A stretch of 53,131 nucleotides of DNA, taken from the NCBI GenBank assembly GCA_013298775.1, contig JAAFIV010000031.1:1-53131 (forward strand), read 5' to 3'. The notes beneath the pieces are model-generated. The model was not told where the DNA came from, did no database searches, and saw nothing but the letters and a program-made list of their open reading frames with translations. Positions 1-53,131 of the stretch are shown one piece after another. Source of the stretch: Ignavibacteria bacterium. GTDB taxonomy: Bacteria > Bacteroidota > Ignavibacteria > Kapaibacteriales > UBA4661. The position numbers were made by a program, and so were the translations under genes. Each line of letters opens with the position of its first letter. Within the stretch, counting starts at the first letter, position 1.

Positions 1-25
1 GGGCTGTTAAGTGCTAGCGATTTTG

Positions 26-180
26 CCCTCACCCCTCGCTGCGCGAGACCCTCTCCCAAAGGGCGAGGGTAGATTTGAAGCGGTTTTCAAAGCCCTCTCC
101 CTCTGGGAGAGGGTTGGGTGAGGGCTTCGTGAGGAGGGAACTTCACAGCCCTGCTTTGGGAGAGGGCTCAAGTGAGGGTA
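26..180. repeat. Family A palindromic repeat, copy 1
   Basis: The copy opens with CCCTCACCC, contains ACCCTCTCCC followed by GGGCGAGGGT, and then has the mirrored arm CCCTCTCCCTCTGGGAGAGG with GTTGGGTGAGGG. An extra half-unit (GGGAGAGGGC and AGTGAGGGT) follows up to about 180. Related copies lie near 13813, 15166 and 35143. It lies about 80 bp downstream of the feoB stop codon. I see no gene in positions 1-261. Confidence 0.85.
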
Positions 181-261
181 AGCGCAAAATCAAGGTTTTA
201 TGCGGGTCGCAGAATTTTATCTCAACTTCAATTATTCCTGTGCTGCCGATTGCCTCATTGT

Positions 262-2292
262 TTATCGCCAGACCACACGCCCTACCTGATACACCAGCAA
301 TGAAGCCGTGTACGCCAATACCAACGTGTACGCAAATGCAAACGCAGGATATTTCCATGAGCCTGTTTCCCGCTTCATTACTGCAATTGTGGACATACAT
401 TGCAGCGCATAGACGTAAAAAACAAGAATGCTGATTGCTGCTGGAAAAGAAATCGTGCGCTGTAAAATTGTCCGCAATTGCTCGTCGCTCTCGGCAACAT
501 CCACGCTGTACACCTGTCCCATCACCGAAACAAAGACTTCTCGCGCCGCAAAACTGCCGAGAACGCCCACCGTTACTTTCCAATCGAACCCAAGTGGCGC
601 GAAAACTGGCTCTATCGCCTTTCCAATGCGCCCCAGTGCGGATTGTTCAAGTTGGATTTGCTTGGCGCGAATTGGCTCAATGCCGCTTGAAATCTGGGCT
701 TGCGGGAACGCGCCTAATCCCCAAAGAATTATCGAAAGCAGCAAAATGGTCGTGCCGGCGGAGGTGAGAAATTGCTTGGTACGATGGAAAAGCGTGAGCA
801 GAAGCCCTTTCCACGTGGGAAAGCGGTATGGCGGCAGCTCCATCAAAAACGGTAATTTCGAGCCTTTGAATGCGGTACTTTTGAAGATTTTCGCTGCAAT
901 CAAGCCCGACACGCCGCCAAGCGCGTACAAGCCCATCAGCACTAGCCCTTGCACATTGAACACGCCCGCAAGAAACACCGAAGGAACAAAGGCACTAATC
1001 ATCAGAACGTAGATGGGAAGCCGCGCAGAGCAAGGCATGAGCGGTGCAATAAGAATCGTCGTCAAACGGTCTTTTTCCGAAGCAATAATCCGCGCCGACA
1101 TCATACCGGGAATAGCACAGGCAAAAGAACTCAGAAGCGGCACAAATGCTCGTCCCTGCAAGCCAAATGCGCCCATTGCTCTATCCACCAAAAACGCGCC
1201 CCGTGCTAAATAGCCAATATCTTCCAGAAGCGTGATAACAAGCGTAAGAATGAGAATTTGCGGGAGAAATTTTATCACCGCCCCAACCCCAGCAATCACG
1301 CCATTGACGACGAAATCTTGCACAATTCCTGCGGGTAGTAGCGTTGTTATTTGGTCGCCAAGCGCGGCAAAGAGCGCGTCAATGCCGTCCATTGCTGGAG
1401 TTGCCCATGTGAAAATTGCTTGAAAAAAGAGGAACATCACGGCAAGAAACGTGAGCGGTCCCCACAATGGATGTAAAAATATGGCATCCAGTTTCAGCGT
1501 CAATGCGTCGTTCTCAGGAATACGCGCCACTTCTGTTGCCACCTGCCGCGCCCATTCGTGCTGCTTTTCGATGGATTCTTGGCGCGACGCAGTGTGCGCA
1601 TTTTCAGAAGAAATATCGCTAAAAAGCCCGTGCAGTGCGGCTTCTGGCGGTCGGAAATCGTTTGCAGCAATGGCTTCGCGCATATCTTCAATGCCAATAC
1701 CTTTATGTCCAACAATGCCGCACACTTCTACGCCGAGCGTGTGCGCCATTTCTATATCATCGAATACGCCACCACCAGCTTGAATACTATCAATCATTGT
1801 CACAGCGACGATAGTCGGGATGTTCAGCGCGGCGTATTGTGCGTACAGAAACAGGCTTTTTTCCAAATTTACGCCTTCCATCACGAACACCACCGCATCT
1901 GGCTTGGCATAGCGCGAATGCTGCCCGTTCAGGATTTCGACACTAATTTTTTCGTCGGGAGTTTTCGGATTCAAACTGTACAAACCTGGCAAGTCAATGC
2001 ACTGCACCTGCGTTTCAGGTGCATCGGTTTTAGGAGAATCTTTTGTAGGAGAATCTGTTTTGGTAGAATCTGTTTTGGTAGAGTCTGTTTTGGTAGAATC
2101 TGTTTTGGTAGAATCTGTTTTGGTAGAGTCGTGCGGAAGATTTTGCCCTGCAAACCTGATAATACCTGTCTTTGCTTCGACGGTAACACCAGAAAAATTA
2201 CCTACTTTTTGACGCAATCCCGTCAAGGCATTGAAAATGGTGGATTTTCCAGAGTTTGGTGTGCCGACAAGCGCGATAGTACGAGGCTGCAT
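262..2292 (-). CDS. feoB: Ferrous iron transport protein B (FeoB)
   Basis: FeoB is the inner-membrane Fe(II) permease with a cytoplasmic N-terminal G domain. The start chosen puts the P-loop (GTPNSGKS, residues 10-17) close to the N-terminus as in the family; an upstream in-frame ATG at 2367 would add 25 residues of unlikely sequence. G2 is GVTVE (35-39) and G3 is DLPG (99-102). The C-terminal half has the Gate/Core membrane domains, with segments such as SFACAIPGMMSARI and GSFAARE that carry the conserved Cys and Ser. Two oddities are visible. A Thr/Lys/Asp/Ser-rich tandem insert fills residues 55-93, between G2 and G3. The G4 motif reads TMID (164-167) where NxxD is expected. feoA lies 144 bp upstream on the same strand, so a feoAB operon is likely. 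No feoC was seen. Confidence 0.96.
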   Translation of the reverse strand: MQPRTIALVGTPNSGKSTIFNALTGLRQKVGNFSGVTVEAKTGIIRFAGQNLPHDSTKTDSTKTDSTKTDSTKTDSTKTDSPTKDSPKTDAPETQVQCIDLPGLYSLNPKTPDEKISVEILNGQHSRYAKPDAVVFVMEGVNLEKSLFLYAQYAALNIPTIVAVTMIDSIQAGGGVFDDIEMAHTLGVEVCGIVGHKGIGIEDMREAIAANDFRPPEAALHGLFSDISSENAHTASRQESIEKQHEWARQVATEVARIPENDALTLKLDAIFLHPLWGPLTFLAVMFLFFQAIFTWATPAMDGIDALFAALGDQITTLLPAGIVQDFVVNGVIAGVGAVIKFLPQILILTLVITLLEDIGYLARGAFLVDRAMGAFGLQGRAFVPLLSSFACAIPGMMSARIIASEKDRLTTILIAPLMPCSARLPIYVLMISAFVPSVFLAGVFNVQGLVLMGLYALGGVSGLIAAKIFKSTAFKGSKLPFLMELPPYRFPTWKGLLLTLFHRTKQFLTSAGTTILLLSIILWGLGAFPQAQISSGIEPIRAKQIQLEQSALGRIGKAIEPVFAPLGFDWKVTVGVLGSFAAREVFVSVMGQVYSVDVAESDEQLRTILQRTISFPAAISILVFYVYALQCMSTIAVMKRETGSWKYPAFAFAYTLVLAYTASLLVYQVGRVVWR
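2053..2130 (-). repeat. 15-bp tandem repeat inside feoB
   Basis: Five near-identical 15-bp units (core TCTGTTTTGGTAGAA on the + strand) encode five copies of Asp-Ser-Thr-Lys-Thr, followed by degenerate units to about 2013. They lie in frame between the G2 and G3 motifs of the FeoB G domain. Because the unit is a multiple of three, copy-number change would alter length without breaking the frame. Confidence 0.92.
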
Positions 2293-2436
2293 GGGAAAAG
2301 GCGAAGAATGCACGAAATGAGGAAGGAAGGTCAGTAATTGCCAGAGGAAGAACAGGTTGAAAGACAAGCGATGAAGCGGTATTGAAGCACATTTTTGTCA
2401 AATTGTACACCGTACACTTCATACTGCATATTTTTC

Positions 2437-2658
2437 TCACCCAACGCGTTCGAGTTGCATATGGCGAATTTCTTCGGGACGAAGAACGATGCGGGAATGG
2501 CGGTATTGAATTTCAATCGGACCCTTGAACGGAGCTTTGCGCAACAGGCGAATGAGTGTCCCCGGAATAAGACCAAATTCCCGCAAACGCTCGGTAAATG
2601 CGTCGTTGTGCGTGTAGTGCAGAATACGTGCCGTCGCGCCGATGGGATACTCGCTCAT
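2437..2658 (-). CDS. feoA: Ferrous iron transport protein A (FeoA)
   Basis: A 73-residue SH3-like protein of the FeoA family, the small cytoplasmic partner of FeoB. The sequence shows the typical pattern: an N-terminal strand (YPIGATARILHY), then RLREFGLIPGTLIRLLRKAPF and a final strand with IEIQYRHSRIVLRPEE. The ATG at 2658 is preferred because the 16 residues encoded from the upstream ATG at 2706 have no counterpart in the family. It is directly upstream of feoB on the same strand. Many bacteria derepress feoAB through Fur or anaerobic regulators, but I could not identify an operator here. Confidence 0.93.
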   Translation of the reverse strand: MSEYPIGATARILHYTHNDAFTERLREFGLIPGTLIRLLRKAPFKGPIEIQYRHSRIVLRPEEIRHMQLERVG

Positions 2659-2773
2659 AGTCTGATACCTGATAGGGAGAAGGTGAAAGAGAGAATGTCG
2701 CTGCAAATGGTGTAATGCTAAATTAAACTAAATCTAAATAAGGGACAAGGAGAAAATCTTGATTCGTGAACCT

Positions 2774-2938
2774 TTTTCCTTTGGAATGGGAGAAAAATAA
2801 GTGATGAAAGTTCATAGTGGCTTGAGACTTCTTATCTGTGTTTGTCGCTTGAAAACCGCACTAATACTCACAGACAAGAATGTCTGTGCCACTGCTGAAG
2901 AGGTTTTGTCGTGTACAAAGGTCTGTGCCACTAATATT
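2774..2938. repeat. Family B hairpin repeat, copy 1
   Basis: Contains ACTCACAGACAAGAATGTCT and the trailing arm TGAAGAGGTTTTGTCGTGTAC, followed by a second partial arm (GTCTGTGCCACT). The left half is degenerate. It lies 44 bp downstream of the sensor-kinase stop codon (2983, minus strand). Confidence 0.8.
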
Positions 2939-2982
2939 TTGAAGTTTATCCACTTAATTTTTGAGCCTTCCTTTCCCATTTC

Positions 2983-5900
2983 TTACCGTTCTTGCTTTTC
3001 TTGCTGCATTTCAAAAATACCAAGCGGTAAAGGTGTATGCTCGTGTGAAGAAGAAAGTAAATGCTGCGTTATCTGCTCTTGCGAATACTCTTCGGTGCGG
3101 AGGAAGCGCAAAATAAAGGTTGCGCCAAATCCGTAGTCGGATTCGCACCACACCTGACCATTCATGCTTTCAACCAATCGTTTCACGATAGACAGCCCCA
3201 AGCCCGTCGAATGCTCGCCACCAGTGGGGCGTGCGGAAAGGCGCGTGAATTTGCCAAAAAGTTTGCTTTGGTCGTCCTCGCTCAAGCCTGGTCCTTCGTC
3301 TTGGACTTCAATACGCACACTCGCGGTGGAATCTTCATTGAAGGCGCGAATAAACACGCTTTTCCCTAAGGGTGAGTATTTCAGAGCATTGGAAATAATA
3401 TTCTCCAGAATCTGCGTCATTGCTCGCTCGTCGGCTTGAATAGGATGCAGTGTTGGCGCAATATCAAGATGCAATTGAATACCCTTGTTTTGGGCGTTTA
3501 TTTTGAAGGAATCTGCCGTAAAATTCAGTAATAATGCCACATCTACCGTTACAATGCTGAAGCGCATTTTTCCCGTTTCTAGCTGATTCATATCCAAGAG
3601 ATTGCTGACCAAATCGAACATGCGGTCGCTTGTTTCCACGATTTGCCCTGCAACAACAGCCATTTGGTCTGTGCCAATATATCCTTGTTGCATAAGCTCT
3701 GCCAAGCCACGCACGCCACCAATCGGGTTTTTCAAATCATGCGAAACAATCCCTAAAATCTCACTTTTCTCCATATTCAACATTTGCAGTTTTGCATTGA
3801 CTTGGAGCAGTTCTTCATTTTTTTCTTGCAACAATACTGCTTCGCGTTCTGCCTGAAGGCGCACAAAATCTCGCTTCTGGCGACGAGAAATGACTAAAAT
3901 AATGCCTGTCAATCCGCCAACGAACAGCATCGCATACGCCGCATACGCCCAGTACGTGCGCCACCAAGGAGGGAGAATCACGATTTTCAGACTACGCCCC
4001 TCGTTATTCCAGTATCCATCAGCATTTGCGGCGCGGACGATGAGCGTGTAGGTGCCGGGAGCAAGATTGGTGTACGTTGCCTCATGGCGGGAAGTGGCTT
4101 GACTCCAATCTTCGTCCAATCCCTCTAGTTTATACGCATATTGATTCATACTGGGATTGCTGTAATCTAGCGCGGCAAAGCTGCATTGCAGGAAATTGTC
4201 GGTGTGAGAGAGGCGTATTTCCTGCATTTCCAACAACTGCGAGGCTTCGGCAATCTCTTTTCCGCGTACTTGTAGGCTTGTCAGCGCAATACGCGGTGGC
4301 GTGGTGTTATCGCGCAATGATGTTGGTTGGAAAATGCTGACACCATTGATTCCACCAAACAGAATTTCACCACGCGAAGTTTGCGCAAATGCTCGCCGAT
4401 TAAATTCATGCGATTGCAAGCCGTCGCCAGTGCTGTACAACCGTATTTGCTGGCTTGCTGGGCTAAATCGTGCAACGCCGTTGTCGCTGCTGAACCACAT
4501 ATCGCCGTGTGCATCTTCCAATGCGGCATACACGTTCTGGTGCGGCAGACCGTCGGCGGTGGTCATGCGGTGGAAGTCTGTCCGTGCTGGATTCATGCGG
4601 AGTACGCCATGCCCTTTCGTGGTAATCCACAAATTACCATGCGTATCTTCGCCGAGCATGGTAACGACAATATCTTCGGCTGGCAATCGTACTTTCGTCG
4701 CGCTATCGCCCGCCATGACTTTCCACAATCCATCATCGCGCCCAATCCAGATAACACCGTAGCGGTCTTGGAAAATTGTTTGTGTGGAAAATGTGCGTGT
4801 AAAAGGAAATACCTTCAGAATACGACCATCTGGTGCGAGTTTATAGACATCCGAGCCACCCGCCCACATATTATTTTCATTGTCGCGCAGCAAACACAGA
4901 ACGTTTTCATCATCGTACGCAAAACCTGAAAGATGCTTAATTACTTGTGTTGTGGGGTTAATACGACACAAACCGTGTGCAATCATTCCCACCCACATCA
5001 TGCCATCTGCGCCTTCGGCTACCGACCAAACGTTATCGGACGGCAGCGAGCGCGTGGATGTCGGATTTTCCGCATTATGACGATAATGCGACCATTGCCC
5101 AGTTTTACGGTCGAGCATATTCAAGCCACCAAATTGCGTACAAACCCAGACGTTGCCGCGTGAATCCTCGTGCAACCCGCGAATGTAATTATCCGAAAGA
5201 CTATTCGCGTCGAGCGGGCTGTGGCGATACGTTGTAAAACGCTGTTGCATCTGTGGCAATTTGCTCAAACCATAGGAAAAATCACCCACCCAGAGAACAC
5301 CAGCATTATCCTCCGCAAGAGCATAGGGCATATTTCCGGCAAGACTTGCGGGGTCGAAAGGAACGTGGAGAAATTCCGTTAGATGCTTATGTGCAGGGTC
5401 GAGAACGAATAAACCATGCTCTGTGGCTATCCACATTTTCCCCGTGCGACTATGTAGAATATCCCGCACACGAGAACTGGCGGTCATGCCAACAAAAAAA
5501 TAATCCCGTGCTTTTGCTTTGAGGGTAGGGTTTGCAAGAAACACCTTTTCGGCGGTGAGCGTGGCGGAGTTCCAGCAGACTAAACCATTATTTGTTCCCA
5601 TCCAAATCATACCCCGCTCGTCGCGGGTGAGGCGAATTGCTTGCGTGTATGCGGGGTCGAGATTATTCAAGCGAATTCGTTGAAAACGCTTGTCGGGATG
5701 CCGTTCTTGCGGCGAGAAGCGATAGATTCCGTCGGTCGAACACGCCAGCAAAAATGAGCCGTTTGGTTCTTGGAGCATATCATCCACAAACACTTCGACG
5801 TTTCTTGGTCGGCGTGCATCGTCGGTGGGAATGGGCAAAGAGAAGTGTTCAGAGACTTTCGTGCGCGGGTTGTAGCAGATAATGCCTTCTTTGGTACAGA

Positions 5901-6528
5901 GCCAGATATTGCCCTCGAAGTCCTCGCGTAGGCGGCTATTCATAATGTGCGTTGAGCTTTGCTTAAACTCCACAGCAAGCGGGATATTTTCAAAGGAATT
6001 CGTTGCACGGTGGAATCTGTGCAAGCCGCTCCCACCGGCAATCCAGAGCGTTCCTTGCTTGTCTTCGAGCAACGAAGAAATCCAGAGTTCTTTGAGCATG
6101 GTGCTATCGGTTGTGGTAGCGGAGCGATTACTCAAACTGCTACTCGAACTACTACTCGAACTACTGTTAGAACTACTACTCGAACTACTATTAGAATTGC
6201 CGCTTGAGCGATACATCTTGAAAGAATAGCCATCGTACCGATTCAAACCGTCTTGCGTGCCAATCCAGAGAAAGCCGTAGCGGTCTTGCAGCAAGCAGTT
6301 TACGCTCCCCAGCGACAATCCTTGTTCAATACCAAGCCTTGTAAACTCAGTTTTTCCGCGCTCGGCTGGCTCGGCGTGAAAAAGTGGTGCTTGCGCTGAA
6401 AGGGGAAAAGCATGAAAAAAGAAACCCTGCACAACAACAATAACAACCAGCAACGCCGCATATAAGCTACGGTGCTGGCAAAAGCAGCTGCAAGTGAATG
6501 TAAAAATACGGAGCATAGGCGATACCAT
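2983..6528 (-). CDS. Propeller-type periplasmic sensor histidine kinase
   Basis: This 1181-residue membrane sensor kinase has a signal/anchor segment at about 20-45 and a long periplasmic region of two-component-regulator-propeller repeats (repeated motifs such as GFLWIGTQDGLNRYDG, GNIWLCTKEGI, GMIWMGTNNGL, GVLWVGDFSYGL). A Y_Y_Y domain (YAYKLEGLDEDW, followed by YTNLAPGTYTLIVRAANADG) precedes a transmembrane helix near 850-875. The cytoplasmic part has a HisKA box with the phospho-acceptor His930 (IVSHDLKNPIGG), an N box (NIISNALKYS), and G boxes DEGPGL and GLGLSIVKRL. There is no receiver or DNA-binding domain, unlike the Bacteroides hybrid one-protein systems with the same sensor fold, and no response regulator is adjacent. 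Ligand unknown. A Ser/Asn tract interrupts the first propeller region. Confidence 0.93.
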   Translation of the reverse strand: MVSPMLRIFTFTCSCFCQHRSLYAALLVVIVVVQGFFFHAFPLSAQAPLFHAEPAERGKTEFTRLGIEQGLSLGSVNCLLQDRYGFLWIGTQDGLNRYDGYSFKMYRSSGNSNSSSSSSSNSSSSSSSSSSLSNRSATTTDSTMLKELWISSLLEDKQGTLWIAGGSGLHRFHRATNSFENIPLAVEFKQSSTHIMNSRLREDFEGNIWLCTKEGIICYNPRTKVSEHFSLPIPTDDARRPRNVEVFVDDMLQEPNGSFLLACSTDGIYRFSPQERHPDKRFQRIRLNNLDPAYTQAIRLTRDERGMIWMGTNNGLVCWNSATLTAEKVFLANPTLKAKARDYFFVGMTASSRVRDILHSRTGKMWIATEHGLFVLDPAHKHLTEFLHVPFDPASLAGNMPYALAEDNAGVLWVGDFSYGLSKLPQMQQRFTTYRHSPLDANSLSDNYIRGLHEDSRGNVWVCTQFGGLNMLDRKTGQWSHYRHNAENPTSTRSLPSDNVWSVAEGADGMMWVGMIAHGLCRINPTTQVIKHLSGFAYDDENVLCLLRDNENNMWAGGSDVYKLAPDGRILKVFPFTRTFSTQTIFQDRYGVIWIGRDDGLWKVMAGDSATKVRLPAEDIVVTMLGEDTHGNLWITTKGHGVLRMNPARTDFHRMTTADGLPHQNVYAALEDAHGDMWFSSDNGVARFSPASQQIRLYSTGDGLQSHEFNRRAFAQTSRGEILFGGINGVSIFQPTSLRDNTTPPRIALTSLQVRGKEIAEASQLLEMQEIRLSHTDNFLQCSFAALDYSNPSMNQYAYKLEGLDEDWSQATSRHEATYTNLAPGTYTLIVRAANADGYWNNEGRSLKIVILPPWWRTYWAYAAYAMLFVGGLTGIILVISRRQKRDFVRLQAEREAVLLQEKNEELLQVNAKLQMLNMEKSEILGIVSHDLKNPIGGVRGLAELMQQGYIGTDQMAVVAGQIVETSDRMFDLVSNLLDMNQLETGKMRFSIVTVDVALLLNFTADSFKINAQNKGIQLHLDIAPTLHPIQADERAMTQILENIISNALKYSPLGKSVFIRAFNEDSTASVRIEVQDEGPGLSEDDQSKLFGKFTRLSARPTGGEHSTGLGLSIVKRLVESMNGQVWCESDYGFGATFILRFLRTEEYSQEQITQHLLSSSHEHTPLPLGIFEMQQEKQER
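6127..6206 (-). repeat. Ser/Asn-coding microsatellite in the sensor kinase
   Basis: Tandem ACTACTACTCGA-like words (12-bp and 9-bp variants) encode an almost uninterrupted serine tract with a few Asn, at about residues 108-134 of the kinase. It sits just after the first propeller motif. The family does not require such a tract, so it is probably a flexible, length-variable linker in the periplasm. Confidence 0.85.
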
Positions 6529-6815
6529 AAAACCAAAGGAAAAGGGGATTGTGGTTTGTCAGTACATCATTACATCAGCACATGGAGGTTACATTACGTC
6601 TTTCGACAGGTATGAGAAAATACGAGAAATCCGCTACTTCGACAAATGAAATAACCGATTCAAAAGGGGAATGCGTGAAAGATTTCATCCAATTCACAGC
6701 GTGGATAACTTTTTCGTGGTTTTATGCCGTATCTGCCCTAAATTTGCGACGCATTCTTCGATATTTCGTTGATATTTTTTCGACATTTCATTTCTCTCTT
6801 CTTTACACAAACCGC

Positions 6816-7433
6816 ATGAATACTCACGTTGATGACCGCCAGCATAGCGCACCGCTTTCTAACCCGCTTCACAACACGCATCCGCACCAACATCCCGTTC
6901 CGTATGGCTCCATTGAGGTCATTGCGGGCTGTATGTTTAGCGGAAAAAGTGAAGAATTGATACGTCGCTTGCGGCGTGCGCAAATTGCCAAACAACGCGT
7001 GGAAATCTTCAAGCCCAGTATTGACAACCGATACAGCGAATACGAAGTGGTATCGCACAGCCAACACCGCATTGCTTCTCGCATTGTAACACATTCATCA
7101 GAAATTCTCGAACACGCCTCTGAAGCCGATGTTATCGGGATTGACGAAGCGCAATTTTTCGATGATGGCATCGTAGAAGTCTGTGAAAATTTGGCAAATG
7201 ACCACAAACGGGTAATTATCGCTGGCTTGGATTTGGATTATCGTGGAAAACCGTTCGGACCAATGCCGCACCTGATGGCAGTAGCAGAATATGTAACCAA
7301 AACCCTTGCAGTGTGCATGAAATCAGGCTTACCCGCCTCGCGCACCCAACGCCTGACCGATAGCAATGAGCTTGTCGTTGTCGGACACGGCGACCAATAC
7401 GAAGCCCGCCACCGAGCATATTTTCGTGCGTAA
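6816..7433 (+). CDS. tdk: Thymidine kinase (TK1 family), zinc site lost
   Basis: This 205-residue type II thymidine kinase phosphorylates thymidine in the salvage pathway. The P-loop GCMFSGKS is at 38-45, the catalytic DEAQF at 110-114, and the Mg/phosphate region [15 protein letters not shown] at 134-148. The lasso region carries TQRL and the terminal YEAR motif. The start at 6816 leaves a His/Pro-rich, probably disordered 30-residue tail; upstream in-frame ATGs from 6549 would extend it without family similarity. The structural zinc site normally formed by four Cys/His ligands is largely missing. The first CxxC reads CMKS (167-170), and the second pair, normally near RCRxCH, reads RHRAYF (198-203). 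It is transcribed divergently from the sensor kinase. Confidence 0.93.
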
Positions 7434-7622
7434 TTGGCAAGAAAAAAGGTGCCGACCTTGAAAAGAAAAATGCTTGAAGGCGAGATTACATCTTGTATGC
7501 AGGGGAACAGCACTCAATATGTAAAAATCAGAAAATAGGCTCGCACCTTCGATAGAATCTAGCGTGCAGGTGTGTTAAAGAGAATAAAATTTAGAGGATG
7601 TTCACCACTCTTTTTCCCAGAA

Positions 7623-8486
7623 TCATCGCTTTTGTGCGGTCTCTGGCGGAGAATGTAAGCGAAGCAGTATTTCTTTGATGCGGGAATCCTGCACCTGTAC
7701 TGCGGCAAAGGTTGCACTGGATTTGCTTTGAATCACGCTTGGGAAGGGGTTTTTGCGATACACGCCTGTAAAAATATCAATATGATTTCCCTTAATTGCA
7801 CCACCAATATCGCCCGCAACGAAGTAACCATCGTGCGTTGCGCGTGTGCCGTCGGGTAATTCCACTTCCGCCCCACGAACCGAAGGAATATAGACAATTG
7901 TTCCCGTCGGAAAGACCGTCGTATCGGTAGCAATGGTGCGAAACGGCACGAGAATCAAGCCTTTTACGCCATCGCCAAAGGGACCCGTTGCGTAGGTGTA
8001 GCGCGTCCGCCCAATAGCGGCGGCATTGATAAGCGACCCTTTCTTAAAAAATGGCGCACAATCTACTTGAATCTCCGCCCCGCGACCCGCATAGTTGTAG
8101 GTGCGCAACGTTCCTGTTGAATCTTTCGCTTGAATTGTCCCCTCCACGCCGCCCATGCACCAGTCGTAGGCGGAGAGCATCACACCAAAACTTTTTCCTT
8201 GCATATCCAAGAGCGGATGCCCGTTGGCATTGGTTGTTTCGGAATAATGCACGTAGTATTGCGTTGCCCAAAGCGAGTGCCGAAGCGGTTCTTGGACGCG
8301 CTCTGCGGGATATTCCGGCAAGCCAAAAGCAAATTGCCCAAGCGCAGCTTCATTGACATTTACGGAAATCGTTTGGGAGATATTCTGAGAGATGTTCTGC
8401 GAAGCGCATGAAATCAGGGCTTGTAAGAGAAGCGCGTACATGCTTGCTTTGAAGGCGATACGAGGGAAACGTGTTGTTGTTCGCAT
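7623..8486 (-). CDS. 3D-domain lipoprotein (MltA-like fold)
   Basis: An outer-membrane-type lipoprotein of 287 residues. The N-terminus (MRTTTRFPRIAF...) is a lipoprotein signal with lipobox LISC, lipidated Cys at residue 27. The C-terminal region has the 3D motif, VAGDIGGAIKGNHIDIF, at about 223-239, with the conserved Asp residues found in MltA lytic transglycosylases and Rpf/YabE-type proteins. The MltA N-terminal domain is not evident, so peptidoglycan cleavage or binding is inferred from the 3D motif only. The ATG at 8486 was chosen over 8510 because it gives a compact lipoprotein signal. The preceding segment WATQYYVHYSE also resembles the double-psi barrel entry of 3D proteins. Confidence 0.85.
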   Translation of the reverse strand: MRTTTRFPRIAFKASMYALLLQALISCASQNISQNISQTISVNVNEAALGQFAFGLPEYPAERVQEPLRHSLWATQYYVHYSETTNANGHPLLDMQGKSFGVMLSAYDWCMGGVEGTIQAKDSTGTLRTYNYAGRGAEIQVDCAPFFKKGSLINAAAIGRTRYTYATGPFGDGVKGLILVPFRTIATDTTVFPTGTIVYIPSVRGAEVELPDGTRATHDGYFVAGDIGGAIKGNHIDIFTGVYRKNPFPSVIQSKSSATFAAVQVQDSRIKEILLRLHSPPETAQKR

Positions 8487-8538
8487 GGATATTGGTAAAT
8501 CTTTGCTCAAAACCTGTATTGATAAAATTTCCGCGCCT

Positions 8539-8634
8539 CATATTTCATATTTCAGCTTTCATATTTCAGCTTTCATATTTCAGCTTTCATATTTCAGCTT
8601 TCATATTTCAGCTTTCATATTTCAGCTTTCATAC
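8539..8634. repeat. 14-bp tandem repeat (TTTCATATTTCAGC)n
   Basis: About seven direct copies of the 14-bp word lie between the LolA-like gene (stop at 8641) and the start of the 3D lipoprotein gene (8486, minus strand). They occupy the 5' leader region of the latter. There are no spacers, so it is not a CRISPR array. Confidence 0.93.
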
Positions 8635-8640
8635 TTTTCT

Positions 8641-9294
8641 TCAATCCCGCAAATCAATAATCTGTGCGCCTTGTGGCGGTTTCCATTCAAAGGCAGCATC
8701 GGGAATACCAGCATCGGGTTTGATGTCGAGAATCGTCCATTCGTGGGTTTGTGTGCCGTCGAAGATGCTTATTTCCTTGAGTTTGAGGGTTTCTTGCTGC
8801 AAACGCAAGGTTACGCGCTGCATATCGCTGATTTGGTCGCGTGCTTTCGCAGGATTCAGCATCAACACCGCATCTTTACTTGCTTTATCAATAACCAGCG
8901 TCGGACGATAGCCACGCGGAAAATTCATAAAAATACGTTCTGGCGAGATATTATCAGGGTTATCGCGAAATTCGCTTATCACAACTTTTTTGTCTGCGGG
9001 AGTGTAATTTTGTACCGTTTTCCCATTGCAAATAATGCTGCGTCCCGCCAATTCAAGAATGTATTTATTACCACGCTTAATCGTCAGAGAACCGCGTATA
9101 TCCTCAGCTTTCAGCACAAAGCGAACCCGCATGGATGCGCCCTCACCGTACTTTTTTTGGACTTGTTGGAACATATCCTCTGCATTTTGCGCACGACTTA
9201 CTGTTGGCGAGGCAATGCTCAATAATATCACGCACAAAGCGTAGGAACACGTCAGTATCTGCTGTTGAGCGATATTTAGAGGTGAGCGTTTCAT
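8641..9294 (-). CDS. LolA-like periplasmic lipoprotein carrier
   Basis: A 217-residue exported protein. The N-terminus has a hydrophobic core (YALCVILLSIASPTVSRAQ) with probable cleavage after about residue 35. The mature part follows the LolA/LolB half-barrel pattern: MFQQVQKKYGEGASMRVRFVLKA.. strands, GSLTIKRGNKYILELAGRSIICNGKTVQNYTPADKKVVI, and a C-terminal AAFEWKPPQGAQIIDLRD typical of LolA-like proteins of this superphylum. LolA shuttles lipoproteins from the inner to the outer membrane. It lies between two lipoprotein genes (the 3D protein and BamD), which fits. The start at 9294 is preferred; the earlier ATG at 9366 would place family B repeat sequence in the leader. Confidence 0.85.
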   Translation of the reverse strand: MKRSPLNIAQQQILTCSYALCVILLSIASPTVSRAQNAEDMFQQVQKKYGEGASMRVRFVLKAEDIRGSLTIKRGNKYILELAGRSIICNGKTVQNYTPADKKVVISEFRDNPDNISPERIFMNFPRGYRPTLVIDKASKDAVLMLNPAKARDQISDMQRVTLRLQQETLKLKEISIFDGTQTHEWTILDIKPDAGIPDAAFEWKPPQGAQIIDLRD

Positions 9295-9334
9295 AGTAAT
9301 TTCCCGAAAATATTGCGAAAAGGCGCGTCTTTTG

Positions 9335-9406
9335 GCGCAGACAGGAGTGTCTGCGCTACCGCACAAATACTGGCTTCGGTAGAACAGACATTTTTGTCTG
9401 TTCGCT
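9335..9406. repeat. Family B repeat, copy 2 (double hairpin)
   Basis: The first hairpin is GCGCAGACAGGAGTGTCTGC. It is followed by ATACTGGCTTCGGTAGAACAG and a second hairpin (ACAGACATTTTTGTCTGT). The same second half recurs near 46220. It lies 115 bp downstream of the bamD stop. Confidence 0.85.
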
Positions 9407-9521
9407 TATCTGTTCCTCGCCGAATACTTTTGGCATCTCACGCGTACCTTGCTTTAAAGTTTGGAGCAATTCTCCCATTGGCAAGGTTTAATCAGGCTTG
9501 GCAAAGCGTTTCCCTGTTTGC

Positions 9522-10367
9522 TTATGGTGCTGAAAACGTGCGCACTTCCGCGCCCGCAGCCAGTTGTTTTACCGCAGCCTCCACAATATCGGCATCGTCT
9601 TTGAATTTCCCTTGTGGAAAGCGTTGGCGATAAAGGCGCATAGCTTCTTGTGCTTCGGTGCTACGCTTCAGGCGAATTTGCATTTTAATTTTTCCCAGCA
9701 AGGATGGCTCGACGTAATCGCTATCAGGATAATTCCCCAAAACAAGGTCGTAGTAGGCAATAGCGGCGCGGGGAGCTTGGAGTTTTAAGTACAATTCAGC
9801 AGTGCGAAAATCATGTTCGGCAAGTTTGGAGCGGAGTTCCATGATGCGCTTGCCCGCTTCCACTGTAAGGGAATCTTTCGGGTACAATGCCTGAAATTCG
9901 CTAAATGCCTTGATTGCTTGCCGCGTGTAATCTTGGTCGCGGTCGTATTTCGGCGATTGGCGGAAGTTGCTCAGTGCCGCTTTGTAGGCGGAAATTTTGG
10001 CAAACTCGCTGTTCGGAAAGGTGCGCCGAAGCTGGTTGTAGTTGTATGCCGCCAAAATATTTTCATTCTTTTTTACGTTAATTTCCGCCAAGTAATATTG
10101 CGCGTCATCGGCGTATTTGCTCGCGGGATACTGCAATTTTATTGCATCGAAATACTTCTGCGCCCGCGTCAAATCTTCGGTGTTGAAGGCTTCGAGTGCT
10201 TGCTCGTAGTATTCATCCACATTGCGGGGAATAACGAGATTTTTTTGCGCACACGAACTTGCCCACATTGCACCAACGCACAAAAGCAACATGAGCGCAA
10301 AGCGAGTATTGACCAGCGTTGTGGGCTGGATATGTTTGTTGTTTTTAGATAAAAAAGATGGCATCAT
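9522..10367 (-). CDS. bamD: Outer membrane assembly lipoprotein BamD
   Basis: BamD is the essential lipoprotein subunit of the beta-barrel assembly machine. The product has a lipoprotein signal with lipobox ASSC (Cys39 when starting at 10367) followed by tetratricopeptide-like helices: YYEQALEAFNTEDLTRAQKYF, DDAQYYLAEINVKKNE, AYNYNQLRRTFPNSEFA, AFSEFQALYPKDS and IAYYDLVLGNYPDS. The length of about 281 residues fits the family. Adjacent Met codons at 10367 and 10364 make the exact start uncertain. bamA is only one gene away on the same strand, so two core Bam subunits are within 4 kb. Confidence 0.93.
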   Translation of the reverse strand: MMPSFLSKNNKHIQPTTLVNTRFALMLLLCVGAMWASSCAQKNLVIPRNVDEYYEQALEAFNTEDLTRAQKYFDAIKLQYPASKYADDAQYYLAEINVKKNENILAAYNYNQLRRTFPNSEFAKISAYKAALSNFRQSPKYDRDQDYTRQAIKAFSEFQALYPKDSLTVEAGKRIMELRSKLAEHDFRTAELYLKLQAPRAAIAYYDLVLGNYPDSDYVEPSLLGKIKMQIRLKRSTEAQEAMRLYRQRFPQGKFKDDADIVEAAVKQLAAGAEVRTFSAP

Positions 10368-10443
10368 AATCGAAACAGATTGATACAAAAAACAATCAGT
10401 AGTGTCACAGACTTGAGGACTTCCCTCAATTTGTCCGTAAATG

Positions 10444-10498
10444 TTGGCGCAGAGTTCAAGTAAAAAACACAGACAAGAATGTCTGTGCCACTGAAGAT
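10444..10498. repeat. Family B hairpin repeat, half copy 3
   Basis: GTTGGCGCAGAGTTCAAG is followed by the hairpin CACAGACAAGAATGTCTGTG and CCACTGAAG, the right half of the element. It ends 5 bp before the FMN reductase stop codon on the minus strand, so it forms the immediate 3' end of that gene. Confidence 0.85.
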
Positions 10499-10503
10499 GG
10501 TAC

Positions 10504-11052
10504 TTATGCGTTCTTCACAAGCGACTCCGCGAGCCAGAGATATTCTTTCGTAAAAAGGTCAATACTTTTCTGGAAGCCAGTATCTGTCAGCTCTGCGTGG
10601 TCGTTGAATTTTTTATCAACTTCTGGCACAATGAGTAATTGCGGCGAAGGAATCCCCCAAAGCGCAGTGGTCATCAGAAAAAGTTGCTGTGCCGCACGCA
10701 TCCCGCCTTGCATTCCAGGTGATGCCGTTGCAATACCAAATGCTTTGCGCGATTGCTTTGGAAAATGGTCGAACAAATTTTTAATTGCGGGCGAAAAACC
10801 ACCATTGTATTCTGGTGAAACCACGATAAATGCTTGCGCAGCAAACATTCGCTCGCCCAAATTCGTCCATTCGGCGGGAACTTGTTCTGGCTTGCCCCAG
10901 ACGTTTTGTACAAAAGGCAGTGCGAAATCACGCATATCCAAAAGCCCGATGTGGTGCGCTGTCTGAGCCGAAAGCTGCTCGTGTAAATACTTTGCAACAC
11001 GCACGGTTACGCTACTTGCGCGAGGGCTGCCAGAGATGATTTCGATGGTCAT
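10504..11052 (-). CDS. NADPH-dependent FMN reductase family protein
   Basis: A 182-residue flavodoxin-like oxidoreductase. It has the FMN phosphate-binding loop GSPRASS at 8-14, SPEYNGG (79-85) for isoalloxazine contact, and the region AFGIATASPGMQGGMRAAQQL of the NAD(P)H-dependent FMN/quinone/azo reductase group. It probably transfers hydride from NAD(P)H to quinones or other acceptors in the cytoplasm; the physiological substrate cannot be read from sequence. The start at 11052 begins at the first beta strand (MTIEIISGSP). The alternative ATG at 11091 would encode the tandem repeat immediately upstream (MTKAPSNQVTKEP). Confidence 0.9.
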   Translation of the reverse strand: MTIEIISGSPRASSVTVRVAKYLHEQLSAQTAHHIGLLDMRDFALPFVQNVWGKPEQVPAEWTNLGERMFAAQAFIVVSPEYNGGFSPAIKNLFDHFPKQSRKAFGIATASPGMQGGMRAAQQLFLMTTALWGIPSPQLLIVPEVDKKFNDHAELTDTGFQKSIDLFTKEYLWLAESLVKNA

Positions 11053-11165
11053 TGGTTCCTTGGTTACTTGGTTACTTGGTGCTTTGGTCATTGGTTACTT
11101 GGTACATTGGTCATTGTCGCCTGACAAATGGCGAATGACCAATTCACCAATGACTAATGACCAAT
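11049..11165. repeat. Family F tandem words (TTGGTCATTGGTTAC), copy 1
   Basis: Repeated 7- and 8-base words (TTGGTTAC, TTGGTCA) run to about 11118, and then the complement words (AATGACCAAT, AATGACTAATG) run to 11165. The two orientations make an inverted repeat around 11108-11144 (ATTGGTCATT...GTCGCC paired with GGCGAATGACCAAT). It begins at the start codon of the FMN reductase gene and lies just 3' of bamA, so it may work as both terminator and leader. Confidence 0.9.
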
Positions 11166-11174
11166 GACATTCTT

Positions 11175-13694
11175 TTACCGTCCAAATTGGAAGTGGAAAC
11201 GCCAGCCTGGAGGACCGTTCTCGTCGCGGAAGGGCTGACCATTTAAGCCAATAATGCGGTCGAAAGCGTAGGCGTAGTCAAAGCCGAGCAAACCGATGGG
11301 CTGAATCAAAAAGCGAACGCCAACGCCCGCAGACCGCTTCAAATCAAACGGGTTGATTTGGCTCGCATTGTCCCACACGTTGCCCGCTTCCACAAACGCC
11401 ATTGCATAAATCGGGACGGGGTTCAGCGTCACAGCAAAGCGGAGTTCAGCGTTTAAGAGCATCATTGCACGCCCACCATTCGGGACATCACCAAGCGGCG
11501 TACTTTCGGAAGGTTGGCGCGTACCAATTTGACGGTCGGGATAGCCGCGAAGTGGCGTAATGGCGAAGCCACCAAGCACAGTACCGCCCATGTAGTAGCG
11601 TTCAAGCGGCGGAATAAGATTTTTCGAGTTTACGTTTGCCGCACCAAGACTGGTTACATAGCCCAATTCAGCATTCAAGCGGAGTGCAAGGCGATTCTGC
11701 TCGGCAATTTGCAAGAGCGGTGTAAAACTTTCGAGGCTGAGTTGGTTTTTGAAATAGTCAATCACACCCAAGCCAAACGCACCGCCAGAGAGCTTTGTGA
11801 GCAAGGTAAAGCGCGAGCCATCGCTTGGAAACAAGGCATTGTCAATACTGACGCGTGAAATTGTTTGCGAAACGCTGAACTCCAAACCAGGCGTGAAGAA
11901 AATATTGTTTTGCGGTGCAGTTGTTCCAAAGCCCGCAATTGCTTGGTTGTCCAAGCCTTGAATAGTCCAATCGCCGCGAAAATAGTCATCAGGGAAACGG
12001 AAGCGGCGACCGATATTGAGCGATGCCCCTGTGCGCTGAATGCCGCCAAAGAACAACTGTTGCGTACTGAAGATATTGAAACCAAGTGTTGTAGGTTCGT
12101 CAAAAAGCCAAGGCTCAGTTAAGCCGAGCGTAAAGGTAGAGGTTGCGCCTTGAGCAAAGCTAAATTGAGCAGCACCAAAGCCTTGTTGCCCAATACCGCC
12201 GCCGCGCTCGTAGTTGAGGTTAAAAATCTGTCCGCCGCCGCCTTGAAGCGGCTCCAGAACAGAAAAATTATTCAGCGTAATGCCCACCGAGCCAGTAAAA
12301 CCGAACTGTCCAGCATATCCAAACGACATGTTGAAGGTGTCGTTGGAGCGTTCTTCTACTTTGAAGGTAATATCAACGTTGGTGTTGTCGGCAAGTTTTA
12401 CATCGGGACGAAGTTTTTCAGGATTGAAATAGTTTATCTGCCCAAGCGCACGAACACTGCGAATGACGGCTGCGCGGTTGAAGAAATCACCTGGACGCAC
12501 AAACAATTCACGGCGAATAACTTTATCTTTCGTTTTTACGTTTCCTTCAATTTCCACGCGGCGCACAGTGAACTGATTGCGTTCAAAAACGCGAATCAAA
12601 ATATCCACCGAATCAGGTGAGGCGCGCTTTTCCTCTTTTTCCAAACGCGCAGTCAAGTAGCCGTTATTGAGGTAAATTGAGGAAACATCGGTTTGGTCTT
12701 CGTTGCCGTTCAAGTTTTTGTCGAATTTATCGGCATTGTAGAGGTCGCCTTTCTGCATTGCGAGACGATAGGCAAGGAATTCTGCGGGAAAGACCAAATT
12801 TCCTTCAAAGGTGATATTCCGAATATAGACTTTGCGCCCTTCGTCCACCTTGACAGCAATATCAACCGTTTCGGTCGTATCGTTGAAACGTAAGGAATCA
12901 CCGAGCATTTGGGCATCAATGTAGCCATTTTTGCGGTAAAACGTAAGCAAACGCTCGTCGCGGTCTTTTTCGTATTTTTTCTGCTCGAATTTATCCGATT
13001 TCCAAATCTCCCACCATTGCTTGACCTTCGTATCCTCGAAACCGCCCGCTATTTCTTGGTCGGTGAAGTTTTTCGCGCCTGGAAACGTGATGGATTTAAT
13101 GAAAAATGTTACACTTTCTTTCGTGTTAATAATTACCCGCGAAAAGCCCGCCGTATCGGTGCGCTCGGCTTTTACCTCTACCTTTGCAAAGGGCTTGTTT
13201 TCTTTGTCGTAGAGCTTTTTAATGGCTTTTTGCCCAAGCTCAAGGTCGTAGGGCGTGATAACATCGCCCTCTTTTTTGTCTAATGCCTTCAAAATATCTT
13301 TACTATTGACGGCGGAATTGCCATTGATTTGGATGCTGCTGATATGCTGCAATTCAATCAATTTGATAAGCACATACACGCCATCTGAGCTAACGCGGTC
13401 AATAACAATGTTTACATCGCCGAATTGACGACGTTTCCAAAGGTTTTTGATAGCTTCGGGAATACGGCTTGAGCGCGGGTCGATATAATCACCAACTTGC
13501 AAACCAGAATAGAATATCACCGAAGCAGTATCTATCGGGCTTGGCGATTCCACGCGAATACCGAGAATTTTAATCGGCTGTGGGCGAGGTGGTTGCTGGG
13601 CAAGCTGTGCAGAAGCAGGTTGTGTGAGGCTTGCAAGGCAAAGAAGCGTTCCAATACACCATGAAACGACTGAAAGAAAAATAGGCATACACAT
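11175..13694 (-). CDS. bamA: Outer membrane protein assembly factor BamA
   Basis: BamA is the Omp85 barrel that inserts outer-membrane proteins. This 839-residue product has an N-terminal signal peptide (hydrophobic to PASAQ, about residue 29). A series of POTRA domains follows (visible starts: IKILGIRVESPSPID, ISSIQINGNSAVNSKDILKALD, FIKSITFPGAKNFTDQEI, YIRNITFEGNLVFPAEFL, TVRRVEIEGNVKTKDKVIRREL). The C-terminal surface-antigen barrel has GGTVLGGFAITPLRGYPDRQIG, i.e. the (V/I)RGY/F-type lid-lock motif as LRGYPD, and ends in an aromatic-rich strand (WRFHFQFGR). The start could be at 13694 or the Met two codons later. uppS lies upstream on the same strand, a common arrangement in this superphylum. 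Confidence 0.96.
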   Translation of the reverse strand: MCMPIFLSVVSWCIGTLLCLASLTQPASAQLAQQPPRPQPIKILGIRVESPSPIDTASVIFYSGLQVGDYIDPRSSRIPEAIKNLWKRRQFGDVNIVIDRVSSDGVYVLIKLIELQHISSIQINGNSAVNSKDILKALDKKEGDVITPYDLELGQKAIKKLYDKENKPFAKVEVKAERTDTAGFSRVIINTKESVTFFIKSITFPGAKNFTDQEIAGGFEDTKVKQWWEIWKSDKFEQKKYEKDRDERLLTFYRKNGYIDAQMLGDSLRFNDTTETVDIAVKVDEGRKVYIRNITFEGNLVFPAEFLAYRLAMQKGDLYNADKFDKNLNGNEDQTDVSSIYLNNGYLTARLEKEEKRASPDSVDILIRVFERNQFTVRRVEIEGNVKTKDKVIRRELFVRPGDFFNRAAVIRSVRALGQINYFNPEKLRPDVKLADNTNVDITFKVEERSNDTFNMSFGYAGQFGFTGSVGITLNNFSVLEPLQGGGGQIFNLNYERGGGIGQQGFGAAQFSFAQGATSTFTLGLTEPWLFDEPTTLGFNIFSTQQLFFGGIQRTGASLNIGRRFRFPDDYFRGDWTIQGLDNQAIAGFGTTAPQNNIFFTPGLEFSVSQTISRVSIDNALFPSDGSRFTLLTKLSGGAFGLGVIDYFKNQLSLESFTPLLQIAEQNRLALRLNAELGYVTSLGAANVNSKNLIPPLERYYMGGTVLGGFAITPLRGYPDRQIGTRQPSESTPLGDVPNGGRAMMLLNAELRFAVTLNPVPIYAMAFVEAGNVWDNASQINPFDLKRSAGVGVRFLIQPIGLLGFDYAYAFDRIIGLNGQPFRDENGPPGWRFHFQFGR

Positions 13695-13812
13695 CGAAAA
13701 GGTCAGTGAGGAATGGTCTGTTTTAGGGGGTCTGTTTTCAATACTTTTTCAGAAATGCTCGAAAAGCAGAGTGTGATATGTGGAAGTCTGATATTCGCAC
13801 ACGAGTTGTTCT

Positions 13813-13922
13813 GCCCTCACCCCTCGCTCCGAAGACGGTGCGAGACCCTCTCCCAAAGGGCGAGGGTTGGAAGGTACAAGATTCTGAAGCCCTCTCCCTC
13901 TGGGAGAGGGTTGGGTGAGGGA
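13813..13922. repeat. Family A palindromic repeat, copy 2
   Basis: CCCTCACCCCTCGCTCC, GAGACCCTCTCCC and GGGCGAGGGT are followed by the mirror arm CCCTCTCCCTCTGGGAGAGG with GTTGGGTGAGGG. It lies 23 bp downstream of the uppS stop and 118 bp before the bamA start, inside a presumed operon. It could therefore lower or process the mRNA between the two genes. Confidence 0.88.
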
Positions 13923-13945
13923 TTTTGTAAGGGATTTTGTATTCA

Positions 13946-14812
13946 TCACCGAAACGCCTGCAAAATGCGCTTCAAACCTGAAGGCTCATCCGCATTCGCT
14001 TGTTCGGAAGCGATTTGCTGCGATGTTTTTCCGAAGCGGCGTTCGCGTTTGGCGTAGTCGCTGAGTGCCTCATAGAGGTCATCGCGGCGGAAAGCGGGCC
14101 AGTATTTTTGCGTTACGTAAATTTCCGAATATGCCATTTCCCACAAGAGGAAATTGCTCAGGCGCATCTCGCCACTTGTGCGAATGAGCAAGTCGGGGTC
14201 GGGCATGGTGTGGGTTTGCAAGTATTCTGCAAACGATTCTTCGGTGATGTCTTCGGGCGAAACTTTGCCGCGCCGTACATCCAGAGCCATCATCTGCACC
14301 GCACGAACCATGTCCCAACGCGCACTGTAGCTGAGTGCGAGCGTGAGCGTAAGCCCTGTATTGTCTTTCATTGTTTCGATGCACTCAAAAAGCTGTTTCT
14401 GCACATTCTTTGGGAGCGCGTTTAGTTTACCAATCGCCTGTAAACGCACGTTATTTCGGTGCAATTCGTCCAATTCCGACTTCAAATAATGCAGCAGCAA
14501 TTCCATGAGAAGCGTAACTTCTGGGCGAGGTCTGCGCCAATTTTCCATCGAAAAAGCATAGAGCGTTAAATGCTTCACGCCCAGCAACGACGAGGCTTCG
14601 ACAATATCGCGCACGGAATTAATACCCTCGCGGTGTCCTTGTGTGCGTGTGAAGGAGCGTTCTTCAGCCCAGCGACCGTTGCCATCCATGATGATTGCAA
14701 CGTGCTTTGGCAATTTTCCACCTTTGGCAAGCAATTCCTGAAGGAGTTCTTGCTGCAAGGCTTTATCGGCGGCAGTTTGCGATGCTACCCAATTCACGTG
14801 GTTCGTCTCCAA
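13946..14812 (-). CDS. uppS: Polyprenyl diphosphate synthase UppS
   Basis: A cis-prenyltransferase making undecaprenyl diphosphate, the carrier lipid for peptidoglycan and surface polysaccharide. The hallmark [16 protein letters not shown] contains the catalytic Asp (Asp43). Further conserved blocks are [33 protein letters not shown], and the C-terminal [29 protein letters not shown] with its Mg-binding region. The 288-residue length includes a 30-residue N-terminal extension before the first strand, so a later start is possible, but no in-frame Met lies between Met1 and the catalytic motif. Confidence 0.96.
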
Positions 14813-15332
14813 AAAAGTCCAACAATGAACATCAATAAAATGAACATGACAAGACTACTAAGATACGAAGAAATCACGAGCTAACGAGGAAGTTTTTTGA
14901 AGGGAATTGCAACAAAAACAACGAAAGAGAAAAGAATACAAGGAATGATGCTCTTTTCAGAGCATTGATGCTTGATACCTTTTCCACTCAAGTTGTTCTG
15001 CCAATGTGTTCTTTGCGGTGTGTTCTTTACAGAAAGCAAAATACAATGATGCAGGCGACAACACAGCGTTAAGAATTGTTAATTGCAGTGAGGTACAAAA
15101 GAAACGGCGGGAGACAATGAACCAACAAGAGCTTGCAACTCAATGTCATCAATGTAAGCCCTCACCCCGCTCTACGAGCGACCCTCTCCCAAAGGGCGAG
15201 GGTGAAGAAAGTGGCTTTATGTCTTGCCCTTCTCCTTCTGGGAGAAGGGTTGGGATGAGGGAAAAATCCTTACATTGAGGACATTGAGTTTTTACCCCTT
15301 GTTCGGAGACAATCGCCGTTGCAAAAACCCCG
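14813..15332. other. 520-bp intergenic region, no gene seen
   Basis: Between the start of uppS and the stop of the CorC-like gene. It holds an A/T-rich stretch (14813-15000), a family A repeat (15166-15260), and no open frame that looks protein-like. The uppS promoter is probably in 14813-15100; I could not fix a box with confidence. Confidence 0.6.
15166..15260. repeat. Family A palindromic repeat, copy 3 (diverged)
   Basis: CCCTCACCCCGCTC, ACCCTCTCCC and GGGCGAGGGT are followed by CCTTCTCCTTCTGGGAGAAG and GGTTGGGATGAGGG. Its two arms have co-varied (CTTCTCC paired with GGGAGAAG) relative to the other copies. It lies 72 bp downstream of the CorC-like stop codon. Confidence 0.85.
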
Positions 15333-16700
15333 CTATTTCCCCTGCGCACTAGGTTCAGAAGGCATTTCTGGCATGTGCGGCTCAATAGCCACAAACAAGG
15401 TTTCTTCTGGCGGACGGTCTAAATACGTGATTTTCACATGTTCAATCGCACGTTTATTTTTCTTCAGAATCGTGAACATATAGCCATCTTTCGCAATCAG
15501 TTCACCTTCATTGGGAATTTTCCCAAACAGGACGTTCATATAGCCGCCAAGCGTCTCGTAGCGTTCGTCTTCGGGCAAGGGCTTGGGCAGAGTTTCGTTC
15601 AATTCGGAAATGTTGGTTTGTGCGGTAATTTCAAACTCAAACTCGTCCACACGCCTCACGGCTGCTTGCTCGTCGTCGAATTCATCCATAATATCACCAA
15701 CGATTTCCTCCAGAATATCTTCCAGCGTCACCATGCCCGCCGTGCCACCGAAATCATCAATCACAATCGCCACGTGAATGCGCCGTTTTTGGAATTCGCG
15801 CAAGAGTTCGCGGACGCTCTTGCCGCCATGCACAAAGTATGCGGGACGGATAATATCTTGCAGCACAATCAATTCCTGATGCTGCACGAGCGTCAAAATA
15901 TCTTTCGTATAGACCACGCCGACAATATCATCAACCGTTTCTCGAAAAACGGGAAGGCGCGAGTAACCTTCTTCAATCACGCGCTCAAGCAATTCTGGTA
16001 CGGGCGTAGAAAGCTCAATCGCGCTCATTTTCGTGCGAGAAACCATGATTTGCCGCGCCGTCATGTCGCTCAAATTGAACACATTTTGGATGAGTTCGTG
16101 GTCGCCCGATTCAATCGCGCCCGTCTCTTTGCCGCGCTCAAGCAAGTATTGCAGCTCTTCCGCGCTATGCACTTCCTCGTGCGTAGGTTCGATTCCCAAG
16201 CTGCGCAACAGCGTATTCGACAAATGATTCAGCACCCAAATAAACGGCTTGAACACCACGTAAAACAAGCGCATTGGCAAGGCAACAACCATCGTTACCG
16301 CTTCTGGTCGTTGAATCGCAAACCACTTCGGAGCTTGTTCGCCCAAGATAATATGCAGCACAGTAATCGTTACAAACGCCAATGGACCTGCGATTTGGTG
16401 CGCTAATTCGGGCGAGACGCTGATTTGCATAAGGTGGAATGCGCCAAAGACTATTTTTTCGGCAACATCCTCGCCAATCCAGCCCAGCGCGAGGCTTGCC
16501 AGCGTAATGCCGAGCTGGGAGGCGGATAAATACGCATCCAGATTTTCTAAAATGTTCTTCGCAAAGCCCGCCATGCGGCTCCCAGCTTGGACGCGCATTT
16601 CAATTTGCGACATCCGCACCTTCACAATGGCAAATTCCGCCGCAACGAAAAAGCCATTCAGAAAAACGAGTAAAATCGTGAGAAATAAACCAAGTACCAT
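15333..16700 (-). CDS. CorC/HlyC-family transporter-associated protein (CNNM/DUF21-CBS)
   Basis: A 455-residue hemolysin-family inner-membrane protein. The N-terminal DUF21/CNNM domain has about four hydrophobic segments (starting VLGLFLTILLVFLNGFFVAAEFAIVKVRMSQIE). A CBS pair follows at about 205-330 (MVSRTKMSAIELSTPVPELLERVIEEGYSRLPVF, GKSVRELLREFQKRRIHVAIVIDDFGGTAGMVTLEDILEEIVGDI). A C-terminal CorC_HlyC domain carries YETLGGYMNVLFGKIPNEGE. Family members are implicated in Mg2+/Co2+ efflux and adenosine-nucleotide sensing through the CBS domains; hemolytic activity is not implied. The start at 16700 fits the family's usual N-terminus. Confidence 0.94.
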   Translation of the reverse strand: MVLGLFLTILLVFLNGFFVAAEFAIVKVRMSQIEMRVQAGSRMAGFAKNILENLDAYLSASQLGITLASLALGWIGEDVAEKIVFGAFHLMQISVSPELAHQIAGPLAFVTITVLHIILGEQAPKWFAIQRPEAVTMVVALPMRLFYVVFKPFIWVLNHLSNTLLRSLGIEPTHEEVHSAEELQYLLERGKETGAIESGDHELIQNVFNLSDMTARQIMVSRTKMSAIELSTPVPELLERVIEEGYSRLPVFRETVDDIVGVVYTKDILTLVQHQELIVLQDIIRPAYFVHGGKSVRELLREFQKRRIHVAIVIDDFGGTAGMVTLEDILEEIVGDIMDEFDDEQAAVRRVDEFEFEITAQTNISELNETLPKPLPEDERYETLGGYMNVLFGKIPNEGELIAKDGYMFTILKKNKRAIEHVKITYLDRPPEETLFVAIEPHMPEMPSEPSAQGK

Positions 16701-16780
16701 GCGAAGAAAAGGATGAAATATGAGGGATGAGGGCTGAAACTAGGTCTCGTGTCCTAGAAATCACGAAGCTCTTTTTGGCT

Positions 16781-16868
16781 TCAGTGGCACAGACATTCTT
16801 GTCTGTGAGTGTTGGTGCAAGGTTCAAATAGGAAACACAGATAAGAATGTCTGTGCCACTACTTGAGG
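16781..16868. repeat. Family B hairpin repeat, copy 4
   Basis: AGTGGCACAGACATTCTTGT...GAGTGTTGGTGCAAGG and the right hairpin CACAGATAAGAATGTCTGTG followed by CCACTACTTGAGG. It lies 54 bp downstream of the acyl-CoA ligase stop codon. Confidence 0.9.
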
Positions 16869-16922
16869 TTTTTGTAAGATAAAAAGGGATGAAAATAAAA
16901 AATATGAATCTGAAGAGCCGCA

Positions 16923-18665
16923 TTATTCCTTGCGTTCCGCCGTGCGGCGTTTTTCTTCTTCCAAAAGCTCGCGGCGCAAAATTTTCCCAATAATTGTCTT
17001 TGGTAAATCCTTGCGGAACTCCACACTTTTCGGAACTTTGTACGCAGAAATACGCTCTTTGCAGAATTCCTGTATTTCTTTTTCCGTTGCGGTTTGTCCG
17101 TCGTGCAGCACCAAATAGGCTTTCACAAATTCACCATGAAATGTATCGGGAACGCCCGCCACAACTGCTTCCTTGACCTTTGGATGCTCGTACAACACTT
17201 CTTCCACTTCGCGTGGAAACACATTGTAGCCGCCCACTAAAATAAGGTCTTTTTTTCTATCCACGATAGTAAAATAGCCATCTGCGTCCATTTTTGCCAT
17301 ATCGCCAGTGAAGAGCCACGTGCGTCCGGCGTAGTCGCGGAGCGTCTTTGCGGTCTCTTCGGGACGATTCCAGTAGCCTTTCATAATCTGCGGACCTGCG
17401 GCAGCTAATTCTCCTACTTCCCCGATGGGAACTGGCTTGCCGTCTTCATCCATAATCAAAATATCCGTGTCGGGCAAGGGAATACCGATGCTGCCTTCGC
17501 GGATAATGCCATTGAACACATTCCCCGTCAGCACGGGCGAACTTTCGGACAAACCGTAGCCCTCCAAGAGCTTGCCACCTGTGCTTTTCTCGAATTGGTG
17601 CTTTACTTCAAGCGGCAAAGGCGCACCGCCAGAGAGACAACATTTTATACTGGAAAGGTCGTATTTCCTCAGGTCTGGGTAATTATTGATAGCCACAAAC
17701 ATCGTCGGAACGCCTGGAAACAGCGTGATATGCTTTTCCGCAATACCTTTCACCACATCGGCAGCAGAAAATTTTGGGAATAGAATGAGCTTTGCCGCAA
17801 TCTGCATACCGTAGTTGAGCGCGGTAGAAAGCCCGTAGCTGTGGAAGAAGGGCAGCACACAGCCAATCACTTCTTTGCCCGTTTCGATGCCAGGAGTCCA
17901 CGACATATTTTGCAGCGCGTTTGCAGCAAGATTGCGGTGCGTGAGCATGGCAGCCTTTGGAAAGCCCGTTGTTCCGCCTGTGTAGAGCAGCATTGCGACA
18001 TCTTCCTCAGGATTAGCAAGGACTTTCGAGGGATTGGGACTATATTTTTTCAGTAATCGCTTAAAGAAGAAAATGCTTGGAGAGGGCTTCACTTCTACCC
18101 ACATTCCCTCTTTTTTAGCTTTGAACGGATACAAAAGATTTTTCGGAAACGGCAAATAGTCCTGAATGCCTGTTACAATCGTGCGTTTCACCTGCGAGGT
18201 GGCGGCTACTTCGCGGAAGGCAGGATATTTCAAATCCAGCACAATCAAGGTTTCGGCGGCGGAATCTTTCAGCACGTGTTCCAGTTCGCGCGAGGTGTAG
18301 ATTGGATTTACCGCAATCACAGTCGCGCCCGCCAAATGTGCGCCGTAGAAGGCAATCACGAACTGCGGACAATTCGGCAACATCAGCCCAACGCGGTCGC
18401 CTTTGCGGATGCCAAGAGCTTGCAAAGCATGGGCGAATCGCTGCACGGAATCCCACAACTCGGAATATGTGAGCGTGTGTCCGAAAAAATCCGTCGCAAT
18501 CTTGTCAGGATGCGCCGCCGCACTGTTGCGAACAAGTTCCCACAAGGCGAGGGGCGGGTATTCCAAATGTTCTGGTACACCTTTTTCGTAAAATTCCAGC
18601 CAAGGGCGTTGAATCTCGCCGTCGTTGCTCTTCTGTTGCCGCGTTTGTGATGTTTGTTCTGCCAT
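16923..18665 (-). CDS. Long-chain fatty acid-CoA ligase (AMP-forming)
   Basis: An ANL-superfamily adenylate-forming enzyme of 580 residues. It activates fatty acids to acyl-AMP and then acyl-CoA, feeding beta-oxidation or phospholipid synthesis. Visible core motifs are the P-loop-like LLYTGGTTGFPKAAMLTH (A3), the A5 motif EGYGLSESSP, A7/A8 TGDMAKMDADGYFTIVDRKKDLI and the A10 catalytic Lys in KTIIGKILRREL near the C-terminus. The overall layout, including a 35-residue insert with PFPKNLLYPFKAKKEG before the A3 motif, is typical of bacterial FadD. The start at 18665 gives a short polar N-terminal tail. It is divergent from the PhzF-family gene across a 204-bp region. Confidence 0.94.
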   Translation of the reverse strand: MAEQTSQTRQQKSNDGEIQRPWLEFYEKGVPEHLEYPPLALWELVRNSAAAHPDKIATDFFGHTLTYSELWDSVQRFAHALQALGIRKGDRVGLMLPNCPQFVIAFYGAHLAGATVIAVNPIYTSRELEHVLKDSAAETLIVLDLKYPAFREVAATSQVKRTIVTGIQDYLPFPKNLLYPFKAKKEGMWVEVKPSPSIFFFKRLLKKYSPNPSKVLANPEEDVAMLLYTGGTTGFPKAAMLTHRNLAANALQNMSWTPGIETGKEVIGCVLPFFHSYGLSTALNYGMQIAAKLILFPKFSAADVVKGIAEKHITLFPGVPTMFVAINNYPDLRKYDLSSIKCCLSGGAPLPLEVKHQFEKSTGGKLLEGYGLSESSPVLTGNVFNGIIREGSIGIPLPDTDILIMDEDGKPVPIGEVGELAAAGPQIMKGYWNRPEETAKTLRDYAGRTWLFTGDMAKMDADGYFTIVDRKKDLILVGGYNVFPREVEEVLYEHPKVKEAVVAGVPDTFHGEFVKAYLVLHDGQTATEKEIQEFCKERISAYKVPKSVEFRKDLPKTIIGKILRRELLEEEKRRTAERKE

Positions 18666-18869
18666 GATGATTGCTCCTCGTAATTGCCGATACTATACTT
18701 TCAAACACAAGATACAATGCCGTGTACAATTTTGGTATCGTTTTTTTGAAAAAGACAATTGTACTCCTTACAGTTTGTAAAATTGTATCTGTTTTGGAGT
18801 GTACTTTGTTCGTAATTTCGTTTACAAATGTTGCTCACAATTCTATCAACCAATTTTGGAGAAAACTCC

Positions 18870-19709
18870 ATGCAAACATTCCCCATCTATCAAGTAGATG
18901 CTTTCACAACGAAGCGTTTTTACGGCAATCCGGCAGCAGTCGTGCCGCTTCAAGACTGGCTTTCCGACGAGCTTATGCAACACATCGCGCTCGAAAATAA
19001 TCTTGCCGAAACCGCATATTTTGTGCGCCGCCAAGACGGAAGCTACGATTTACGCTGGTTTACGCCAGAGCTAGAAATTCCACTCTGCGGTCATGCGACG
19101 CTGGCTGCGGCGTTTGTGTTGTATGAATATCTCGGATATTCTAGCACCATGATACGATTTCACACCAAAAGCGGCGAACTCACCGTTGAAAAAATCGCCG
19201 ATAAACTCATGCTCAATTTTCCTGCTCGACCGCTCCACGCCTTGCCTCCAGCGAAGCACGCAGAACTTATGACGTTCTTAACAAACGTACTTGGCAAGCC
19301 GCCTGTGGAGCTGTACCACAGCGTCAATAATTACCTTGCCGTGTACGATTCTGAAGCCGATGTGCAAGCAATGAAGCCAAACTTCATGCTTTTGAATGAG
19401 CTTCCTGAGGTGATTGGCGTAATTGTTACCGCAAAAGCAGAGACGAGCGCAGGCTACGACTGCATTTCACGCTACTTCTGCCCCAATGCTGGTATTCCCG
19501 AAGACCCCGTTACTGGCTCGGCGCATTGCAGTATTGTTCCGTATTGGGCGAAAAAATTAGGGAAGAATGATATTCGCGCCTATCAAGCATCGGCGCGGGG
19601 TGGAGAGCTTTTTTGTGCATTTCTTCCGCAAGCGAGCGATGCTGGCAACGACCGCGTAACAATGGCGGGAAATGTTGTGCCGTATTTGAAGGGTGAAATT
19701 ACGGTGTAG
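18870..19709 (+). CDS. PhzF-family isomerase/epimerase-like protein
   Basis: A 279-residue protein of the PhzF fold (two diaminopimelate-epimerase-like barrels). It keeps the catalytic Glu47 (NNLAETAYF), the block IPLCGHATLAAAFVL and the C-terminal DPVTGSAHCSIVPYW. These resemble the YddE/PhzF housekeeping subgroup rather than phenazine cluster enzymes; no phenazine genes are nearby. The substrate is unknown. A GGAG at 18858-18861, 8 bp before ATG 18870, supports this start over the ATG at 18828. A tryptophan 2,3-dioxygenase gene follows after 150 bp on the same strand. Confidence 0.93.
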   Translation: MQTFPIYQVDAFTTKRFYGNPAAVVPLQDWLSDELMQHIALENNLAETAYFVRRQDGSYDLRWFTPELEIPLCGHATLAAAFVLYEYLGYSSTMIRFHTKSGELTVEKIADKLMLNFPARPLHALPPAKHAELMTFLTNVLGKPPVELYHSVNNYLAVYDSEADVQAMKPNFMLLNELPEVIGVIVTAKAETSAGYDCISRYFCPNAGIPEDPVTGSAHCSIVPYWAKKLGKNDIRAYQASARGGELFCAFLPQASDAGNDRVTMAGNVVPYLKGEITV

Positions 19710-19859
19710 AGAAGCACAGGAGAGGAATATCGTGGGCGGGAAAAGATTTAAAGTGGTAAATTGTGGGTGTCTTTTTGCTTCTATGTTCACGACCTTTGCA
19801 AATGGCGCAAATCCAAATCAATGTGTTCGCGCTCCTCACCTTATTCTTTTTCTCCCATT

Positions 19860-21215
19860 ATGGCTGCTGCTTACGAACCGCTCTACTACGGGGATTACCT
19901 CCGTTTGCCAACAATTTTGAACGCGCAGGAACCGCGCTCTGGCTCGCCCACGACCGATGCCGCACACGATGAAACACTCTTTATCATCACGCATCAGGCG
20001 TATGAACTGTGGTTTAAGCAAATTTTGCATGAACTCGATTCTGCAATTCGCCTTTTCCATCACGACGTTGTGCCTGAACACCACGTTGCTACTGCCTTGC
20101 ACCGTTTGGAGCGTATTCAAGCCATTGGTCCGATACTCTTTCAGCAAATAGACGTACTGGAAACCATGACACCGATGGACTTTCTGGATTTTCGCAATGT
20201 GCTGTATCCCGCAAGTGGTTTTCAATCGGTGCAATTTCGCCTTGTGGAAATAAAACTTGGATTGCGTTCCGAGCAGCGTGTTTCCAAGCATTTGCCGCTT
20301 TCGGCAGAGGATAAAGAACGCATTCGCACAGCCGAGCAAGAACCCACGCTCTTTTCCGTGATTGAGGGCTGGTTGGAGCGAATGCCCTTTATTCAAAAAC
20401 CATCGTATTCTTTCTGGCAAGAGTACCAACGCGCTGTTTCGGCAATGTTCGAGCATGACCGCACCATGATTCGCCTCAGTAGTGAAGCGGGACTCACCGT
20501 TGCCGAACGAATGCAAACAGAAATGCTTGCGCAAACCGATATGAATGAGCAAAGTTTTCGAGCATTTTTCAGTGAAGATGAATATAACAAGCTCCGCGAG
20601 CAAGGACAGAAGCGACTTTCCTTCAAAGCAACCCAAGCGGCACTGTTTATTTTGCTTTACCGCGAATATCCTCTGCTACACTTGCCATTCCGCCTGTTGG
20701 AGATTTTATCTGCCCTCGACGAAGTATTCTCCATTTGGCGATACCGCCACGTGCAGATGGTGATGCGTATGATTGGCATGAAAGTCGGCACAGGCGGCTC
20801 AAGCGGCTATGATTACCTCATGCGGGCAACGACGCAACACCGCGTCTTTACGGACTTCTCGGCTCTCAGCGCGTTTCTCATTCCGCGTGGTTCGTTGCCG
20901 CCCTTGCCCGAAGAGGTGGCTTCCATGCTGGATTTTGTGTACATTGATTTATTGGAAAAACGCCGAAAAGAAGCTCTGAAGCGGCGTGCAGCCCAAGAAC
21001 TCAAAGCCGCATTTGCCCAGCACTTCCCCGATGCCTATTTTCTCAGCGAAGAGGAACACCCCGACGATACCGATGGAGTCTGGCTTCAATACAGCGTTCC
21101 CGACACAGAAATTGCCAATGACGCAAAAGCATTTGCCACGCAACTAAGCGCAGACATGGCGCAAAAGCACGGTATTCCGTGTATGATTTCTGCAAAAGCG
21201 GTGTATAGTTTGTAA
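19860..21215 (+). CDS. kynA: Tryptophan 2,3-dioxygenase with C-terminal extension
   Basis: A heme enzyme opening the indole ring of L-tryptophan to N-formylkynurenine. Hallmarks are FIITHQAYELWFKQILHELD (residues 41-60, distal pocket His45), the proximal heme-ligand region WRYRHVQMVMRMIGMKVG, and GTGGSSGYDYL at 310-320, which binds the substrate amino/carboxylate. The start at 19860 begins directly at the conserved YEPLYYGDYLRLP. The upstream ATG at 19761 would add 33 residues with no family match. At 451 residues it is longer than simple bacterial enzymes because about 100 residues follow the core (after 350), including LEKRRKEALKRRAAQELKAA and an acidic DDTDGVWLQY segment. Formamidase and kynureninase genes are not in the window. 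Confidence 0.94.
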   Translation: MAAAYEPLYYGDYLRLPTILNAQEPRSGSPTTDAAHDETLFIITHQAYELWFKQILHELDSAIRLFHHDVVPEHHVATALHRLERIQAIGPILFQQIDVLETMTPMDFLDFRNVLYPASGFQSVQFRLVEIKLGLRSEQRVSKHLPLSAEDKERIRTAEQEPTLFSVIEGWLERMPFIQKPSYSFWQEYQRAVSAMFEHDRTMIRLSSEAGLTVAERMQTEMLAQTDMNEQSFRAFFSEDEYNKLREQGQKRLSFKATQAALFILLYREYPLLHLPFRLLEILSALDEVFSIWRYRHVQMVMRMIGMKVGTGGSSGYDYLMRATTQHRVFTDFSALSAFLIPRGSLPPLPEEVASMLDFVYIDLLEKRRKEALKRRAAQELKAAFAQHFPDAYFLSEEEHPDDTDGVWLQYSVPDTEIANDAKAFATQLSADMAQKHGIPCMISAKAVYSL

Positions 21216-21217
21216 TC

Positions 21218-21262
21218 AAAAAAAAGCGGGTTTACGAGCGATAACCGCTCATAAACCCGCAT
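21218..21262. terminator. Bidirectional intrinsic terminator
   Basis: The stem GCGGGTTTACGAGCG (21226-21240), loop and complementary arm CGCTCATAAACCCGC (to 21260) form 15 pairs with one mismatch. An A-tract on the left and T-rich sequence on the right serve both strands. It lies between the convergent dioxygenase and HtrA genes. Confidence 0.92.
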
Positions 21263-21294
21263 ACTATCTAGCTTTTTATTGCTCCAACAAGCAA

Positions 21295-22905
21295 TTATCC
21301 ATCTTGACGAGGAACTTCAATTCCTACAAGGCGCGTCGTTGCGCCATCTTTTACCTGCAAAAGTACCGCTTGACCTTTTTTCGCGCTCAGAATGTCGCGT
21401 AATTGCTTCACCGAAGAGATTACCTGTTTATCTGCTTTCAAGATAATTGCACCACTGCGCAAGCCGATTTTCGCCGCTTCGCTGTATGGGACAACTTTCG
21501 AGACCACCACACCGTTTTCTACATCCAAGCTCTTCCGCTGCTCGCCGCTCAGTGCTTCGACCGTAATACCGAGATTATCGAACTTCACGGGCGCGTCGCT
21601 GTTTTTGCTCTCGTCGCTGTTGGGTGAATTGCCAGGCGTTGCTGCCACAACATCGTCTTTTTCTTCACGTGCTTTCAGCGTTACATTTTTGACAATACGT
21701 TTGCCATCGCGCAAGATACTGAGCGCAACCACATCACCTGCACGGCGCATAGAAACAATGCTTTGCAGTTCATTGGAGGAATTGACGGGTGCGCCATCAA
21801 CTTCCAAAATCACATCGCCTGTTTGCAAGCCTGCAGCCTCGCCCGCGCTTTTCTTCAAGACATTTTGCACCATCACACCCGTTACTTTGTCCAAACCCAC
21901 TGCTTTCGCCGTTGCCTCGTCCACCGACGTAATGTTTACGCCAATGTAGCCGCGATTGATTTTGCCATCGTCAATCAAATCTTCCACGACCGAGCGCATG
22001 AGGTTCGACGGAATTGCAAAGCCATAGCCTTGAAATGTACCCGTATGCGTTGCAATCGCTGTATTGATGCCGATGAGCTTGCCTTCCAAATTGAACAATC
22101 CACCGCCAGAATTACCTGGATTGATAGCCGCATCGGTTTGAATATAATTTTCGACATTATACCCACCGCGACCCGACAAACCACGCCCTTTTGCGCTGAT
22201 AATACCAGAAGTAATCGTGGATTGGAGCGTTCCAAAAGGATTGCCCACCGCTACGACCCATTCACCAATGTTTGATTCATCGCTATTGCCGATAAATGCT
22301 GGCTTGAAGGACACACCGGGCTTCATTTCTACTTTGATAAGCGCGAGGTCGGTGAGTTCATCGCGTCCGATAAGTTTTGCTTTCAGTTCGTGGCGGTCGA
22401 AGGTGGTAATCGTAATTTCCTTCGCATCTTCGATAACGTGATTGTTGGTAACGATGTAGCCATCTTGGGTGAGAATCACGCCGGAACCGCTTCCTTGCGA
22501 GCGAAATGGTGCGTCCTCGTCTTCGCTGCCACCGCCGCCATTGCCGCCACGCCCGCCCTGACCATTACCGCCACGTCCGCCTTGACCTGGACCGAAGCGG
22601 AAACCGAAGAAATCTTCAAATTGCTTCATACGCGGGTCGGCTTTGCGCTCGGTCACAACAGCAACCGTTACCACAGACGGATTGACCGCTTTGCTCACTG
22701 CCACAAACGCATTGTTTAATGCGGCTGCTACTGGCTCAACTTTCACCGGTGGCTGCCCCGAACCCAGCTCAATACGCTGTTTTACTTGCGCAAAGGCAGA
22801 GGAAATGCCGTCTTCACCAAAAAATGATACAAGCGCAGCACCTAAAACGACACCGATAGATACCAGCACAACGGCAGCAACCATCGGTTTATTTTTCATA
22901 GACAT
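21295..22905 (-). CDS. degP: DegP/HtrA-type periplasmic serine protease
   Basis: A 536-residue envelope quality-control protease/chaperone. An N-terminal signal anchor (MVAAVVLVSIGVVLGAALVSFF) is followed by a trypsin-like domain with catalytic His156 (VTNNHVIEDA), Asp186 (ELTDLALIKV) and Ser266 (NPGNSGGGLF). Two PDZ domains follow: GYIGVNITSVDEATAKAVGL..GVMVQNVLKKSAGEAAGLQTGDVILEVDG, and LGITVEALSGEQRKSLDVENGVVVSKV. The LA loop region before the His carries an unusual Gly/Asn/Arg-rich tract (GQGGRGGNG repeated, 107-126). The start could also be Met3 (22899). Confidence 0.95.
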   Translation of the reverse strand: MSMKNKPMVAAVVLVSIGVVLGAALVSFFGEDGISSAFAQVKQRIELGSGQPPVKVEPVAAALNNAFVAVSKAVNPSVVTVAVVTERKADPRMKQFEDFFGFRFGPGQGGRGGNGQGGRGGNGGGGSEDEDAPFRSQGSGSGVILTQDGYIVTNNHVIEDAKEITITTFDRHELKAKLIGRDELTDLALIKVEMKPGVSFKPAFIGNSDESNIGEWVVAVGNPFGTLQSTITSGIISAKGRGLSGRGGYNVENYIQTDAAINPGNSGGGLFNLEGKLIGINTAIATHTGTFQGYGFAIPSNLMRSVVEDLIDDGKINRGYIGVNITSVDEATAKAVGLDKVTGVMVQNVLKKSAGEAAGLQTGDVILEVDGAPVNSSNELQSIVSMRRAGDVVALSILRDGKRIVKNVTLKAREEKDDVVAATPGNSPNSDESKNSDAPVKFDNLGITVEALSGEQRKSLDVENGVVVSKVVPYSEAAKIGLRSGAIILKADKQVISSVKQLRDILSAKKGQAVLLQVKDGATTRLVGIEVPRQDG

Positions 22906-23291
22906 AGAATTACTCCAAAATGAAAATGGAAGTGAGAAATGAAAATGTTAAGAACAAAATTTCACAGTTTGAACGACTGTTCTACAAAAATACGATAAAG
23001 AAAGATACGAGTTACACTCTTAACACATTTTAACAGGATGGCGTTCCGTGCTGATTGTTCGGCTCATCGCATCACGGCAATATCACTGCAATATCACGGC
23101 AAGCAGAATCTGGATTACCATACAGAACGTAAAAATGTGTTGGTCATCCCAGGAAGGAATCGTATTTTTGTACTCTTTGCTCATCCGAAGCTAAACTCTT
23201 GTCAAATCATTGTTTGCATTTGTTTTTTCTTCACTGTACTTTGCCGATGTGCTTCTCACCGCTCTTGGTGATTTTTACTACGAATTATTCT
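22906..23291. other. 386-bp divergent intergenic region
   Basis: This stretch separates the HtrA gene (-) from the small membrane protein gene (+) and must carry both promoters. The only structure I see is a run of three related words (ATCACGGCA, ATATCACTGCA, ATATCACGGCA) at about 23071-23105. No protein-like frame was found. Confidence 0.55.
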
Positions 23292-23846
23292 ATGAATACG
23301 CACATACAATCTCCGCTGAACATGCTTTCTGAGGCAGATATAGAGCGACTTGCAGCAATGAAACGTCGGCAACGTTTTATGGAATATGTTGGCTTAATTA
23401 GTGTGCAAGGTTTTCTTGCGGCAGGTTTACTGCACGCAACGCACGAAATTGAAGCATTGTTCGCCGCGCCCGTATCTTTTGGCTTGGCATGGATGCTCAC
23501 TAATTCCCGCGAAGAACGCCGCACACTCGACCAACACAACACGCGGCGGCTTCTCGGCGATACAATCGAATCCTTTGGCTTGGCACTGAGCGTAGCAGTT
23601 TTCGTCATCACCGCACGCTATTTTGGTGTAAAAGTGAGCTTGATGATGACGTATCTTTCGGTCATGACGCTGTTGTTTTTTCTTGGTTCGTTTGTGAGCG
23701 AGACCGTGTGGTTTAGCCGTATTTTCCCAGAGTTAGCATTTGAGAATAAGCTGAACTACTTGAAAAATCTCAATCGTTCTATTATTTTTCCGTACAACGT
23801 CAGTTATCTACGAAGCATTTTACGCAGTGGAAAAAGAAATTTTTAA
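23292..23846 (+). CDS. Unknown membrane protein, 184 residues
   Basis: I do not recognise the family. The product starts with a soluble segment containing a basic helix (SEADIERLAAMKRRQRFMEYVG) and then has about four hydrophobic segments: LISVQGFLAAGLLHATHE (weak), IEALFAAPVSFGLAWML, FGLALSVAVFVITARYFGV and LMMTYLSVMTLLFFLGSFV. A basic C-terminal tail ends GKRNF. The start at 23292 was chosen over ATG 23199 because the upstream part is Cys/Phe-rich and unlike a leader. The glycosidase gene follows after 78 bp on the same strand, so co-transcription is possible. Confidence 0.7.
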   Translation: MNTHIQSPLNMLSEADIERLAAMKRRQRFMEYVGLISVQGFLAAGLLHATHEIEALFAAPVSFGLAWMLTNSREERRTLDQHNTRRLLGDTIESFGLALSVAVFVITARYFGVKVSLMMTYLSVMTLLFFLGSFVSETVWFSRIFPELAFENKLNYLKNLNRSIIFPYNVSYLRSILRSGKRNF

Positions 23847-23924
23847 GATTTTGCTTCTAAGCCTTGCTTTGAAGGCTTTTCTCCATCTTCGTGCGATTTG
23901 CATTACACTTTTGATGTGAACATT

Positions 23925-26114
23925 ATGCGATACTCTACTATCATTGCGAGGTTGTTGGCATTCGGTCTTGCGTCGTTGGAACTTATTGAAGTTCCCGTTG
24001 CCGTGGCGGAATCCCTTACAGAAGCAACCAGCGCGGAACACTCAGGCGAAATGCCTTTTCCTTTTCCGAGCAGAGAAACATCAGCAGAATTCCCCTTTGC
24101 TGCACTTCCCGCCGCATTTTCAGCAACTGCTCCTGCTTCTGCACTAGCCCCCACAACACCTGCCGCAAGCTCGCGCATTAGTACACGAGCCGCACGCGCT
24201 CGCCTAGCCGCGCGTACTCGTTCTGCACGCAAAGCATTGAGTAAAGCCGCTTCCAAGAAAGCTGCACAAAAATCTTCTCGCAAAAAAAGTACGAAAAAAA
24301 CGTCATCAAGTGCAAAAAAATCAAGTTCAAACGTATCTTCCAAAGCATCTTCAAAGTCTTCTCGTGCTTCATCTTCTCGCGCATCGTCATCGCGTGGAAG
24401 CAAGAAACGATTTACAAAAAGCCGTTCGTATGCAAAATCTTCTTCGCGGAAATATCGCTCTGGAAGCAGATACAGCAAGCGGTATAGCCGTTATCATGGC
24501 AAACGCTATCGCGGGCGGCATCGGTACGCACGGCGATATCGTTCTTCGCGCTCGTCCTCAAGTACGCGCTATGCTCGTGTGTCGGATGCTGTAAGCAGCG
24601 TGCGCTCTGGCTTGGCGCAAAACTGGCATGAAACCTTGAAAGATGTCGAACTGATGCCTGGCGTGCGCTACAAGCATTATCTTATCAGCACTGGGAATAA
24701 ACATTCCGTTCACGTCTTAGAAGTGGACAGAACCAAGCCAGATATTGCTATTGCGCTTTTCAAAGGGCAAAATGCGATGAATGGTTTGGAACGCCTCAGC
24801 GATATTGCAACGCGCACCGATTCTGCAAGTGGCATTGTACAAGGCATGATAAATGGTAGTTTTTGGAAGTCCGCAGGAAATACACCACTTGGACCGACGA
24901 TTGTCAATGGCGAAGTATTGGAAATGGGACAATACAAAGAGTGGTCGGCAGCATTTTTCGACCGCCAGAACCGCATGTACATTGAACGCTTCAGTATAAG
25001 CGGCATGGTAAAATTAAAATCCATTACGTTGGATATTGACAAAGTGAACCGCCGGACGAGCAAAGGCGGCGTAGTGTTGTACAATCACTTCGCGGGAAAA
25101 AATGTTCCCGTGCAACCGCCCTTGCAAGTAGAAATGCTCGAAGGCGACCGCCAATCCGCACCCGATGAGCTTTCCGATACCAAAATTTCCAAAACGGAAT
25201 TTGCTCGTATGGTGCAAGAACAGCAACGCAGCGTAGAATTGGAGCGCAATTTACCAAAAGCTGTCCTCTTGTATGCTGGACAGCCCGCCGTAAATGAAGA
25301 AGTGCCATGCCGCGTGATTGAGGTAGATACTGGTGCGGTAAACATCCCACAAAATGGTATTGTGATTACCTTTGGTGATAACATCGAAGCGGAAGATATT
25401 CCAAAGCCAGGCGATAAAATCATGGTGCAGTTCAAAACAAACTTATTCTCCAGCGTTCCTTTTGTTCATGCACTTGCTGGCACGCCGCGCCTTGTCAATC
25501 GTGGTATTGCAAAGAATGAAGCGGAGTTTGAGGGCGCACGCGGTGAACGCTTTATGTCGCAAAAGCTCTCTCGCACTGCGCTTGGCATGGATGCAACAGG
25601 TACAATGCTCTATTTTGTTGTCGCCGAAGGCACATCGCCAGAAAATAACACAACAGGCATGACCATTCAACAGCTATCTGAGGGAATGAAACAGCTTGGC
25701 GCGTACCATGCAATGAGCCTTGATGGTGGCGAGTCAAGCGGTATGGCGGTGCGTGGTGGCATAACGGAGAACATTGGAAGCCAGCGTAAAATCTCGCTCG
25801 CGCTGGGTGTCGTCAAGCAAGCTGCTGCTGACCGCTCACTTACGCCGCGTCGTAAGCTCATTTCCAAGCCTGGCACTGCCACAAAGCCAGACGGGAAGAC
25901 CGATACAAAGGATTCCAATCAGACAAACCCTGGCGGCACCGATACACCAACATCGCCAGAAAAACCAAACAATGGCAATGGTAATGGTAATGGCAATGGT
26001 AATGGCAATGGAAATAGCTCAGGAAATGGTAACAATACAGGCAATGGAAGTGGCTCCGATACAAAGGTTTCCGACACGGACAATAGTCCGAATGGGAAGG
26101 ATAATAGGAAGTAG
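23925..26114 (+). CDS. Exported phosphodiester glycosidase-domain protein with basic Ser/Lys/Arg tract
   Basis: A 729-residue protein starting with a hydrophobic signal (IIARLLAFGLASLELIEVPVAVA). Residues of about 85-225 form a highly basic low-complexity tract rich in Ala/Lys, then Ser/Lys, then Arg/Ser/Tyr (for example SSRASSSRASSSRGSKKRF, RYSKRYSRYHGKRYRGRHRY). A globular domain follows with features of the NAGPA/DUF2233 phosphodiester glycosidase family: GIVQGMINGSFWKSAGNTPLGPTIVNGE, TALGMDATGTMLYFVVAEG and the signature HAMSLDGGESSGMAVRG near 600. The C-terminus is a Gly-Asn repeat tail. NAGPA-family enzymes remove sugar from phosphodiester-linked sugars; the substrate here is unknown. 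The basic tract could bind DNA, LPS or another anionic polymer (inference). Confidence 0.85.
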   Translation: MRYSTIIARLLAFGLASLELIEVPVAVAESLTEATSAEHSGEMPFPFPSRETSAEFPFAALPAAFSATAPASALAPTTPAASSRISTRAARARLAARTRSARKALSKAASKKAAQKSSRKKSTKKTSSSAKKSSSNVSSKASSKSSRASSSRASSSRGSKKRFTKSRSYAKSSSRKYRSGSRYSKRYSRYHGKRYRGRHRYARRYRSSRSSSSTRYARVSDAVSSVRSGLAQNWHETLKDVELMPGVRYKHYLISTGNKHSVHVLEVDRTKPDIAIALFKGQNAMNGLERLSDIATRTDSASGIVQGMINGSFWKSAGNTPLGPTIVNGEVLEMGQYKEWSAAFFDRQNRMYIERFSISGMVKLKSITLDIDKVNRRTSKGGVVLYNHFAGKNVPVQPPLQVEMLEGDRQSAPDELSDTKISKTEFARMVQEQQRSVELERNLPKAVLLYAGQPAVNEEVPCRVIEVDTGAVNIPQNGIVITFGDNIEAEDIPKPGDKIMVQFKTNLFSSVPFVHALAGTPRLVNRGIAKNEAEFEGARGERFMSQKLSRTALGMDATGTMLYFVVAEGTSPENNTTGMTIQQLSEGMKQLGAYHAMSLDGGESSGMAVRGGITENIGSQRKISLALGVVKQAAADRSLTPRRKLISKPGTATKPDGKTDTKDSNQTNPGGTDTPTSPEKPNNGNGNGNGNGNGNGNSSGNGNNTGNGSGSDTKVSDTDNSPNGKDNRK
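25968..26046 (+). repeat. AATGGT/AATGGC hexamer repeat (Gly-Asn tail)
   Basis: Tandem hexamers encode alternating Asn-Gly residues in the tail of the glycosidase protein, with Ser and Thr substitutions further on. The repeat is in frame and probably length-variable. Confidence 0.9.
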
Positions 26115-26143
26115 AATGAAGCACAAGAACGTGAATTATACTG

Positions 26144-26246
26144 AGTAAGGGTAAAAATTTCATACCGTGAAACTCGTACTACGGCAGCGTTTCTGCGCTC
26201 CTTGAGCCGTAGAACCGAAAGAGTATCTTACCCTTTTTTAGTATAT
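26144..26246 (+). repeat. Family D structured repeat, copy 1
   Basis: Nested inverted arms are visible: AAGGGTAA (26148) with TTACCCTT (26229), CTACGGC with GCCGTAG, and the apical AGCG-TTTCTG-CGCT. The outer arm runs into TTTTTTAGTATA. The sequence ATACCGTGAAACTCG and AGCGTTTCTGCGCTC recurs at 32281-32393. It lies 30 bp after the glycosidase stop codon and could serve as its terminator. Confidence 0.8.
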
Positions 26247-26305
26247 TCCGAATAAGCAAAATCAAATACTTATTCACTGTTCACACAATTCGTAGTTAAA
26301 ACTAA

Positions 26306-26336
26306 AAAATCCGCTAAGGTACTCTTAGCGGATTTT
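26306..26336 (-). terminator. Intrinsic terminator of tmRNA
   Basis: A perfect 13-bp stem AAAATCCGCTAAG (26306-26318), loop GTACT and CTTAGCGGATTTT. On the minus strand the arm is followed by a T-rich run. It begins about 50 bp downstream of the tmRNA 3' end. Confidence 0.92.
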
Positions 26337-26386
26337 CAGTTTTGGTGCGGTCTTGCGCACAGTTTTATAGTGTGCAAAAAACTGTT

Positions 26387-26754
26387 TGGTGGAGATGAGG
26401 GGAATCGAACCCCTGTCCAAAGTGCGCCCATCGCTGATACTACGTGTGTAGTCGCTTTACGACATTCGCTTTCGTCTTCGCCAAACGACAGGCAGACAAT
26501 TGCTAGAGGCAGTGAATCGGATGAAACAACCTGCGCCGCATCGTTTCATCGTTCTGTTAGAGTTTACACCCGCGAACCGCCATGAACAGACACACGCCGG
26601 GCGGATGAAGAATGGCTACTCTAAATTAGGCAGCCATTGCATAGTTGTAAGTGTTGCCACTTGTAGATTGCCAGTTGAATTTACGTGCGCCACCGGCGAA
26701 GCACGACACGCATCGCACGACATGCTCTCACCCTGTCGAAACCATTACATCCCC
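26387..26754 (-). ncRNA. ssrA: Transfer-messenger RNA (tmRNA, SsrA)
   Basis: The RNA rescues stalled ribosomes together with SmpB. On the minus strand the 5' end GGGGATG (26754-26748) pairs with the 3' arm CATCTCC; an A and an encoded CCA (26389-26387) follow. The canonical start GGTTTCGACAGGG and the T-arm GGGGTTCGATTCCCC are both present. Length is 368 nt, normal for a one-piece tmRNA. The tag frame is at 26658-26629. Downstream there are GC-rich segments expected to form pseudoknots, for example GGTTCGCGGGTGTAAACTC. Confidence 0.97.
26626..26658 (-). other. tmRNA tag reading frame (GNTYNYAMAA)
   Basis: The resume codon is GGC, preceded by CAAGT, which matches the usual UAGUC-like determinant position. 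The ten sense codons read Gly-Asn-Thr-Tyr-Asn-Tyr-Ala-Met-Ala-Ala, followed by TAA (26628-26626). The AMAA end in place of ALAA resembles the tag recalled for Chlorobium. Confidence 0.9.
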
Positions 26755-27042
26755 ATTTGGGAAATGCCCGTCTCTGGTATGGCATATCGTTGAAGACTTC
26801 AAATCTACGCAATTTTCCTGCAAAAAACTGTGTATTTTTCAGATTTTCGTGATAATTTCCTCTAGCTGTTATACCATGAATTCAAGCAACAGAATGAAAC
26901 CTCTTGTTCAAAAATTCTTACACTCGGCATATCTCACAAAAAGCAGTATATTTGCTGTGAAAGACCGTTCATTGCTCATTCGTTGTGTACATTCCTCCGA
27001 CAATGAAACGGGCGTTGCACTATCACCTCTTTCCCTTCGACC
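26755..27042. other. Divergent promoter region of ssrA and the cyclophilin gene
   Basis: 288 bp without a convincing gene, containing the ssrA promoter (minus) and the cyclophilin leader (plus). No repeat family member was seen here. Confidence 0.5.
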
Positions 27043-27813
27043 ATGAAGCATTTTTCAATATTTGTTCCCTCAAAAACCCTTATGAAATCACGCTTGTACG
27101 CCTATTTGCCGTTGTGTTGCGGACTCCTTCTCGTGCTTGTAGAATGTGTTCTGTTTCCGCATCGGGGCATTGCACAAAGCACTCCAATAAGCGTTTCAAC
27201 AAATGCGACAAAAAATGCTTCCCGTGCTACAAGCAGCACACTTTCTCGCTTCGAGATAGACCCCATTGCCCCGCAACGAGGCGATACTTCACAAGCAGTT
27301 CGTCTGCTTCTGCGCACAACAGTCGGCATGATTGAACTAGACTTGTATCGCCGCGCCGCGCCCGCTACGGTCGAAAACTTTCTTCGCTACGTTGATGGCG
27401 GCTACTGGACGGGTGGAATTTTTCATCGTACCGTAAAAATGAACAATCAACCAGATAAAGAAGATAACGTAAAAATCGAAGTAATTCAAGGTGCCGTCGG
27501 CGATATTTACCGCCAATACGCATTACCACCCATTGAGCTTGAAACAACCGAGCAAACAGGTTTGAAGCACCTCGACGGCACAATTTCTATGGCACGCGAT
27601 GAACCAAACACCGCACAGTATGAATTTTTTATCTGCCTCGGTGCGCAGCCGTCGCTGGATTTTGGCGGTAAGCGGAACCCCGATGGACAAGGTTTTGCGG
27701 CATTTGGGCGCGTTGTCAAGGGACTGGATATTGTCAGAAAAATTCAGCAATCAAAGTCCGCCGGACAAGCACTTACGCCACCTATCCTCATTATGAGCAT
27801 CCGCCGCAAGTAA
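27043..27813 (+). CDS. Exported cyclophilin-type peptidyl-prolyl isomerase
   Basis: A 256-residue PPIase accelerating cis-trans proline isomerisation, here probably in the periplasm. The N-terminus has a hydrophobic core LPLCCGLLLVLVECVLF ending HRGIAQS, read as a signal peptide. The cyclophilin domain starts at about residue 88 (LLLRTTVGMIELDLYRRAAPATVENFLRYVDGGYWTGGIFHRTV) and has the QPDKEDNVKIEVIQGAVG block, a GTISMARDEPNTAQYEFFICLG segment and GFAAFGRVVKGLDIVRKI. The short bacterial PpiA/B-like form keeps the active-site FHR. Two starts are possible, 27043 or the Met at 27082, which gives a more compact signal peptide. An AlbA-type gene follows on the same strand. Confidence 0.93.
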   Translation: MKHFSIFVPSKTLMKSRLYAYLPLCCGLLLVLVECVLFPHRGIAQSTPISVSTNATKNASRATSSTLSRFEIDPIAPQRGDTSQAVRLLLRTTVGMIELDLYRRAAPATVENFLRYVDGGYWTGGIFHRTVKMNNQPDKEDNVKIEVIQGAVGDIYRQYALPPIELETTEQTGLKHLDGTISMARDEPNTAQYEFFICLGAQPSLDFGGKRNPDGQGFAAFGRVVKGLDIVRKIQQSKSAGQALTPPILIMSIRRK

Positions 27814-27892
27814 TAGGCAAGGAATGAGGCAAGTCACACCTATCAGCAACAATTTGACCGAACAAATTACGAACGACAAACACGCACCCACT

Positions 27893-28552
27893 ATGCGCCG
27901 ACAACAGCTCCGCGAGATTATCAACGGCGGTGAAACACAGACCGTTGAATTTAAGCGCAAATTCACCTCCGAAGTGAAAATTGCGAAGGAAATTGTTGCC
28001 TTTGCCAATACCGAAGGTGGCTACTTGCTTATCGGTGTGGACGACGATAAAACGGTGGTCGGCGTGAAAAGTGAAAAGGAAGAAATAGGATTTATCGAAT
28101 CAGTGTGTGGCTATTACATTGACCCGCCGATAGAACCTGAAATTGAGGTTGTAAACATTGAGTATCAAGATGTGGTCGTGGTAAAAATCCACGAAAGCGA
28201 GGCAAAGCCGCATCGTATCACGGTTGATGCCGATGGAAAGTATTTGGAGAAAATTCATGAACGCCCTGTGTATGTCCGCGAAGGCAATGTAACGCTTCAT
28301 GCCAGTAAAGAGGTCGTGAAAGTCTTGGAAGCCAGTAACGATGAGGAAGGCGTAACATTGAGCATTGGCAAGCACGAAAAACGATTGTTTGATTATCTTG
28401 AACAAACCAATAAAATCACTGCGAAAGAATTTGCAAACATTGCCAATATCTCGGAACGACGCGCTATTCGCTTGCTCGTGCGCTTGGTAAAAATTGGTTT
28501 GATTCGCCTGTATTCTCACGAGAAGTACGATTATTACACGCTTGTTGGGTAA
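27893..28552 (+). CDS. AlbA_2 (Schlafen-like) domain protein with C-terminal winged helix
   Basis: A 219-residue protein. The N-terminal AlbA_2/divergent AAA-4 region reads LREIINGGETQTVEFKRKFTSEVKIAKEIVAFANTEGG followed by YLLIGVDDD, and then VYVREGNVTLHAS. This is the usual core: Glu-Phe-Lys motif, AFANTEGG, LIGVDD and the RxGN motif. The C-terminal 55 residues look like a winged helix (EKRLFDYLEQTNKITAKEFANIANISERRAIRLLVRLVKIGLIRL). Such proteins are often annotated as putative ATP-binding transcriptional regulators; RNA or DNA targets are not predictable here. The start at 27893 matches the family's N-terminus; an in-frame ATG at 27824, 10 bp after the cyclophilin stop, would add 23 residues. 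Confidence 0.88.
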   Translation: MRRQQLREIINGGETQTVEFKRKFTSEVKIAKEIVAFANTEGGYLLIGVDDDKTVVGVKSEKEEIGFIESVCGYYIDPPIEPEIEVVNIEYQDVVVVKIHESEAKPHRITVDADGKYLEKIHERPVYVREGNVTLHASKEVVKVLEASNDEEGVTLSIGKHEKRLFDYLEQTNKITAKEFANIANISERRAIRLLVRLVKIGLIRLYSHEKYDYYTLVG

Positions 28553-28555
28553 ATA

Positions 28556-28683
28556 TTGAGGACTTTCGCAAAATGCTCGTTTTGTGGCACAGACAAAAGT
28601 GTCTGTGCTACCGAAGCCTCGTAAAACCTGCATCAAGTGGTAGCGCAGACACTCCTGTCTGCGCCATTTGCGAAAGTCCTCAT
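28556..28683. repeat. Family B repeat, copy 5 (subtype 2 with outer arms)
   Basis: Outer arms TGAGGACTTTCGCAAAATG and CATTTGCGAAAGTCCTCA pair almost perfectly and enclose two hairpins (GGCACAGACAAAAGTGTCTG and GCGCAGACACTCCTGTCTGC). It begins 3 bp after the AlbA-type gene's stop codon. The same architecture recurs at 43096-43220. Confidence 0.92.
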
Positions 28684-28767
28684 GCCTACAAGCCGCAGTA
28701 GATTTGCCCCTTGAATTCAAGACCGACAAACTCTCATTTCCTATCAATTTCAATTCTCGCAAACACC

Positions 28768-29016
28768 ATGAGTATCCGCCATAAACACGAAAAACTACCG
28801 AAACACGCGCGTCCGAATGAGGGCGGCGTGTACACACTTTCCCACAATGGAACACCAATGTACAGCGCACACATCACCAAATACGACGGTGGCTGCTGGG
28901 CAACGGTGCGCGTAACCGAGCCGTTTAACGATGCCTACACCGTAAACGACAGTTTCGATATTCGCGTAGCAATGTATGAGTACGAAGCGGCTGCGGAAGA
29001 TATTCCAAGCACCTAA
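28768..29016 (+). CDS. Hypothetical protein, 82 residues
   Basis: Not recognised. A soluble, His/Tyr-rich small protein starting MSIRHKHEKLPKHARPNEGGVYTL and with an apparent beta-rich middle (PMYSAHITKYDGGCWATVRVTEPF) and an acidic tail (YEYEAAAEDIPST). The start at 28768 is chosen because the part encoded from 28711 is Ser/Asn-rich and lacks similarity to a leader. Its stop codon overlaps that of the convergent outer-membrane gene at 29013-29016. Confidence 0.62.
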   Translation: MSIRHKHEKLPKHARPNEGGVYTLSHNGTPMYSAHITKYDGGCWATVRVTEPFNDAYTVNDSFDIRVAMYEYEAAAEDIPST

Positions 29017-29891
29017 AAAAAGTACCATTCAAACGCCAGCATCGCTATCCAATGCCGCGCAGTGTAGTATTCATCAAGGATTTGAGTACGAATGGAAAAA
29101 TCCAATTTTGCTTGCGAGTTAAAAATAAGCTGCACGGCAGGCGCAATATCTATTCGGTGAAAATAGTGCGTTTGGTTGTACGCAGGATGCTGTGCATCAA
29201 CGTGGTGATACCTCGCAGCAGATGGCGTGTACAGGTAGCCCAGCACCTCGCAGTACAGATTCAGATTTGTTTCCCCATAATCCGTGTAGCGTTCTGGCAA
29301 GAGTAAATGTCCGAGCGACAACGAATAATTGAATACGCCAGCATCTAAGCCTTGTGTAGAAGCAATATTCACAGGGAGAAAATAACTAGTGCTGGCAGAA
29401 AGTGCCGTTTTATTCAGCAGTACCGTTCCGATAGCACCTGCACTTGCGCCGTTTTTGATTCCTCCCAGATATGAGGCAAACGTTACGCCACTGGGTGCGA
29501 AATCATATTCCGCAAAAGCGGCGAAACGTATGTGCTGATGCGGCTTGTCGTCGGAATAAAGACGATATTTCGCCGACACACTCATACTACGAAAACGTGG
29601 CTCATAGACTTCAAAGGGCGTAGGAAAGCCATTGGAAAGAAGTACACCTGCTTGAATGCTGCTTGCAAACATCAGTTTATCACTCACCGCATAAAAGCCC
29701 TTCGCGCTGAAGACCGCATCGCCGCTTGTTGGCATGAGCATCGTAGCAAAACGCAGACGGAGAACATCCTTTGGAGAATTGCTCGCCGCTTCGGTGTTTG
29801 GGTACAACTCTTGCCCCAAAAGCCGCATTGTTCCTGTGTTCATCACAACAACAATGATAAGAATTGAAAAGATGAAATGGAGAGAGTGCAT
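29013..29891 (-). CDS. Putative outer-membrane beta-barrel protein
   Basis: A 292-residue exported protein of unknown function. A hydrophobic N-terminal signal (FIFSILIIVVVMNTGTM, then RLLGQELYP) is followed by alternating amphipathic strands (KGFYAVSDKLMFASSIQAGVLL, SMSVSAKYRLYSDD, IRFAAFAEYDFAP, NLNLYCEVLGYLYTP, LDFSIRTQILDEYY). It ends with an aromatic residue, WYFF, which is the classical C-terminal signal for barrel insertion. I see no conserved catalytic motif. It may be a lineage-specific barrel. Confidence 0.78.
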   Translation of the reverse strand: MHSLHFIFSILIIVVVMNTGTMRLLGQELYPNTEAASNSPKDVLRLRFATMLMPTSGDAVFSAKGFYAVSDKLMFASSIQAGVLLSNGFPTPFEVYEPRFRSMSVSAKYRLYSDDKPHQHIRFAAFAEYDFAPSGVTFASYLGGIKNGASAGAIGTVLLNKTALSASTSYFLPVNIASTQGLDAGVFNYSLSLGHLLLPERYTDYGETNLNLYCEVLGYLYTPSAARYHHVDAQHPAYNQTHYFHRIDIAPAVQLIFNSQAKLDFSIRTQILDEYYTARHWIAMLAFEWYFF

Positions 29892-29921
29892 ATTTTTTTT
29901 TAGAATTTTTAGAAGCCTGTT

Positions 29922-30827
29922 TTATTTCTCCGAACCAAAAAGCTCATACAAAATCACTCCTGCGGCAATCGCAACATTTAATGATTCCGTCCCTTGCAAG
30001 CCGCCTCCAATCTTGAACATACCATGTAAACACCGCTCTACTTCGGGCGAAATCCCTCGCGATTCACTTCCTAATACAATACCAATCTGCTCTTTGGTTT
30101 GACCTGATTTCCCATGAAGTTTTTTTGATAATTCTTTCAATGACAGTGAAGCCTGTAACGATGCGCCCCACAGCTCGTATTCGGCAAAATCATCTTGCAA
30201 ATGCTCTACAAGCGAAGGAACGCTCTGCACCGCGCAGCGCAAGAACGAACCCATTGTGGCGCGTAGTGTTTTCGGGTGGAAACGGTCTGCGCAGCCCTCG
30301 CCCAGAAGAATCGTACGCACACCAAACCAGTCTGCCGTGCGGATAATTGTGCCAACATTTCCTGGGTCGGAAACACCGTCCAAAACAAGTATTGGCGAGC
30401 GTTCTGGCGTTTTGCGAACAGATGTGTACGCAGGAAAATCTATGACAGTAAGAATACGCTGTGGCTGTGCGGCATCGCAGAGAAGGTCGAATTTTTGTGG
30501 CGAGGTTGTGTAGAGCGTAGCCGAAGGTGCTGCATCGCTCAAATGCCGTGCCAATTCTTGTGTTTGGGTCGAAACTCCTTCACTTGGAATGACAATACTT
30601 TGTACCTGAATGTTTTGCTCCAAAACACTGGAAGCGGCATGATTACTTGTGTTTGTTGTCTGAAGATGACGTAAAAGTTCGTTACAAAGATGCTCGCCCT
30701 CCAAGACGCAGGAGCGCACCGCCTCTCGCTCCGAGCGTTTTTGCAAACTGCGGATGTGTTTTTGCTCACTCTGCGACAATGGCGAAAACGCAGAAGGCTC
30801 ATCAATACTGGGTTTGCGCGGGTGCAT
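29922..30827 (-). CDS. TrmH-family (SpoU) RNA methyltransferase
   Basis: A 301-residue SPOUT-class enzyme methylating a ribose 2'-OH on rRNA or tRNA. An N-terminal substrate-binding region (SQSEQKHIRSLQKRSEREAVRSCVLEGEHLCNELL) precedes the catalytic knot, which shows motif 1 DPGNVGTIIRTADWFG, motif 2 IGIVLGSESRGIS and motif 3 LNVAIAAGVILYELF. The closest type is the 23S rRNA G2251/TrmH group-3-like enzymes, but the target cannot be assigned. The start at 30827 is the first Met. Confidence 0.9.
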   Translation of the reverse strand: MHPRKPSIDEPSAFSPLSQSEQKHIRSLQKRSEREAVRSCVLEGEHLCNELLRHLQTTNTSNHAASSVLEQNIQVQSIVIPSEGVSTQTQELARHLSDAAPSATLYTTSPQKFDLLCDAAQPQRILTVIDFPAYTSVRKTPERSPILVLDGVSDPGNVGTIIRTADWFGVRTILLGEGCADRFHPKTLRATMGSFLRCAVQSVPSLVEHLQDDFAEYELWGASLQASLSLKELSKKLHGKSGQTKEQIGIVLGSESRGISPEVERCLHGMFKIGGGLQGTESLNVAIAAGVILYELFGSEK

Positions 30828-30860
30828 TGGTAAGGGTTTTGGTGAAAAAAATATTGAGCA

Positions 30861-31038
30861 ACTGGTCAGATACTATCTCGTCGGGCGGTTTCTTGACCGT
30901 CTGGCGAGTTCTTCTTTCGGCAAACGTTGCGCCTACACTCGCCGGACGGCTACTGTACTTGTGATACTGTACTTGTGATATTGTACTTGTGATACTGTAC
31001 TTGTGATAACAGCCGCTTGGGCGAGAAGACCTGACCAG
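30861..31038. mobile_element. MITE-like family C element, copy 1
   Basis: A non-coding element with short end repeats CTGGTCAG and CTGACCAG and a shared right half: CTCGCCGGACGGCTACTGTA and, before the end, CAGCCGCTTGGGCGAGAAGA. The left arm is diverged (CTCGTCGGGCGG). Internally it carries four 14-bp units (TACTGTACTTGTGA) at 30951-31006, where copy 2 has just one. It lies between the TrmH gene start and the gluQ stop codon. Confidence 0.82.
30951..31006. repeat. 14-bp tandem repeat within element C1
   Basis: Four tandem units TACTGTACTTGTGA, one with T for C at position 3. The unit has the form of an amplified segment of the family C element, because copy 2 keeps a single related word. Confidence 0.92.
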
Positions 31039-31084
31039 GTAGAGTATTGAATTACGTATGCGAAACATGAACCGATAAACCGCT

Positions 31085-31993
31085 TCAAACCTTACTTCCA
31101 AAGGCATCCAGCAATTCCGCAATCGTGCGAATGGGCGCAGATATTCCACAAAACGTCGCCACAGACTGATAGATTTCATACGGTGTTTGAGCATTCTCGC
31201 GCATGGCTTTGAGCGAATCGGCACCTTTTGATTTGGAGAGCTTTTGCGATGCGCCGTCCAACAAAAGCGGATGATGCACAAACCTTGCGCTAAGAAAATG
31301 CTGATAATCTAAATGCCGCGCCAATGCTTGTTGTACGACGCTCGACGGCAATAAATCTTGCCCGCGCACGATAAAATTTATTTCGTCCAATTCATCATCC
31401 ACGAGCGAGGCAATGTGATATGCAGGAATGCCGTCTTTGCGCCGTACCACAGCGTCGCCAATCACATCGGCAGAATGCAAGCGCATTTCACCCTGCATCA
31501 TATCCACCAAGCGTGATTCCGTGCTGCTTTCGGAGCGGAATCTCCATGCACAATTTGGCTCGTCAAACGGTAATTCCTTTGTTCTGCAAATGCCCGTGTA
31601 AATACCAGCATACACGCCCTGTTCGGTAAATGCGCCCACCGTGCGCCGCGAGCATTCGCAAACAAAGAGCAGATTTTGCTCTTGAAGCCTTGTTAATACT
31701 TGCGTGTAGGCTTTTATTCGCCGCTTTTGCGACCAGCTCTGCTCGAAATCTTGCGCCGAGCGCGGACCAGAATCATAGTCCACGCCAAGCCATTCGAGCG
31801 TTTCAAAAATATCGTGGATATATTCGAGGCGAATTCGCTCGGCATCAAGGTCATCAATGCGCAAATGGAGCGAGCCGCCAGCACTGGAGCGCGTAAGAAG
31901 CCACGTCAGCACAAACGAAAACGCATTGCCACGATGCAAAAAACCGCTCGGCGTGGGCGCAAGGCGCGAGCGCAAGGACCGAGAAGTAAGCAT
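31085..31993 (-). CDS. gluQ: Glutamyl-Q tRNA(Asp) synthetase
   Basis: A truncated GluRS paralogue that attaches Glu to queuosine-34 of tRNA(Asp). It has 302 residues, versus 481 for the full GltX in this window, and lacks the anticodon-binding domain. The class I signatures are HRGN in APTPSGFLHRGN (HIGH-like, 20-23) and QKLSKSKGA (KMSKS). A zinc-type set is visible: CECSRR, and then YTGICR with the Tyr and Cys expected in GluQ-RS. The start at 31993 begins MLTSRSLRSRLAPTPSG; an ATG 18 bp upstream is the alternative. Confidence 0.92.
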   Translation of the reverse strand: MLTSRSLRSRLAPTPSGFLHRGNAFSFVLTWLLTRSSAGGSLHLRIDDLDAERIRLEYIHDIFETLEWLGVDYDSGPRSAQDFEQSWSQKRRIKAYTQVLTRLQEQNLLFVCECSRRTVGAFTEQGVYAGIYTGICRTKELPFDEPNCAWRFRSESSTESRLVDMMQGEMRLHSADVIGDAVVRRKDGIPAYHIASLVDDELDEINFIVRGQDLLPSSVVQQALARHLDYQHFLSARFVHHPLLLDGASQKLSKSKGADSLKAMRENAQTPYEIYQSVATFCGISAPIRTIAELLDAFGSKV

Positions 31994-32094
31994 TGAAGCG
32001 GGCGATAGCATTGTTTTGAATTTGTAATCGTATGAATTTTATGGAAAAATTCTGAAGGGTATTGAGATGCCGTTGCTGTCTATATTGTTAAACA

Positions 32095-32238
32095 GTAACT
32101 CGTCGGGTCTTCCCGCCCAAGCGGCTGAGGAGTGCTTGAACGCTGCCGTCCGGCGGGTGAATTGCTTGCACAGCACTCGCCAGACGGCTACTGCACTTGT
32201 GATAACAGCCGCTTGGGCGAGAAGACCCGACTAGTTAC
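32095..32238. mobile_element. MITE-like family C element, copy 2 (intact)
   Basis: A 144-bp non-coding element with about 33-bp terminal inverted repeats. The left arm is GTAACTCGTCGGGTCTTCCC plus GCCCAAGCGGCTG, and the right arm is CAGCCGCTTGGGCGAGAAGA plus CCCGACTAGTTAC; two mismatches. It is flanked by the direct 8-bp duplication GTTAAACA (32087-32094 and 32239-32246). Its centre is unrelated to any gene. Confidence 0.9.
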
Positions 32239-32280
32239 GTTAAACAAAGCAATTTGGTGACTTCGTTTACGTTACACAGA

Positions 32281-32393
32281 GGAAGGGTAGAAATTGCATA
32301 CCGTGAAACCCGCACTACGTCAGCGTTTCTGCGCTCTGCGCTTCGCGTAAGCCGCAGGGCAGGAAGAGCATCTTCACCTTTTTTAGTATAGTA
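32281..32393 (+). repeat. Family D structured repeat, copy 2
   Basis: It shares GCATACCGTGAAACCCG, CTACG.CAGCGTTTCTGCGCTC and the T-tract end CCTTTTTTAGTATA with copy 1 near 26150. The hairpin arms are more diverged (GAAGGGT with CTTCACC). It lies downstream of the M16 gene's stop codon (32531, minus strand), in the opposite orientation relative to that gene. Confidence 0.78.
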
Positions 32394-32530
32394 GTTTGCT
32401 CCAAACCAGCAATTCAAAAATGGCACTCCCTCATCATGCTCTTACAAAATCATTGTTACCCGATAACCCGCATCACAACTCACGATTTCCGCCTTTATCA
32501 GAATGCTTTCGCTATACCTGCGCTCCGCCA

Positions 32531-33925
32531 TCACGCAACAATGCCACCATTCGCATCCACCACGCTAACCGCGCCAAATTGGTGTAATTTTTCGCGTAAA
32601 AATTCCACCGAGCCGGCTGCTGCAATCACAAGATTGTGTGTGGAAAATCGGCGTTGCTGCACTGCAAAAAGCTCGTCTTTGCTGATAGTGGCAAGCCGCG
32701 CAAGGTAGCCCGCGTGGTAATCCTTCGGCAAACCGTACAGCTCAAGCGTGCTGGCAAGCGAAACCACTTGCGTCGGCGTTTCGGTGCGGAGCGCGAAGCT
32801 GCCAATCATGTATTTGCGTGTCGTTTCAAGCTCTTCGTCGCTCACCGCCTCAGTGCGAAGGCGTTCAATCTCGCGGAGAATTTCGCTAACGGCATGTTCT
32901 ACGACTTCGCTCCCAACGTGCGTTCCTACTGTGAGCGAACTGGCGTATTTACGCGCATCCACGCTACTATGCACGCCGTAGGTGTAGCCTTTTTCTTCGC
33001 GTAAATTGTGATTCAAGCGAGAAATGAAACTACCACCAAAAATAGTATTGAGCATTTGCATCGGGATAAAATCTGCGTCGTGTCGTCCGGCAGTCAAAAA
33101 GCCCACGCGAAGCGAGGTTTGGGCAGCATCGGGCTTTTCAATGAGCATAATTCGTGTTGATGCTGATTGCCCCGATACTCCTTGCTCAGACTGTTGTTGT
33201 GAAGGTATTGCGGGCGCAGATTGGGCAGATATCTTTGGTGCTTTTTCGTCCGATGTCCATTCTGCAAAATGAGCATTTAAGCGGTCTCGAAGCTCATCTG
33301 TACGAAATTTTCCAGCCGCAGCAATAAATATATCTTTTGGTTGAAAGCTGCGTTTATATGCGGCGTTGCAATGCTCTTGCCCCAGACCCCGCACAATATC
33401 TTGCGTTCCGATAACAGGATGTCCATACTTTTCACCTTTGTACAAACCTTGCGTGAGCGCAATCGAAGACAGATAGCCCGCATCGTTATTGGCTTGGTCA
33501 ATTTCTACCAGCGTTTGCTGACGGACGCGCTCAATTTCCTCGCTGGGAAAACTGGGGCGCAGCGTCATGTCTGCAAGCAGCTCCAAACCTTGCTCGGTGA
33601 AGTCCGACAACACGCTGAGACTTGAGGAAAGCGAATCGAACACGCACGAAGCAGAAAGCGAACCGCCGGTAAAATCTATCTCATCGGCGAGTGTTTGTGC
33701 GTCGCGCTTCGTTGTGCCTTTATTCATCAGGCTCGTCATAAAATTCGTTTCGCCCCAGATTTCATCCTCCGCAGCACCATTGCTTGATACAATGCTCATC
33801 GTCAGAAGCGGCTGTGCCTCATCTTCTACGGTGATAAGTTTGATACCATTCTGCAAGTAGGTTTCGTGAAAATCGGGCAGGCGCAATGTGGTTGGGGGTG
33901 AGGAAATAGGCGGTTGTGCGGGCAT
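32531..33925 (-). CDS. M16-family peptidase homologue lacking the zinc motif
   Basis: A 464-residue M16 (pitrilysin/insulinase) protein with N-terminal and C-terminal lobes. It has family landmarks: NGIKLITVEDEAQPLLTMSIV at the start, FTGGSLSASCVFDSLSSSLSVL, and in the second half YTYGVHSSVDARKYASSLTVG with the loop FGGSFISRLNHNLREEKGYTYG. The catalytic inverted HxxEH motif reads NxxTS (residues 61-65 of GETNFMTSLMNKGT), so it should not bind zinc. M16 heterodimers of this kind pair an inactive RY-type subunit with an active one; no active partner is in the window. The start at 33925 was chosen over ATG 34027, whose first residues fall in family B repeat sequence. Confidence 0.9.
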   Translation of the reverse strand: MPAQPPISSPPTTLRLPDFHETYLQNGIKLITVEDEAQPLLTMSIVSSNGAAEDEIWGETNFMTSLMNKGTTKRDAQTLADEIDFTGGSLSASCVFDSLSSSLSVLSDFTEQGLELLADMTLRPSFPSEEIERVRQQTLVEIDQANNDAGYLSSIALTQGLYKGEKYGHPVIGTQDIVRGLGQEHCNAAYKRSFQPKDIFIAAAGKFRTDELRDRLNAHFAEWTSDEKAPKISAQSAPAIPSQQQSEQGVSGQSASTRIMLIEKPDAAQTSLRVGFLTAGRHDADFIPMQMLNTIFGGSFISRLNHNLREEKGYTYGVHSSVDARKYASSLTVGTHVGSEVVEHAVSEILREIERLRTEAVSDEELETTRKYMIGSFALRTETPTQVVSLASTLELYGLPKDYHAGYLARLATISKDELFAVQQRRFSTHNLVIAAAGSVEFLREKLHQFGAVSVVDANGGIVA

Positions 33926-33971
33926 GGTGCGGAGAAAAATTCGGTAAGGAAGGGATTTGAATTGAATGTTT

Positions 33972-34114
33972 GTACACGGCAAAATCTCTGAGAAGCAGGT
34001 AAAATCAGACATCAGTGGCACAGACATTCCTGTCTGTGCTTATCGCCTGAAAACCCCACTAATACTCACAGACAAGAATATCTGTACCACTACTGAAGAA
34101 ATTTTGTCGTGTGC
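33972..34114. repeat. Family B repeat, copy 6 (143 bp, subtype 1)
   Basis: Outer arms GTACACGGCAAAAT and AAATTTTGTCGTGTGC enclose the inner hairpins GGCACAGACATTCCTGTCTG and ACTCACAGACAAGAATATCT. Exactly the same length, 143 bp, as the copy at 36392. It lies 48 bp downstream of the rsmG stop codon. Confidence 0.92.
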
Positions 34115-34162
34115 TTAGGAATTGGATATATGAATCGAAGCAAAAGAGCTATACTCCAGTAT

Positions 34163-34822
34163 TTACGCCATTGTGCAGACCAAGAGTTTTTTCTCTTGCT
34201 CCTTAAACCACGTCGTACCATTGATGTTCAGCGAAATTTCTTGCACCTGAAGGCGTGGATATTTCTGCTTTGCTTCCAGTATTTCTGCGTCGAGGTCGCC
34301 GCCTTTGAGGAAAAGCATCTGTGCATCGGGCTTCAAAAGTAGTTCCACCCACGACACAAGCTGCGCAAGCGGCGCAACCGCACGAGCCGTGATAACATCA
34401 AACGCGGCGCGGTATTCGGGCGTATCGGCGAGCGTTTCGGCGCGAATTGTTTTTGCTTCAAAGTGGCGTAAACCCGTGTGCTGGGCAAACATTCCAGCAG
34501 TTTTGAGCTTCTTTGCAATTGAATCTACAAGTAGCATACGAAGCTCTGGAAGCGCGATTTTAAGCGGTATTCCGGGGAAACCGCCACCAGTGCCGACATC
34601 TAAACACCGTGCTTTCGGTGCAATGCTCGCGTACTTCAAAATCGTGAGAGAATGCAAAATGTGCCGCTCGTAGATATTATCAAGGTCTTGGCGCGAAATA
34701 AGATTGATACGATTATTCCACGTGATAAGTTCGCTGTGAAATCTATCGATATTGCTCATCTGCTCGCGGTCAAGAACAATGCCGTTTGCAGAACAAATTG
34801 TCCAAAATTCTAGTGAATCCAT
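34163..34822 (-). CDS. rsmG: 16S rRNA m7G527 methyltransferase RsmG
   Basis: A 219-residue SAM-dependent methyltransferase (GidB) modifying G527 of 16S rRNA; loss gives low-level streptomycin resistance in other species. The AdoMet-binding motif is CLDVGTGGGFPGIPLKI (73-89), followed by LVDSIAKKLKTA and the catalytic-region FDVITARAVAPLAQLVSW. The start at 34822 (MDSLEFWTICSANGI) matches the usual length. The upstream ATG at 34993 would add 57 basic residues overlapping the neighbouring small gene. Confidence 0.94.
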   Translation of the reverse strand: MDSLEFWTICSANGIVLDREQMSNIDRFHSELITWNNRINLISRQDLDNIYERHILHSLTILKYASIAPKARCLDVGTGGGFPGIPLKIALPELRMLLVDSIAKKLKTAGMFAQHTGLRHFEAKTIRAETLADTPEYRAAFDVITARAVAPLAQLVSWVELLLKPDAQMLFLKGGDLDAEILEAKQKYPRLQVQEISLNINGTTWFKEQEKKLLVCTMA

Positions 34823-34887
34823 AAAGAAAGGCAAAGGATAAGGGCAAAAGGAAAAAGGTGCGAAAAGAAACGAGCGTTTTACAGTGT

Positions 34888-35079
34888 TTATGCTTGTTTC
34901 AGTTGTTCGATATGCTTCAAAATGTGTTCTTTCATTGCGTCTTCTACCTCGACGTGTGCCGTGCCTTTTATCATAAATTCCAGTTGCGGGCAATACGAGG
35001 CATAACCTGTTTCACCCCATCGGCGAATGAGAACATCGTAATCACTAGGATTGGTGCTGGTTGCAGCTTGGTCGGTCAT
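34888..35079 (-). CDS. HicB-like small protein (UPF0150 type), orphan
   Basis: A 63-residue protein. The segment YDVLIRRWGETGYASYCPQLE, then GTAHVEVEDAMKEHILKHIEQL, fits the HicB/UPF0150 partial RNase H-like fold (strand, P-x-L pattern, then an acidic E-A helix). HicB antitoxins normally carry a C-terminal DNA-binding domain and neighbour a HicA toxin with a conserved His. Neither is present within several hundred bases, so this is an orphan whose role is unknown. rsmG lies 65 bp downstream on the same strand. Confidence 0.75.
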   Translation of the reverse strand: MTDQAATSTNPSDYDVLIRRWGETGYASYCPQLEFMIKGTAHVEVEDAMKEHILKHIEQLKQA

Positions 35080-35142
35080 AGTTATTTTGGGAAATGAGAA
35101 TGAATTGTTGTGAATAACTCACCTTACGGGGTGCTTGTGCTG

Positions 35143-35252
35143 CCCTCACCCCTCGCTCCGAAGACGGTGCGAGACCCTCTCCCAGAGGGCGAGGGTAGGA
35201 CAGGGACTAGCTCTGAAGCCCTCTCCCTCTGGGAGAGGGTTGGGTGAGGGGA
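35143..35252. repeat. Family A palindromic repeat, copy 4
   Basis: Very close to copy 2 (same CCCTCGCTCCGAAGACGGTG and GGGCGAGGGT segments), then CCCTCTCCCTCTGGGAGAGG with GTTGGGTGAGGG. It lies 47 bp downstream of the oxidoreductase stop codon (35300). Confidence 0.9.
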
Positions 35253-35299
35253 TTGTGCGTAAGGCGTGCGTAAGGTGAATGAATACCATATCCTGAAAT

Positions 35300-36280
35300 T
35301 TACCCAACAAGCAAGACTTTACCTGCTCTGCCGGGCGTTTCGGAGCGAAGAACGGCTTCTTTGAAGTTTGCGAGGTCAAACGTCGCATCAACAGGCGCGG
35401 TAAGTTTTCCAGTGGCAAAGAGCGTGAGGAGTTCTGTTGCGGCGGCGCGTTGCACCTCGCGTGGTGCGGTTTGCATCCACGTTGTGAGCCAGAAGCCGCG
35501 TACATTCAGGCTTTTGAAAATCATAATCGCACTATTTATGGGAATTGGCTTCCATGAAAGCATTCCATAAATGAGCATTGTTCCGCCACGCGTGAGGCAT
35601 TCAAGAGCTTCTGCGCCCTGCTCGCCGCCAATGGACTCCAACACAGCGTTTACGCCGTATTTGGTCAATTCCTTCACTTTTGCGCGAAGGTCGGCGGTGG
35701 TAGTATTCACAACAGCTTTCGCGCCCAAACCCAGTAAATACGCGGTAAAATCATCGCGCCGCACCGTGCAGATAACGTTGATGCCCCGCGCCACAGCAAG
35801 CTGCACCACGAGCTGGCAAAATACCGACGCGCCCGCCGTCAGAAGCAGCCAATCGCCTTGTTGTAAGCCGCTCTCATGCAGCATTGCCCATGCTGTAAAT
35901 GGATTGACAAACATTTGCGCACCCGTTTCATCGCTGACCGCTTCGGGCAACGGGATGAGGTTTTGTGTGGGGACTGCGACATATTCTTGCCAAACACCCG
36001 TCAGCGAGGTAAAGCTCACACGCATTCCTTTGGGGAATTTTGCTGCATCTACGCCTTCGCCGTGCGCTTCAATGACACCCATTCCCTCAAAACCCGCGCC
36101 ACATGGCGGTTTTGGCTTAATGCCGTAGCCACCTTGAATATACGCAATGTCCGAAGGATTGATTGCACGGGCTTTTGCGCGGAGAAGCACCTCACCCGCT
36201 TGCGGCGTTGGTGTGGGAACATCGCGTAAAACCAAGACTTCGGCGGGATTGCCGACGGCATCGAACTGTACAGCACGCAT
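35300..36280 (-). CDS. Medium-chain quinone oxidoreductase-like protein
   Basis: A 326-residue MDR-superfamily zinc-independent oxidoreductase of the NADPH:quinone reductase/enoyl reductase (MECR-like) branch. The N-terminal GroES-like part reads VLLRAKARAINPSDIAYIQGGYG. The Rossmann part has WLLLTAGASVFCQLVVQLAVARGINVICTVRR, where the usual GxGxxG is degenerate (AGASVFCQ). No catalytic-zinc Cys/His set is visible. Probably reduces quinones or enoyl thioesters with NADPH; substrate uncertain. Confidence 0.88.
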   Translation of the reverse strand: MRAVQFDAVGNPAEVLVLRDVPTPTPQAGEVLLRAKARAINPSDIAYIQGGYGIKPKPPCGAGFEGMGVIEAHGEGVDAAKFPKGMRVSFTSLTGVWQEYVAVPTQNLIPLPEAVSDETGAQMFVNPFTAWAMLHESGLQQGDWLLLTAGASVFCQLVVQLAVARGINVICTVRRDDFTAYLLGLGAKAVVNTTTADLRAKVKELTKYGVNAVLESIGGEQGAEALECLTRGGTMLIYGMLSWKPIPINSAIMIFKSLNVRGFWLTTWMQTAPREVQRAAATELLTLFATGKLTAPVDATFDLANFKEAVLRSETPGRAGKVLLVG

Positions 36281-36566
36281 AGTTTTTTTGGAAAAAGAAT
36301 GAAAGGAAATTGGGGAGGTGTGAAAGGCTAGAAAGCCGCTTCATACCACGCTTTGACGGGAAAAATGATGCAAAATAATTGCATGAATGTAGTACGCGAC
36401 AAAATTTTAGAAAAGGTCATAAAATCAGGCTTCAGTGGCACAGACATTCTTGTCTGTGTTGTGCGCTTGAACCTCGTGTTAAAACTCACAGACAAGAATG
36501 TCTGTGCCATTATTGAAGAAATTTTGTCGAGTACTGAGGCAGAGAACATAAATTCTGTGCGTGGCT
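36281..36566. other. 286-bp intergenic region holding a family B element
   Basis: It separates the oxidoreductase start and the proS stop codon. Half of it is the repeat at 36392-36534; the rest has no evident gene. Confidence 0.55.
36392..36534. repeat. Family B repeat, copy 7 (143 bp, subtype 1)
   Basis: Outer arms GTACGCGACAAAATTTT and AAATTTTGTCGAGTAC enclose inner hairpins GGCACAGACATTCTTGTCTG and ACTCACAGACAAGAATGTCT. It lies 32 bp downstream of the proS stop codon. Confidence 0.93.
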
Positions 36567-38078
36567 TTAATACGCCACAGCAAAGAGTACACGCCGCTTT
36601 GAGGGCTTTCCAGAATAAATACACACGCCGTCTTCTTCCGGCGCGTTCAGTGGAATGCAGCGAATTGTCGCTTTGGTTTCTTCCTTGATTTTCTGCTCGG
36701 TTTCGCCCGTGCCGTCCCAGTGCGCAAGTACGAAGCCGCTTACTGCGCCTTCGCCACGCGCCATGATTGCTTTGAACTCGTCGTAACTATCCACATTGCG
36801 CGTGTTTGCTGTGCGGAAAGCGAGTGCTTTGTTGTACATATTTTGCTGGATTTCCTCCAATAAATTCTGCACTGTATCGGCTAGACCTTCGATGTTTGCT
36901 ACGGTTTTCGCGCCTTCTTCGCCACGCTCTTTGTCGCGGCGGGAAACTTCAATTGTACCATTTTGCAAATCGCGCTCGCCGAGAGCCAAACGCACAGGAA
37001 CGCCACGCAATTCCCAATCCGCAAACTTAAAGCCAGGTGTCATGCCGTCGCGGGTATCGAATTTCACCGAAATACCGCGTGAAATCAGGCTTGTGCGGAT
37101 TTCGTCCACTTTCGCGCTAATTGCCGCAAGTTGCTCTTCGCTTTTGTAAATCGGCACAATCACGACTTGAATCGGCGCAAGTTTTGGCGGCACAATCAAG
37201 CCGTTGTCGTCCGAATGCGCCATGATGAGCGCACCCATAAGGCGCGTACTCACGCCCCACGATGTTCCCCAGACGTGTTCTAGCTTGTTTTCTTTGTTCG
37301 AGAACTGCACATCGAATGCTTTGGCGAAATTCTGCCCCAAAAAGTGCGATGTACCTGCTTGCAACGCCTTTCCGTCCTGCATCATTGCTTCGATGCAGTA
37401 GGTTTCTTCTGCGCCCGCAAAGCGTTCATTGGCAGTTTTTACGCCTTTGAAGACTGGCACTGCCATAAATTTTTCGGCAAATTCCGCATACACATCTAGC
37501 ATCTGCTCGGTTTCCTTCACAGCTTCGTCTGCGCTTGCGTGGGCGGTGTGTCCTTCTTGCCAGAGGAATTCGGTGGTGCGCAAAAAGAGGCGCGTCCGCA
37601 TTTCCCAACGCACCACGTTTGCCCATTGGTTAATGAGCAAGGGCAGGTCGCGGTAAGATTGAATCCAGTTTTTGTACGTGTTCCAAATCACCGCTTCCGA
37701 CGTTGGGCGCACAATCAATTCCTCTTCCAAGCGCGATTCGGGGTCTGCCATGAGCGCACCCTTTTTATCGGGGTTTGCCTTCAGGCGATAGTGCGTTACA
37801 ACGGCGCATTCCTTCGCAAATCCTTCGGCGTGTCCTTCCTCTTTTTCGAGGAAACTTTTCGGCACGAAGAGCGGAAAGTAGGCGTTGGTGTGTCCTGTGG
37901 CTTTGAACATATCGTCGAGAGCGCGTTGCATTTTTTCCCAAATCGAATAGCCGTAGGGCTTAATCACCATGCAGCCGCGCACCGCCGAGTTTTCGGCAAG
38001 GTCGGCGCGTTTTACAAGGTCGTTGTACCATTCGGAATAATGTTCACTGCGTTTTGGAAGGGCGGCTTTTGTACTCAT
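36567..38078 (-). CDS. proS: Prolyl-tRNA synthetase, archaeal/eukaryotic type (ProS)
   Basis: A class II synthetase of 503 residues without the editing insertion of the bacterial-type enzyme. Visible class II motifs are motif 1 ([21 protein letters not shown]), motif 2 ([24 protein letters not shown]) and motif 3 ([23 protein letters not shown] region). The anticodon-binding domain is followed by a C-terminal segment with [19 protein letters not shown]; the terminal Tyr is typical of this type. The start at 38078 is preferred; the Met at 38222 would add 48 residues before the conserved [14 protein letters not shown]. Confidence 0.95.
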
Positions 38079-38130
38079 TGTTTCGTTATTGGTTTTTAGT
38101 TTTTTGTGTGTTGAATTGAATTGCCTGATT

Positions 38131-38727
38131 CTATGCGGTTTCTGGAGAAATCCATTTCGCAACGACTTGGGGCTGATACAAACGCATTTGTTCAAGTGTA
38201 TCGCTTGGCGATGTGCCGACAAGCAGTAGAGAACGGTTCTCCTCGCGGAGAAAGCCTTTCTGCACCATCTCTTGTAAAAATGTTATCAGCGTATCGTAAA
38301 AACCATCCACGTTCAAGAGCGCGACGGGCTTAGAATGCAGTCCAAGTTGCCCCCACGTAAGCATTTCAAAGAGTTCTTCCAGTGTTCCCATGCCGCCTGG
38401 GAGAGCTATGACACCATCGCACAGTTCGTTCATTTTAAGTTTGCGCTCGTGCATGGTTTCTACCAAATGCAGTTCCGAAAGCTGCGTGTGCGCAAGTTCT
38501 CTTCGTTGCAAAAAATGGGGCAAAACGCCAATAACTTCGCCGTTTTCAGACAATGCACCATCAGCAACCGCGCCCATCAGCCCAACATTCGCGCCGCCAT
38601 AGACCACGCCGATACCTTGCTCGGCAAGGGTTCTGCCGAGTTCAAAGGCAATATCTTTGTACACGCGAGTCGCTCCAAAACTTGAGCCACAAAAAACAGA
38701 AACGCGCTTGATTGGTTGATTGGTCAT
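38131..38727 (-). CDS. LOG-family protein (nucleotide phosphoribohydrolase type)
   Basis: A 198-residue Rossmann-fold protein of the TIGR00730/LOG family. The hallmark PGGMGTLEE is at 110-118 and the active-site region MHERKLKM at 92-99. Plant homologues release cytokinin bases from the riboside monophosphate; bacterial homologues are usually AMP/GMP-type nucleosidases. The start at 38727 overlaps a family F repeat: the first residues (MTNQPIKR) are encoded by repeat words. An alternative start further in is not evident because [12 protein letters not shown] follows at residue 9. Confidence 0.92.
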
Positions 38728-38773
38728 TGGTTACTTAGTCATTGGTTACTTGGTCATTGGTTGATTGGTCGTG
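38723..38773. repeat. Family F tandem words, copy 2
   Basis: TTGGTCATTGGTTACTTAGT and further CATTGGTTACTTGGTCATTG words overlap the start codon of the LOG gene. The repeat has the same relation to a minus-strand start as at 11049, 41428 and 52195. Confidence 0.92.
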
Positions 38774-38835
38774 GAAGTGGCTTCAAATCTTCATCCCTCA
38801 GTCCTCAGTCCTCAGATTTCATCCTTTCCCAGATT

Positions 38836-39705
38836 TCATCCTTTCCGTGCTTCCATAAAGAGCGAATCCGCTTTGCGCACCGTTCCTTGCGGCGTGGAAT
38901 CAAGGAGGTAGCTGGAAAAATTGGGGATGCGGCTTTCATCGAAGCGGCAGACGCGAATATCACTGAAACCGACTTCCTGCAAAAGCTGCCCAAGCGAGAT
39001 TCTATCGTACATCCAAAGGTGCAGCTCGCCCGAAGAACGGAACAGACTTTCTTTGAACGCCGCCGCCGCACCAGAACCCGCCAAAAACCGCACCGCCACT
39101 TGCGCCAACGCCTCGCGCACTTTCTGCACTAGGAACGACGGGCTTTTGGAAAGAGCTTTTTGGAGCAATGATTTTTGTGCGATTGCTTGCGAACCTTGCT
39201 GCGAAGAAGCCTGATTTTGCGCCACTTTTAGCCATTCCTCCGCTTCATCGCCAATGCGCTCAATCAAGTATTGAGCATTGGCAAGATTCGGACGCAAAAT
39301 GTACGCGCCCATTTCACCACCAACTTTTGTGCGCACCATTTGGTCGAGCAGTTCTAATATCATCCACTCGTGATTTTGTGCGGTGTTTGGGCTGGTTGTG
39401 GTGCTTGACATTTCGTCGAGCAAACGCACATATTCGCGGGCTTTATTTTCCAAATCTGGCACGACAACCCGCACAATGCCGCCCTTTTTCAACACCCGAA
39501 ACTGCTCTTGGAGCGAGATTCGTGCGTGGTGCGGCGTGAGATGCTCCAGCACGTGCGAGGTGTAGGCGGCATCGAAGCTGTTCTCGGCGTAGGGAAGCCC
39601 TTTGCGGAGGTCGTAGGCGCGTACTTCGGGCGCAGTCGAAACGAGGTCGATGTTTGTCCACGCGGGATGAAAATGCCCGCCGCAGCCGATATTGAGAAGA
39701 TTCAT
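38836..39705 (-). CDS. SAM-dependent methyltransferase (type 11)
   Basis: A 289-residue class I methyltransferase starting directly at motif I (MNLLNIGCGGHFHPAWTNIDL). It has the post-motif loop LRKGLPYAENSFDAAYTSHVLEHL and GGIVRVVVPDLENKAREYV, typical of the methyltransferase-11 group near polysaccharide or sugar modification. The C-terminal part is long, with an Ala-rich helix and WMYDRISLGQLLQEVGFSDIRVCRFDES. The start at 39705 is chosen because the 90 residues encoded upstream to 39975 are Arg/His-rich with no domain. Confidence 0.88.
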   Translation of the reverse strand: MNLLNIGCGGHFHPAWTNIDLVSTAPEVRAYDLRKGLPYAENSFDAAYTSHVLEHLTPHHARISLQEQFRVLKKGGIVRVVVPDLENKAREYVRLLDEMSSTTTSPNTAQNHEWMILELLDQMVRTKVGGEMGAYILRPNLANAQYLIERIGDEAEEWLKVAQNQASSQQGSQAIAQKSLLQKALSKSPSFLVQKVREALAQVAVRFLAGSGAAAAFKESLFRSSGELHLWMYDRISLGQLLQEVGFSDIRVCRFDESRIPNFSSYLLDSTPQGTVRKADSLFMEARKG

Positions 39706-39732
39706 GAACGATGGAGATTCATATTTTAAGTA

Positions 39733-39833
39733 TAAAGCGAGGCTCTCAGTTCTTTGTGAGGGTCTCACTCTCTTCGGGAGTAATCCTGGTATAGAAAGCG
39801 AGAGCCTCACGAGGAAGTGCGACCCTCGCGCTG
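39733..39833. repeat. GC-rich degenerate inverted sequence
   Basis: Words GCGAGGCTCTC, GTGAGGGTCTCAC and GCGAGAGCCTCAC recur in both orientations between the methyltransferase start and the P5C dehydrogenase stop codon. It is weakly related to the GAGGGT words of family A. I cannot assign it further. Confidence 0.45.
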
Positions 39834-39842
39834 CGCAGTCTT

Positions 39843-41405
39843 TTACCCGATTTTCTTCGCAACCGACTTCCCTTGCATAAACAGCAAGAGATAATCGCGG
39901 CTGCCCGCTTTGGAACACGTGCCGCTCATGTTGTAGCCGCCGAAAGGATGCACGTCCACGAGTGCGCCTGTGCATTTGCGATTCAGGTACAAATTGCCCA
40001 CAAAAAACTCCTTGCGACCGCGCTCCAAGCGTTCTTCGCTTTTGCTGTACAACGCGCCCGTTAAGCCGAACTTCGTGCCGTTGGCGATTTCAAGCGCGTG
40101 GTCGAAGTTTTTCGCTTTGATAACCGCAAGCACAGGTCCGAAAATTTCTTCCTGTGCAAGACGCGCCGTCGGCTGGATATCGCCAAAAATCGTGGGTTCG
40201 ATGTAGTAGCCGTTCAAACCGTCTGCCTTTTTGCCGCCCGTGAGCAGCTTTCCTTCGCCTTTGCCGATTTCAATGTATTCCAGCACTTTCTTTTCGGATT
40301 TCAACGATGAAACCGCTCCAGCAATCGCGTCATCTTTCGCATCGCCAAGCACCAGCTTTTTCGTTGCTGCGACGAGCTTTTCGACAAATTCATCATAAAT
40401 TTTTTCATCCACAATCACGCGCGAACACGCCGAGCATTTTTGTCCTTGAAAGCCGAATGCCGCAGCAACAGTGCCTTTGACGGCATCGTCAATATCGGCA
40501 TCATCCGCCACAATCGTTGCATCCTTGCCGCCCATTTCGGCAATCACGCGCTTCATCCAGATTTGCCCCGGATGCGTTTTCGCCGCGCGTTCATTGATGC
40601 GCAAGCCAATCTGCATCGAACCCGTGAACGTAATGAAGCGGGTTTTGGGGTGGTCCACCAAGTAATCGCCCACTTCAAGCGGGTCGGCATTGATGAAATT
40701 CAGAACACCGTGAGGCAAGCCAACTTCCCGCATAATATCCGCAAACAACCAGCCCATCATCGGCGTTTCGATTGCGGGTTTTAGCACGACCGTATTGCCC
40801 GTAACAATAGGCGCGGCGGCAGTTCCAACCAAAATTGCAAAGGGGAAATTCCAAGGCGGAATCACGAACCCTGCACCAAGCGGAATGTAGAAGTACGAGT
40901 TTTCCTCGCCCGCAATGCCCGTGAGTGGCTGATTTTGAGCATAGCGCAATGCTTCTTGTCCGTAAAATTCGAGGAAGTCAATCGCCTCGCACGTGTCGGC
41001 ATCGGCTTCGAGGTAGTTTTTGCCCGCTTCGGAAATCATCCACGCGTTAATTTCCAAGCGGCGGGCGCGAATAATGTCGGCAGCTTTGAATAAATATCCT
41101 GCGCGGGTTTCGACAGGAACATTTTTCCACGTCTCGAATGCCTTCCATGCGGCTTGTAGAGCGGCTTCTGCGTCGTCTTTGCTCGCAAGTTGGAATTTTC
41201 CGATAATCTCACTCACATTCGAGGGATTCAGCGAATCCGCCTTTTGCGCCGTGTGCGACTCTTTTCCGTCAATAACATTCGGATATTCCTTGCCAAATTG
41301 TGCGCGAACCTTCTCCAATGCTGCCTTCTGCTGGGCGGCAATGGCGGGGTCGGTAAAATTCAAATACGTTTCCGGTTTGTACGCGGGACGTGCTGCTGCG
41401 GACAT
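39843..41405 (-). CDS. pruA: L-glutamate gamma-semialdehyde (P5C) dehydrogenase
   Basis: A 520-residue NAD-dependent aldehyde dehydrogenase, the second step of proline breakdown, giving glutamate. The ALDH motifs include PPWNFPFAIL (166-ish onward), the catalytic Glu in AEMGGKDATIV, and the catalytic Cys in FGFQGQKCSACSRVI, followed by EEIFGPVLAV. The stand-alone RocA-type form; a proline dehydrogenase gene is not in the window. The start at 41405 matches the usual N-terminus, and a family F repeat lies 22 bp upstream. Confidence 0.95.
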   Translation of the reverse strand: MSAAARPAYKPETYLNFTDPAIAAQQKAALEKVRAQFGKEYPNVIDGKESHTAQKADSLNPSNVSEIIGKFQLASKDDAEAALQAAWKAFETWKNVPVETRAGYLFKAADIIRARRLEINAWMISEAGKNYLEADADTCEAIDFLEFYGQEALRYAQNQPLTGIAGEENSYFYIPLGAGFVIPPWNFPFAILVGTAAAPIVTGNTVVLKPAIETPMMGWLFADIMREVGLPHGVLNFINADPLEVGDYLVDHPKTRFITFTGSMQIGLRINERAAKTHPGQIWMKRVIAEMGGKDATIVADDADIDDAVKGTVAAAFGFQGQKCSACSRVIVDEKIYDEFVEKLVAATKKLVLGDAKDDAIAGAVSSLKSEKKVLEYIEIGKGEGKLLTGGKKADGLNGYYIEPTIFGDIQPTARLAQEEIFGPVLAVIKAKNFDHALEIANGTKFGLTGALYSKSEERLERGRKEFFVGNLYLNRKCTGALVDVHPFGGYNMSGTCSKAGSRDYLLLFMQGKSVAKKIG

Positions 41406-41427
41406 GGTTGCTCCTTTGTTCGTCTAT

Positions 41428-41464
41428 CTATTGGTTACTTGGTCATTAGTTACTTGGTCATTTG
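41428..41464. repeat. Family F tandem words, copy 3
   Basis: ATTGGTTACTTGGTCATTAG then TTACTTGGTCATTTG, immediately 5' of the P5C dehydrogenase start codon (minus strand). Confidence 0.88.
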
Positions 41465-41504
41465 ATTTGAATCTTGAGTTTCTGCGCCACATAAAAACAT
41501 CAAA

Positions 41505-41585
41505 TAGTGGCACAGGCATTCTTGCCTGTGAGTATTAGTGCGGAGTTCAGGCGAAAAACACAGACAAGAATGTCTGTGCCACTAA
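41505..41585. repeat. Family B repeat, copy 8
   Basis: GGCACAGGCATTCTTGCCTG is a compensated version of the left hairpin (GGC paired with GCC), followed by AGTATTAGTGCGG and the right hairpin CACAGACAAGAATGTCTGTG. It lies 18 bp downstream of the gltX stop codon. Confidence 0.92.
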
Positions 41586-41603
41586 GTATTTTGTGCAAAT
41601 TTC

Positions 41604-43049
41604 TTATACAAACGCCGCCAAAGCAGCATTCACGCGCTTCATGGACTCTTCTTTGCCAAGAATTTCCATCGTATGCACCATACTCGCACCCACCGCGCGA
41701 CCTGTAATCATCAGGCGTAGCGTGTTCATCACCACACCTGTTTTTAAGCCGCTTTCTTTGGCGAAATCCTTTGTCAGTGCGGTCAATGTTGCTTCGGTGA
41801 AATCGCAGTCTTGCAATTTCGTGGCAAGCGTGGTCAAGGGTGCGGCGAGTTCTGGTGTCCAGATTTTCGCTTTGAACTCCTCTTCGTAGCCCTGAAGCGG
41901 CTTGAACATATATTCGGCAAAGGGCAATGCTTCATGCAGCTTGTTGATGCGGTCACGGACAAGTTCAATCACGCGAGCCAAGTATTCATCGCTTGTTTCA
42001 ATGCCTTGTTGTTTCGCTAATGGCTGAAGTTCTGCCGCAAGTGCGCTTGGAGACTTGAGTTTGAGGTATTCGCCATTCATCCAATCTAATTTTTGCGTAT
42101 CGAACACCGCGCCCGCTTTGTTTACTTTTTCCAACGTGAAGGATTCGATAAGTTCTTGCATGGAAAAGATTTCCCGCGTCGCGCTTGGATTCCATCCCAA
42201 AAGTGCGACGAAATTCACGAGTGCTTCTTTGAAATAGCCTTTGTCGCGGTAATCTTCCACAGCAACATCGCCCTGACGCTTACTGAGCTTGGTTTTATCG
42301 GGGTTCAAGAGCAAGGGCAGGTGCGCAAATTTCGGACGCTCCCAGCCTAATGCGTCGTAGAGCAAAGCGTGTTTCGGCGTGGAGGGAAGCCATTCCTCGC
42401 CGCGAATAACGTGCGTAATACCCATCAAATGGTCATCCACGATATTGGCAAGGTGATAGGTTGGGAAATCGTCGGACTTGAGCAAAATTTGGTCGTCCAC
42501 ATCCCGCGCTGGCACAGTGATGGTGCCACGCACGAGGTCATCAAAACGAATTTCCCCCGAAAGCGGAACTTTCATGCGAATAACACGCGGGGCATTTTCC
42601 GCCAGAAGCCGCTTCGTTTCTGCTTCGCCGAGCGTATATTGATTGCGCATCGTGGTTCGGTCGTATCGCCACGCAATGCCCGCATCCTGCATTCGCTTGC
42701 GCATTGCGTCCAGTTCTTCGGCTGTATCGAAGGCGTAGTAGGCTGCATCGCGCTCCAAGAGGTCGCTGGCGTATTTACGGTACAAATCAAAACGCTCGGA
42801 TTGCACGTACGGACCACACGCGCCGCCTTGCTCCGGACCTTCATCGAACTCAATTCCCGCCCAACGTAAGGTATGGGAAAGAGCGTCGGCTGCGCCCTCG
42901 ACGAGCCGTGTGCGGTCGGTATCTTCAATCCGCAAAATACATACGCCGCCATGACGCTTGGCAAAAAGATAATTGTACAAGGCAGTGCGCAAGCCGCCGA
43001 CGTGAAGATACCCCGTGGGAGAAGGCGCGAAACGAACACGAACTGACAT
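41604..43049 (-). CDS. gltX: Glutamyl-tRNA synthetase (GltX)
   Basis: A class I aminoacyl-tRNA synthetase of 481 residues charging tRNA(Glu). The HIGH-type motif is HVGG in FAPSPTGYLHVGGLRTALYN (16-19). The KMSKS-type motif is KLSKR in PDKTKLSKRQGDV. The zinc-region cysteines (CFCS) of some GltX are absent; the site reads YAFDTAEEL, which occurs in zinc-less forms. The C-terminal anticodon domain is complete. The start at 43049 gives the standard MSVRVRFAPSPTG. Confidence 0.96.
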   Translation of the reverse strand: MSVRVRFAPSPTGYLHVGGLRTALYNYLFAKRHGGVCILRIEDTDRTRLVEGAADALSHTLRWAGIEFDEGPEQGGACGPYVQSERFDLYRKYASDLLERDAAYYAFDTAEELDAMRKRMQDAGIAWRYDRTTMRNQYTLGEAETKRLLAENAPRVIRMKVPLSGEIRFDDLVRGTITVPARDVDDQILLKSDDFPTYHLANIVDDHLMGITHVIRGEEWLPSTPKHALLYDALGWERPKFAHLPLLLNPDKTKLSKRQGDVAVEDYRDKGYFKEALVNFVALLGWNPSATREIFSMQELIESFTLEKVNKAGAVFDTQKLDWMNGEYLKLKSPSALAAELQPLAKQQGIETSDEYLARVIELVRDRINKLHEALPFAEYMFKPLQGYEEEFKAKIWTPELAAPLTTLATKLQDCDFTEATLTALTKDFAKESGLKTGVVMNTLRLMITGRAVGASMVHTMEILGKEESMKRVNAALAAFV

Positions 43050-43095
43050 AAATTTCCGTTAAATTGAAGAAAGGTGAGGAATGATTGAGAAATAG

Positions 43096-43220
43096 TGAGG
43101 ACGTTTGCAAAATGGCAATTTTCTGGAGCAGACAAGAGTGTCTGCTGTACCAAAGATGCATAGAACTGGGTCTGGTGGTAGCGCGTAACACTCTTGTCTG
43201 CGCCGTTTGCAAAAATCCTA
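43096..43220. repeat. Family B repeat, copy 9 (subtype 2 with outer arms)
   Basis: Outer arms GTGAGGACGTTTGCAAAATG and CGTTTGCAAAAATCCTAG pair, enclosing GCAGACAAGAGTGTCTGC and a second, diverged hairpin (TAACACTCTTGTCTGCG). It lies 13 bp downstream of the transketolase-subunit stop codon. Confidence 0.88.
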
Positions 43221-43233
43221 GTATTGAAGCGGC

Positions 43234-44256
43234 TTACAGGTTTTCGTTGTACACGGGAACATCCTTCACAGCGCGGCGTACTTTCGTTGGTTTGTCGCGG
43301 CGGGCGATAACGTGCAGCGCGGAAGCGTAGATGTCGCGCCAGGTCATGCCGAAACGCAGCATCAAATCTTTGCCGTCGCCGCTTCCGCCGAACACATCTT
43401 TCATGCCGACAAATTCCATCGGCACGGGATAGTTTTTCGCCAACACCTCAGCAACTGCGCCACCTAAGCCACCATGCACCTGATGTTCTTCCGCCGTTAC
43501 GACCGCGCCGCATTCTTCGGCAGCCGTTGTGAGCGTTTCCACGTCAATCGGTTTGAGCGTATGGCAATTTATCACGCGGGCTTGGATGCCGTGCTTTTCT
43601 GCCAGCTTTTCTGCGGCTTGCAGAGCTTCCCAGACGAGCAATCCACACGCCACAAGCGCAACATCATTCCCCTCGCGCAAGACCTCTGCGCGACCAAGCT
43701 GGAAGGGCGTTTCGGGCGTGGTGAACATAGCGGAATTATCGCGGCTGAAGCGCAAATACGCGGGTCCATGCAGTTCGCCAATGGCAATCGTTGCGCGGCG
43801 GGCTTCTTCGTAATCGCACGGCACAACAAGCGTCAGATGCGGCAAAGCGCGAAGCAAAGCGAAATCCTCCAAGACCTGATGCGTCGCGCCGTCTGGACCG
43901 ACCGTTACGCCAGAATGCGAACCCGCAATTTTCACATTTGCTTCGTTGTAGCAGACGGAAATGCGGAGTTGGTCGGCATTGCGCATGGTCGTAAATGCGC
44001 CGTAGCCCGCGAAAAATGGTATTTTCCCTGAAAGTGCCAGCCCAGCCGCAACGGTGGTTGCATTCTGCTCGGCAATGCCAATCGAAAAGAAGCGGTCGGG
44101 GAATTTTGCTTGAAAGACGGATGTAAGCACCGAGCCAGTAACATCCGCGCCAAGCGCGACGACGTTATCATATTTTTCGCCAAGCTCTAAAAGTCCTTGT
44201 CCGAAGCCTTGACGAGTAGCTTTCATGCCGGGTGTGGAAGGTATTGGTAATCCCAT
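43234..44256 (-). CDS. Transketolase C-terminal subunit (split type)
   Basis: A 340-residue protein equal to the C-terminal half of transketolase (Pyr and C-terminal domains). It has IGIAEQNATTVAAGLA with the catalytic Glu63, the FAGYGAFTTMRNADQLR region and a C-terminal AAEECGAVVTAEEHQVHGGLGGAVAEVL. Split transketolases are normally encoded as adjacent N and C genes. Here the neighbours are gltX and an amino acid permease, so the thiamine-diphosphate-binding N-terminal subunit must lie elsewhere or be replaced. The start at 44256 (MGLPIPSTPGMKATRQGFG) has an alternative at Met11. Confidence 0.92.
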   Translation of the reverse strand: MGLPIPSTPGMKATRQGFGQGLLELGEKYDNVVALGADVTGSVLTSVFQAKFPDRFFSIGIAEQNATTVAAGLALSGKIPFFAGYGAFTTMRNADQLRISVCYNEANVKIAGSHSGVTVGPDGATHQVLEDFALLRALPHLTLVVPCDYEEARRATIAIGELHGPAYLRFSRDNSAMFTTPETPFQLGRAEVLREGNDVALVACGLLVWEALQAAEKLAEKHGIQARVINCHTLKPIDVETLTTAAEECGAVVTAEEHQVHGGLGGAVAEVLAKNYPVPMEFVGMKDVFGGSGDGKDLMLRFGMTWRDIYASALHVIARRDKPTKVRRAVKDVPVYNENL

Positions 44257-44309
44257 AGTTGTTGAATATTTTGAAAATGAGGAATGTTTTCGATGGAGAA
44301 ATCAACATG

Positions 44310-44393
44310 ATGGTAGCACAGACACTCCTGTCTGTGCAAATGTACTAAGATTGAGGATTGCGCAGACAGAAGTGTCTGCGCTACTATTGAAGA
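44310..44393. repeat. Family B repeat, copy 10
   Basis: The left hairpin GTAGCACAGACACTCCTGTC (continuing TGTGC) and right hairpin GCGCAGACAGAAGTGTCTGC followed by GCTACTATTGAAG. It lies 14 bp downstream of the permease stop codon. Confidence 0.9.
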
Positions 44394-44407
44394 ATTGAAG
44401 TGAGTAT

Positions 44408-45904
44408 TTACGCTTCTTCCGAAGCATTTCTGCGCTGAAAATAAAAGTAAAACGGCAGCCCCAGCGCAACAAGGAACAAGCCAAACACTGAGTTAATAAG
44501 CGGCGATGTGCCGTTCATGTACGCCGTTACGTCGTTGTAGAGCGTGATGACAACATACGTCGCTGCAAAAATAACAAAAATTGCGGGAATATACGGATAC
44601 CCAAAAACCTTGTACGGACGCGGCGTGTCGGGCATTTTCTTGCGCAACACAAATACGCCATACGCGCCCATTGCATAAAAAATCCATGTTACGAAAATGA
44701 GCGTATCGGTGAGCATATCAAACGTGCCAGAAAGTACCAACACACACGACCAAAATGCTTGCAAAAACAAGGCGTTACCAGGGGTTTGGAACTTCGGATG
44801 CACTCGACCAATCGAAGTAAAAAACATCTTTTCCCGCGCCATTGCGAAATACACCCGCGCACTAGCGAGAATCGTACCGTTGGACGTGCCAAAGGCAGAA
44901 AGCATCACGCACGCAGCAATGAGCGAACCCCCAACGCCGCCAAACACCGCCGTTGCTACATCCGCCGCCACGAGCTTCGATTTTGCCATCACTTCAACAG
45001 GCAAAATGTACAAATATGCGAGGTTGATGGAAACATAAATGCCAATCGTGATGAGCATTCCAATCAGCAAGCCGCGAGGAATGGTGCGGTTTGGCTCTTT
45101 TACCTCGCCCGCAATGTAGGTGATATTGTTCCAGCCGTCATACGTCCAGAACGCGCCCGCCGTTGCCATAACAACAAGGAAAATGAGGCTGGTACTGGGG
45201 TTTGCTGCCGCCGTTGGTGCAGAGGTGATGAAATTGGCTGCATTGCCATTGCCAAAGATAAAACTTGCCAGAACGAGAAACGCCATTGCCACTACCTTCA
45301 GCGTCGTGAACACGCCTTGAATCATGCCGCCAAAGCGCACACCGAGATAATTCACAAACGACAAGAGGCAAATGATGAACATCGTGAGCAGCTTCACGCC
45401 GATATTTGCAAGTGGCATCAGCTTTCCGATGAAGGGAAGGTGAATGATGAAGGACTGCTCCACCTCAGGCGTGAAGCGGGGTAGCTGGATGAAGTATTCC
45501 GTGTAGGTTGAGAAAATAAAGGTAATGCTGGCAATCGAACCTGTTTGAATCACGGCGAAAATTGCCCAACCGTAGAGGTATGCCACGAAATTGCCGTACA
45601 TTCGCTGGAAGAACACGTATTGACCGCCTGTTGCGGAAATCATACCTGCGATTTCAGCATTGGTAAGTGCGCCGATAAAGGTCAGCAACCCCGCGCCAAT
45701 CCACACGCCGAGCAAAAGAAGCGGCGAACCGAGCTGCGAAGCCATCAGCGCAGGCTTCATAAAAATCCCCGACCCTACCATCGAACCGACAATGATAGCA
45801 ACCGTTGTGTATAAGCCAAGCGTGGGAACAAGTTTTTGTTCGCTCGCGCTACCAATCTGCGCTTGTGCGTCGGATTTCTCCTGAGCTTGTACGTGTTTTG
45901 CCAT
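44408..45904 (-). CDS. APC-family amino acid permease
   Basis: A 498-residue inner-membrane transporter with about 12 hydrophobic segments. TM1 carries the family's substrate-binding unwound region (LYTTVAIIVGSMVGSGIFMKPALMA), and TM6-type FWTYDGWNNITYIAGEVKEPNRTIPRGLL is characteristic of the LAT/SteT-like exchangers. The N-terminal 35 residues are hydrophilic (AKHVQAQEKSDAQAQIGS). Substrate probably a neutral amino acid, unproven. The start at 45904 is preferred over ATG 45994, which encodes a Phe/His-rich leader. Confidence 0.92.
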   Translation of the reverse strand: MAKHVQAQEKSDAQAQIGSASEQKLVPTLGLYTTVAIIVGSMVGSGIFMKPALMASQLGSPLLLLGVWIGAGLLTFIGALTNAEIAGMISATGGQYVFFQRMYGNFVAYLYGWAIFAVIQTGSIASITFIFSTYTEYFIQLPRFTPEVEQSFIIHLPFIGKLMPLANIGVKLLTMFIICLLSFVNYLGVRFGGMIQGVFTTLKVVAMAFLVLASFIFGNGNAANFITSAPTAAANPSTSLIFLVVMATAGAFWTYDGWNNITYIAGEVKEPNRTIPRGLLIGMLITIGIYVSINLAYLYILPVEVMAKSKLVAADVATAVFGGVGGSLIAACVMLSAFGTSNGTILASARVYFAMAREKMFFTSIGRVHPKFQTPGNALFLQAFWSCVLVLSGTFDMLTDTLIFVTWIFYAMGAYGVFVLRKKMPDTPRPYKVFGYPYIPAIFVIFAATYVVITLYNDVTAYMNGTSPLINSVFGLFLVALGLPFYFYFQRRNASEEA

Positions 45905-46043
45905 GCGGTATTTCGGGAAAAGGGTGAGAAACGAAATGTGAATTGTACGCCAAAAAGAATGCAGCGAAGTTGTAGAAAAAATCGCATCTGACAAACAACT
46001 TTTTCATGGGAGAAGGGCGCAGGAAGGGCAGACAGGAGTTTAC

Positions 46044-46133
46044 AACCACAGATTTTTTTTACAACAAAGGACACAGAGCGCACAGAGTCTCAATCTTCCT
46101 TGATACTCAGTGAACTCGGTGTCCTCTGCGGCT
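46044..46133. repeat. Repeat E: GGACACAGAG inverted element
   Basis: Left arm AAAGGACACAGAGCGCACAG and right arm AACTCGGTGTCCTCTGCGGC are inverted partners separated by about 35 bp. The words are of a kind I recall as common interspersed sequences in several phyla. Only one copy was seen in this window. Confidence 0.65.
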
Positions 46134-46179
46134 GATACAAATCTATACTTCAAAAATGTACGGTCAATAGGAGCATCCT

Positions 46180-46257
46180 GTGGGGCAGAGACCAGAGTTT
46201 CTGCTCTGCCCCAGATACATACTGGCTTCGGTAGCACGGACACTCTTGTCTGTGCCT
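46180..46257. repeat. Family B repeat, copy 11 (double hairpin)
   Basis: A strong hairpin TGGGGCAGAGACCAGAGTTT..CTCTGCCCCA is followed by ATACTGGCTTCGGTAGCACG and GACACTCTTGTCTGTGCC. The second half matches the copy at 9335. It lies 9 bp downstream of the OmpA-type stop codon. Confidence 0.85.
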
Positions 46258-46266
46258 CTGCGCCCA

Positions 46267-48558
46267 CTACTCCTGCACAGGCGTTTCCACAATTATCGTC
46301 ACCGTGCGGCAGTAGAAGCGTCCTTCGGGGATGTCGGTGTCGTACAGCAGCACCGTTTTCCCTAAGCCGCGTACTTCGGCACGTTTCGCCAAATCCAGTG
46401 CTGATGCGGTTTCGCGGGCGCGAGACTTCGACAAACGGAGCGAATAATCAAGCGGATTGGTGTAATCGGTATAGCCTGAAATGCGCACCGTTGCTTGCTG
46501 CCCGATTTGCCCTTTGATGTAATTCGCAATGCGGTTTTGTGTTTGCGTCAAATTTGCTTTGTCGAAATCGAACAAAATCAAGCTGTATCGGTCTATTTCC
46601 TTGTCCTTGATACGCTCGCGGCGTTTGCGCTGAATCGTGATTTGCTCTACCGGCGCAGAACCATTGTGCTGCAAACGATTTCCCTCGGTATCGGTCAAAG
46701 ACAGCGTAAACTCAAGCGGCGTGGGCGCACGCGGGATGTTTGCTTGGCTTTCGGCAATGTTCCAATCCAACACCTTCGGCAGCGAGCCTGTTCCACGAAA
46801 TTCCTTCAGCACTTGTCCGCTTTGCGCAACGCTGATTGTCCACTCTTTCACATCGCCTTGAGGCAAGACTACACGCGGGCGGAAGCGGATAATTGGCGGC
46901 GAAACCGTGCGCACGGTGTCCATTGTTTTCACGGGTTCGAGAATTTCCCACGTATCGCTGGCAAATTCCACACGCCGATTTTCCTGTTGCACTTCGGCGG
47001 TGTATAGCCCCGTGTTAGAAACGGTCGCCATTTGCGGCAGGTTACGGGTTTGAATGGGCAAGCGCGTGGAATCAATTCCCCAGACATTGCTCAAATAATC
47101 ACGCACAGCTTTGGCGCGGCGATACGAAAGCGCAGTATTCGTGCGCTCTGTGGGCGTGGTGTTGTCGTTGCAGCCTGTGAGCGTGAGTTTTGCTTTTGGG
47201 TAAAGGCGCATCCGCTTACCAATGATATTCAAGGCTTGGTGATAGGTTTCTAGCATCTCGAAATTGTGCAGCGTGTTCACGTTGTACGCGCTTGTATCCC
47301 GCGTGGATAGACGCTCGTAGCGTTCGGGGATGTTGTCGCTGCCCTGCTCGAAAAAGATGTACGGCAGAAGCGGGCGCAAATTCACCGATAAAAATTCTTC
47401 AATGCGGAAGGTAACGTCGGGCAGTTCCCGTCCATCGCGCTCCACGCCTACTGCCGTGATGCTTGCCGTGAGTTCGTTGCCGCGTTTCATCGTGCCGTTG
47501 TCGCGGTCTGTTTTTACAATTTCTGGGCGCACGGGCTTGTCGGACGGGCGCGTGATGTTTTGCGGTGGAGGCTCTTGATTTTGTGCGGTCTGTGGCGGCG
47601 TTGGCTCGGAAGACGACGAATCCAATACTTTGCGCTCTGGTGCGAATTTCAGCGCAATTCCTGCACGAATTTGATGTACATTCCAGTAATTACTTGAGTT
47701 TGCCCATGCGGAGCTTTGTACAATCGGCGTGATTGGATAAGAATAAAACACCTCTGGCGTGATATAGACCGTGCGCTTTGCATTCAAGGGAATTTCCCAT
47801 GAAAGCCCCGCCATTACTGAAATAGAGTACGGTGTAGAACCTGGAATTTCGCCGCTTTGCTGATTGCGTAAACGATTCCCTGTATCAACAAACACCAGCG
47901 AATCGGGAGCAACAATGCGCTCTTCCATTGCAAAACTGCGCTGAATCGCGTAGCCGAGATGCCCGCCGAGCATAATCGTCAAGCCGTCGTCGGTCTTGCT
48001 CAAGCCTGTAAAGGGCTTAATGGTGAGCATTGGTTCAAGGGCAATATTGCCTAAGTTCGCGCTGATGGTGTGCGAGATTGTCCCCAAAGCAGGCTCGGCA
48101 TCTCGTGTTGGCGTAGCATTGCCGTACACGAGCGATGTTGTTGCTTTGCGCTCCTCCCACGACGGAACGCCCGCAAGCCGCACATAACCTAAGCGGAGCG
48201 ACATTCCCACAACATTACCAAACGGCACATCGTAGAGCAATCCTGCGGCAAAGTTATGAGCAATGGCATCGCGGAAATTCTCGCAACAGCTTGGCACACC
48301 TGGTAATTCCTTGAAGTTCGCATAGTGCGTGGTGTAGGCGTATTGTCCCCACACGCCGAAGCGGGTGCGTGGCGTGGAATCGAGCTTTTGTGCGTGTACT
48401 GGGATATTTACAAACACAAGCAGCAGCAATAGTAGCACAGACATTCTTGTCTGTGAGTGTTGGTGCATTGTGTGGGAATTCACAGACAGGAATGTCTGTG
48501 CCACTGGGAAACTCAGACTGTGTCTTTGTGGAAAATATTTTTGCATCAAATTTTTCAT
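46267..48558 (-). CDS. Outer-membrane beta-barrel protein with two OmpA-like domains
   Basis: A 763-residue protein. The N-terminal region has a signal peptide core MSVLLLLLLVFVNIPVHAQ and then a barrel domain (RFGVWGQYAYTTHYANF, VGMSLRLGYVRLAGV, IALEPMLTIKPFTG, MLGGHLGYAIQRSF, VYITPEVFYSYPIT). Two OmpA/MotB-like peptidoglycan-binding regions follow: FFEQGSDNIPERYERLS with TLTGCNDNTTPTERTNTALSYRRAKAVRDYL, and ILFDFDKANLTQTQNRIANYI with RISGYTDYTNPLDYSLRLSKSRA. Its first ATG (48558) overlaps the TGA of the upstream gene as ATGA, suggesting coupling. However, residues 18-43 of that reading are family B repeat sequence (AQTFLSVN, QTRMSVL). Alternative starts are Met31 (48468) and Met39 (48444). 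Confidence 0.85.
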   Translation of the reverse strand: MKNLMQKYFPQRHSLSFPVAQTFLSVNSHTMHQHSQTRMSVLLLLLLVFVNIPVHAQKLDSTPRTRFGVWGQYAYTTHYANFKELPGVPSCCENFRDAIAHNFAAGLLYDVPFGNVVGMSLRLGYVRLAGVPSWEERKATTSLVYGNATPTRDAEPALGTISHTISANLGNIALEPMLTIKPFTGLSKTDDGLTIMLGGHLGYAIQRSFAMEERIVAPDSLVFVDTGNRLRNQQSGEIPGSTPYSISVMAGLSWEIPLNAKRTVYITPEVFYSYPITPIVQSSAWANSSNYWNVHQIRAGIALKFAPERKVLDSSSSEPTPPQTAQNQEPPPQNITRPSDKPVRPEIVKTDRDNGTMKRGNELTASITAVGVERDGRELPDVTFRIEEFLSVNLRPLLPYIFFEQGSDNIPERYERLSTRDTSAYNVNTLHNFEMLETYHQALNIIGKRMRLYPKAKLTLTGCNDNTTPTERTNTALSYRRAKAVRDYLSNVWGIDSTRLPIQTRNLPQMATVSNTGLYTAEVQQENRRVEFASDTWEILEPVKTMDTVRTVSPPIIRFRPRVVLPQGDVKEWTISVAQSGQVLKEFRGTGSLPKVLDWNIAESQANIPRAPTPLEFTLSLTDTEGNRLQHNGSAPVEQITIQRKRRERIKDKEIDRYSLILFDFDKANLTQTQNRIANYIKGQIGQQATVRISGYTDYTNPLDYSLRLSKSRARETASALDLAKRAEVRGLGKTVLLYDTDIPEGRFYCRTVTIIVETPVQE
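48431..48507. repeat. Family B repeat, copy 12, inside the OmpA-type leader
   Basis: GTAGCACAGACATTCTTGTC (continuing TGTGAGTGTTGG) and CACAGACAGGAATGTCTGTG with CCACTGGG. It lies 47 bp downstream of the ASH-repeat gene's stop codon, as expected for the family, but falls inside the annotated 5' end of the next gene. Confidence 0.92.
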
Positions 48559-51500
48559 CGTATCACCTCCAAGCGGCGTGTAATGCGCTGTGTGGGCGTT
48601 TGTAAAATGGCGAAATAAAGACCACTTGCGAGCGTGGAAGCGTCAAGTTCAATCGAGTATGTGCCAGATTCCATCTCGGTTGCAAGCAGTTGGCGAAGTT
48701 CTTGTCCCATCGTGTTGGTGAGCGTAAGCGTGGTAAAACCTCGCTCCATGAGGCTAATTTCCAATACCGATTTCTCCTGTACGGGATTCGGTTTTGCTGC
48801 AAGAAGCAGCGTCGCGCTCGTGGCATAGCGTACAAGCCGCGTCCCGCCTGCCAAGCAGATGCGCTCGGCGGCAGTGCGCGCTGAGGCGGTGTCGAGGTTC
48901 AAACAAATGCCGCCCGATGCTGGATTATCGAGAAATACTTGTGTTGCGGTGGTATTGCCGAGTGTGATGCGGAAGGGGATTCGTGCAAGAACGCTATCGG
49001 TAGGAATTGGGGTTGGCAAGGGCAAGCGCAAAGCAATGATGCGGTCTCCACCAACAATTCGCCCTTTGTCTGCGCCCATGGGATACATAATGCTGAGATT
49101 AAAGCGCAGATTTGCACTAAATTCTCTGATGCCTGCCTCGCGCAAGAACCGCGCATTTTCTAAGCGCAATGGCAAAAACACCGTATCGCCAATGCCGCCA
49201 GAAACTGACTCCAAGCGCAAACGCGCCGTTGCGGGCAGAGTCTCGGCAAACGCGCTCACCGACGAGGTTTTGGAGCAGGTAAAGCCGAAATCGCGGAGAA
49301 GGGGCGTAATTTGCGTGGTCAAATACGTGCGTCCGCAGGGCGAACCTGCATAGCGCATGGTTACTTGTGCCATCGCGCCTGGCATGGTTGGATTGGGCGA
49401 AATACTTTCCACCGAAAATATGCTATCCTGCCCGAAACGAAGCGGTACATTCCACTCAATCGGCAGATTGCCCGTGTTGCGCAAGGTGAGCGTTTTGGTA
49501 ACAGGCGTATTCGGCGGAACAGTGCCGAAGGTCGTAAATATCGGCTCTACGGCGTTTATCCATTCAAAATCGCGGACATTTTTTATGCCCGAAAGCGTTG
49601 TGCTGGTCGAGCCAGCAGCGTCGCGGTTTATGGCGTTGGAAAGATAGCGGAAGGTCTGATTTGCCGCGCCCAGCACCATTGGCTGAAAGCGCACGGTGAG
49701 TGTAGTGTCGCGCCCGCCAAGAATGCGAATGGGCAACGACGCGCTACTCGCCGCATCAATACTGATACTTGACGTATTGCCGCTTTGAAGAGATTGAATA
49801 CTGGTGATGAGCAAATCCTGCCCGCCTGTATTGCGCACAGTTACGCTTGAGCGAGAACTCACTTCACAGCTCAGAGGCGCAAACACAAGATTCTCAGTAA
49901 CAGCAATGCGCGGCGGCAAGATAGTTGCTTGCGCAGTGAAGGTTTGTACACGCCCGCAAGCATCAGTGAATGCACCCATGCTGCTTGCGTCGGTTGCGCT
50001 GCCCAAGAAACTCACTGTTACGATGGATGTACCGCCAACAGCCGTTACAGATGGCGTAATATCTCGAATCGTGAACACACCGCCCAGCGTCGTGCGCCCG
50101 CTCCAGTTGAGCGGTGTTGTGCCGAGATTGCGAACGGTCAAAGTGTCCGTTGCGCCGATATTTGGGAAAATGTTCACAAAGCGAAGAGCGGTGCGGGAGA
50201 GAGCGAATCCAACAGAATCTTTCCCACCTTGCAACACGACGTTGAAGGTTGGAAAATCATCGGCATTAGAAATAAAGCGGAGTGTATCGGTGAATGCACC
50301 TGTGCGGCTCGGATTGAAGCGTACTTGAAGCGTTTGCGGCTGTCCAGAGCGCACCGAGAGTGGCACTGCGGGCATGGGAACAAGCGAAAACGGACTACTT
50401 GCGCCGCCCACAAGCGTTATTTGGCTAATGACCAAATCTTGCCCGTCGCTGCTGGTGTTGCGCACGGTGAAACTGACCGTAGAATCATTCGCGCAGGTAA
50501 GCGTGCTGAAATTGATAGGACTCGCAACGCCAATACCCGGACGCGGTTTGTCAATGTTAATCCGCATGGTTACTGGGGTTTGGCGGGAGCAATCGTCCAG
50601 AACGTTCCAAACCGTGCTGAATTGCCCAGCAACCGACGTATTTGCAAAGCGCACCGTTACTTGCGAGGTTGCCCCTGCGAGCGTGGGATTGGGCGAAACA
50701 CTTTCCACCACGTAGCCATTGGTCAGTGTTGCGGGGAGCAGCCACGCTTTGGCGGTTGTGCCTGTATTGGTAATGCTGAATGTGCGCGTTAGTGCTGGTG
50801 CGCCGCGTGTGATGGTGCCAAAATCGAGGTCGCGTGTGGAAACGGTGAGATTGACCGAATCTTTCAATGCCGTAACTGTTACTGTCGTGATGCCTGTTTG
50901 CGCATTGGAAAACAAGGTAATACGCGCTGTGCGGTCGGGTGGCATCGCATTGCGCGGCGTGTAGCGGACGGTAATATCGCGTGTTTGGTTGAATGGCACA
51001 AGAAGTGGCGTAGAATCGGACAGCATCGTGGGGCTGATAATTTGATAATCGGGCAAAGTAAAACTCGCCCCTGTAATGCGCAAGGTTACTTGTCCCGAAT
51101 TATAGACACGCAAGGTGGTGTCCTTGTAGGGCGCGTCAGTATTAGAACAAGCAAAATCGCCGAAGTTGATAGGGCGCGTGGAAAGACCCGATGGCGTAAC
51201 GGTGATGTTTGGCGGGTTCTGTGCGGTGCGTGCTTCGAGCGTAAACAATGGACCGATGACGTTGCAAATTCTATCCTGCGGACTTGTGGCATAGGTGAGA
51301 TATTGTCCTGCAATTGCGCCCAGAAAGCGCACGGTTACAAACGAGGTATCGCCTGGCTGAAGGACAACGCGATAATTGGTCGGATTACTTGGGTCAATAA
51401 TAGGCGTAGGGCGAATGCTGGTAATGCGAAAACTACCGATGTCAATGGGAATTTGCCAATCCATCGGGACAGTACCGTTATTGCGCACAAACGGCAAGGT

Positions 51501-52145
51501 AATATCAGCAGTGGCGTTGGCGGCAAGCACGCCGAAGTCGTAGCCACGCGATAAAAGCTCGAAGGAACGGCGTTCGCGTTTGGTGATGATGGGGAAATCG
51601 CTGACAATCGGGGTACCGATACTATCTACTGAATATACCCGCAAGGTCGCACTGCTACTTGTCCCAAGGTCAGGAGTGGAAAAACTCGCAACAACTAAGG
51701 TGCGCCTTCCAGCGACGACAGTAACAGGTGAAGCGGGTATAAGCACGCGAAAACTTGCTGTTGGTGGTGCGTTCAAAATGCGCACGCTATCCACGCGCCC
51801 GCTAATGAAACGCCGACCAGTAGGTGTTTGCGGAGTAATCGGTACCTCGACGAATAATTCAGTTTCAACGGAATCCAGCACAGGCGAATCGCAAAATTGC
51901 GTACGAAAATTCCAGATTGCGATAGGACCAGCCGTTGCCTCAGATTGCCGCCCTTTCACGGAGCCATTCACAGGCGTATTTACTCTCGCAGACAAGATTT
52001 GACGCGGTGCGCGTGGTGCTTCAGAAAAAAATGTCTGCGCGGCAAGGAATGTGGGCATTCCAAGAGAAATAGCCGAGAGCAAACACAGAGCGGCACACAA
52101 GAAGTGGTGCCGCCGTGAAGGTATTGTTGAGGGAACAATCTTCAT
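48555..52145 (-). CDS. ASH/HYDIN-repeat surface protein with T9SS sorting domain
   Basis: A 1196-residue exported protein. An N-terminal signal peptide (FLCAALCLLSAISLGMPTFLAAQ) precedes a chain of about seven immunoglobulin-like choice-of-anchor/ASH modules spanning roughly residues 190-985. Module starts include YDFGVLAANATADITLPF, INFGDFACSN, LDFGTITRGAPALTRTFSI, INFSTLTCAND and LRFVNIFPNIGATDTL. A cohesin-like beta-sandwich of about 130 residues follows (RLRLESVSGGIGDTVFLPLRLENA). The C-terminal 80 residues are a type A T9SS sorting domain (AKPNPVQEKSVLEISL, GLYFAILQTPTQRITRRLEVIR). The protein should be exported by T9SS and attached to the surface. It overlaps the OmpA-type gene by 4 bp. 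Confidence 0.92.
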   Translation of the reverse strand: MKIVPSTIPSRRHHFLCAALCLLSAISLGMPTFLAAQTFFSEAPRAPRQILSARVNTPVNGSVKGRQSEATAGPIAIWNFRTQFCDSPVLDSVETELFVEVPITPQTPTGRRFISGRVDSVRILNAPPTASFRVLIPASPVTVVAGRRTLVVASFSTPDLGTSSSATLRVYSVDSIGTPIVSDFPIITKRERRSFELLSRGYDFGVLAANATADITLPFVRNNGTVPMDWQIPIDIGSFRITSIRPTPIIDPSNPTNYRVVLQPGDTSFVTVRFLGAIAGQYLTYATSPQDRICNVIGPLFTLEARTAQNPPNITVTPSGLSTRPINFGDFACSNTDAPYKDTTLRVYNSGQVTLRITGASFTLPDYQIISPTMLSDSTPLLVPFNQTRDITVRYTPRNAMPPDRTARITLFSNAQTGITTVTVTALKDSVNLTVSTRDLDFGTITRGAPALTRTFSITNTGTTAKAWLLPATLTNGYVVESVSPNPTLAGATSQVTVRFANTSVAGQFSTVWNVLDDCSRQTPVTMRINIDKPRPGIGVASPINFSTLTCANDSTVSFTVRNTSSDGQDLVISQITLVGGASSPFSLVPMPAVPLSVRSGQPQTLQVRFNPSRTGAFTDTLRFISNADDFPTFNVVLQGGKDSVGFALSRTALRFVNIFPNIGATDTLTVRNLGTTPLNWSGRTTLGGVFTIRDITPSVTAVGGTSIVTVSFLGSATDASSMGAFTDACGRVQTFTAQATILPPRIAVTENLVFAPLSCEVSSRSSVTVRNTGGQDLLITSIQSLQSGNTSSISIDAASSASLPIRILGGRDTTLTVRFQPMVLGAANQTFRYLSNAINRDAAGSTSTTLSGIKNVRDFEWINAVEPIFTTFGTVPPNTPVTKTLTLRNTGNLPIEWNVPLRFGQDSIFSVESISPNPTMPGAMAQVTMRYAGSPCGRTYLTTQITPLLRDFGFTCSKTSSVSAFAETLPATARLRLESVSGGIGDTVFLPLRLENARFLREAGIREFSANLRFNLSIMYPMGADKGRIVGGDRIIALRLPLPTPIPTDSVLARIPFRITLGNTTATQVFLDNPASGGICLNLDTASARTAAERICLAGGTRLVRYATSATLLLAAKPNPVQEKSVLEISLMERGFTTLTLTNTMGQELRQLLATEMESGTYSIELDASTLASGLYFAILQTPTQRITRRLEVIR

Positions 52146-52194
52146 GGCGAAAACAAAAAGTGAATGGGGAGAAATACTTCAAGCAGCGCGTTTG

Positions 52195-52233
52195 CTGGTC
52201 ATTGGTTGTTGGTCATTGGTTGCTGGTCGTTCG
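52195..52233. repeat. Family F tandem words, copy 4
   Basis: TGGTCATTGGTTGTTGGTCA then TTGGTTGCTGGTCGTTCGG lies 50 bp 5' of the ASH-repeat gene start on the minus strand. Confidence 0.88.
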
Positions 52234-52697
52234 GCGTTGGTCTTATGCGCGGCTTGTGATATTTCTTTGCAAAAATCACGCCAAAAGGCGTGAAACCTGT
52301 CTGCAAGCGGAACAGCGAGCATCGTTATCGAAAAGAATACAGCGCAAAGCTACGGATTTTTCGGGAATGTGTGGGAAATTTGTTCCATAGGATAATCGAG
52401 AAGCAGGAAGGCAATTCGTCTCAAAGCGTCACAGAGACTGGGTTGTGGGTGTTTCAAAGTGAGGAAATGCGTTATTTTGGGACAGGTGAGGTTGAGGGCA
52501 AGTAGATATGCGCTTTTCCTGTGAGGAGCGTATGAAAGATATTTCGCGCCCGTCAGCAAGTTCATGAATCAGTATAAGATTTGATACGGTATCCATCCTG
52601 CTTCATCCTGAGGTTATTGAAGGGGGTGAAGGGTTTGGTTGAATTGTATTAACGCAACACTTTCACCAGATTTTTGTTGCTAGACAATGAGGTCACA
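52234..52697. other. 464-bp intergenic region, no gene seen
   Basis: Between the ASH-repeat gene leader and the terminator of the truncated T9SS gene. I see only short open frames without protein character, and no repeat family member. The promoter of the 52145-46267 pair should lie here. Confidence 0.5.
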
Positions 52698-52734
52698 AAA
52701 AAAGAGGTGCTGAACTTTTCAACACCTCTTTTTT
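52698..52734 (-). terminator. Intrinsic terminator
   Basis: AAAAAAGAGGTGCTGAA, loop CTT, TTCAACACCTCTTTTTT: 17 pairs with one mismatch and T-tracts on both strands. It is 28 bp downstream of the T9SS-fragment stop codon. Confidence 0.93.
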
Positions 52735-52762
52735 GCTTCATTCCTGCGTGTATAGATTGACT

Positions 52763-53004
52763 CTATCGTACAATCCTCATCAATGCAGACGCTGTACTTT
52801 GTCCCGCTCGCAAGCGGCAGATATACGCCCCGTTCGGGAGTGCCAGTGTGCTGAACGACACAGAATGTTGTCCTGCTTCTTTCATCTGGGCTGGTAGGGT
52901 GAGAACAACCTGACCAAGCGTGTTCACAATATCAATCGTAACGAGTGTTGGTGATTGTACCGTAAATTCCAGTGAGGCATTGTCGGAAACGGGATTAGGT
53001 GAAA
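52763..53004 (-). pseudogene. C-terminal fragment of a T9SS-sorted protein, cut by IS1
   Basis: Reading the minus strand to a TAG at 52763-52765 gives about 80 residues: TLSPNPVSDNASLEFTV, then VTIDIVNTLGQVVLTLPAQM, HSVSFSTLALPNGAYICRL and a basic end MRIVR. This is a type A T9SS sorting domain like that at the end of the 48555-52145 gene. There is no start codon in the fragment; the frame runs upstream into the end of an IS1-family element, where it meets a TAG. The rest of the gene should be on the far side of the insertion, beyond the window. Confidence 0.85.
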
Positions 53005-53131
53005 GGGTCGTGTCCTAAAAGTGTTGCTTTCGAGTATTGATGCGGTATATGTAGAGTTTTATGACCGCATCGTGCATAATTTCTGACTTTGAGAAGCAAA
53101 TGGTACGTCGATTGAGCCGCTTCAGATGTGT
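53005..53131 (-). mobile_element. IS1-family insertion sequence, 3' end only
   Basis: The element's end is read as GGGTCGTGTCCTAAAAGTG at 53005 onward, directly after the broken T9SS frame. It continues past the window edge. The exact boundary within 53004-53006 is uncertain because the other inverted repeat and the target duplication are out of view. Confidence 0.8.
53015..53131 (-). CDS. IS1-family transposase, C-terminus only
   Basis: Translating from the window edge on the minus strand gives HLKRLNRRTICFSKSEIMHD, then AVIKLYIYRINTRKQHF and TAG at 53015-53017. This matches the IS1 transposase C-terminus (RKTICFSKS-E-MHD pattern, including the last Glu of the DDE triad). The 5' part is beyond the window. 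Confidence 0.85.
   Translation of the reverse strand, partial: THLKRLNRRTICFSKSEIMHDAVIKLYIYRINTRKQHF

What the first reader, a model, noticed from the sequence alone, without database searches (positions are those of the whole stretch)
48431..48558. Family B repeat embedded in the leader of the OmpA-type protein
The ATGA overlap at 48555-48558 argues that the OmpA-type gene starts at 48558, yet residues 18-43 would then be repeat-encoded and precede the signal-peptide core. Either the repeat was captured as part of an unusually long signal peptide, or insertion has destroyed the old start and translation now begins inside the repeat (48468 or 48444). Either outcome is a visible effect of a mobile repeat on a gene's 5' end.
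Basis: partly seen in the sequence, partly recalled or inferred. Interest (0 to 1): 0.65.

Follow-up and report, generated by a model that had tools for sequence, protein, structure and literature searches.

The report
Mobile palindrome inside a signal peptide
A short mobile palindromic DNA repeat has landed in frame between the start codon and the export signal of an outer-membrane-type protein gene, and relatives carry repeats at the same gene end, so the repeat probably lengthens the signal peptide instead of destroying the start.

Summary
Window 48431-48506 is a pair of inverted, GTRG-footed REP hairpins (a REPIN/BIME), from a family with roughly 490 exact core hairpins in this Candidatus Kapaibacterium-type genome. 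It lies in frame in codons 18-43 of an OmpA-family gene, between the start codon and the hydrophobic core of the signal peptide. Start codon, Shine-Dalgarno (SD) sequence and ATGA overlap with the upstream gene are kept in 9 of 9 loci compared. Three genus members that practically lack the repeat family have short leaders (22, 27, 35 residues); the five that have it carry in-phase leaders of 55-58 residues, or 184 in one. A genome of another genus carries a different repeat there. So the repeat was most likely captured as signal-peptide n-region; the old start was not destroyed. By-eye reading gives seven such candidates among 159 repeat groups in a 1.25-Mb sample. In-frame REPs are known, so this is a new member of a known kind, with good evidence for recurrence at one site. 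Translation through the repeat is inferred. Side finding: in three relatives (one across a contig break) a REP-flanked transposase (RAYT) lies in frame inside recG.

The parts
46267..48558 (-). OmpA-family protein gene, 763 aa, leader of 57 aa ending VHA|Q
48555..52145 (-). Upstream gene, 1196 aa, Ig-like/ASH-type domains and a Por_Secre_tail match just under its cut-off; its stop overlaps the OmpA start as ATGA
48562..48570 (-). Shine-Dalgarno GGAGGTGAT inside the last codons of the upstream gene; GGAGGT kept in 9 of 9 loci compared
48556..48558 (-). Start codon ATG of the OmpA-type gene, conserved with and without the repeat
48431..48506 (.). Family B element: REPIN/BIME made of two inverted REP hairpins; encodes residues 18-43
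48432..48455 (+). REP hairpin GTAG-CACAGACATTCTTGTCTGTG
48481..48504 (-). REP hairpin GTGG-CACAGACATTCCTGTCTGTG, 54 nt after the start codon
48391..48435 (-). Hydrophobic core and cleavage region of the signal peptide (residues 42-56)
   Evidence: assigned by eye, no signal-peptide predictor available
48466..48468 (-). Alternative in-repeat ATG (residue 31), at most a 4-nt GTGA upstream, absent in sister genome G005
48442..48444 (-). Alternative in-repeat ATG (residue 39), no SD by eye, in the predicted hairpin stem; kept in G005, no in-frame counterpart inside the repeat of G001/G006

Best explanation
The element is a REPIN (paired GTRG-tagged REP hairpins) of a family mobilised, in the past or in trans, by a RAYT-type Y1 transposase. 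It inserted after the start codon of a gene overlapping its upstream neighbour (ATGA) and before the hydrophobic core of its signal peptide. The REP is stop-free in two of three frames on this strand, and the n-region tolerates varied sequence, so insertions that keep frame survive: ribosomes start at the old SD/ATG, read the repeat as about 25 extra n-region residues, and the Sec signal still works and is cleaved after VHA. Shown: repeat, conserved start, phase, presence of repeats at the same place in relatives. Inferred: translation through the repeat, export, cleavage, and mobilisation by RAYT.
For: Start, SD and ATGA overlap conserved in 9 of 9 loci compared. Repeat-free genus members G002, G004, G003 have leaders of 22, 27, 35 aa; repeat-bearing G000, G005, G001, G006, G007 have 57, 58, 55, 55, 184 aa. 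Presence in the leader follows the family: 277, 239, 105, 39, 177 forward strict-pattern matches in those five against 1, 0, 0 in the three without. All nine leaders are in phase with 0 stops, phase not having been used to find them; in G007 the other two frames hold 6 and 13 stops over 552 nt. The protein tree needs 3 changes of the presence label, and the foot sits at offset 54 in G000/G005 and 37 in G001/G006, in another frame. G009, another genus, has a different repeat (36 mostly partial matches in its genome, itself included) in the same place. The same arrangement is seen in other exported-protein genes. The predicted mRNA hairpin leaves the old start outside the repeat stem.
Against: Codon-position differences in the leader show no purifying selection on its amino acids: 5, 6, 2 for G000/G005 over 43 codons and 4, 0, 3 for G001/G006 over 36, against 59, 39, 213 and 53, 36, 208 in the mature part. 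This fits a neutral n-region but also an untranslated stretch. My own rough gene caller, by codon score, put the start at 48444. In the short leaders openness is weak evidence: one other frame is also stop-free in G000, G005, G002, G003 and G004. Late starts are possible: GTG just before the core in G001/G006 (no SD by eye), and in G007 GTG codons 95/97 behind a GGAGG inside the leader and an ATG at 156. No proteomics, and no signal-peptide predictor was run. No RAYT flanked by this repeat was found in the window's own genome.
Confidence: 0.82

Rival explanations
1. The repeat is effectively extragenic: real translation starts inside or after it (48444, 48468, or a non-ATG codon), and the open frame upstream is incidental. 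The hairpin acts on the mRNA only.
For: Di Nocera et al. 2013 (PMC3733652, section 15 and section 17 part 1 read) warn that many REPs at ORF amino termini may be extragenic. The leader shows no amino-acid constraint. A codon-score caller chose 48444. In-repeat ATGs exist, and in G007 GTG codons 95/97 follow a GGAGG. In the same sample several REPs, read by eye, lie upstream of a later start.
Against: A strong SD plus ATG, overlapping the upstream stop, is kept in 9 of 9 loci with no in-frame stop before the core, so any ribosome starting there must read through. The late starts are not conserved between the lineages and, G007's GTG codons apart, lack a good SD. The orthologous insertions in G001/G006, G007 and G009, found without selecting for openness, are in phase.
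Confidence: 0.14
2. One ancestral insertion inherited by the genus, with precise loss in G002/G004 and in G003, rather than repeated insertion. (Compatible with the best explanation as to mechanism.)
For: Spacers of the G000 and G006 pairs look partly alike by eye; 3 changes can be one gain and two losses, and the long branch of G003 makes its place less sure. Offsets in G001/G006 (37) and G007 (40) are close and in the same phase.
Against: Different offset and reading frame in G000/G005, a different repeat family in G009, and near or total absence of the family from G002/G003/G004. In the YfiR-like gene, REP and REP-free leaders also alternate.
Confidence: 0.2
3. The repeat in the leader was selected as a regulator (mRNA hairpin tuning coupled translation or transcript stability).
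For: Predicted fold -56.9 kcal/mol, z -4.8 against 200 shuffles.
Against: The fold follows from the palindrome itself. The element is not conserved across orthologues: three genus members lack it and G009 has another repeat.
Confidence: 0.08

Closest known systems
GTAG-tagged REPs and their intragenic copies (Di Nocera et al. 2013, PMC3733652; passages, section 15 in full and part 1 of 2 of section 17 read)
   Same: GTRG foot, short stem, inverted pairs, mostly intergenic, some in frame inside genes including DNA repair genes; GTGG variant reported for most O. terrae GTAG-20 elements
   Different: The phyla listed there for GTAG repeats (Proteobacteria, Cyanobacteria, Chloroflexi, PVC) do not include Bacteroidetes/Chlorobi; amino-terminal cases were left doubtful there, whereas here orthologues place a conserved start upstream of the repeat
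REPIN/RAYT systems (PMC3116915, PMC2817692; starts of abstracts in a search listing only)
   Same: Paired inverted REPs at a regular spacing; a Y1 transposase flanked by the same REPs in relatives
   Different: No such flanked transposase found in this genome; in relatives it sits inside the recG reading frame
Rickettsia palindromic elements (Ogata et al., not read; seen through passages of PMC10969869 and PMC3733652)
   Same: Palindromic repeats inserted in frame in protein genes
   Different: Reported at about 150 bp and nearly half of them inside ORFs; here copies are rarely in frame inside genes. Sequences were not compared
[quoted passage not shown] abstract and section 16 read)
   Same: A small mobile repeat contributing to a signal peptide
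   Different: There the repeat covers amino acids 1-30; here it lies behind a conserved start and repeats recur at the same place in relatives

Membership tests
REP / REPIN (GTAG superfamily) | Palindrome with GTAG/GTGG tetranucleotide at one foot | tested here: met
   Foot not required by the search; a perfect GTRG foot on at least one side in 245 of 267 hairpins
REP / REPIN (GTAG superfamily) | High copy number in the genome | tested here: met
   491 forward exact core matches, 0 for the reversed control
REP / REPIN (GTAG superfamily) | Inverted pairs at regular spacing | tested here: met
   103 of 159 groups hold 2 or more hairpins; 73 of 159 groups are '+-' pairs; 53 of the 99 two-hairpin groups have a gap of exactly 28 nt
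REP / REPIN (GTAG superfamily) | Mostly extragenic | tested here: met
   7 of 159 groups lie in a frame with coding signal on both sides, against 1183 of 1590 random placements; this counts in-frame residence only
REP-RAYT (REPtron) | A Y1 transposase flanked by the same REPs | tested here: inconclusive
   Met in G005, G006 and, at a contig end, G007, where the RAYT lies in the recG frame; not met in the window's own genome, whose two Y1 hits have no such REPs in the 3.3-kb loci scanned
REP-RAYT (REPtron) | HUH motif and catalytic tyrosine in the transposase | tested here: met
   DHVH and YI..NP motifs in 3 of 3 recG-borne copies; the meaning of the motifs is recalled
Rickettsia palindromic elements | Member of a described RPE sequence family | not tested
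   RPE sequences were not fetched; only the manner of in-frame residence is compared
Sec signal peptide | Positive n-region, hydrophobic core, A-x-A type cleavage site | tested here: inconclusive
   Core (max 12-residue hydropathy 3.3) and VHA|Q (by eye) present; no predictor or assay

The most novel reading that the evidence does not exclude
In this genus several palindromic mobile repeats persist in genes mainly as in-frame, stop-free passengers at two kinds of permissive site, signal-peptide n-regions and a RecG loop. The autonomous form (REP-RAYT-REP) itself lives and is translated as part of the RecG helicase, an intein-like strategy without splicing.
Probability: 0.25. Interest if true: 0.72.

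Novelty: new member of a known kind. Interest (0 to 1): 0.45.

Why it matters
It gives an orthologue-based case in which an amino-terminal REP is probably coding, a point the 2013 survey read here left open. It marks the signal-peptide n-region as a likely refuge for mobile palindromes, testable by proteomics, and warns that gene callers may trim true starts past such repeats (my own rough one did). The recG-borne RAYT, if active, would be an unusual way for a transposase to reside in a working gene.

Tried and rejected
Start destroyed by insertion: rejected, because start and SD are conserved. A single-codon coding score for calling genes was weak (it put the OmpA start at 48444) and was replaced for classification by a fifth-order frame model, though and still use the rough gene calls. 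General in-frame residence across gene bodies: rejected; only 7 of 159 groups have coding signal on both sides. Reading these 7 by eye, two (C23:40760, C23:116620) look like REPs upstream of a later start (the second without a listed SD), two are n-region cases (C67:68507, C56:159644), and three in two ORFs (C1:95630, C1:95733, C23:151945) are internal. RAYT beside the repeat in the own genome: not found. Literature: 9 of 10 paper searches used. Among the papers listed I saw none, by title or start of abstract, about a RAYT inside recG or repeated REP capture in one signal peptide; the library is partial and only three papers were opened (PMC3733652, PMC2759123, PMC10969869). The Ogata 2002 paper was not held.

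Rows left out. Of the 14 loci printed, nine were used; the five hits from other families (G051, G017, G024, G032, G055; 40-41% identity) were left out of the count. Of these, G032 also shows an ATGA overlap and a short leader without a repeat; the other four have other upstream sequence, judged by eye. In some searches, hits that looked like paralogues or partial genes (for the YfiR-like gene G002, G003, G007 at 46-49%; for the C78 gene G002 and G003) were not used. The seven n-region cases were picked by eye from the rows printed, which omits rows with a downstream score under 8 and 3'-end rows; an SD-like 4-mer or longer before an upstream ATG was listed for 3 of 7 (C25, C67, C34). Some of these REPs are degenerate: the exact core is absent at C56. 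The enrichment figure (n-regions 0.54% of coding, P about 1.6e-14 for 7 of 10; 2.9e-8 for 4 of 7) rests on this by-eye, openness-biased count and on rough gene calls, and is an order of magnitude only.

Full report
What is there. The window is contig C25 of a 5.19-Mb genome in 95 contigs. The one named relative from the genome-contig scan is Candidatus Kapaibacterium sp. (87% identity to the OmpA-type protein). The finding lies at the 5' end of a 763-aa OmpA-family gene on the minus strand (PF00691, E 1.7e-13). Its ATG at 48558 overlaps the stop of an upstream 1196-aa gene as ATGA. Reading the minus strand, the order is GGAGGTGAT (48562-48570), ATG, 17 codons of leader, the repeat (codons 18-43), the core LLLLLLVFVNIP, and VHA|Q.

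What the repeat is. The unit 48431-48506 is two inverted hairpins, GTAG-CACAGACATTCTTGTCTGTG and, on the other strand, GTGG-CACAGACATTCCTGTCTGTG. The core pattern matches 491/493 times on the two strands of the genome (one hairpin usually counts on both), and 0 times in the reversed-pattern control. In a 1.253-Mb sample (60 stretches of 20 kb plus the window) a search allowing 3 mismatches found 267 hairpins in 159 groups. A perfect GTRG foot, not required by the search, flanks 245 of 267; 103 groups hold two or more hairpins, and 53 of 99 two-hairpin groups share the same 28-nt gap. These are marks of REPs and REPINs of the GTAG superfamily (PMC3733652, passages, section 15 and section 17 part 1). 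They are seldom found in frame inside genes: 7 of 159 groups have coding signal on both sides in an open frame, against 1183 of 1590 random placements.

Does the start survive? The OmpA-type orthologue was compared in eight genus members (G000 included) and one genome of another genus, G009; five more distant hits printed were left out. All nine keep GGAGGT, the ATG and the ATGA overlap. Leaders measure 22 (G002), 27 (G004) and 35 (G003) residues without the repeat, and 57 (G000), 58 (G005), 55 (G001), 55 (G006) and 184 (G007) with it. With the stricter pattern GCACAGACANNNNTGTCTGTG, forward counts in these genomes are 1, 0, 0 (G002, G004, G003) against 277, 239, 105, 39 and 177 (G000, G005, G001, G006, G007): each of the five genus members rich in the family carries it in this leader, and none of the three with at most one copy does. 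All nine leaders are multiples of three with no in-frame stop. In G007, with five GTRG feet, the other frames hold 6 and 13 stops; in G000, G005, G002, G003 and G004 one other frame is also free of stops, so openness alone says little for short leaders.

One insertion or several? A maximum-likelihood tree of the mature proteins needs three changes of the presence label, and starred branches force all three; that may be three gains or one gain and two losses, and G003 and G009 sit on long branches. The repeat foot lies at offset 54 and reads VAQTFLSV in G000/G005, but at offset 37 and reads STDILVC in G001/G006; in G007 it is at 40, in the same phase as G001/G006. In G009 the leader holds a different interspersed repeat, with 36 matches (mostly partial, itself included) in that genome and 39 in G000. 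I take repeated insertion as more likely but not proven.

Is it a pattern? Among sample groups with coding signal downstream, seven lie behind an upstream ATG and before a hydrophobic core, with no ATG between repeat and core: C25:48436 (this finding), C67:68507, C56:159644, C34:119572, C78:68836, C78:56775 and C23:63414 (read by eye; an SD-like stretch was listed before an upstream ATG in three, C25, C67 and C34; some of the hairpins are degenerate). Orthologues were fetched for three of the other six. For the YfiR/HmsC-like protein (PF13689), G000 (degenerate copy) and G001 (exact core) carry REPs in the leader at different places, while the leaders of G004, G005 and G006 show none. For the VWA/OmpA protein at C67, leaders of the 38-47% identical hits in G001, G002, G006 and G007 lack the core. 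For the OmpA-type protein at C78, G005 has a diverged repeat-like stretch at the same place, and G001, G004, G006 and G007 have other leaders. A rough calculation puts n-regions at 0.54% of coding sequence, so seven cases against three internal groups is a large excess; the count is by eye and biased towards open frames.

Results against the reading. The leader shows no purifying selection on amino acids: differences by codon position are 5, 6, 2 (G000/G005, 43 codons) and 4, 0, 3 (G001/G006, 36 codons), against 59, 39, 213 and 53, 36, 208 in the mature parts. This is what a tolerant n-region would give, but an untranslated leader would give it too. A rough codon-score gene caller set the start at 48444. 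Possible late starts exist: the in-repeat ATGs here, GTG before the core in G001/G006, and in G007 GTG codons 95/97 behind a GGAGG and an ATG at 156; they differ between lineages. Earlier authors concluded that many amino-terminal REPs may be extragenic. Against that, a ribosome that initiates at the conserved, SD-served ATG meets no stop before the mature protein, so at least some product should carry the repeat, unless initiation there fails.

How it most likely works. Shown: a REPIN sits in frame behind a conserved start; genus members without the family have short leaders; those with it have long in-phase leaders. Inferred: a RAYT moved the element; frame-keeping insertions survive in the n-region because Sec signals tolerate long n-regions (general knowledge; long autotransporter signals seen only as a listing, PMC2805444); the protein is exported and cleaved as before. 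The mRNA hairpin (-56.9 kcal/mol, z -4.8) leaves the old start outside the repeat stem and is not kept in orthologues, so I give it no selected role.

Side finding on the transposase. The own genome has two Y1 transposase hits, one with a stop, neither with these REPs in the 3.3-kb loci scanned. In G005 and G006 a stop-free Y1 domain (partial Pfam match), flanked by the same REPs, lies in frame inside recG between the DEAD and C-terminal helicase domains. In G007 the same pieces are seen on two contigs that break there. RecG of G001-G004 has only a short loop there, and that of G000 has another interspersed repeat in frame. The three embedded transposase domains are 46-53% identical, while the RecG parts after them are 85-92% identical, and HUH and tyrosine motifs are kept. 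This is a likely source of the family in relatives; whether it acts from there is untested.

Verdict. The feature is real. In-frame REPs and a repeat in a predicted signal peptide are both on record (PMC3733652, PMC2759123), so this is a new member of a known kind, with the clearest interest in the recurrence at one gene end and in the recG-borne transposase.

Noticed in passing
L096 (G006:C10), L100 (G005:C139), L166/L171 (G007:C58, C20): A REP-flanked Y1 transposase (RAYT) lies in frame inside the recG reading frame in two relatives and, across a contig break, in a third, with HUH and tyrosine motifs kept; not in recG of G000-G004.
   Followed up: partly
G000:C78:62299-62472 (L169): The own genome's recG carries a different interspersed palindromic repeat in frame in the same loop.
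   Followed up: partly
L069 (G007:C114): OmpA leader grown to 184 residues with five GTRG repeat feet and internal duplications, still in phase; a GGAGG precedes GTG codons 95/97 inside it.
   Followed up: yes
L184 (G001:C553) and L181 (G000:C56): YfiR/HmsC-like protein with REP insertions at different places in the leader in two genomes.
   Followed up: partly
L002 (G000:C8:8052-8396): Stop-free 192-aa Y1 transposase with no family B repeat in the locus scanned; which repeat it serves, if any, is unknown.
   Followed up: no
window 8524-8649, 11037-11116, 38712-38767, 41408-41471: Short tandem arrays (14-nt TCATATTTCAGCTT; TTGGTTACTTGGTCATTGG type) dispersed in the window.
   Followed up: no
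window 26136-26245 and 32272-32390: Two diverged copies of a stretch of about 110 nt, 6.1 kb apart.
   Followed up: no
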